Virus record (IMG/VR): IMGVR_UViG_3300042542_004076
Location: 1 to 34,306 of that record
Direction: 5' to 3' (one strand)
Length of the DNA stretch: 34,306 nt
Source: a virus
The position numbers and the translations under genes are program-made. Positions 1 through 34,306 of the stretch are shown piece after piece (the first letter of the stretch is position 1; each line of letters opens with the position of its first letter). The notes below the pieces were generated by a model, which worked only from the letters and a program-made list of their open reading frames with translations, searched no databases and was not told where the DNA came from.

Positions 1-732
1 AGTTGAAGTGATTAAGTTTGCGTGATGGAATGAATGACAGTGAATAAACTTCCCATCAACTACAAAACCCAACCTAACTGTTCCAACTCCCAACCATTCA
101 ATATCCATCCACAAAATTTGTGCTTTGCTGATATCTAATGTGACGCCAGATGGATTAAGGTGCCCAGGACCAAGCATCGTATCAATATTCCAATCTGCTT
201 GTGCTATCCTTGTTTCTGTTACAACTCCTGGAACATAAGTTCTTTCTACAAAATATAAATTACTTCCATCAAGTTCCAGATACATTCCATTATCTGCGCC
301 ATAATATCCTACTCTTTGACGAAGATTTGTTTTTGTTGGGTTGAATACAAACGTATTTAATACCTGTAATGATTTTCCTGGTTGATAAGAAAATACTTTT
401 GTGGTTTCTCTGATGATTGATGCGGTGCTTCCTACACCAACCGTCATATTAATCAAACCTTGTGCTGTTGAAAATCCAACTGTTGAACCAGTACCAACAA
501 CTAAACCACTCCAAAGATTATTATCTCTATATCTGTGCGAACTATCAAAAAGTGTTAATGGACTTGAAGTTCTTAAACGACCAAATGCATCGGTTGCTAT
601 TGGTGGAAATGTAACTGGAAATGGATTATCAATAGTAACTACTTCGCCATTCTTATTGGCAATCATATTGACTTCAAAAAGAGTTCTTTCTTGATTCAGA
701 AAGTCCTGTTCATTTTTATTAAATTGTGCCAT
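1..732 (-). CDS. Virion structural protein, partial (C-terminus beyond the left edge)
   Basis: The reading frame starts at the ATG ending at 732 and stays open for 244 codons to the window edge, so the C-terminus is missing. It opens MAQFNKNEQDFLNQE and continues through a region with TDAFGRLRTSSPLTLFDSSHRY and, near the edge, QILWMDIEWLGVGTVRLGF followed by a His-rich HCHSFHH stretch. I recall this arrangement from large structural proteins of T4-like cyanophages, but I know of no assigned role. It is the last gene here of the tightly packed late cluster: only three bases separate it from the stop of the 102-aa gene upstream. No membrane segment or signal peptide is visible. It is probably a virion surface or fibre-associated protein; that is inference from context and from the beta-rich, Gly/Thr/Ser-rich composition. 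Confidence 0.7.
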   Translation of the reverse strand, partial: MAQFNKNEQDFLNQERTLFEVNMIANKNGEVVTIDNPFPVTFPPIATDAFGRLRTSSPLTLFDSSHRYRDNNLWSGLVVGTGSTVGFSTAQGLINMTVGVGSTASIIRETTKVFSYQPGKSLQVLNTFVFNPTKTNLRQRVGYYGADNGMYLELDGSNLYFVERTYVPGVVTETRIAQADWNIDTMLGPGHLNPSGVTLDISKAQILWMDIEWLGVGTVRLGFVVDGKFIHCHSFHHANLITST

Positions 733-735
733 AAA

Positions 736-1044
736 TCAATCACTCCAAGATAATCTCTCTGGTCTGTATCGTTGTGCGTTTTTAATTCTTGAAGTATTTA
801 ACTGACTTGGATAAACATTATGAACGATTGCTCCGGGATATTCTCCCTGAAGTTGTTCGGCAAGTTCATTTTTATCCATCATTTTACCTTCAACTTCCAT
901 ACGATAAAGTCTTCCCTGCCAAACTACATCAGCAAGAAAAGACTCTTTAGTAGTTTCTGGTTGCGATGCATTCATATAAAGATTTCCGTTGAAATCACCA
1001 GCAATATTGATGCTTTCTGAAATAAACTGTTGAAATGATTTCAT
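736..1044 (-). CDS. Small probable internal head protein with T4-type capsid-targeting leader
   Basis: A 102-aa protein whose first ten residues, MKSFQQFISE, closely match the capsid-targeting sequence of T4 internal proteins (IPI and IPIII start MKTYQEFIAE, from memory). In T4 this leader directs proteins into the prohead core and is removed by the gp21 protease after an (I/L)-x-E motif. Here I-S-E at residues 8-10 offers exactly such a site. The remaining 92 residues are soluble and of mixed charge, with Trp and Arg near the end (RPERLSWSD), and I do not recognise them. The stop lies 3 nt before the next gene and the start follows the 623-aa gene by one base, so it is in the late operon beside the small terminase. 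Inference: it is packaged in the head and perhaps ejected with the DNA. The alternative is that the leader is a general cyanophage N-terminal motif with another role. Confidence 0.65.
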   Translation of the reverse strand: MKSFQQFISESINIAGDFNGNLYMNASQPETTKESFLADVVWQGRLYRMEVEGKMMDKNELAEQLQGEYPGAIVHNVYPSQLNTSRIKNAQRYRPERLSWSD

Positions 1045-1045
1045 T

Positions 1046-2917
1046 TTAGTTACAGTTCCAACGACGAAGTGCTTTATTGATTCTTGAATCTGGATCTCTT
1101 GCAGTTTTTGCAGAAGTGAGTTTATTCTTCATCCCAGACATACGACTACAAAAATTTTTACGACGACCTGCCCTTTTACCTGTTGGATTCTTTTCAGTTA
1201 CTGCCGTTTGAAGTTTTGAACCTGGATTCTCACGACGATAAGCATTCACTGCTTTTTGACTTAATCCATCAGTCTTGTCTTTACGATTGACTTTTTGCCA
1301 GTCTTCTGATAATCCAAAATCTGATCTCCAGTTTGAATATTCAACTAGATCATTTTCTGGTTCATAATGTGCAACTTGAGTAGTAGATTTTGCCTTTGCT
1401 AATGGAAGTTGGGGACCAGTTCTTTTTAGAAAAATTTCTTTTTCATTTGGATTATCTGTGCTTGTCCCTTTATTATATAATTTTTGAGTTTTTTGCAATC
1501 TTTTATGTGCTTCAGGATCGATAGGTGGCAGCATCTGCTCATCAACTCCCTGAAGTTTTCCTGCTTGTTTAAGTGCAGAAATTCTTTGAGTAGATGTCAT
1601 TTTATCCTTTCTATCTCTATCCATAATTTTTTTAACTGCAATATCAAATGGTTTTTTATCTGACATTGTACCGGTATTTGCAACCTGCTCTTTCATTTCA
1701 CCACTATCAACATAATCTGCCGCAGCATCAAGATAATCTGCTGCTTTGGTAATTTTTGATTGAACCCACGCTTCAATATTTCCCTCACCTTTCATTTTAT
1801 TACGAAGTCTCTTAGCAGCAGAGATAATTGTGGAAAGTTCTGATCTTGCCATTGAATGTTCATGATCATAAGATTCTGGAAAGTTTCCAGGATGTGGTGT
1901 ATTTGGTGTATATTTTTTGCCTAAAGTAACTGGTAAAGAATACATATCCCAGAATTTTGGTCCATACTTGCACTCTGAACGAGTCTCATCTTTTTGGCAT
2001 TTGGGGCAATATCTCATCATTGTTTGTTCCTCTTTTACTGGTACGCAATTAGGGACTATTTTTTTACCTTTCTTTTTCATACCTTCTTGCTTATATCCAT
2101 CCCAACAATCTTCTGACTTTGTTCCCCAGTTAGCAGCACCAACTTTACGACACTTAACCAGTGCTCCTGATGCATATGCACTTGGCCAAACATCATATCT
2201 AGACTTTACTTTACTATAGCAGGCATCTTTTTTACCACTACCTTTTCCTTTAATGTCTTTTTCTTCGTTCATTTTCTTTTCTGGTTTGTCGGTAGAAACA
2301 TAAGTTGGTTTTGATGCTCCAGACTTTGATTGTTGTTCTGGATCTGCCGCTTTTTTTCTTCTTGATGCAGAGCGTCTTTCTGCAGGAGTCATACTTGCTC
2401 TTTTTGCAGAAGAAACACATTTTGGAGTTCCTTCTCCAGGTTCATCACTCGCGCAAGTTCCTCCAGTTACAACATTTACCCATCCGGGTTTTCCTTCTTT
2501 TGATTTAGAATCTTGATACCACCTATGAAGATTTCCTTCTTTTACATCTTTAAATTTCTTGTGATGCTTTTTGGCATCTGCTTCCATTTTTTTCAAACGT
2601 GTATAATAATCTGGAATTTCATCAAGATGTTGAAGAGCAATGTCAGTAGCAAGATCCTTATCTTTTGTATGTTCATGCTCAATAGGAATTCCCATTTCGA
2701 GTTGCTTTTTTATAAAGGAAACTTCAAGACGATGTTTCTTTGCAATTTGCTCAACTGTTTTATGGGACTTTACTTCGTGCATTTCGTTAAATGAAGATTC
2801 TGACTTAGTTTTTTCACCTTTTTGTCTTTTTTTACGAGCAGCACAATGAGATTTCTGGGAAAATCCTTTGGGATTACTACAATCAATAGATTTTTTATAA
2901 TCCTTAGACCAACTCAT
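1046..2917 (-). CDS. 623-aa mosaic protein of basic and Cys-containing phage modules (DUF5661-like segment)
   Basis: A Lys/Arg-rich protein that reads as a string of short modules. Residues 10-31 hold a Cys-containing segment (IDCSNPKGFSQKSHCAARKKR). Residues about 52-112 resemble DUF5661 (IAKKHRLEV, HEHTKDKDLA, IALQHLDEIPDYYTRL). Residues about 144-208 are a basic module with C155 and C167 (GKPGWVNVV, ADPEQQSKSGASKPTYV). Residues 232-256 carry WPSAYASGALVKCR, and 271-291 CWDGYKQEGM to VPNCVPV. Residues 304-316 are a possible zinc ribbon (CPKC, then C316). Residues 353-404 are a helical stretch (HSMARSELSTI, AWVQSKITKAADYLDAAADY). Residues about 547-622 hold GLSQKAVNAYRRENPGSKL and RRKNFCSRMSGMK, ending RRWNCN. 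I recall each module, in other combinations, from marine phage proteins. No enzyme motif is visible. The basic character suggests nucleic-acid binding or head packaging; that is inference. Confidence 0.7.
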   Translation of the reverse strand: MSWSKDYKKSIDCSNPKGFSQKSHCAARKKRQKGEKTKSESSFNEMHEVKSHKTVEQIAKKHRLEVSFIKKQLEMGIPIEHEHTKDKDLATDIALQHLDEIPDYYTRLKKMEADAKKHHKKFKDVKEGNLHRWYQDSKSKEGKPGWVNVVTGGTCASDEPGEGTPKCVSSAKRASMTPAERRSASRRKKAADPEQQSKSGASKPTYVSTDKPEKKMNEEKDIKGKGSGKKDACYSKVKSRYDVWPSAYASGALVKCRKVGAANWGTKSEDCWDGYKQEGMKKKGKKIVPNCVPVKEEQTMMRYCPKCQKDETRSECKYGPKFWDMYSLPVTLGKKYTPNTPHPGNFPESYDHEHSMARSELSTIISAAKRLRNKMKGEGNIEAWVQSKITKAADYLDAAADYVDSGEMKEQVANTGTMSDKKPFDIAVKKIMDRDRKDKMTSTQRISALKQAGKLQGVDEQMLPPIDPEAHKRLQKTQKLYNKGTSTDNPNEKEIFLKRTGPQLPLAKAKSTTQVAHYEPENDLVEYSNWRSDFGLSEDWQKVNRKDKTDGLSQKAVNAYRRENPGSKLQTAVTEKNPTGKRAGRRKNFCSRMSGMKNKLTSAKTARDPDSRINKALRRWNCN

Positions 2918-2927
2918 AAAAATAAAA

Positions 2928-3353
2928 TTACTCTTTATTATTTAGAAAACCTTGCTTGAGTAATTTTGATAATTCCGAAGTCGATCCTACGAAGACCGCA
3001 GCATTATTTGTTACATTTGTTGTGGTTCTAGTACTATCTTCTTCAACTTCTTTTAATTTTTTCTGCAAATCAATGAGTTTATCTGTGACATCACCGACAC
3101 TTTTAATAAGTTGACCTGCAACTTCATATGCTCTTGGAGATCCACCTTCCCCCGCAAGTTCCATAATTCCATTAATTGCCTCTTGACCCTTTTCAATTAA
3201 TGAATATAAATTTGAGCGAGTATACTCATAATCTTTTTTAATATCATCTGACTTAACAGATGTGATACTTAAGTCATCTTTTATTTGTTCCACTTCAACA
3301 ATTTTACTTTCAATATTGAAAGCAGAATCCAAGTTATCATAACTAGTTGTCAT
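2928..3353 (-). CDS. 16: Small terminase subunit gp16
   Basis: A 141-aa protein matching the T4 gp16 pattern: an acidic N-terminus, then DYEYTRSNLYSLIEKGQEAI (residues about 41-60, aligning with [20 protein letters not shown] of T4), a central helical pair with SPRAYEVAGQLIKSVGDVTDKLIDL, and near the end NNAAVFVGSTSELSKLL, equivalent to NATVFMGSPTELMDEI of T4. Small terminases form an oligomeric ring that recognises phage DNA and regulates the large terminase gp17 during headful packaging. The central helices fit the oligomerisation core. It lies directly downstream of gp15 (6-nt gap), as in T4. The usual next gene, gp17, is not here; three other genes follow, so gp17 must lie beyond the left edge or elsewhere. 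Length is slightly below the 164 aa of T4. Confidence 0.88.
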   Translation of the reverse strand: MTTSYDNLDSAFNIESKIVEVEQIKDDLSITSVKSDDIKKDYEYTRSNLYSLIEKGQEAINGIMELAGEGGSPRAYEVAGQLIKSVGDVTDKLIDLQKKLKEVEEDSTRTTTNVTNNAAVFVGSTSELSKLLKQGFLNNKE

Positions 3354-3359
3354 AATGTT

Positions 3360-4157
3360 TTAAATATCCTTTTGTAGAGTAGGACTATATTCTTTGCCAT
3401 CAAAGAACATTTCTATTGATTCATTAAATCCAAAATCTTCGTATGGTTCGGCATCAATAGGATCTGGAACAACAGTATATCTCATTTCCCTCTTTGCAGT
3501 TGTAGTATCAGTATCTGCATAATAATCTACTTGAACCTTGCGTATTAAACCATCTGTAGTGTCCGCAATAGGACCAAACAAATATGTCTTTGCCGTAAAA
3601 TTAAAAGTATAAATTAAAACTCTTCTTGTAGAGAAATCTCCCTCATAATCGTCAGTAAATGATGTACTATCTAAAACGATGGGGATATCTCTCTTTTCTC
3701 CAATGGAATCTATAAAATCAACAGTCAAATTGAATGCAGGTTGGAAAAAAGGTAAGATTTGCTCAACTACCTGTAATGCATCATCTTGTATCTTCGTCAT
3801 CAAATTTAATTGAAATCCTATATTGTATGGAACTGGAAGATAAACTTTTTTTAATTTAGTTCCATCAAGTGTTTTGAATGATTGAGTTATATTTGATTTT
3901 CTTGTTGGATCATATTGGATGGTCGTCATTTCAAACGCCATTCTAGGTAAAGTCATTGCTATTGGCTTATTTAATTCTGGTTGCTGCTCAATTCTGGCCA
4001 AGAATTTTTGAATCGGACCATAAGCAAGAGGGACTTTTATCTCACTAATGGTCACATCAGAAGAATTCATATGCCTTATATGAATATTATTAAATAATGT
4101 GCCAAAAGCAATAACAGTCTTTCTTATTATTTCGTGGTAAAAATAAGTTCCTAGCAT
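3360..4157 (-). CDS. 15: Tail sheath stabiliser / tail completion protein gp15
   Basis: A 265-aa protein, close to the 272 aa of T4 gp15. It starts MLGTYFYHEIIRKTVIAFGTLFNNI, mirroring the T4 start (MFGYFYNSSFRRYATLMGDLFSNI). The hallmark central segment DDALQVVEQILPFFQPAFN (residues about 127-145) parallels DDMFQIVEQILPYFQPHFN of T4. Further on, FSTRRVLIYTFNFTAKTYLFGP and GLIRKVQVDYYAD match the conserved C-terminal half. In T4, gp15 forms a hexamer that caps the completed tail and provides the surface for head joining. The start codon overlaps the gp14 stop by one base (TGATG), which suggests translational coupling with the neck genes. Confidence 0.9.
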   Translation of the reverse strand: MLGTYFYHEIIRKTVIAFGTLFNNIHIRHMNSSDVTISEIKVPLAYGPIQKFLARIEQQPELNKPIAMTLPRMAFEMTTIQYDPTRKSNITQSFKTLDGTKLKKVYLPVPYNIGFQLNLMTKIQDDALQVVEQILPFFQPAFNLTVDFIDSIGEKRDIPIVLDSTSFTDDYEGDFSTRRVLIYTFNFTAKTYLFGPIADTTDGLIRKVQVDYYADTDTTTAKREMRYTVVPDPIDAEPYEDFGFNESIEMFFDGKEYSPTLQKDI

Positions 4158-5557
4158 CAGTAAGTACCAAATGGATTTGATTCTGAAAAATCTATAATTT
4201 GATCAGCTTCTTCTTCAATTGTTTTGTTCTCACTATATTTATCATAATTATTAAATGAATCATATGATTCTACAGCATAAGATGCGTTTGATTCCAATCC
4301 TGTAATAACTTCTCCAGGATAAAATCCTTTTACACTAACATCATCTATAATTGAAACTTTTAAAGTTTTAGTATCCAAATTCCAAGATTTAACTCTAGCC
4401 TTAGTTCCTGATCTAGATCCTAATATATTTTCATTAAATTTGAAATTAGTGACAGATGTATCAATCCCGGAAATAGATGGCGGTGATATAAAAATAGCCG
4501 GACTTGAATTATACCCCTTTCCGGCATTTGATAATAATATTGTCTCAACTCTTCCTGTAGTCGATATTGATGCTATTCCAACAGCGGTTACGCCAGTACC
4601 CAAAGAAGGTGAAGAAAATAAAATCAAAGGTTTTGATATATATCCAGAACCTTTATTAATCATAGTTATATTTGTAATACCACTCCGAACAGTTTCTATA
4701 GAACATGTCGCTGAAGCACCAACACCGCCTCCACCAGTTATTGAAATTGTGGGTGCTACAGTATATCCAGAACCAGGTCTAACTATTAATATTTCTTTAA
4801 TTGATCTAAAGGATCCAAATGATGATGTAATTGCAACTGCAGATGCATTAGTTCCACCAAAAGGTGCCGAAGATATGGATACAATTGGTGCAGAAGTATA
4901 ATTATATCCATCATTGTTTAAATAAATTTTATCAACATATCCAGTTCCTATAGATGCAGAAGCAGATGCAGGTTCTCCAGATCTAGTTAATCGCATTGTT
5001 ACAATATATCCCTCACCCTCAATTTGACTATCAATTTCATTAATTGTGGTATCTAATACTTCGTCCTCATATTCGAATAATTCACATTTTAATTGATATA
5101 CATAAAGTTTTCCAAGTTGATAGAATGGATCTTCATGTTCTATAAATTTAACTTCAAATAATCTTTGTCCCAATGGAAAATATACTAGATCACCCTCTCT
5201 TGGTCTTGATTGTAGTTCTATTTCTGGATCATTTTCATCTAAAAATGGAGAAATAAAATCTTCGTATCTTTCTCTAGAAATTACTAAATTAATTTCATCT
5301 TTTAGACTAACTCCAAATTTAGTTAATAAATCACCTTGCCCAGTATATCCATCATAATTATTTAAATACGCTTCTATTGCAAAGTTATCATTAAATTTTG
5401 ATGATGAAATTTCTTTTAATATTGTTTCCTTTCTTACAAATTTTCTTGGAATATAAATTACTTCTATTCCATAAAATTTCAATTGCTCATTAATCAACTC
5501 TTGAATGAGTCTTTGTTCATTTGGTGATCCTTGTAAAAAAAATGGATTAAGTGCCAT
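4157..5557 (-). CDS. 14: Neck protein gp14, enlarged by an inserted beta-repeat block
   Basis: The N-terminal half (MALNPFFLQGSPNEQRLIQELI, KFYGIEVIYIPRKFV, FGVSLKDEINLVISRERYEDF) and the C-terminal tail (EEEADQIIDFSESNPFGTY) are typical of the T4-family neck protein gp14, which helps gp13 make the head-tail connection. At 466 aa it is far longer than the 256 aa of T4. The excess is an insertion at residues about 205-345 with four GxGY-type repeats (NDGYNYTSAP, PGSGYTVAP, KGSGYISKP, AGKGYNSSP), each followed by a short beta-rich segment. A second module at about 350-425 has the pattern SGTKARVKSW to FYPGEVITGLES. The same repeat appears in the neighbouring gp8, gp7-type and DUF4815 proteins. 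Inference: the insertion decorates the neck surface without disturbing the core. The start overlaps the gp13 stop by one base. Confidence 0.88.
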   Translation of the reverse strand: MALNPFFLQGSPNEQRLIQELINEQLKFYGIEVIYIPRKFVRKETILKEISSSKFNDNFAIEAYLNNYDGYTGQGDLLTKFGVSLKDEINLVISRERYEDFISPFLDENDPEIELQSRPREGDLVYFPLGQRLFEVKFIEHEDPFYQLGKLYVYQLKCELFEYEDEVLDTTINEIDSQIEGEGYIVTMRLTRSGEPASASASIGTGYVDKIYLNNDGYNYTSAPIVSISSAPFGGTNASAVAITSSFGSFRSIKEILIVRPGSGYTVAPTISITGGGGVGASATCSIETVRSGITNITMINKGSGYISKPLILFSSPSLGTGVTAVGIASISTTGRVETILLSNAGKGYNSSPAIFISPPSISGIDTSVTNFKFNENILGSRSGTKARVKSWNLDTKTLKVSIIDDVSVKGFYPGEVITGLESNASYAVESYDSFNNYDKYSENKTIEEEADQIIDFSESNPFGTY

Positions 5558-6402
5558 TATCCGATAAAGTCGTAAGGTGGAAGTTCATAATCCATTGACA
5601 TTCTTTGCCTAATAAGTTCTAATTCTTTTTCAGCATCTTCATATAATTCTCTACCATTCAATTCAACTCCTCCTGGCAATTTAACACCTCTAAATTTAGA
5701 ACTTAAATTTGCTCCCCATTGACGTTTCATGAGAGCAGTTAAATATCTCTTTAAAAAACTATCATTATAGACTTTTGTAAATTCATTTGGATTTAAAAGT
5801 CTATAACAATCAATAACTATAAATGTATCTTTAGATTTTGCTCCCCAATCTATATCCAAGTATAATCTATTTTGTCTTTTATTAAATCTAATTTGTTTAT
5901 CTGGGGAAAGAAGAAAATCAATATCTTCAAGATATGTTTTAACCATAGCATATTGTAAAAGTTCTACAGAATTAAAATAATAAAGATCATTTAAAAATAA
6001 TTGATATTTTATACTCCACATTCCACCAGAAATGGAACTAGTATCAAATTTAAAGATCTTTTCAATTCCTATTACCGAATCAGGAACTTGAATAAAATTA
6101 GAATTTTCATAAAAATTAAATCCAACTGTTCCTATTCCTGAAATATTCGCGTTTGCAGTTGTAGTTACAATTCCAGTTCCATTAGAATATTTTGCCTTAC
6201 CTCTATCTATATCATCTTGTGTGATTTTGTACTTTAAGTACATTCTTTCTACACCATCAAAATGTCTTTCATTAAAGTATTGAAGAGCATCATCAACTAA
6301 ATCATCAATTTGTTCATCTGCTAAATTAATTTCCAATATTGGATGTCCAAGTTTTCTTAGACAATAATCAATCAATTCTTGTCTACTTGCGGGTTTTGCC
6401 AT
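5557..6402 (-). CDS. 13: Neck protein gp13
   Basis: A 281-aa protein with the family's conserved start RQELIDYCLRKLGHPILEINLA and IDDLVDDALQYFNERHFDG (residues about 7-51), and the conserved C-terminal half PNEFTKVYNDSFLKRYLTAL, KRQWGANLSSKFRGVKLPGG and LPPYDFIG. T4 gp13 (309 aa) joins gp14 at the head vertex after DNA packaging and makes the connector ready for tail attachment. Length and order (145-aa protein, gp13, gp14, gp15) agree with the T4 order wac, 13, 14, 15. Both junctions are one-base TAATG overlaps. No repeat insertion is seen here, unlike in gp14. Confidence 0.9.
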   Translation of the reverse strand: MAKPASRQELIDYCLRKLGHPILEINLADEQIDDLVDDALQYFNERHFDGVERMYLKYKITQDDIDRGKAKYSNGTGIVTTTANANISGIGTVGFNFYENSNFIQVPDSVIGIEKIFKFDTSSISGGMWSIKYQLFLNDLYYFNSVELLQYAMVKTYLEDIDFLLSPDKQIRFNKRQNRLYLDIDWGAKSKDTFIVIDCYRLLNPNEFTKVYNDSFLKRYLTALMKRQWGANLSSKFRGVKLPGGVELNGRELYEDAEKELELIRQRMSMDYELPPYDFIG

Positions 6403-6839
6403 TAGTAAGAACCTCCATCTATTGTACTAGACCAGGATGGTATGCCAGAATTGTTTGTTGTAAATAATGAATTGGTATAATCAATTCCATTTTGGGGACT
6501 TTGAGTTGAAGTTAATAATCCAGAATTGTTAAAATAAGCTACACCATTTGCATAATAATTATTATAGTATAATCCACCAACAAAACTAGCAATTCCAGAT
6601 ATTAATAAATTTCCTGATGAAAAAATATTAGACGCATAAAAATTTTGAGCATAAGTGTCATATCTAAATGTTGATAATCCATTAAAAGTTGATACACCAC
6701 TTACAGTAAGAGATGTTACTGAGGCTATTCCACCAATCACATTATCTGCAATTTGTGCTCTTCCTCCAGAAGATCCAGAAATACTACTAACAACTTTAAT
6801 CGCGTTTTGTTGCCCTACCCTAACTTTAATGTCTGCCAT
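6402..6839 (-). CDS. 145-aa structural protein in the whisker (wac) position, short fibre-like
   Basis: Starts MADIKVRVGQQNAIKVVSSI, an N-terminus I recall from cyanophage fibre-like proteins. It then runs through GGIASVTSLTVSGVSTFNGLS and YASNIFSSGNLLISGIASFVGG, a Ser/Gly/Val-rich pattern of short beta strands typical of trimeric fibre shafts, and ends SWSSTIDGGSY. No T4 fibritin (wac) sequence match is evident, but it occupies the wac position directly before gp13. Inference: it is a short fibre or collar decoration with a conserved attachment N-terminus. The shaft is only about 100 residues and there is no obvious receptor-binding tip. It shares one base with each neighbouring gene, so it is probably translationally coupled to them. 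Confidence 0.6.
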   Translation of the reverse strand: MADIKVRVGQQNAIKVVSSISGSSGGRAQIADNVIGGIASVTSLTVSGVSTFNGLSTFRYDTYAQNFYASNIFSSGNLLISGIASFVGGLYYNNYYANGVAYFNNSGLLTSTQSPQNGIDYTNSLFTTNNSGIPSWSSTIDGGSY

Positions 6840-7183
6840 TAATAAGTAGCTCCTTCTCTTACAATAACCATTCCTTCAATTACTCTATTCTTAATATTAT
6901 TAAGATCAGTAATTACTACATCATATATGTATCTTCCTGGTTTAATAGTTGAAGTTTGTACTGAAGTCAATGACAGTGTAAGTTTTCCGGAAGTTGCTGG
7001 ATAATTTATTGCAACATCAAATTCTATTGATGCTGTACTGCCAGACCATTTCCTCATTTTTGATTCTGCAGTATATGAAGTTAAATTAAAAGCTGAATTA
7101 GTATCTGCTCCTTGTAGAGTAAAAGTCTGACTAAAATCAGATCCAATGTTAATTATTATATTACTAACATATACTGCTGCCAT
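6839..7183 (-). CDS. 114-aa beta-sandwich-like structural protein
   Basis: A small soluble protein with alternating beta segments: IIINIGSDFSQTFTLQ, NLTSYTAESKMRKWSGSTASIEF, GKLTLSLTSVQTSTIKPGRYIYDVVIT and NRVIEGMVIVREGATY. The pattern of an initial 'GSDFSQTFTL', a middle 'MRKW' and a final 'GRYIYDVVIT ... EGMVIVREG' resembles small cyanophage virion proteins, and loosely the BppU-type N-terminal domain of baseplate proteins. It heads the chain of one-base-overlapping genes that leads to gp15. A possible late promoter and an AGGA-type ribosome site lie just upstream. The exact role is unknown; a head-tail or baseplate accessory is likely from its position. Confidence 0.6.
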   Translation of the reverse strand: MAAVYVSNIIINIGSDFSQTFTLQGADTNSAFNLTSYTAESKMRKWSGSTASIEFDVAINYPATSGKLTLSLTSVQTSTIKPGRYIYDVVITDLNNIKNRVIEGMVIVREGATY

Positions 7184-7207
7184 TTATTTAAAACAGTAGT
7201 CCTGAAT

Positions 7208-7215
7208 TATTTATG
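7208..7215 (-). promoter_or_regulatory. Possible T4-type late promoter box CATAAATA before the 114-aa gene
   Basis: On the minus strand this reads CATAAATA, one base from the T4 late consensus TATAAATA. It lies 25 bases upstream of the start at 7183, in the 37-nt gap between the 53-aa gene and the neck gene chain. AGGAC further down may be the ribosome site. In such AT-rich DNA a one-mismatch box is weak evidence; its place in the only real gap of this stretch is the main support. Confidence 0.35.
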
Positions 7216-7220
7216 TTATA

Positions 7221-7382
7221 TTATATGGTTATCAAAACTTCTTGTTGCTTCAAATATAGTTTACAATATAATTTTGCAAACTGTTTTAATTCTTCTTGAT
7301 CTAATTTATCGATAATCCTAACATGTTTTTCATATTCAAATAATTTATCAAAAGATTCCAATTTAATTTCTTCTGGATTCAT
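7221..7382 (-). CDS. 53-aa conserved-looking small protein
   Basis: Reading from the ATG at 7382 gives MNPEEIKLESFDKLFEYEKH, then VRIIDKLDQEELKQFAKLYC, KLYLKQQEVLITI and a TAA stop. The composition is almost wholly helical and charged (probable helical hairpin). A good ribosome site (AAAGGA, 8 nt before the ATG) supports expression. The start lies 20 nt inside the end of the 69-aa gene, so the two are probably translationally coupled. I recall similar proteins of about 50 aa from other cyanomyoviruses in the same setting after the DUF4815-type gene. No function is known to me. An assembly chaperone or small virion component is possible. Confidence 0.6.
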   Translation of the reverse strand: MNPEEIKLESFDKLFEYEKHVRIIDKLDQEELKQFAKLYCKLYLKQQEVLITI

Positions 7383-7572
7383 TTATAAGTTCCTTTAATA
7401 GAGATTTAATTTCTGTTACATCTTTTTTAATTTGATCTATTTCTTGTTGCTGAACTTTTCTGTTTTTAGATGCGATCATATATTGATTATATGAGGTGCT
7501 ATCGCAATTAATTATAGCACCGGAATTTTCATCTCTGTATAAATTAGGGTGCCCATTTACAGGAATCATCAT
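7363..7572 (-). CDS. 69-aa small protein with N-terminal HPNLYRDENSGAIIN motif and C-terminal coiled coil
   Basis: Begins MMIPVNGHPNLYRDENSGAI, followed by NCDSTSYNQYMIASKNR and then a helical segment, VQQQEIDQIKKDVTEIKSLL, with hydrophobic residues at heptad-like spacing. I recall this family from cyanophages as an uncharacterised small protein. The N-terminal half resembles a little beta hairpin, while the C-terminal half probably oligomerises. The start overlaps the stop of the 2402-aa gene in an ATGA arrangement, so it is likely co-translated with it and may serve the same part of the particle. A second ATG directly after the first could also be used. Confidence 0.65.
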   Translation of the reverse strand: MMIPVNGHPNLYRDENSGAIINCDSTSYNQYMIASKNRKVQQQEIDQIKKDVTEIKSLLKELINESRRN

Positions 7573-10500
7573 GCCAATGCAATACTTCTTAAATCTCTAA
7601 ATCTTGGGGCATATGCTTGATTTGTTCCAGAAGCTACAATTTTAATGACGTATCCAGTAAAACTTCCAAGATTGTTTGCACTAAAATCATATTCCAAAAA
7701 TTGATTGTCTAAACTTGCTGGAACAAAAACATCTGAGAGTCCACTATTTTTAGATGAATCCACAACATCAAAATAACCATCTTGGTTATTATCTATTGTT
7801 AGATTATCATATCCTGGAAATAGTTCAAATGACTGTTCAATTTCACTCGAATCTGGTCTAATTAAACTGTACAATACTCTAAAATCTGCGCTAGAATGCT
7901 TATAAGCACTTACTATAACTTTTAATGATGTTGCTGGTTGAGTAAGTCTTACGGTATTTGAGATGTAAATTGCTGCATGGGGATCATTGGAAATACTATT
8001 AACTCTATTATCTACCGAATAGTTGATAATTGGTCTATTTAAACGATTACTCATCAACTCAACAGATGATTCCTTCCAGAATATAATTGGAGAGACATTG
8101 GAATTTTGTGTAGACAAATCTAATTTTAATGTAAAAGATTTATTCATCAGTAATGAACTCAAATAATTTTGCTCATTTACTCTTGAACAAATAATCCTCG
8201 TAGAATTTAGGAAATTTTCTACTCCAAGTTCTACAGATTCATATTGCTGATCTATAAATGAAGTTTCAGTTCCATTTACACTAGTTCCACTAACTGTTCT
8301 TATTTGAGCATTAACCGAAGTTAAAGATCCGGGACTTAATAAAGAAACTTGTGGGATGATTCTATTAAATTGGATGTTTTCACTGACGTTTACATTTTCT
8401 CCACCACACGATAATTGACTATTAAATGATAGTTGGGGAGAATTTGCTGGCACTCCAACAAAATTCTTATCAGTTTCTCTACTTGTTGAATTTGAGTCAA
8501 AATTACTTCTATCGAATTCAACATAGTAACTATCAATATCCATACCAGAAGAACTTATATTATGAACTTTATTAATTCTTCTTAATGAAACCCCACCAAT
8601 TTCATACTTATAAACCGTCATGTTTACATCATGGTCAATAACTAAAGTAGAATCTATACCTCTAGTAATTCCATTTAATAGTCCTTCACCAATAGATGTA
8701 TATTTAATGATTTCATTTTCAATAATCACAAATCCAGGATTAGATGCACTTACTGTTATTCCTTCAAATGTACCAAAATTACTTGTAGATGCTACACTAA
8801 TAGATGCAGATGCGGATATTAGTGGCAAACTTAAAGATGATGGAGGTATATCTGTAGAAACATTTGATATTTCAACTTTATTGCTAGGAGAATACATTCC
8901 ATGATCAAAATGGTTAACTTTAAAGAAGTTTCCATTATTAAAAGTCCCATATGACGATGAATTTTCTACTCTAATTGATGAAATAAATTGTGGATTATTA
9001 TTATTATCATAATAAACTAGAGTTGAAATTCCAACATTAAAAGTATCACCTTGAACATTTGAAAGATATAAAGTATTTAATCCACCGTTAGCAGTAACTG
9101 TAATTTGAGCATTCCTTCCGGCAATTGGGGAAATGTCAGAAGTTTGAATTCCAACCACGTCTCCAACGGCATATCCACTTCCAGAACTAACGGTAGTAAT
9201 ACCTACAATACTACCGTTACTAGTAGTGATATTTAATCTCAAACCACTACCATTTCCTGTTATTGCATAAGTTCCAACATTAGATGTTGTGGAATAATTA
9301 GATCCTCCATCAGTTATACTGAGAGAAGAAACTGATCCTCCAGTTCCTACAATATACCCATAATTATAAGTTGCAGATTGTACGGAAACCTTTCTTCCCT
9401 TACTTAAAATATTTACAATACTGCTATTATTTGTGGTTGTAATACCTAACTTAATCTGTCTTGGTAAAATAGTGATAGGATTTGGAGGTAATGTTGGAAC
9501 ATAACCATTACTTTGATTTAAAGTTGGATTATGGAATAATACACTTCCAGAATTTGACGTAAATTTTGCTTTATAAAGTTTAAACTTCAAATCTTGATAT
9601 TGATTTGCGGTCCATATTGAACCATTTTGAGATTTAAATAAACTTCCTATTGCAAATTGAGTTGAGTATCTAACTGCCTGAGAATCTGGAAGTGTTGATG
9701 TTTCTATTGTTTTTTCTCCCATCTCCGCAATCCAAACTTCGTATTTATCAGTCTGTGGTGCTAGGAGAACTATAGCATATTCCAATCCAGGTTCTAAGAA
9801 AATTGGTTGTTCAAATGTAACTTTAGTTGCAACTGAAGCGTCTGAAGAAATTTTAATATCACTTGGATTTAAAGTTATAGGTTTTCCTACAACTATTCTT
9901 GTTGGGGTTCCCAATTCAACAGTTCTGACTTCAACAGTCAATGGTGCGTTTCCGGAATCTTTGCTTGCAAAAAATAAATCAACTGCTGTTAAAAATGCAC
10001 CATTTGCATCTTCATTTGGCGAATTTCCATTAGAAGCTTCTGTCGCCCCGCCAACACTAAATGATTGTGCTAAAGGATCAACGTAGTAAATTGTAGTATT
10101 TGTTGTGGTTATTCTTTGCCTCTGTTCCCAAACTCCTTCAGATTTATAAATTGTTTCTGAAGACGAAATAAGCTGGCTTCCTGCAATTGGAGTTTCGTTG
10201 GTAGAACTAGATGTTAATTTATAAACTTTAGAACCTGTTGATATCCTAACTGCTGGCGGCGGATTTGTATTTGGATCTCTTAAAAAGAATGAACCGGCTA
10301 AAAATCCATTAATATCACTTATTAATCTTAGATCTTTTACATAAGCAACGGACCCACTAGTTTGACCAACTAATTTCATTCCAACGGATACATAACCAGA
10401 ATATAAACCTTGAATATTTGAACATAAAGACTCAATATCAATATTTAAAACCTTAGATGATGCACTGTATGCTGAAGGAATATTCTCTGATGTTACGTAT

Positions 10501-13500
10501 GGATTTGTTGTAAATGTTACATCAGGGTTATTATATGCACCAGATTTGTGATTTGGTGAAGCAACTCTAAATGTAATTGCTGGAGTAGATAAACCAGAAC
10601 TTGAATTCACCCAACCAGTTACAGTTTCACCGACAATAAATGTTGATGAAGACCCGTAATTTTGCAATGTTGAATTACTTGCAATTTCTATAAGTTTTGG
10701 AATAAAATCAACTCCACTATTTCCATCTAAAAATTGATAAAATCTTGTCAGTGGTTTTAAATTAGTGGCGGTAAATCCCGTATTCCTAGATCTCATGTAT
10801 AATTCAGTTCCAGTTGATACGAGTCTATTTTCAGTTGTAGAGACTGTTTCACTTCCAACTGTAGCAAATCTTCCAGTAGCTCTTAACCATACCCAATTTG
10901 CTTCATTTACTATTGAAACATCTTCCAACTGTAATGTTCTTACCCAAGTATCGTTTTCGGGATTTAATTTAAGTGTTCCACTATATGAAATAACATGGAA
11001 TGGATTTACATTTTCTACCTTTGTTGCAAATAATTGTTCAATCCATCCAATAGATTCATATTTTAATGTAATTAAATCTCCGGTCTTTTGCACATTTGAG
11101 TCAAAAAGAGTAAAATTTGTTCCCGAATCTAAATTTTCATCAATTATATTGCTGGATGTTACTGGTTTTAGATTTATACTATTTCTAGAAATTCTAGTCG
11201 TCATTTCACCATTTTCAGCATCAATTTGTATAGATGAATTTGGACTTATTAAATCACTGTTCTTAAAATCATCAACAAAAAATCCAGTTTTAAATCTATT
11301 CAATCCTTGAGCATCTTGAATTTGTAACGTTTGTGTATTTAATTCTAACAATGAAAGGGAAGTAACTCTTTCAAGATTTTGAACTCTATTTTCAATTTTT
11401 CCAATATCTCTCATAGTATATCTTCTATTATCGGAAAGAGATATTGAGCAATCTTTAGGATTATAAAGATATGGAGGTAACGTAATGGTTGCAATTTCCA
11501 TAACATCACTTGGTTTATCTGGTTCTTTGGGATCAATTGAAGGAGTTCCTTGCTGAACTATAAAGTTCCCCAATTTATCAAGATATAGTTTATCAATTCT
11601 TCCCAGATAAAATTGATATCCTAATAAAGCACCCTCATTGGGACTCATAATAATTTTTGGATCCGATCCAAAAGATCTAGAGGAAAAATCAAATGGTGAA
11701 GAATTTGTCGAATTAAAAATTGATACTCTTGGTCTAAAATCTAAAGTATCTGTTGCACGAATATTATTGATACCGATAGTTGGAATATCCCCAGAAAATC
11801 TATCTTTTGTGTAACTGTTTACAGTGAAAATATCTCCATTATCACTTGCTTGAACATCGTAATAATCAAAAACTATTAGAAGTCTTTTGGATGGAGATTC
11901 CTCGCCATTCTTTCTTACTATTTTCGAATAATCGTAATATTGTTCTTTTTGACCCTTATCTAAATTAAATTTATTTGTAATATTTCTATATTTTCCTTGA
12001 GTTATTGATATAATATTAGTTTTTATATTAGACTCCTCAAAAATAACATTTTCCCCCTCAAAAAATCTGTTATTATTTAAATAAATAACACTTAAATTAT
12101 TGGAAGAAGGTTTAGATACTATTCTAGCAACGCAATTACTACTTCCTACAATATTTTCACCAATAATTGCATTTGAATCTACATTTACAATAGAACTAAA
12201 TGTTAATTGATCTAAAATTACATCATCAGTATCTAATGATTCATAGATTGCTAAAACTTTAGTGACATCAGGGTGATTAAGACTTATTTCCTCATCTTGA
12301 ACTCTTAAACCATAGTATGGATTGTATGACAGTCCATCATTGATTGAAGTGCTTATTCCAGTACCAGATTGTGGATTTTTTGATAGATTTACTTTAATTA
12401 TCTTACTTCTAGTAAATTGTTTAACTTTACTTTGAATAGAATTTTTTACAAATGTCGCATTTATTGTGGAAATTTGTTTATTAGAAATATTTGAAAATGT
12501 AACTTGATCTGAATTAATACCTAAAATAAATTTATCCGGAGTTAAATTTTCTATTTTTCCATCAGAATATGTTATGGAATATCTTTCTTCATCAAATACT
12601 TCAAACTTTGCAGTAGTTGAATTGATTCCCAAATTAAAATTGCCAACATTTACTGTTAAAGTGTTTCCAGATGGAGTAAATGTAGAATTTGATTGTGCGG
12701 AGAAAGTAATTGATGAATTACTTAAAGATACTGATTCTATATTTTCATTAGGCAATTGTGCAAATAAAAACCCATTCTGATTATTTTTAATTTTTGGAGA
12801 ACCTAAATTATAAGAACCACTATAAGATGTTTGTGGCAGTCCACCAGTACATACTCCACTAACAGTAGGAACTGCAGATAAAACCATTGAAGTCCCTGAT
12901 GCTGAAATAGAAACAACTCTATTATAAACTTCCAAAGGAGATCCAGATCTTTGATATCTAATTATTGATCCAGATTTAATATCTGAAAATGATTCTGGAG
13001 ATGAAATAGTTGCATTACTAGTTCCTCCGAATTCAGCAGAAATAGTGATCAAACCACTTCTTGTTATTCTATCGAGTTGAGTATCTGCAATAAATGATGT
13101 TGAAAACCCAGAAATTGAATTTGATTGGTGTAAAGATTTTATATCATCAATTCCATAAACTTTTAATGATATTATTGTTCTTGGAGTTGAATCTAATCCA
13201 TTAATTAAAATTTGCTCACCAACAGAAAAAGATCCCGAAGTTTGACTAAGAACTATTGTTGCAGTATCATTTCCTGCAGAAACTGCATATCCACTCGCTC
13301 CACTATTTTTTCCTTTTACGAAAGAAGTTTTAGGAATTTGTGTTGATGATACAGATTGATTTAAAGTAATTTCTGTAAATGTTTGAATATCATATAGATA
13401 TAAATCCCAATTTGTTGATGAATTAATATATGCAGAATCACTGAGATTAAAATTATAAACTCTAGCAAAACCAATAGTAGATCCAGACGAAACGGTTTCA

Positions 13501-14777
13501 CTATTTTTTCTTTGATCTTGAAAATATATTATTTCTTTCTGTTTTGGAGAACCTGTAACATTATTTACTCTTATCAAATTTCCCATTTCAAAAGGTATAT
13601 TTACATTTGATATTGATTGAGTTGTTCTTGGTTTGGGAACATCTACAATTTCAACTCCAGTTTTCTCAATGTCATATCCCTTCACATATGCTTTTCCTGG
13701 TGAAAATTTGACACACATTAGGTCATCAGATGGAGTGTTACCTTTTTCAGTTTTTTGAGTATTAAAAAATATTCCATCATTACCAATTCTATTATTTAAT
13801 GAATTGTTCAAAGAGAATTGGAATGGCGTTATAGAATAATCTCCAGATTCATCGTAAGTTCTTTGGGCTAAATAATCTCTGATTAAAGAATAACTAGATT
13901 TAACTTCTATTTTTTTAATAGAACCATTCTCAACTCGAAGAAGTTCTACAAAATCGATGTCATTAGTGTCATCTAGAAGTTTTTTGGATAATGTAAGAGA
14001 AATTTTAAATCTATCTGCTCCCGGTGCAGCATAATTTGTAAATCCTTTAGCATTATCATATAAGGTTGAATCATCTTTTGCTGTAACTATATTTTCTTCT
14101 ACTTTTAAACCTATTCTATAAGATGGTTTATTAGTATAGTAATCTAAAAGAATTGTTTGTTGAGAAACTTTAGCGAAAGTTCCTCTTATAAAGTAAACTC
14201 CTTCTCCAATAGAAGCTGCAGATCCGATACTAGTTGAGTCTGCTAAAATTGTACTGGCAAAAGGGGTTCCAGAATTTATTGTAGTAATTCCATATGCAAA
14301 ATTTTCATTGCAGTATATTAATTCGTTATCTTGGAATGAACTAATCTCAAAATTTGTATCGGAATTTATATATTTTACATAAATTGTTGGATATTCAATT
14401 TCGGAATTTGGTAGTTGAATTTTTTTTACAGTTGCACTAACTCCTGATATTTGCCCAATTATAGTTTTTCCAATTAATTGATCCAAATATAATGATATAT
14501 CAACCCCATATTGAATAGGATTTAATTTTACTGCATAGAATTGATCATCGAATGCGATATTTCCTGGGATCACCATTGATCCCTCTTTAAAAATATGACT
14601 TCCGAAAGACTCTACTTGATTTTGTAATATTGATTGTAAAGTATTTAATTCTCTAGCCTGTATAGGTCTTCCTGGATTGAAAAGAACTTTATAGTAATTT
14701 TTATCCTTCGCACCCAAATCTTTCTCAGCAAAATCATCAAAATATGGGCTTACATTAAGATTAGTTTTTTGAGCCAT
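7569..14777 (-). CDS. 2402-aa DUF4815-type baseplate or tail-fibre-associated structural protein
   Basis: The N-terminus NVSPYFDDF, KVLFNPGRPIQARELNTLQSIL, FGSHIFKEGSMVIPGN and a later FTVNSYTKDRFSGDIP to TLDFRPRV (about residue 1010) match the DUF4815 domain of T4-like marine phages, here stretched by insertions. A short helical segment with coiled-coil character follows (IGKIENRVQNLERV, about 1120-1145). Residues about 1565-1740 form a conserved beta-rich region from DPLAQSFSV to DLKFKLYKAKF. A GxGY repeat pair is at about 1825-1872 (GGSNYSTTS, SGSGYAVGD). An 'IxxEIIKYTSI to GITRGID' module is at about 2019-2045. The C-terminus ends FRDLRSIALA. It lies between gp8 and the neck genes, the site of T4 gp9-gp12. 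A baseplate-peripheral or fibre-anchoring role is inferred; no adsorption evidence is visible in the sequence. Confidence 0.8.
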   Translation of the reverse strand: MAQKTNLNVSPYFDDFAEKDLGAKDKNYYKVLFNPGRPIQARELNTLQSILQNQVESFGSHIFKEGSMVIPGNIAFDDQFYAVKLNPIQYGVDISLYLDQLIGKTIIGQISGVSATVKKIQLPNSEIEYPTIYVKYINSDTNFEISSFQDNELIYCNENFAYGITTINSGTPFASTILADSTSIGSAASIGEGVYFIRGTFAKVSQQTILLDYYTNKPSYRIGLKVEENIVTAKDDSTLYDNAKGFTNYAAPGADRFKISLTLSKKLLDDTNDIDFVELLRVENGSIKKIEVKSSYSLIRDYLAQRTYDESGDYSITPFQFSLNNSLNNRIGNDGIFFNTQKTEKGNTPSDDLMCVKFSPGKAYVKGYDIEKTGVEIVDVPKPRTTQSISNVNIPFEMGNLIRVNNVTGSPKQKEIIYFQDQRKNSETVSSGSTIGFARVYNFNLSDSAYINSSTNWDLYLYDIQTFTEITLNQSVSSTQIPKTSFVKGKNSGASGYAVSAGNDTATIVLSQTSGSFSVGEQILINGLDSTPRTIISLKVYGIDDIKSLHQSNSISGFSTSFIADTQLDRITRSGLITISAEFGGTSNATISSPESFSDIKSGSIIRYQRSGSPLEVYNRVVSISASGTSMVLSAVPTVSGVCTGGLPQTSYSGSYNLGSPKIKNNQNGFLFAQLPNENIESVSLSNSSITFSAQSNSTFTPSGNTLTVNVGNFNLGINSTTAKFEVFDEERYSITYSDGKIENLTPDKFILGINSDQVTFSNISNKQISTINATFVKNSIQSKVKQFTRSKIIKVNLSKNPQSGTGISTSINDGLSYNPYYGLRVQDEEISLNHPDVTKVLAIYESLDTDDVILDQLTFSSIVNVDSNAIIGENIVGSSNCVARIVSKPSSNNLSVIYLNNNRFFEGENVIFEESNIKTNIISITQGKYRNITNKFNLDKGQKEQYYDYSKIVRKNGEESPSKRLLIVFDYYDVQASDNGDIFTVNSYTKDRFSGDIPTIGINNIRATDTLDFRPRVSIFNSTNSSPFDFSSRSFGSDPKIIMSPNEGALLGYQFYLGRIDKLYLDKLGNFIVQQGTPSIDPKEPDKPSDVMEIATITLPPYLYNPKDCSISLSDNRRYTMRDIGKIENRVQNLERVTSLSLLELNTQTLQIQDAQGLNRFKTGFFVDDFKNSDLISPNSSIQIDAENGEMTTRISRNSINLKPVTSSNIIDENLDSGTNFTLFDSNVQKTGDLITLKYESIGWIEQLFATKVENVNPFHVISYSGTLKLNPENDTWVRTLQLEDVSIVNEANWVWLRATGRFATVGSETVSTTENRLVSTGTELYMRSRNTGFTATNLKPLTRFYQFLDGNSGVDFIPKLIEIASNSTLQNYGSSSTFIVGETVTGWVNSSSGLSTPAITFRVASPNHKSGAYNNPDVTFTTNPYVTSENIPSAYSASSKVLNIDIESLCSNIQGLYSGYVSVGMKLVGQTSGSVAYVKDLRLISDINGFLAGSFFLRDPNTNPPPAVRISTGSKVYKLTSSSTNETPIAGSQLISSSETIYKSEGVWEQRQRITTTNTTIYYVDPLAQSFSVGGATEASNGNSPNEDANGAFLTAVDLFFASKDSGNAPLTVEVRTVELGTPTRIVVGKPITLNPSDIKISSDASVATKVTFEQPIFLEPGLEYAIVLLAPQTDKYEVWIAEMGEKTIETSTLPDSQAVRYSTQFAIGSLFKSQNGSIWTANQYQDLKFKLYKAKFTSNSGSVLFHNPTLNQSNGYVPTLPPNPITILPRQIKLGITTTNNSSIVNILSKGRKVSVQSATYNYGYIVGTGGSVSSLSITDGGSNYSTTSNVGTYAITGNGSGLRLNITTSNGSIVGITTVSSGSGYAVGDVVGIQTSDISPIAGRNAQITVTANGGLNTLYLSNVQGDTFNVGISTLVYYDNNNNPQFISSIRVENSSSYGTFNNGNFFKVNHFDHGMYSPSNKVEISNVSTDIPPSSLSLPLISASASISVASTSNFGTFEGITVSASNPGFVIIENEIIKYTSIGEGLLNGITRGIDSTLVIDHDVNMTVYKYEIGGVSLRRINKVHNISSSGMDIDSYYVEFDRSNFDSNSTSRETDKNFVGVPANSPQLSFNSQLSCGGENVNVSENIQFNRIIPQVSLLSPGSLTSVNAQIRTVSGTSVNGTETSFIDQQYESVELGVENFLNSTRIICSRVNEQNYLSSLLMNKSFTLKLDLSTQNSNVSPIIFWKESSVELMSNRLNRPIINYSVDNRVNSISNDPHAAIYISNTVRLTQPATSLKVIVSAYKHSSADFRVLYSLIRPDSSEIEQSFELFPGYDNLTIDNNQDGYFDVVDSSKNSGLSDVFVPASLDNQFLEYDFSANNLGSFTGYVIKIVASGTNQAYAPRFRDLRSIALA

Positions 14778-14779
14778 CT

Positions 14780-16354
14780 TTAAAATTCCAGGATAATTTT
14801 AATGTCTTCTTTTTGTCGAGAATTTCTAGTAACCGTAGGTCTGTTATCAATATAGATTATCTCTCCAGACTTATTATTTATCTCAGGAGATGCAAGTCCA
14901 TTTGTAAATTCAACCCCAAGATTTATAATTTTATTTGAAATTGATGTAACAATTCCTGAAAAAGAACTATCTACAGAAGCATTGAACCCACCACCAACTT
15001 TGAACACAGTATTTGTATAACTAAATTGATTAATGGTATTCGTATTTGAAAATAGGGAAGATATTCCAACATAGTCTTGTTGATTTGACCCAGTATTTCC
15101 GTAGTAAATAGATCTATCTTGATAATATTTTAAAACTTTAGTTTCAGTATCATAAGAAATTACATAACCATATGCAGTTCCTTCAGTTACAGATTGTTGA
15201 ATTTTATCGCCAACGGATATATTACCTGTAGTTGAAGAAAATCTCATAGAATATACTGCAGAAAATTCACTTGCAGTATATTTTGTAGTATTAATTCCAA
15301 GTGAATCATAAACCTGTGGATTTTTTATAATTCCCACCTGAGCAAACTTTGTGTCTATGGGAAAATCTTTTGTTGAATCATCAAACCTTGCGTATATTAA
15401 AATTTTATCGGCCCCTAATTCTTTATAAAGATCAAACCCATGACCTTTTGATGGCGGTATAATAGGTATCAGTTCTGCATAAGTTGCAGGAATACTTGAT
15501 CCGGTAGTTCCCAAGTCTATCATTGCAAACGTATAACCCCTTCCGCCAGAAGTTACAGTTGCATTAGTTATTTTTCCACTTGCAGATTCAACTTCAAGTG
15601 CTACAGTGCCGCCAGTACCATCTCCGACTATATTACAAGATTGTCCATTTTCTAAATTATAACCAGATCCCGTGTTTTTAATATAAATGGTTTTAATTTG
15701 ATTTTCATTCAGATCAGAATTTCCATTTTCTCTTACTGATACAATCTGGGCATCTGTTGAAGAATCCCAGTTATTTGGAAGAGTGACATAATCTGTACTG
15801 TCAAATTGAATAATATCATTGGGTGAAACAGTATACAAATATTTCCACGTATATCCATCACTCAGTTTTGATGGCTCTAAATCGGTAAATGATGGTTCTA
15901 CCTGAGATACATTACCAGTTGTATTGATTCCGGAGAAACCATTATTAATACAAATATAAACTCTGTAGTCGGAATTAATTACGTAATAGTTTGCATCATA
16001 AAGTCTCATTGAATTTGTCACTGGTGAAGGATTTATGACACTATAATCTGGTCTATACATTTCATATTTTTGACCAGAATTCCAATCAATTCTTCTAATA
16101 ACTCTTCTGATAGATGCACTTGCAATTCTCTTACCAAATAACATTGTAGAATCATAATGATTTAAGTAATCAATGTTATCAGTTGGATTTGGTGTAGTTG
16201 TATCCCAATTTATATTTCTACCAAAACCATTTCCACCATTTACTGGATTTGAGAGTCCGACAAATACATAATAAGAATTTGAAGGATCATTTACAGAATT
16301 TATAAAGTTAGTCGCATTAGATATTCTAAATTGATCTGTTACAAGTGCAGGCAT
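14780..16354 (-). CDS. 8: Baseplate wedge subunit gp8, enlarged
   Basis: The start (ALVTDQFRISNATNFINSV, SNSYYVFVGLSNP), the middle (RRVIRRIDWNSGQKYEMYRPD, YRVYICINNG, SDGYTWKYLYTVSPNDIIQF) and the C-terminus (SGEIIYIDNRPTVTRNSRQK and DIKIILEF) match the T4 gp8 pattern, including its terminal 'GEMIYMENRPPI ... EEINILFTF'. Gp8 dimers bind gp7 and gp10 in the T4 baseplate wedge. The protein is 524 aa against 334 aa in T4. Part of the excess is a GxGY repeat pair at residues about 228-278 (NTGSGYNLENG, SGGRGYTFAM). A perfect late-promoter box sits 20 nt upstream, so this gene may start its own late transcript. It follows the gp7-type gene after a 32-nt gap. Confidence 0.9.
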   Translation of the reverse strand: MPALVTDQFRISNATNFINSVNDPSNSYYVFVGLSNPVNGGNGFGRNINWDTTTPNPTDNIDYLNHYDSTMLFGKRIASASIRRVIRRIDWNSGQKYEMYRPDYSVINPSPVTNSMRLYDANYYVINSDYRVYICINNGFSGINTTGNVSQVEPSFTDLEPSKLSDGYTWKYLYTVSPNDIIQFDSTDYVTLPNNWDSSTDAQIVSVRENGNSDLNENQIKTIYIKNTGSGYNLENGQSCNIVGDGTGGTVALEVESASGKITNATVTSGGRGYTFAMIDLGTTGSSIPATYAELIPIIPPSKGHGFDLYKELGADKILIYARFDDSTKDFPIDTKFAQVGIIKNPQVYDSLGINTTKYTASEFSAVYSMRFSSTTGNISVGDKIQQSVTEGTAYGYVISYDTETKVLKYYQDRSIYYGNTGSNQQDYVGISSLFSNTNTINQFSYTNTVFKVGGGFNASVDSSFSGIVTSISNKIINLGVEFTNGLASPEINNKSGEIIYIDNRPTVTRNSRQKEDIKIILEF

Positions 16355-16373
16355 TTTAATGTAGTTTTTTCTA

Positions 16374-16381
16374 TATTTATA
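16374..16381 (-). promoter_or_regulatory. T4-type late promoter box TATAAATA before gp8
   Basis: The minus strand reads TATAAATA, the exact late-promoter consensus recognised in T4 by the gp55 sigma factor. It ends 19 bases before the gp8 ATG, and sits in the short gap between the gp7-type stop and gp8. In T4 the box lies around -10, so transcription would begin roughly 10 nt before the start codon. A chance match is possible in DNA this AT-rich, but the intergenic position supports function. Confidence 0.6.
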
Positions 16382-16386
16382 TTATA

Positions 16387-19300
16387 TTAGAGAATATTTT
16401 TAATTGCACCACTATTATTAAATCCATAACCTCTTCTTTGTATAGTTGGATATGTTGTCAGTCCAGAATTAACTATGTATCCAGATACTCCAATTGAAAT
16501 TGGAGTATTGGGGCGTGTAAATCCAGATAATCTTCCCCAAGAGAATTTTCCTACCAAATTTCCAGATGTCGAAATTCCATTAATTTGAGAATTTGAACGT
16601 ACATTGCAAGTTATAATTCCCACTGAAGAATTAAAGGCACTTATATGATAAATGTTATCTAAGAAACTTGTGCCAATTCCCATTATAGATTGATCATTAT
16701 CAATAATTGATGTAACTCCATTTCCAACTTTCGTATCAAAAATATAAATTGGGTAACCAACAGATAATCCGGTAAAGGGAGATAAAGATGGATCTAAAGT
16801 AAATTTAATTGCGAGATTGGTGCCAATTCCAACAGATGTTGAAATACCTGTAATATTTCCCGAGAATCCCTCAACGTTTGTGATATTACTTATATTTTCA
16901 TATACTACCTTTGGTGAAGGAACAATCACTTGAGGGGGATTTGTATTTGTATATCCAAATCCAGGATTTATTATTGTTACTGGAGACGTTAGTGATCCAT
17001 TTGAAATTGCAATGGTTGCAGTTGCTATTGTTCCAATTCCAATACCAATTTTTCTTGGTGATGAAATTTTAACTTCAACTGAAGAACCTGTATATCCACT
17101 TCCAACATTGTTAATCACTAAAGATTGTATTGTTCCTGCAGTTGATACGACTGCAGTTACGGCAGCCGAAACTACATTTGTTTGTTCAGGAACAATTAAA
17201 CAATCAAATTCTATATCTATAACTAGTTCATTTTCATAATTAAAAAATTCTGCATTGTCTACAAATACTTGACTATCGTTTAAGTTTAAGTTTTTAATTA
17301 TTTTTGATGTGGGATAAATTTGAGATTCTATAGATTTTCTAGATTTTGAGACTATATTTCCATCGATAATTTTATCAACCTTTTGTTTAATCCAATCAAC
17401 GGGTTTGAAATTTATGGAGTCTATTCCTTGAGAATAATATAGTTGAGTTTCAACTCTATCAGAAGATGGAATGGAAGTTATAGTTCTTATATTTTGAGTT
17501 GTTGTAATTCCCAAATAGTTGTTATTACTGATAACTTGAAGATTATCTCCTGGTTTAATGGATTCATTTACCACGACAGTTTGACTATCGCTAGAACTTC
17601 CTCTATAGAAGAAGACAGAAACGTTATCTTCTACTTTCGGTGGATCGGTGAATGTGAAAGATGTTCCCCCATTAAATTGATATGCAACTTTAGGTTGCTG
17701 TAAAACTCCATTGATAAAAATAACTAATAATGAGTCAAACTCAATTAATTGTGAATCTGTATTTGAACTATTTTTTTCAAAACTCAGTAAATTAGATTTA
17801 TAATACAGTGGAAATCTAGTTCTTTTACCATCTTGATATTTTTTAATACTGTCAATATAATCTAATTCGCCAAATTGCCATGCAGAAAATGAATCTGTAA
17901 ATACATCCAAAACTTCTAGTGTAAACTCTGAGATTGGATTTTGCAATCCATATGCAGTTACTAATCCAACTGGTTTAATAACATCACCCTTTCTAAATCC
18001 ATATCCATTTTTAGTAATTTTAAATCTAGTAACTTCAAATAATGTAGATCCTATACCAGTCGTAGAAATTCCACCAACTTCAACATTTAGAGATAAACCA
18101 ACACCAGTTTCTGTAGTACTTCCTACTGCTAATCTTGAAACACCAATAACTGGTAAATTCTCATAGTTTGGTGGTGATATGTAAATTGTTGGTTTATTGT
18201 ATCCACTTCCACCATTAATAACTGCAAATGATAGTGTTCCCCCAGCACCAACTGATGCCACAATCGATGCAGCAGTTCCAGTATGGCCAGATTCAGTTAC
18301 TGCAACAGAAACTGGATTTCTATATCCAGATCCCCAATTTCCACTTGTTCCTATTCCTATAGATGTAATTGAACCTGATAAAACCTCTGGAATGACAGAA
18401 GCTCCTAACAAAGGTGCATACCCTACACCACTAGTTGATCCTAGAGAAACAATTAGACCACCTCTTGGCAATTGATTTTGATTTATATCATAATCTGTTA
18501 TTAACGTGGACCCATTTGACGAAGTTATACCGGTGAATATAATAGTACTAATTCCAACTGAACTATTTTCAACAATACTAAAATTATTATTTGTATTATT
18601 TTGAGTAGATGGAGTTTGGAATATACCATTTATAAACACTATTGCATTTGCTCCATCAGATCCTACACCAACCGTATTCAATCCCGAAACTGTTAGTCTA
18701 TATGTTTGACCAACTCCGGTAAAACTCTTGGATATGTCATCAAAAACTTTATTATCATCATAATTATTTTTTAAGAAAACTCTACCGTTGAAATATGATC
18801 TTGAATCTGGTAAATTATCTTTATCTCCAAATAATTGATCTGTAAGACCACCTTGAGGAGGAGTAGTAAAGTTAATTTTATTTTTTGCAATATTAAATGA
18901 ACCTCGATATAACAATACTGAACTTAAATTTGAATGAGATGTTGCAGAAGAACCAACAAATCCTCTTTCGACATTAACTAATGGAATTTGACCAGAAAAA
19001 GAAATAGGTCCGGAATAAGTAGTTCCAAATCCAATATTGTTAACTTTCATATATTCATTATCAATTTTTAACACATCTCCAATGGAAATTGAAGAAATTC
19101 CACTAAGAGCAAATGTAGTTATTGTAGAACCGATTTGCCCACCATTATCTACATTATAATTTAATAGTGAATATGATATTGGAGATTGAACCATATTATC
19201 AATAGAGATAATACTTTTTTCATTTTTCTTATACATTTCAAGTTCATGTGCATTGCCAGATCCATAAGATGTAAATGTAACTGCAATTGCTGGAGTTGAT

Positions 19301-22300
19301 AAAGCATATTCTTTTCTAGTAGATAGTTTAAATTTGTCATTATCTATCTTAATTGCGTATACAGTAGTAGGTAAAATATCTGTCACAATACCTATATTAT
19401 TAAGAGTTGATCCAATACCAACAGATACTGCAGAAACACCAGAAAAAGTGGAATTAGGTCTATAAATTAATTCTTCACCTGTACTAAAGAAATGATTGGG
19501 TATATTAAATTCACCTGTAGATGAATTTAATATTGAAGAATTTGATGGATCAAATGTCTTCATGAATATCGGAGTTCCTTTATGTGTTAATTCAAAACTA
19601 AGTTTATTAAGTTCTTTGGTATTTACACCAAAGTACTTAGATAGTCCCACATTTTCAATTACATTTCCATATTCAAGATTCGCGGGCAAATTGATATAAT
19701 CATAATCTTTATAAAATAATTGATTAAAACTAACAATCTCAAAATTTCCAGAGATAGACTGGTCAGGATAAAATTTGAAAGATGCAATTCCACCACCACC
19801 AATTTCTGCACCAAAAGTTCCAATTCCACTTGTACTGCCAATTGATAAAAATGGATATTGTAAAGTGTATGTATTATTTCCATCATTTACCGTCATTACT
19901 TGATGTAATGAAGTTGTTTGCCCTGTGGACACTCTTATTGTTGATTTAATTGTAGAGAATAGTAAATAATCAAACACAAATATTGTTGATGCGACTGAAA
20001 CATTTGAATACGAAGATTCAAATTTCACTGTTTTTTCAGAACCATTTGGTTGTCCTGTAGATTTAAATCTATAAGTTCCAATTCCAACTGATGTTGTTCC
20101 AAATCCAACAGTTCTTGTTCTAATTGTAACTGGATTATTTGAAATATTATTATAATTTAAGTTTAAGATTCCATTACTTATAGAAGAAGTAAATGATCCT
20201 ATAAAATTAGAACTAAATGTATCATCACTATTATCAAAATAAAATTCACTCATATTTGTATTTGTGCCATCATGATCTGCAAAAATTTCAACATAATTCA
20301 TCTGATTAGTGACATTATCGACTATATGAATTTCTGAATATATTGATTTTGTTGTTGATGTTGGATAACCAAGAATGTTGATATTTTGTGATTGGGGTAT
20401 TGTTAAAGTTTTCGCAGTTAAATTTATTAATCCTAGTGAAGTAGTTCCAACACCACTGTTGAAATTTCCAAAAGAATTATTCAAATATTTTACATTGTAA
20501 ACAAAATTATTTGGATCGGTTGGTTCCAATTTCAAATATTTTTCATTTAAAACATCATCATTATAACCATAAAGTTTAGAAATAATTCCTTCAGTATTTG
20601 ATAAAGATGCTTTTTCTAATGTAAATATATCATTATCATCAACTAAAACTACTAATTCCGTAAATTGCAATTGTGAATAATCATCATTAGAAACTTGAAT
20701 CAGATACTTTTCATATTTTTTTGATGGAAGAATTGATACAATCTTTGTGGTTTTTTCTAATTGCTGATTAGAATTAGAAAACTGTGAACTAATATCATCT
20801 ATTTCAAGAACTCTATTTGTGCGACATTCGATATAATCGGATAATTTTTTGTTTTTGAATTTTAAAATATTAGATGAATTACTTTGTACTGTGTCATCTA
20901 CAACTAAATCAAAATTGTTTATTGTATCAATTCTTTTTTCTTCTAAAATATCATAAATTATTGTACTATATTCTTTTGTAACTGATGAAAATCCACTAAC
21001 ATTGTTAATTAATACTGTGTCTGCAAAATTTTTAAGTCCAGATGTATGCAGGATACTATTTACTGGACTGACAATATCCGACCACTCTTTAGTGCTCTTG
21101 ACACTGTATGAAAGATTTTGATAGTAATCATTATCAGGGATAACTTGAAAAGCATCATTTAATTTTCCAATATCATCAATCCACCCAACATTAGTAGTTG
21201 ATGCATAACCAATATTAAAAACTCCTTTTGATTTTTTAATATTTTCAATTGTTGCTATAGATCCTGATTGTTTTCCTCGTATAATTTGATTGAGATTTAA
21301 ATCATAAAATCCAGAAACTTTAATAAAGGATTTATTCGATTTTACAATTTTTAAGTCTGTTTCAAAAAATCCGTTTCCATTACTAATGTCCAACGATTCT
21401 CCAATTATAAAATCTGAGATTATTTGATTGACATCAATTTTTGGATAATTTTTATAATTTATAATTCTTGGAACAAAATTTTGTGTGGTTGATGCCACTC
21501 CAGGATTGTTTGTAAATTCTGAAAGGTTAAACTTAATCTGGCGAGGTGTTGTAGTTCCAGAATTTAAATAATCTACTACAGTAAAAAATTGATATCCATA
21601 ATCTTCCGAATTAAATCCACCCCCCTCTGTTCCATATTTTGAAATCCCCTCTACAAAAATTTTATCTCCAATAGAAAATGGTTCAATACCAAATCCAGAA
21701 AGTGGTGTTGTTAAGATGCAAGTCACTATTCCTGAAGAAGAACTTTGAATATTTTGTATTCCTATACCATTTGTATTATTAATTGATATAATTCTAACAG
21801 GAGTATCTGGTAACCCTTTTGGTTCTTGGATTATAGATATTGATCCTATTGAAGTTCCGTTTAAATTTGCAAGTAATATTCCAGATGTAATTTTTTCACC
21901 AGTTTCAGAATTTACTATAATTAAATCTGGTGCGGATGTATAATTTTTTCCACCATCTAATAAATTAAATGATGAAATAGTATTTACATTCTTAACAGTT
22001 AAGAATGATGGGATGGAAGCTTCTGGATTCAAAGTCTTATCAGATGAATATTCAAATCCTTCATTTACTAATGTTATTTGATTTATTTTACCTACATTTG
22101 TAGAATTTGGTATTATATAAGCTCCTGTACCAAATTTTGTTTCTATTGAATTAAATGTTGGTAAATTTTTAAATCCACTACCAGAGGAAATAATTCTAAT
22201 CTTATGAATTCCACCATAAGCGTTCGACGAATTTGTAGTATATTCTAAAGAATAACAATCACTCTGCTGATAAAGATTATTCTCTGGTACTCTAGATAGA

Positions 22301-25300
22301 GATATATTAAATATTGTAGATCCTATTCCGGAAATATTGTAAGTTCCATTGTAAAAACTTTGAATATAATCAATTTTTGAATAATTTTTAACTTCTTTAT
22401 CCGAATTTATAACTGAACCATTTTTTTCTAATGTGTAGAACAGATAATTTGGAATTTGCTCACCATAGTTAATTGTCAAAGATGCATCTGATGATATTCC
22501 AGGTGTTCCAATTTTTGATACTGAAAAAGTAGTTGTAGATCCAGTAGAAACAAATTCATTATTAAACTGATTATCATAAAATATTTTTAAGTTATATCCA
22601 ACTACAGACGAATCTGATAAGTTGAAAGTTAAATTATTATTCTTAACTGTTAATATTTCTGGATTGATTAAACCCAATTCATGAGTTCCCGTTGTAACTC
22701 CAGAAATATTAACAGTTAAAGGTGGATTTGAAATTGAATCATTTAATGTTTCACATAGTTTTATATCATTGTTATTAACTTTATAAACAAAATAAAAACC
22801 AGTCGATAGTCCTATGATTGGGGATGATGATTGATATAATACTTTATCGCCGGTTTTAAATGAATGATTGTAAATTGTAATTTGACTAGTATTTGTATTA
22901 ATTCCAGTTGAACTGAACCCTGTGGGGTTTACTACCAGCACTTTTCTTTCAGAATTGTACTTTAAATATACACTTGCAGAAGTTCCAATACCGACAGAAA
23001 GATTTGGAACAACATTTAAAGATATTTTATCACCATTTAATAAATTATGCTCTTCATCTAAGGTTATTTTGGAATAAATTCTATCTACGTTTCCAAAAAT
23101 TTGTCTAAAATTAGATTGAATAGAATATCTGTAATCATCGCTACCATCTGAAGTAAAAAATAATCCATTAGATGTTGTAGTTAATCCAATCTGAGTGACT
23201 ATTCCAATATGATCTGCAGATTGTTTTATCACGTAAACTGTTTGAGAATTTCCAGATATTGGGAATGAAAAAATAGATCCTCCACTTGTATTTGAAACTG
23301 AAAAATTAGATGCTGTTGATGGTTTAGTAAAAATTACTTGTTGACCATTCTGAAATGGATGATTTGGTATAAAAATTGATTGAATTGGGATTGATATATC
23401 ATTATTTTTTGTTCCAATTCTATATGTTTTGGAAATTTGTGCCCCAGAAGTCGTTCCTATTCCAATTGATTCCTTTGGATTAAAATAAACCAAATCATTC
23501 AATTTAGAATCAAAGTATTTTGAAGACTTTTTAATCGTAAAATAGTTTGGTGCAAAATATACAGGAGAAGTTGCAGTATGAGAAATTCCTGTAGTATCTC
23601 TAGATACTCTAATAATATTTTCATACTTAAAAATATTTAAAATTTTAAAAATTTCATTATCTATTTTTAAACTACTACCAATAGAAATATTTTCAGGTAT
23701 GCTTGTAAGACTAATACTAGTTACGATTCCAGTTGCAGAATAATTTTGTAAATTTTCTAACAATGTAGATTTATATGAGGTTATTCCTACTTGATAATTG
23801 CCGTTTAGGCTACTCAGTTCAGTTGAAAATCCACTTAAGTTTACATAATTTAAGTTTTCTAGTTTATGATCACTTGGTACTGATACTTTAATTGTTTCCC
23901 CAGATTCCCAAACAAAAATTGAATTACTATAACTATCAATTTTTGTTTCTAAATTTGAAATATTTTTACCTTTTATTTCCGAAACCTCTGCAATTAGTCC
24001 GCCACCACTAGTATTAGTCTCATCAAATTTTATTCGATCTCTTACTTGATAATTATCTCCAGAATTTAGGATTTCTAAATCTTCAATATATCCTGAAGTT
24101 ACAGATTCAATATTAATTATTTGATTAATAATTTCATTCGATTCTGTTATAAAATCATTATCAGCATACTTATCCGCAACTTTATATGGGAATGTATTTC
24201 TAATTAATTTTGATGAATTGAAATCAAAATCTTGATTTAAAGTTTTATTCTCTGATATAAATTTTGATTTATACTTATTTCCAATAAAATATGGAAAAAC
24301 TCCAACAATATTTCCATTAGAATCAGTTGATGATGTTGCAAAGTATGCATAAACTCCATTTGGAAACTCTGGTGTAATACAAAATCTTCCATTATATTCA
24401 TCTAAGTCTCCAGAATTAGTAAATTGATAATCTTCTATAAAAAATCCTTCATCAAAACTTTCTGGTCTATTAGTTATATTTGCTGAATTTAAAGTGTATC
24501 CCGAAATTAATTGTTTTATTGGTGAGTTTTTATTTTTTGGATCTGAATATCCATATGATCCATAGATAGGATTGCCATCATATGCCCAACCAATTATCGG
24601 AGAATGTGAATCGTTAGATTCCCCGAAAGTATTCTGAGTATTTCCCGAATACCCACAAATCCCATATTGCAAATTATTATATGAAGATACAATAATTTCA
24701 TTTGCTTCGAAAGTTGTATCATTTACGTCATTGAATAAGATATTGTTATTTGGTGTAAGTGATCTGACTATTGGATTAAAAATTGAATTTTTACCCGAAG
24801 GTTCGACAATAATTGTCGTATCAGTTTCCGAATATCCTACACCTTGATTTACAATAATTACATCGACTATTTTATTATTAGCAACTACTGCTTTTAAAGA
24901 AGCACCTGTTCCTTGTCCAATGATCTTTAAATTTGGTAAGGAATAATATTCATCTCCACCATATTGAATAGAAGTTTTTATTATTCTCCCATTTACTATG
25001 ACTGGTTTAATTTGTGCTTCTTTTCCATTTTTAACTATAATTGACGGTTTTTTGTGATTGTTTAAAATAAGTGACCCATAATCAACTCCAGATTCATACA
25101 CATAAACATCAATAATTTTTCCTTTAACGACGGGTTGTGCCTCAATATTACCTCTAAATTGAGTGCTTCCTATTCCGACAGAAGTATACTCTACAGAAAG
25201 ATTTATTTCAGGATAATTAAAAATTTGATATCCCAACCCATTAGATTGAAATTTTACATATTTTCCTCTTTCATAATCTGATAAATGTGTTCCACCAATT

Positions 25301-28275
25301 CCTGCATTTGCAAGTCTAAATGTATTATCATCTAATTTTAAGACATAATATTGATTTGATGTTGATAAACCACTAATTCCTGAAGTTTCATATTCATAAG
25401 TTATTAATTCGCCGTTATTGAATCCATGATTATTAAAATTAATTGTATAATTTGATGTGGATATACCAGATGGAGAAACTCTTAATTTTCTATTAGTATA
25501 TCCGCTCCCCCCATTTAAAACTTTAATTTCTGTTAAAGTATTTTTTGGTTCTGTTACAAATTTCTGAATACCTGAAGTTCCAATCGTGGTAAATCCAACA
25601 GTATTAATGCCACTTATATAATCATTATATGATGGATATAATTGAATGGTAGTATCACTTATATACTTTGCATAGTATGTTGATTCAGATTTTAATGTTT
25701 GTCCTGTACTAAAATTATTACCTAAAAATACTTCTGTACCTAATAAAGGATTATTTCCTGGCCTATAAGTAATAGTCTCACCATCTATTAACCCATGATT
25801 TGAATTAAATGTAATTGTTTCAAAATTTACATCAACACCACCACCTAAATTAATTTGCCTTGCATCAAACTCAATTTCTCTCCTTTTCCTTTCAATTATT
25901 GGTTCGAAAGAACAACCTCTTCCGTTTCCACCACTGACAGAAACTGATACCACAACATCAATATCAAAATTTTGTGGTGTTACATATATTCTTTCTACTG
26001 AACCACTAATTACTGGTTGAATTAAAGCATTCCCAGTAGAAACTGATAAAGAAGGGGGACTTATTACATCAAAATCACTACCTCCATTTAAAACGTTTAC
26101 TTTTTCTAGAGGACCATAATAGACTTTATTATCTGATTTGTAACTAAAAATCTCAACTCCATCTATTAACATACCAATTGTTCCAGGTGTTGTTAAATCA
26201 TCACCACCGTCCCGAATATTTGTAGTTAATGGAAACTTTTTGAGTATTTTTTGTGCAGATAAAACTTTTTCTTTTTGTAAATTTAATGTAAAATTATGAG
26301 TTCCAGATGTTAAATCTCCAAAATTTAAATAATTTGAAGATCCAATTACTGTTCTAGATGCATATAATCTGATTTGTAAATTTCCAGGTAAAACTTCAAC
26401 ATAGTATAATCCCTCAGACAATCCAGAAATTGGTGATTCTGATGGTTTATAATAAACTTCATTACCAGTTATAAAAGATACTTTGGATGAAAATGTAATT
26501 ATGGAATATAAATTTGTTGCCAAATTCTTAGATGAAACTCCAGTTGCATCATATGAAAATATTTTTTTACTTATAGTATATGATGGTAATGAATTTGATG
26601 CAACATACATGAATTGATCATTTTCATTATAGACATTTTGAATATCTGAAAATAAGGAATTGTATTCTAATTGAACAAATGAACTAGTAGAGGTTTTAAT
26701 TTTTCTTCTAATATCATAGTTAAAACTACTGTTCAGGGTAAATGTAGTATTTGTATTAACTTGATTTTGATTAATTTCAGTTATCAATAAATTTGAAATG
26801 ATTATATTATTTGAATCTCTAGATACTATATCAATATAATCTCCAACTCTTAAACTTGACTTGTCAATGTCACTTTTTAATATAAACTGAGATATTTGGC
26901 CACTATTAAAACTGTCAATTTCATATCTAGAACTTGTATTGTAAATCCAAGTGTTTGCAAAAATTTCTTTGCGAGATGGATTGGAAATAGGATTTGCAAT
27001 CAATTCTCCTATATTTCTAACTCCTATTTTTTCCCCAACTTCAGATATAGTCTCTTCCAAGATTGAGTTATATCCAGATAATACTCCTGTTAATCTAAAT
27101 TCAACTTTTTTAGATAAATCTCCATTTTCATATCCATAATAAATTTCATCAGATCTAATAGTTGAAGCTATGGGAATTTCACTGGTTACACCAGAACACC
27201 CAAAAAATTGATTAATACTTTTATCAGTATACGTAATAATATTATTTCCGGAATAAATTTTTCCCGAACTTGGAAATCCTATAGTTGAATCTACAGTTAT
27301 AATTGAACTTCCAACACTAACATGATTAATATTTTTTGTACTTCCAGTAATTTTAAAAGATCCAGTTAATGATGGGTATGAGTTATCATACCCAATAAAA
27401 AGAAGTAACTTATAATAAGTCTTTCCTTTTCTTTGTATTATTTCTACTTCAGATATTGATGCAGTAGTTTTAGGATCGTCGTTTTTAAAAATAGTTTGTC
27501 CAGAAAGATTTTCAAGATTTCCAGAAATAGATTCCGCTACTACTACATTTCTTCTTAGATAATTTGCAGATGATGGTTTTAATAAGTAGTTTTCTAGATC
27601 AATTATTTTTGGAGTTTCTCCAAACAATACATTGAATAATATTCTAAAGGACTCATTCGTGCCTTTTGATTTATATAATGCGTTGGATTCTTTTATAAAG
27701 TTGCCTACATTTAAATCAGAAACAAAATTTAAATTTTCAAGACCTGGAGTTAAATTATATTTAATTTTTTTATAAAATTCTTGTAAAAATAAGACACTTA
27801 AATTTTCTACTTTTGAAAATTGTTCATGAGAAGAAGACTCTGAAGTTGAAAATACTAATTCTTCCGAGTTTAAGTCTTGATGATAATTAGTAATTCCAGA
27901 AAAACCACGAATACATCCAGTGAATGTATTTGTTGTTAATCCAGTGTAAGTAATAATTTCATCATCAATTTTCAATAATCCATATCTTGGCGGAAATCCT
28001 TTGGTAGAATTAACGCTAATAATTTTAGATGAATCTGAAATATTATCAGATAATGTAGTAGATCCTATTACTACTTCTGGAGTTAGTTTATCTAATTTTA
28101 AATATTGATCCAGATTTTCTACAATATCTACATTACCACCTTGATGCTCTTGTGAAATGTAATATTGTTTTAAAAATTCAGATGTTTTTGGACTTTCATC
28201 TAAGATAAATTCTGGAAGTTGACTATCGATTACTTGTTGAATTTTTACCCTGCACTCAAAACCAGTTTCTATCAT
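16387..28275 (-). CDS. Giant 3962-aa gp7-type baseplate wedge protein with repeat modules
   Basis: It sits between gp6 and gp8, the place of T4 gp7 (1032 aa). The segment NFIKESNALYKSKGTNESFR and ILFNVLFGETPKII (residues about 190-225) resembles the conserved C-terminal core of T4 gp7 (FFESRSYDFYSTKGIEASYK, FLFKVLYNEEVEI). Unlike T4, that core is N-terminal and thousands of residues follow. Visible modules include 'IDxEI to RGxxG' segments (about 95-130, 1540-1565, 3075-3115, and a weaker one near 360); 'NHxFxxGexIxY' modules of about 85 aa (near 608, 828, 948, 1635, 1805, 2928); GxGY repeats (near 730, 920, 1105-1155, 2030, 2108, 3357, 3727, 3771); a YHYH-like domain at 1205-1330; SYSVKSTKEWSDIVSPVNSI (about 2390); and FINGxxQ segments (near 3210 and 3520). 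Inference: a wedge-core protein extended into a large surface appendage. Calling it gp7 is likely but unproven. Confidence 0.78.
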   Translation of the reverse strand: MIETGFECRVKIQQVIDSQLPEFILDESPKTSEFLKQYYISQEHQGGNVDIVENLDQYLKLDKLTPEVVIGSTTLSDNISDSSKIISVNSTKGFPPRYGLLKIDDEIITYTGLTTNTFTGCIRGFSGITNYHQDLNSEELVFSTSESSSHEQFSKVENLSVLFLQEFYKKIKYNLTPGLENLNFVSDLNVGNFIKESNALYKSKGTNESFRILFNVLFGETPKIIDLENYLLKPSSANYLRRNVVVAESISGNLENLSGQTIFKNDDPKTTASISEVEIIQRKGKTYYKLLLFIGYDNSYPSLTGSFKITGSTKNINHVSVGSSIITVDSTIGFPSSGKIYSGNNIITYTDKSINQFFGCSGVTSEIPIASTIRSDEIYYGYENGDLSKKVEFRLTGVLSGYNSILEETISEVGEKIGVRNIGELIANPISNPSRKEIFANTWIYNTSSRYEIDSFNSGQISQFILKSDIDKSSLRVGDYIDIVSRDSNNIIISNLLITEINQNQVNTNTTFTLNSSFNYDIRRKIKTSTSSFVQLEYNSLFSDIQNVYNENDQFMYVASNSLPSYTISKKIFSYDATGVSSKNLATNLYSIITFSSKVSFITGNEVYYKPSESPISGLSEGLYYVEVLPGNLQIRLYASRTVIGSSNYLNFGDLTSGTHNFTLNLQKEKVLSAQKILKKFPLTTNIRDGGDDLTTPGTIGMLIDGVEIFSYKSDNKVYYGPLEKVNVLNGGSDFDVISPPSLSVSTGNALIQPVISGSVERIYVTPQNFDIDVVVSVSVSGGNGRGCSFEPIIERKRREIEFDARQINLGGGVDVNFETITFNSNHGLIDGETITYRPGNNPLLGTEVFLGNNFSTGQTLKSESTYYAKYISDTTIQLYPSYNDYISGINTVGFTTIGTSGIQKFVTEPKNTLTEIKVLNGGSGYTNRKLRVSPSGISTSNYTINFNNHGFNNGELITYEYETSGISGLSTSNQYYVLKLDDNTFRLANAGIGGTHLSDYERGKYVKFQSNGLGYQIFNYPEINLSVEYTSVGIGSTQFRGNIEAQPVVKGKIIDVYVYESGVDYGSLILNNHKKPSIIVKNGKEAQIKPVIVNGRIIKTSIQYGGDEYYSLPNLKIIGQGTGASLKAVVANNKIVDVIIVNQGVGYSETDTTIIVEPSGKNSIFNPIVRSLTPNNNILFNDVNDTTFEANEIIVSSYNNLQYGICGYSGNTQNTFGESNDSHSPIIGWAYDGNPIYGSYGYSDPKNKNSPIKQLISGYTLNSANITNRPESFDEGFFIEDYQFTNSGDLDEYNGRFCITPEFPNGVYAYFATSSTDSNGNIVGVFPYFIGNKYKSKFISENKTLNQDFDFNSSKLIRNTFPYKVADKYADNDFITESNEIINQIINIESVTSGYIEDLEILNSGDNYQVRDRIKFDETNTSGGGLIAEVSEIKGKNISNLETKIDSYSNSIFVWESGETIKVSVPSDHKLENLNYVNLSGFSTELSSLNGNYQVGITSYKSTLLENLQNYSATGIVTSISLTSIPENISIGSSLKIDNEIFKILNIFKYENIIRVSRDTTGISHTATSPVYFAPNYFTIKKSSKYFDSKLNDLVYFNPKESIGIGTTSGAQISKTYRIGTKNNDISIPIQSIFIPNHPFQNGQQVIFTKPSTASNFSVSNTSGGSIFSFPISGNSQTVYVIKQSADHIGIVTQIGLTTTSNGLFFTSDGSDDYRYSIQSNFRQIFGNVDRIYSKITLDEEHNLLNGDKISLNVVPNLSVGIGTSASVYLKYNSERKVLVVNPTGFSSTGINTNTSQITIYNHSFKTGDKVLYQSSSPIIGLSTGFYFVYKVNNNDIKLCETLNDSISNPPLTVNISGVTTGTHELGLINPEILTVKNNNLTFNLSDSSVVGYNLKIFYDNQFNNEFVSTGSTTTFSVSKIGTPGISSDASLTINYGEQIPNYLFYTLEKNGSVINSDKEVKNYSKIDYIQSFYNGTYNISGIGSTIFNISLSRVPENNLYQQSDCYSLEYTTNSSNAYGGIHKIRIISSGSGFKNLPTFNSIETKFGTGAYIIPNSTNVGKINQITLVNEGFEYSSDKTLNPEASIPSFLTVKNVNTISSFNLLDGGKNYTSAPDLIIVNSETGEKITSGILLANLNGTSIGSISIIQEPKGLPDTPVRIISINNTNGIGIQNIQSSSSGIVTCILTTPLSGFGIEPFSIGDKIFVEGISKYGTEGGGFNSEDYGYQFFTVVDYLNSGTTTPRQIKFNLSEFTNNPGVASTTQNFVPRIINYKNYPKIDVNQIISDFIIGESLDISNGNGFFETDLKIVKSNKSFIKVSGFYDLNLNQIIRGKQSGSIATIENIKKSKGVFNIGYASTTNVGWIDDIGKLNDAFQVIPDNDYYQNLSYSVKSTKEWSDIVSPVNSILHTSGLKNFADTVLINNVSGFSSVTKEYSTIIYDILEEKRIDTINNFDLVVDDTVQSNSSNILKFKNKKLSDYIECRTNRVLEIDDISSQFSNSNQQLEKTTKIVSILPSKKYEKYLIQVSNDDYSQLQFTELVVLVDDNDIFTLEKASLSNTEGIISKLYGYNDDVLNEKYLKLEPTDPNNFVYNVKYLNNSFGNFNSGVGTTSLGLINLTAKTLTIPQSQNINILGYPTSTTKSIYSEIHIVDNVTNQMNYVEIFADHDGTNTNMSEFYFDNSDDTFSSNFIGSFTSSISNGILNLNYNNISNNPVTIRTRTVGFGTTSVGIGTYRFKSTGQPNGSEKTVKFESSYSNVSVASTIFVFDYLLFSTIKSTIRVSTGQTTSLHQVMTVNDGNNTYTLQYPFLSIGSTSGIGTFGAEIGGGGIASFKFYPDQSISGNFEIVSFNQLFYKDYDYINLPANLEYGNVIENVGLSKYFGVNTKELNKLSFELTHKGTPIFMKTFDPSNSSILNSSTGEFNIPNHFFSTGEELIYRPNSTFSGVSAVSVGIGSTLNNIGIVTDILPTTVYAIKIDNDKFKLSTRKEYALSTPAIAVTFTSYGSGNAHELEMYKKNEKSIISIDNMVQSPISYSLLNYNVDNGGQIGSTITTFALSGISSISIGDVLKIDNEYMKVNNIGFGTTYSGPISFSGQIPLVNVERGFVGSSATSHSNLSSVLLYRGSFNIAKNKINFTTPPQGGLTDQLFGDKDNLPDSRSYFNGRVFLKNNYDDNKVFDDISKSFTGVGQTYRLTVSGLNTVGVGSDGANAIVFINGIFQTPSTQNNTNNNFSIVENSSVGISTIIFTGITSSNGSTLITDYDINQNQLPRGGLIVSLGSTSGVGYAPLLGASVIPEVLSGSITSIGIGTSGNWGSGYRNPVSVAVTESGHTGTAASIVASVGAGGTLSFAVINGGSGYNKPTIYISPPNYENLPVIGVSRLAVGSTTETGVGLSLNVEVGGISTTGIGSTLFEVTRFKITKNGYGFRKGDVIKPVGLVTAYGLQNPISEFTLEVLDVFTDSFSAWQFGELDYIDSIKKYQDGKRTRFPLYYKSNLLSFEKNSSNTDSQLIEFDSLLVIFINGVLQQPKVAYQFNGGTSFTFTDPPKVEDNVSVFFYRGSSSDSQTVVVNESIKPGDNLQVISNNNYLGITTTQNIRTITSIPSSDRVETQLYYSQGIDSINFKPVDWIKQKVDKIIDGNIVSKSRKSIESQIYPTSKIIKNLNLNDSQVFVDNAEFFNYENELVIDIEFDCLIVPEQTNVVSAAVTAVVSTAGTIQSLVINNVGSGYTGSSVEVKISSPRKIGIGIGTIATATIAISNGSLTSPVTIINPGFGYTNTNPPQVIVPSPKVVYENISNITNVEGFSGNITGISTSVGIGTNLAIKFTLDPSLSPFTGLSVGYPIYIFDTKVGNGVTSIIDNDQSIMGIGTSFLDNIYHISAFNSSVGIITCNVRSNSQINGISTSGNLVGKFSWGRLSGFTRPNTPISIGVSGYIVNSGLTTYPTIQRRGYGFNNSGAIKNIL

Positions 28276-28276
28276 A

Positions 28277-30220
28277 TTACAACCTCTTTAGTTCTCCGTT
28301 AGAATAACTTGATCTATAGTAATCGTTGCTAGTAAACACAACTCCAGAAACGTCATCACCTGAAGCAATAACATCTTTAATCATATTTATTGAACTTTTT
28401 GAAATATCAAATGATAAGTACAAATCTTTCAATCCTATAACATCATTTGATTCGGGATATGCCTGTATTTCAATTATATCTTGATCTAAACTCGTTGACG
28501 TTATATTTAATGCCCCTATCATTATTTCACCCGTTTCGTAATTTACAATACCTGCAGACTTAACAATGACTCTATTAGAAAATACTGTTGTGGCAATTCC
28601 AACAGAGGGAAAAATATCTTTGACAATTGAAATGGTTCCTGTTTTTAGGTCAGAATTCGGAGTATCGGTAAAATATACAGTTTCAGTTTCTCCAGCAATC
28701 TTAAATCCAGTTGATTTGATGTTTTTTCCAGAAGAATTTACATGAAATCTATTACCAAAACAAATCTCATATTGTGCTGGACTATTAATTAATGCTTTCA
28801 GATCTCTTCTAATTCTTATTTTTGTAATGTTTGATGTAATTGAAGAGTCAGTGTTATCGATAGTTTGAAGAACTTTACTATACTTAAATCTTCCCCCAAA
28901 AGAATTTAAATCCGTAGAAGATGCATAAACATTTAATGAATTTAAAACTTTAGATTTTAAGTTATCTACAGTATCAACTAATGAATAATTGTAATAAATT
29001 GAAGAATCTATTTCAACATAAAGAATTTGTAAATCTCTAATTTCAGGATTAATACCAGATACTGAATATTGTTTTAATTTATTCTTGATTTGTTGCTTAT
29101 TGAAATCAGATACATAAGTACCATTTTTAGGTTTAATGCTTATAAGAACTTTTCCGAATTGTGGAGGATCCAGTTCTTCACCCCCAACTACAGATACGGA
29201 TTCTGTTTCTGGGTAGATTATAGATTTAATAATAGACTCATAATCTCTTGAAGTTACAGCTCTATATTGTGATGAATATAGTCTAGGTGCATAATTTTTA
29301 ATAGAATCCACACTTTCAATGTCGGATCCATTTTGCGATGATTGATTGGTTACTATTGATATAGTATTTGTTGGTATCACAATATTATTTGAAGAATTTT
29401 TTAAAGATCCTGCAAATGTAAATGAACTTGTACCATTTCCACTTTTACCATCAGTCACAATATATGTGACTGTAATTACTGAATTATTTTCTAATTTTTT
29501 TCCAAAAATATTATCACCAAAAAGAAGTTCATATTTTTCATCTTGAACTTCTTGAATTAAAAATACTTTTGATTCTGAATTAACGTTAAAAATATTATCT
29601 ACAAGAGTATATGGATTTCCAGTTCCAGAATCACTAATTCCTTTAACATAAACTCTAATTGTTGATGTATCAATAAATGAGTTATCTAAAATAAATCTTT
29701 GATCTAATGAACCATTTACTACAAATTCTTTCTTTAAAAAAGTACCTTCTTTAATTTCTATATTATTAAAAGATGCCACTCCATCAACAACATTTGCACT
29801 GATGTTATCTGGTGTTGAAAAGACATATGAGGATCCACTTGCCGAACCAGTACAAACTAATCCAGATTGTAGAGTTATAGTTGGAGAATATCTGATTGGG
29901 TTCGTTGATATTGGAGGAACTGAAACTGTAAAGGATACTGAAGCAGTGGAGCAAGTTCTAGAGCGAGGAATATATCCAATATTTCTTGCTAGAGAAACAA
30001 CATTCTCCCTTACAGTTGCTGAGTCTAAAAATGACTCATTAACAACCATATTTGAGTTAAAGGCTGTAATATAAGTATTATATGCCAGAGTATCGATCAG
30101 TACCGAAAAATTAGAACCTTCAAAATCAAAATCAGTAAAGTTTGAATTTGCGCGAAGATAATCCTTAATTGAGGTTCTTATCTGATCAAAGTCTAAATTA
30201 GTAAACTTAGTGAAAGGCAT
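28277..30220 (-). CDS. 6: Baseplate wedge subunit gp6
   Basis: A 647-aa protein, near the 660 aa of T4 gp6. The N-terminal signature is FTNLDFDQIRTSIKDYLRAN, FTDFDFEGSNFSVLIDTLAY, NTYITAFNSNMVVNESFLDS and VRENVVSLARNIGYIPRSRT (residues about 5-100). The middle has EVQDEKYELLFGDNIFGKKL followed by SVITVTYIVTDGKSGNG, and NYAPRLYSSQYRAVTSRDYE (about 306-325), all typical of the baseplate J-like family to which gp6 belongs. Gp6 dimers form the inner ring that links wedges in the T4 baseplate. It sits directly after gp25 (1-nt gap) and before the gp7-type gene (1-nt gap). Its normal length contrasts with the inflated neighbours, so the core ring protein has stayed compact. Confidence 0.93.
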   Translation of the reverse strand: MPFTKFTNLDFDQIRTSIKDYLRANSNFTDFDFEGSNFSVLIDTLAYNTYITAFNSNMVVNESFLDSATVRENVVSLARNIGYIPRSRTCSTASVSFTVSVPPISTNPIRYSPTITLQSGLVCTGSASGSSYVFSTPDNISANVVDGVASFNNIEIKEGTFLKKEFVVNGSLDQRFILDNSFIDTSTIRVYVKGISDSGTGNPYTLVDNIFNVNSESKVFLIQEVQDEKYELLFGDNIFGKKLENNSVITVTYIVTDGKSGNGTSSFTFAGSLKNSSNNIVIPTNTISIVTNQSSQNGSDIESVDSIKNYAPRLYSSQYRAVTSRDYESIIKSIIYPETESVSVVGGEELDPPQFGKVLISIKPKNGTYVSDFNKQQIKNKLKQYSVSGINPEIRDLQILYVEIDSSIYYNYSLVDTVDNLKSKVLNSLNVYASSTDLNSFGGRFKYSKVLQTIDNTDSSITSNITKIRIRRDLKALINSPAQYEICFGNRFHVNSSGKNIKSTGFKIAGETETVYFTDTPNSDLKTGTISIVKDIFPSVGIATTVFSNRVIVKSAGIVNYETGEIMIGALNITSTSLDQDIIEIQAYPESNDVIGLKDLYLSFDISKSSINMIKDVIASGDDVSGVVFTSNDYYRSSYSNGELKRL

Positions 30221-30221
30221 T

Positions 30222-30623
30222 TTATCTTGTTGCCTCTAATATAAATGAAAATTGTTGTGTTGGAATCTCTTGTCCGATGATATTGAAGTTAACAGTAACT
30301 TCAAATTCATTTGTATCTGGAGATGGAGTGACAAAAACTCTAACTTGATTTACTCTAGGTTCATAATTTGAAATAACATTTAAAATTTGATCTTCAATTA
30401 CTGATGCAGTTGCAAAATCTACAAATTCAAATAAACTTGATCTTACATCTGAACCTAGAGTTGAGTTAAAAAATCTCTCTGTCGGCACTGTTTCGACTAA
30501 ATTACGAATTGATCTGATGATCGCAGTTTCATTTTTTAAGATGGGAAGATCTTTTGTCACAGGATGTGGATCAAAGGATAAACTAATATCTTTAAAAGAT
30601 CTAGATATCCTAGTTATTGTCAT
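30222..30623 (-). CDS. 25: Baseplate wedge subunit gp25
   Basis: A 133-aa protein, matching T4 gp25 (132 aa) in length. The pattern DISLSFDPHPVTKDLPILKN (residues about 12-31), ETAIIRSIRNLVETVPTERF and STLGSDVRSSLFEFVD is the gp25/GPW lysozyme-like wedge family, and the C-terminal half VNQVRVFVTPSPDTNEFEVT is typical. The family is structural despite its old 'lysozyme' label; it binds gp6 and gp53 and touches the first sheath ring. A possible late promoter box lies 23 nt before the ATG. No clear Shine-Dalgarno site is visible. Confidence 0.92.
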   Translation of the reverse strand: MTITRISRSFKDISLSFDPHPVTKDLPILKNETAIIRSIRNLVETVPTERFFNSTLGSDVRSSLFEFVDFATASVIEDQILNVISNYEPRVNQVRVFVTPSPDTNEFEVTVNFNIIGQEIPTQQFSFILEATR

Positions 30624-30645
30624 CGGACACTAAAAATTCTTTATC

Positions 30646-30653
30646 TATTTATG
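30646..30653 (-). promoter_or_regulatory. Possible late promoter box CATAAATA before gp25
   Basis: The minus strand reads CATAAATA followed by G, one base from the T4 late consensus. It is 22 bases before the gp25 start, in the gap after the 80-aa gene. This could start a transcript for the gp25-gp6-gp7-type block. One-mismatch boxes are common in AT-rich DNA, so the call rests mainly on position. Confidence 0.4.
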
Positions 30654-30654
30654 C

Positions 30655-30897
30655 CTATTTCCACGAAGTTCCATAGATTGGTTCAGTTCCATAATCCCAA
30701 TCATCATAATCCTCATCATTTCTAATTTTTTCGTGTAACTCAACCTGTTTTTCAAAGTTATGCTTTGGTGCAGTATCATGCATAACTTCTTGTATAACAC
30801 GTTTTTGTGGAATAGAATCGTAATCAGTGATTAATTTGTTAGTTCCCCACATTTCATACATATAATTTTTATTTCTATCGGTTGGTAAGTTAGACAT
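30655..30897 (-). CDS. 80-aa acidic protein upstream of gp25, unrecognised function
   Basis: Starts MSNLPTDRNKNYMYEMWGTN and continues KLITDYDSIPQKRVIQEVMH, then a charged stretch ending RNDEDYDDWDYGTEPIYGTS. The protein is soluble, Trp/Tyr-rich and strongly acidic towards the C-terminus. The start is supported by AGGAG five bases before the ATG, the best ribosome site in this area, which abuts a perfect hairpin. It begins the gp25-gp6 block, so a baseplate-related or regulatory role is possible, but nothing in the sequence shows which. I recall similar small proteins next to gp25 in cyanophages, without a function. Confidence 0.6.
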   Translation of the reverse strand: MSNLPTDRNKNYMYEMWGTNKLITDYDSIPQKRVIQEVMHDTAPKHNFEKQVELHEKIRNDEDYDDWDYGTEPIYGTSWK

Positions 30898-30902
30898 TTT
30901 AG

Positions 30903-30926
30903 CTCCTGTTTTAGTGAATAAAACAG
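30903..30926 (-). promoter_or_regulatory. Leader hairpin overlapping the ribosome binding site of the 80-aa gene
   Basis: On the minus strand CTGTTTTA, a 5-nt loop (TTCAC) and TAAAACAG form a perfect 8-bp stem at 30906-30926. Its last two bases, AG, are also the first two of the AGGAG ribosome site (30903-30907), which lies five bases before the ATG. Stacking on the stem could alter ribosome access. It has no T-run, so a terminator is unlikely. Whether it regulates anything is inference. Confidence 0.4.
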
Positions 30927-30936
30927 AACTTTTATA

Positions 30937-30957
30937 AAGGAGGTTGCTATCTCCCTT
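30937..30957 (-). terminator. Possible weak terminator hairpin after speD
   Basis: Just after the speD stop, the minus strand has AAGG(G)AG, an 8-nt loop and CTCCTT, a six-pair stem with one bulged G. It is followed by TATAAAAG rather than a long T-run. This could be a weak terminator separating speD from the baseplate block, or only a leader structure. TATAAAAG next to it also resembles a late promoter box. Confidence 0.3.
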
Positions 30958-30964
30958 ATATTAT

Positions 30965-31291
30965 TTAACGATTTAGTTCTCTGAGATTATAAGAGTAAGA
31001 ATTTAGATATTTTAGTAGTTCTAGTGCAATTAATTTGGGATTTCCTTCACCACAAGTGTATACATCAATTGCAATACATCCATTTTCAGGCCAAGTGTGA
31101 CAAGAAACATGACTTTCTGACAGTGCAATGACGATTGTACACCCTTGAGGATCAAAACTGTGATTAAAAATGTTCAAAATTGTCATTCCAGCAAGATTTA
31201 TGCCCTTTTCCATGACTTCTTGAAGAGAAATCATGTCATTTAAAAGGTTAAAATCGACATTGTACACCTCCAAAAGGAGATGTTTACCCAT
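30965..31291 (-). CDS. speD: S-adenosylmethionine decarboxylase proenzyme SpeD (auxiliary metabolic gene)
   Basis: The product decarboxylates S-adenosylmethionine to provide the aminopropyl donor for spermidine and spermine synthesis, using a pyruvoyl group made by self-cleavage. All expected residues of the small bacterial/archaeal class are visible: L-S-E59-S60-H61 (cleavage before Ser60), His65 in CHTWPE and Cys80 in TCGE, with the same spacing as Ser63, His68 and Cys83 of the Thermotoga enzyme. I place the start at the ATG ending at 31291 (MGKHLLLEVY), with GGAA about 9 nt upstream. A TTG 15 nt earlier (31306) is possible but less likely. This gives 108 aa; the C-terminal tail is about 20 residues shorter than in Thermotoga. 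speD is a known cyanophage auxiliary gene, thought to support polyamine supply during infection. It lies between a 209-aa gene of unknown role and the baseplate block. Confidence 0.9.
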   Translation of the reverse strand: MGKHLLLEVYNVDFNLLNDMISLQEVMEKGINLAGMTILNIFNHSFDPQGCTIVIALSESHVSCHTWPENGCIAIDVYTCGEGNPKLIALELLKYLNSYSYNLRELNR

Positions 31292-31335
31292 CGAAAACTG
31301 TTCCAATTTTATTTTTATAAAAAATTTATTTATTT

Positions 31336-31965
31336 TTATTCTAGATCGTTAATTTCATACATGTAGTGATCAGTTGTTTCAATTTTTCTCTTATTTTCGA
31401 CAGAATAAACAGTCATATCAATTTCATAACCAGGATTTTTATCAATTCTATTAAAAGTCCAGGCATTATCATACCAAATAATTCGATTATTTGGATATGC
31501 ATAATAATTTCCTGTCTCTACTTTGAATAAATGGGCACATTTATGTTCAGGAGTCTCTGAAAAATTAAGATCGGGTATGCCTTTGTTCTCCCAAGACCAA
31601 TCAATTGTGAACATATAGGTTCCCAGAACTTTTTTTCCATTTGGTTTGATTAATTCTGCATGTAGTCCAGCGAGACGAGAACGTTTCTGAACATCAACAT
31701 AAGGAGAAAAACAGTCCCAGTACATAATATCTTCAAGAGGTTCAATAGCAGCATCAGGTTTCCAACAAAAAGCATGAAGAGGTCTTCGTGTCCAATTCAC
31801 ACCATTTTCTAGAAATGCTTCAAATAAAGGAACTCTTTTTTCTATACTTGCGACACAATGCACGTCACACTTCGTAACTTCTCCATGCCCCTTTGCATGA
31901 TTGAAGAGAAATTCATTACGAATGTAGCAAGACCAATCTGGAAGATTATGATTTAAATAAGACAT
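31336..31965 (-). CDS. 209-aa protein of unknown function, conserved-looking in cyanophages
   Basis: Begins MSYLNHNLPDWSCYIRNEFL and YNHAKGHGEV-like residues follow (here FNHAKGHGEVTKCDVHCVAS). It continues with RVPLFEAFLENGVNW, PLHAFCWKPDA, YWDCFSPYVDVQKRSRLAGL and GTYMFTIDWSWEN, and ends MYEINDLE. It is rich in Trp, Tyr and Cys, with no membrane segment or signal peptide. I recall proteins of this general pattern (N-terminal 'NLP..xxYVRxEYL', then 'GHGE') in T4-like cyanophages but no assigned function. I see no enzyme motif. It follows directly after the terminator of the glycosyltransferase mini-operon and may have its own late promoter (TATAAATT at 31974-31981), which would leave almost no leader before the ATG. 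Confidence 0.6.
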   Translation of the reverse strand: MSYLNHNLPDWSCYIRNEFLFNHAKGHGEVTKCDVHCVASIEKRVPLFEAFLENGVNWTRRPLHAFCWKPDAAIEPLEDIMYWDCFSPYVDVQKRSRLAGLHAELIKPNGKKVLGTYMFTIDWSWENKGIPDLNFSETPEHKCAHLFKVETGNYYAYPNNRIIWYDNAWTFNRIDKNPGYEIDMTVYSVENKRKIETTDHYMYEINDLE

Positions 31966-31973
31966 TTTTTAAT

Positions 31974-31981
31974 AATTTATA
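31974..31981 (-). promoter_or_regulatory. Possible late promoter box TATAAATT before the 209-aa gene
   Basis: The minus strand reads TATAAATT, one base from the T4 late consensus, in the gap between the upstream terminator hairpin and the ATG at 31965. A new promoter is expected here because the preceding unit is terminated. The box is only 8 bases from the ATG, so the transcript would be nearly leaderless; no Shine-Dalgarno site is visible. AT-richness makes chance matches likely. Confidence 0.35.
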
Positions 31982-31985
31982 AATT

Positions 31986-32015
31986 AAAAAAAACACCTAT
32001 TAAAAAATAGGTGTT
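31986..32015 (-). terminator. Factor-independent terminator after the glycosyltransferase mini-operon
   Basis: A perfect 10-bp stem, AACACCTATT / AATAGGTGTT with a 4-nt loop (31992-32015), is followed on the minus strand by a run of at least six T (31991-31986). It begins nine bases after the stop of the 50-aa gene. The shape is that of a classic intrinsic terminator for minus-strand transcripts, though the stem is AT-rich. Confidence 0.8.
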
Positions 32016-32024
32016 AACTTAAGA

Positions 32025-32177
32025 TTATCCTTTTCCTTGTCCCCTATATTTTTTCCGTGCTTTATTACGAGAAGTAGCGGAGTACTTGGTGCCGCCGCCA
32101 GCACCTTGAAGAGTAGTCTTAGGACGACCTGGAACATAAGACCCAATACGCTTTGAACCGGTTGCTGCTTTTGCCAT
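32025..32177 (-). CDS. 50-aa small basic protein
   Basis: From the ATG at 32177 the product reads MAKAATGSKRIGSYVPGRPK, then TTLQGAGGGTKYSATSRNKA, RKKYRGQGKG and a TAA stop. It is very basic (Lys and Arg-rich) and Gly-rich with a low-complexity C-terminus, consistent with an unstructured nucleic-acid-binding tail. A GGAG ribosome site lies inside the last codons of the 52-aa gene (the two genes are 2 nt apart), so expression is probably coupled. I recall near-identical small basic proteins in other cyanophages, with no known role. Confidence 0.7.
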   Translation of the reverse strand: MAKAATGSKRIGSYVPGRPKTTLQGAGGGTKYSATSRNKARKKYRGQGKG

Positions 32178-32179
32178 AA

Positions 32180-32338
32180 TTAATCTCCAATAATTTTAGT
32201 TTCAAGTTCTTCAGGTTTTGGAGAACCTGTCTGATAGAATTTAACAGACAGATCCTCCATTGCATCGAAATATTCTTCTTCTGTAAGATTTGGATGAATA
32301 AGTTCTCCCTTATAGAAGATATTATATTTTTCTGCCAT
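32180..32338 (-). CDS. 52-aa small acidic protein
   Basis: From the ATG at 32338 the product reads MAEKYNIFYKGELIHPNLTE, then EEYFDAMEDLSVKFYQTGSP, KPEELETKIIGD and a TAA stop. The pattern 'YxxFYKGEL ... NLTEEEYFDAMEDLSxxFYxTGSP' is one I recall from short cyanophage proteins of unknown function. It is acidic, in contrast to the basic protein that follows. It starts 3 nt after the glycosyltransferase stop, and is the middle gene of the mini-operon. Confidence 0.7.
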   Translation of the reverse strand: MAEKYNIFYKGELIHPNLTEEEYFDAMEDLSVKFYQTGSPKPEELETKIIGD

Positions 32339-32341
32339 TTA

Positions 32342-33097
32342 TCAAATAATTCTTGATTTTTCGTGACCGACTCTGATACGTGGATCGCACCAAATTTCAA
32401 ATCCTGCTTCTTTTGCATCCAGGCAGAATGATACATCTTCTCCGCACATGTCCTGAACTTGTCCAGATTCAAAGACTTGCATCTTTGGTGCAAACCATGG
32501 ATATTTCATTTCCGAATGTTCAAAAACACCGTTCTTAATCAGAACCCAACCAAATCCAGTATAGTCAACTGTGAATGGTTTCCGACGCTTTGAAATGCTT
32601 TCAACGGTCTCATGATTCATGACACCACCATTTCCTCTGAAATCTTCTTCATCCAACCAATGTGCTACAGACGTTGTATGTCCATCTTCTGTAGCATACC
32701 AACCTGCAGCAATGTCCTTATCCATGAGAACAAGTTGAAAAAACTTTTCAGTATTGAATACAATATCTGAGTCAATCCAAAGTTGCCAATCGTAATTTAG
32801 TTTTCCATCCCATGGAATTTGATCTGGACCTCGAAGAACATTTGCACCAAGACACTTGCATCGTGCAAAGTTTACCATTGATGAATAATCTTGTGAAATT
32901 TGAATACTTGCTCCGGACTGAACAAGATCAAAACAAAGTTGTACAAAGTTTTTTAGATATGTGTAAGAAACTCCACGACCTGGAAGACAGAATACGATGG
33001 ACTTTCCTCTAATTAGTTCTCTTGCGGCATTGTAATCCCATTCTGGGGTTTCTGCCTTTGGTGGTTTTGCTGTTTTTACCGTAAATCCTTTAGCCAT
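32342..33097 (-). CDS. GT-A-fold glycosyltransferase (family 2-like)
   Basis: A 251-aa protein with the layout of a nucleotide-sugar-dependent transferase. The first strand is SIVFCLPGRGVSYTYLKNF (33-51). A DxD motif D109-S-D111 lies in LWIDSDIVF and would bind metal and the sugar-nucleotide diphosphate. VDYTGFGWVLIKNGVF (177-192) gives the acceptor-side strand. GED (219-221) followed by VSFCLDAKEAGFEIWCDPRI and a His at 245 corresponds to the usual catalytic acidic residue and C-terminal metal-binding His of GT-A enzymes. The first 30 residues are a Lys/Pro-rich tail. There is no membrane segment. Substrate and target are unknown: phage DNA, virion proteins or host surface sugars are all possible. 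It heads a mini-operon with two small genes, driven by a sigma70-type promoter at 33120-33148. Confidence 0.78.
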   Translation of the reverse strand: MAKGFTVKTAKPPKAETPEWDYNAARELIRGKSIVFCLPGRGVSYTYLKNFVQLCFDLVQSGASIQISQDYSSMVNFARCKCLGANVLRGPDQIPWDGKLNYDWQLWIDSDIVFNTEKFFQLVLMDKDIAAGWYATEDGHTTSVAHWLDEEDFRGNGGVMNHETVESISKRRKPFTVDYTGFGWVLIKNGVFEHSEMKYPWFAPKMQVFESGQVQDMCGEDVSFCLDAKEAGFEIWCDPRIRVGHEKSRII

Positions 33098-33119
33098 AAT
33101 AGAAAGCAGTTACTTCAGT

Positions 33120-33148
33120 ATCATACATTATTATCTATACTAAGTCAA
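33120..33148 (-). promoter_or_regulatory. Sigma70-type promoter for the glycosyltransferase mini-operon
   Basis: On the minus strand TTGACT (33148-33143) is followed by a 17-nt spacer and TATGAT (33125-33120), each one base from the -35 and -10 consensus. Predicted transcription starts about 33113, some 15 nt before the ATG at 33097. The good spacing suggests recognition by the host housekeeping sigma factor, so this unit may be expressed early or throughout infection. Confidence 0.65.
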
Positions 33149-33149
33149 G

Positions 33150-33326
33150 TCAATCAATTTCTTTTTCTGTTAGGATTAAATCAGAACCTTCTACATTGAT
33201 CTCTATCTCAGTGTCTTCATACCATGAGAGTTCATTTACCGCCCATTCTGGAATTACAATATGATACTCCCCAGAAATTGGATCGACTTGTAGTGATTGA
33301 AAATTTTTCCCAGAATTTTTTTTCAT
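33150..33326 (-). CDS. 58-aa AbrB/MazE-like small protein
   Basis: From the ATG at 33326 the product reads MKKNSGKNFQSLQVDPISGE, YHIVIPEWAVNELSWYEDTE and IEINVEGSDLILTEKEID, with a TGA stop. The pattern 'DPxSGEYxIVIPEWAVNEL-WYEDTEIEINVEGSDLIL' resembles the swapped-hairpin SpoVT/AbrB/MazE fold (short strand, 'IPxxVxxxLxW', then 'Dxixixxexxxxilxx'). Such proteins usually bind DNA as dimers, as regulators or antitoxins. No toxin gene sits next to it. It has its own promoter (33355-33383), so it may be an early regulator. I recall short proteins like this in cyanophages, but function is inference. Confidence 0.6.
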   Translation of the reverse strand: MKKNSGKNFQSLQVDPISGEYHIVIPEWAVNELSWYEDTEIEINVEGSDLILTEKEID

Positions 33327-33354
33327 CTCTGTGTATTATTTTTTACTTTTTCAA

Positions 33355-33383
33355 ATTATATAGTTTTTTTTCTTTTTGAACAA
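33355..33383 (-). promoter_or_regulatory. Sigma70-type promoter for the AbrB-like gene
   Basis: A perfect -10, TATAAT (33360-33355), lies 17 nt after TTGTTC (33383-33378), a weak -35 with three of six consensus bases. The predicted start near 33348 leaves a leader of about 20 nt to the ATG at 33326, with AGAG as a possible ribosome site. The 17-nt spacer is A-rich. Confidence 0.6.
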
Positions 33384-33530
33384 GGTGTACCCTCCCGGAA
33401 ATTTTTGAATCGATTGATATTTAAAGGTCGATCTGGGTCGTTTATAGCTTACGGGGACCCATTGATTTTTATATCGCACCGCCGGGCACCGCCACCCCCC
33501 GTAGGGTAACTGTCAAACACGCACGAACGA
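33384..33530. other. GC-rich, structured non-coding stretch of unknown nature
   Basis: No convincing gene is present. The stretch is visibly richer in GC than the rest of the window. It contains a TGGGTC / GACCCA hairpin (about 33437-33464), the potential 7-bp pairing TACGGGG (33452-33458) with CCCCGTA (33497-33503), and the 8-nt direct repeat GCACCGCC at 10-nt spacing (about 33476-33493). On the minus strand there is a TTGACA box near 33515-33510, but no matching -10. It could be a regulatory leader, a structured RNA or a replication or recombination site. I cannot choose among these. Confidence 0.35.
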
Positions 33531-33533
33531 TTA

Positions 33534-33562
33534 GGGCGGCAGAGTATAAACAACTGCCGCCC
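33534..33562 (-). terminator. GC-rich hairpin after the decayed reading frame
   Basis: GGGCGGCAG and CTGCCGCCC form a perfect 9-bp stem with an 11-nt loop, flanked by direct copies of ACGAACG (33523-33529 and 33563-33569). It lies 13 nt after the stop of the remnant frame at 33576, mirroring the placement of hairpins after the neighbouring genes. There is no T-run on the minus strand, so intrinsic termination is uncertain; it may protect the 3' end of the RNA or mark a processing site. Confidence 0.5.
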
Positions 33563-33575
33563 ACGAACGTATAAC

Positions 33576-33664
33576 TTAAGCGCCCAACTCTCCCAAACGA
33601 AGTGTGATTTTATGACACGCAATCCGCCGCCCGTTCAGTGTAAACGTATGGCGACGATTGCCGT
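33576..33664 (-). pseudogene. Remnant of a small gene lacking a start codon
   Basis: On the minus strand a frame ending TAA at 33576 reads KNGNRRHTFTLNGRRIACHK then ITLRLGELGA, which looks like real coding sequence. It has no ATG or GTG. A TTG lies far upstream in the same frame, at the end of the 133-aa gene and before a hairpin. Exactly where the parallel with the 133-aa unit predicts an ATG (14 nt after the CACTTTTCACC element) there is ACG, which opens a different frame that stops after nine codons. This suggests a lost start plus a frameshift. The alternative is that it is non-coding and the frame is chance. I do not recognise the product. Confidence 0.35.
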
Positions 33665-33678
33665 TCTTTGTAACTTTA

Positions 33679-33689
33679 GGTGAAAAGTG
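33679..33689 (-). repeat. Copy of repeated leader element CACTTTTCACC (remnant unit)
   Basis: The minus strand reads CACTTTTCACC, identical to the copy at 34144-34154. Both copies follow a GC-rich hairpin and end exactly 14 nt before the gene start position (here an ACG instead of ATG). The similarity extends four bases upstream with one mismatch (TTTA/TTTT). It may be a ribosome-loading or regulator-binding sequence; no Shine-Dalgarno site is present in either leader. Confidence 0.5.
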
Positions 33690-33696
33690 TAAAGAA

Positions 33697-33720
33697 TAGG
33701 GGCAGAGAATGCTGCCCCTA
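33697..33720 (-). terminator. GC-rich hairpin after the 133-aa gene
   Basis: TAGGGGCAG and CTGCCCCTA make a perfect 9-bp stem with a 6-nt loop. It begins 7 nt after the stop of the 133-aa gene. On the minus strand it is followed by ATTCTTTACACTTTTCACC, which is pyrimidine-rich but not a clean T-run. Likely terminator or 3'-end stabiliser. Confidence 0.6.
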
Positions 33721-33727
33721 AGTGTGA

Positions 33728-34129
33728 TCAACCGTAGACAATCTCGCTCACAATTTCATCACCAGCGAGCGTGTAAGGTTCGCCGCCGATGTAATCGAGC
33801 GCCTGAAATGAGGGGCAAACTTTCCAATTTTGCTCCAAACAAAAGTGGTCAAAAGCAAACTGAGCGAACTTCATTGCGCCCTCGTTTGTATAAAATTGCC
33901 CGAGAGAATAGTGCAAAGTATGAGCGTAACCGTCGCAATCGTAGGACTCTACTTCTACAAATAGGATGCCCATTCTGCGTCCGTCGCCTACACTGAAAGA
34001 GATAAAATACTTCCCTTCATACTCATCGAAGACCAGCATAGATTGAGTGTAGATTGATCCCAACTCGGGGAAATTATCCCACTGTGTACCATTCTCCCAT
34101 TGAATCTTGCGAGTGTAAAGAGTTGCCAT
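33728..34129 (-). CDS. 133-aa protein of unknown function in the GC-rich right end
   Basis: Begins MATLYTRKIQWENGTQWDNF and continues IYTQSMLVFDEYEGKYFISF, SVGDGRRMGILFVEVESYDC, AHTLHYSLGQFYTNEGAMKF and AQFAFDHFCLEQNWKVCPSF, ending GDEIVSEIVYG. It looks like a compact alpha/beta soluble protein rich in aromatic residues, with no signal peptide. I do not recognise the family. Base composition is clearly richer in GC than the structural genes, closer to what an early or recently acquired gene might show. There is no Shine-Dalgarno site; instead the repeated element CACTTTTCACC ends 14 nt before the ATG. Hairpins lie on both sides, so it is probably a single-gene unit. Confidence 0.6.
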   Translation of the reverse strand: MATLYTRKIQWENGTQWDNFPELGSIYTQSMLVFDEYEGKYFISFSVGDGRRMGILFVEVESYDCDGYAHTLHYSLGQFYTNEGAMKFAQFAFDHFCLEQNWKVCPSFQALDYIGGEPYTLAGDEIVSEIVYG

Positions 34130-34143
34130 TGTCTTGAATGTAG

Positions 34144-34154
34144 GGTGAAAAGTG
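34144..34154 (-). repeat. Copy of repeated leader element CACTTTTCACC (133-aa unit)
   Basis: Identical on the minus strand to the copy at 33679-33689 and at the same 14-nt distance from the start codon (ATG ending at 34129). It lies 7 nt downstream of a GC-rich hairpin, in the same order as the other copy. Confidence 0.5.
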
Positions 34155-34161
34155 AAAAGGA

Positions 34162-34183
34162 AGGGAGGCGATTGTGCCTCCCT
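34162..34183 (-). terminator. GC-rich hairpin after the right-edge gene
   Basis: AGGGAGGC and GCCTCCCT form a perfect 8-bp stem with a 6-nt loop. It begins 9 nt after the stop of the right-edge gene and is followed on the minus strand by TCCTTTTCACTTTTCACC. Its position and form match the hairpin at 33697-33720, although the stem sequence differs, so the structure rather than the sequence is repeated. Confidence 0.6.
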
Positions 34184-34192
34184 GAATGTAAC

Positions 34193-34306
34193 TCAGTCGA
34201 TTGAATCACGCCAATCGGGATAGACATCCCTGACATAATCCCTGACCTCTTTCTGACTATAATGCTCCAAACTTTCGTATAAATTATGAAGTTCGGAGTT
34301 AATTAT
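34193..34306 (-). CDS. C-terminal end of a gene running off the right edge
   Basis: Only the last 37 codons are visible: IINSELHNLYESLEHYSQKE followed by VRDYVRDVYPDWRDSID and a TGA stop. The segment is helical and acidic with no recognisable domain. A hairpin 9 nt after the stop, as for the next gene, supports it as a real gene end. The start and most of the protein are outside the window, so the family cannot be assigned. Confidence 0.55.
   Translation of the reverse strand: MINSELHNLYESLEHYSQKEVRDYVRDVYPDWRDSID

Follow-up and report, generated by a model that had tools for sequence, protein, structure and literature searches.

Genomic Context and Protein Family

The window analyzed here, i.e., the whole stretch of 34,306 nucleotides (IMG/VR record IMGVR_UViG_3300042542_004076), is a 34-kb virus contig from a T4-like cyanophage, in which gp13, gp14, gp15, and gp16 are encoded on the minus strand. 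The gene under study codes for a protein of 102 aa on the same strand. Its ATG was found at position 1044, one base past the stop codon of the upstream gene, and its own stop codon at 738-736. The N-terminus is MKSFQQFISES, which confirms the reading frame and the start MKSFQQFISE given in a preliminary description of this DNA. All features of the locus are collected in Table 1.

Table 1. Features at the locus of the 102-aa protein, with positions in the window.
Feature	Position	Strand	Basis
102-aa protein, phrog_1742 family, leader and small module	736..1044	-	ORF call and profile match
Capsid-targeting-type leader MKSFQQFISE, residues 1-10	1015..1044	-	Nucleotide pattern and homologue conservation
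Predicted gp21 cleavage site, C-terminal to Glu10	between bases 1015 and 1014	-	T4 key positions (PMC9026906)
Residues 11-31; 11-25 highly conserved; model residues 8-31 with pLDDT <50	952..1014	-	Conservation and AlphaFold2
Beta-beta-alpha-beta module, residues 35-79, common to DUF6321/T4-GC119 virion-type proteins	808..942	-	AlphaFold2 and profile comparison
Upstream neighbor, 623 aa, relative of the T4-GC119 family, phrog_727	1046..2917	-	DUF5661 at 56-112, DUF6321 at 546-620
Downstream gene, incomplete at the contig end, virion structural protein (phrog_1645)	1..732	-	Profile match
gp16, terminase small subunit (locus anchor)	2928..3353	-	Profile match
gp15, gp14, gp13, sheath stabilizer and neck proteins (locus anchor)	3360..6402	-	Profile match

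The positional counterpart of the truncated downstream gene in the cyanophage S-SZBM1 (S-SZBM1_190) was detected in the virions of that phage. A CTAAATA sequence resembling a T4-type late promoter is located on the minus strand at 2939-2945, about 22 bases before the gene of the 623-aa protein. The gene of the 102-aa protein would share the transcript starting from this candidate promoter.

The protein had been described as unrecognized, which is not correct. It matches phrog_1742 over its full length (E 2.5e-40, profile positions 1-106 of 108), a PHROG entry that carries the function label "unknown." Relatives were identified by tblastn in 135 phage records, all of them from cyanophages, and in hundreds of IMG/VR stretches. 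Neither the Pfam search nor the sequence search against solved structures resulted in a match for the 102-aa protein.

In every annotated relative inspected, the family gene is located in the gp16-gp17 interval. The gene directly before it is usually of the T4-GC119/DUF6321 type or else another small one, and a virion structural gene comes after it in most of these relatives. The gp21-type protease (PF03420), whose co-occurrence had been proposed as a check, was found in 18 of 18 relatives of at least 49 kb, and is likewise present in the genomes encoding T4 IPII and IPIII. The window itself is a fragment without the gp21 region.

Conservation of the N-Terminal Leader

The N-terminus had been compared to the internal-protein leader MKTYQEFIAE of phage T4. 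This sequence could be confirmed as the start of both T4 ipII and ipIII, and MKSFQQFISE agrees with it at positions 4, 7, 8, and 10, which supports the assignment as a T4-type capsid-targeting leader. Like IPII and IPIII, the 102-aa protein starts with ten residues carrying an aromatic residue at positions 4 and 7, an aliphatic residue at position 8 and Glu at position 10. Mutational work on T4 ipIII found targeting to depend mainly on residues 4 and 7, and processing on residues 8 and 10 (PMC9026906).

Leaders were counted using a nucleotide pattern for MKx[FY]xx[FY]hxE, with shuffled sequences or the reversed pattern as control. The pattern occurs far above chance. One match was found in the window compared to 0.01 expected from shuffles, 22 matches in 11 complete phage genomes compared to 1 for the reversed control, and 49 matches in 33 virus records carrying the family compared to 0 for the control. 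T4 ipII and ipIII were both recovered in the complete genomes.

In 88 distinct homologues, a set partly fetched by the leader pattern itself, position 4 was found to be F or Y, position 7 always F and position 10 always E. Position 8 is I, L, or M, the Met of 4 of the 88 homologues being outside the strict (I/L)-x-E rule, and an S follows at position 11 in 86 of 88. For the subset of 55 homologues chosen without the leader pattern, a pN/pS of 0.14 was determined for the leader and of 0.27 for the rest of the protein. Residues 11-25 are even tighter (0.10), so the leader does not stand apart as a separate element. The leader is amphipathic, with a hydrophobic moment of 0.61 compared to a shuffle mean of 0.29, and the AlphaFold2 model has a helix of low confidence at residues 4-9.

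The conservation continuing through residues 11-25 would also fit an N-terminal peptide that is not a head tag. The peptide could instead dock as a helix on another phage protein, or be left over as a frozen remnant; in either case the protein would act outside the head. This explanation appears improbable: the conserved positions are precisely those that control targeting and processing in T4, and the gene is located among virion genes.

The same leader type was also observed in T4 gene 61.1 (54 aa, function unknown; NC_000866 18966-19130), which starts with MKTFKEFIKED and adjoins the primase gene.

Occurrence of the Leader on Other Proteins

A scan of IMG/VR with MK[ST]FxQFhxE resulted in at least 120 matching contigs. 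Among the matches listed, the leader-stripped proteins of at least 40 aa form 46 groups, including the phrog_1742 family, a nucleotidyltransferase, DUF5661, DUF6321, an RlpA-like domain, a GNAT acetyltransferase and an HNH nuclease. Thus, the leader can indeed be used to find further proteins, as had been suggested, and in large numbers.

The nucleotidyltransferase starts with a leader of this type in S-SCSM1, S-SM1, and S-SZBM1, in the last of these one residue shorter. It was described as a virion protein of all three phages (S-SCSM1, PMC9602691; S-SM1, T4-GC190, PMC3037559; S-SZBM1, PMC9146016). This cyanophage NMNAT/cytidylyltransferase has an N-terminal leader of one type with the 102-aa protein, whereas it is an enzyme of approximately 360-490 aa, is detected in virions and has an unrelated mature part. 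A leader occurring mainly on plainly non-virion enzymes, which the preliminary description had named as contrary evidence, was therefore not seen. That this enzyme, with an identical leader type, was recovered from virions several times also speaks against a docking helix or remnant. Of 6 leader proteins, 3 were found in virions, compared to about 15% for the proteins overall (Fisher p 0.05). This result is weak, since the three positives are members of a single family and the totals are rough figures.

Leader-like starts were further identified in two virus contigs of 118 and 107 kb (L153 and L143), in which gp21 and gp23 were not found; this is in favor of a peptide with a function other than head targeting. 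The leader may extend beyond T4-type heads, or these contigs may be incomplete. In another leader-bearing virus contig (L156, 46 kb) a terminase is present, and the search for gp21 and gp23 gave no match.

Since the leader is found on many unrelated proteins, including the virion-detected nucleotidyltransferase, it is best read as a head-loading tag, and MKSFQQFISE is likely a head-targeting leader.

Several individual leader-bearing genes were observed in addition. In the virus contigs L190, L148, L196, L141, and L229, the leader heads an RlpA-like double-psi barrel, a GNAT acetyltransferase and an HNH nuclease, and ADP-ribosyltransferase-like sequences behind the leader were recognized among these contigs by eye only. 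Leader-bearing ORFs with unrelated bodies are clustered in L229 (four ORFs) and L228 (two ORFs), similar to a cargo cassette. S-SZBM1_192 (L270 4629-5126), directly upstream of the phrog_1742 gene, carries MKTFKQYITE on a DUF6321 protein of 165 aa, and a similar leader-DUF6321 gene is found just downstream of the phrog_1742 gene in S-CREM1 (L029). Inside the large protein S-SZBM1_194 (L270 5253-7376), the sequence FITYREFIAEG resembles the T4 leader MKTYQEFIAE and may be a leader fused into the protein.

Structure of the Mature Part

In the AlphaFold2 model of the 102-aa protein, residues 35-79 form a confident beta-beta-alpha-beta unit. The phrog_1742 profile matches a DUF6321/T4-GC119 protein of S-CAM9 (E 1.1e-7), and the profile-profile comparison between the phrog_1742 module and the DUF6321/T4-GC119 module resulted in a probability of 97% (E 5.5e-11). 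Judged from these profiles, the module is homologous to a unit inside the large T4-GC119/DUF6321 proteins. The members of the T4-GC119/DUF6321/phrog_727 family, which is encoded adjacent to the family gene, are large and consist of multiple modules, whereas the 102-aa protein consists of the leader followed by this one module. The unit was not detected in the window's own 623-aa neighbor, although this protein is a DUF5661/DUF6321 member of the large family.

One large protein holding the module, SSCSM1_29, was identified as a virion protein of S-SCSM1 by mass spectrometry (PMC9602691). It is the upstream neighbor of SSCSM1_30, the phrog_1742 family member of this phage. Furthermore, the leader and the module are fused in one longer protein in two virus contigs (L234 and L175).

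Family Members in Virion Proteomes

The family member SSCSM1_30 is not labeled as a virion protein in the S-SCSM1 record, for which 45 virion proteins were detected. S-SZBM1_191, the family member of S-SZBM1, is absent from the list of 30 virion proteins of this phage (PMC9146016). Six peptides of suitable length are expected from S-SZBM1_191, usable peptides are also expected for SSCSM1_30, and an 87-aa neighbor of S-SZBM1_191 was detected in S-SZBM1 virions. The virion proteomics of S-CREM1 comprises 14 proteins, few of which are named in the main text, and is too shallow for this comparison.

The T4 internal proteins are present in approximately 360 copies per virion (PMC9026906). Compared to this number, the two negative proteomes indicate that the family protein is probably not abundant in S-SCSM1 and S-SZBM1 virions. 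It may be present in low copy number, lost at maturation, or not packaged. The last case would again fit a protein acting outside the head.

A loss at maturation would be expected for a component of the prohead core or scaffold that is loaded by the leader, serves in assembly only and is degraded or lost before the virion is finished. Such a role accounts for the strong leader together with both negative proteomes, and the fixed place of the gene in the head/packaging cluster fits to it. A second (I/L)-x-E triplet, L61-A62-E63, could also be found in the protein, with L61 invariant and E63 at 94%; however, it is located inside a predicted helix and position 62 varies. Moreover, the scaffold protein gp22 and the protease gp21 were still detected in S-SZBM1 virions. 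An assembly-only role is possible but unlikely.

Comparison to T4 Internal Proteins and T7 Gp2

The preliminary description had proposed that the mature part is injected and acts as a host-takeover factor. The T4 internal proteins Ip1-3 are carried in the head and injected, and inhibit type IV restriction enzymes (PMC12373910), and the leader is as in T4 ipII and ipIII. The best PDB match of the 102-aa model is the host RNA polymerase inhibitor Gp2 of phage T7 (4lk0_M), so that binding of host RNA polymerase by a Gp2-like fold could be considered. This match is weak (Foldseek E 0.05). The superposition gave a Z of 4.6 and an rmsd of 2.3 over 49 aligned residues, and a Z below 5 is to be read against a common small fold. 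R56 and R58 of Gp2, located in strand 3 and essential for RNA polymerase binding (PMC3541766), pair with N76 and Y78 of the 102-aa protein in a near-ungapped pairing. The similarity to T7 Gp2 was therefore no longer taken as an indication of function. A 46-aa protein of S-SCSM1 annotated as RNA polymerase inhibitor was also considered and gave no useful link to the 102-aa family.

The mature parts of T4 ipII and ipIII are basic (pI 9.56 and 9.65), whereas that of the 102-aa protein is acidic (pI 5.35) and slowly evolving, and no sequence relation between them was detected. Across T4 relatives, internal proteins show little conservation (PMC9026906). In contrast, the 102-aa family is conserved and fixed in the gp16-gp17 interval, within the late head/packaging cluster, which together with the acidic mature part favors an assembly or head-accessory role. 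The module common to a virion protein and the two virion proteomes without a homologue likewise speak against host takeover. The proposed host-takeover function is thus not supported; injection and host takeover by the 102-aa protein are unlikely on the evidence available, and a head-packaged, injected factor of this kind is quite improbable as an explanation of the gene.

The explanation that we prefer, and to which we give about an even chance, is a low-copy accessory of the head core of a T4-like cyanophage, which is targeted by its leader and trimmed like the T4 internal proteins. The leader would form a short amphipathic helix and dock on the prohead core via Phe4 and Phe7, and gp21 would then cleave after Glu10. 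The resulting 92-aa product would stay in the head at low copy number, probably beside the neighboring T4-GC119-type protein, and would serve as an accessory of assembly or DNA packing and not as a specific anti-host effector.

Leader-Tagged Proteins in Marine T4-Like Phages

The literature search for the literal T4 leader sequence resulted in no paper, and no report of a capsid-targeting leader in cyanophages or marine phages was found in the open-access literature searched. Likewise, no leader-tagged set in T4-like phages of marine cyanobacteria has been described in these papers. We regard it as somewhat more probable than the contrary that MK[ST]Fx[QE]F[IL]xE is a general head-loading tag of marine T4-like phages and recurs on dozens of unrelated proteins, so that the packaged and possibly injected set could be listed from sequence alone. 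The leader on one enzyme repeatedly detected in virions, and on dozens of further families, offers a cheap and direct test of which proteins are packaged. According to the T4 precedent, the success of an infection can depend on proteins that travel in the head and are injected together with the DNA. The wider lead is the leader itself, as a likely index of the proteins packaged by marine T4-like phages.
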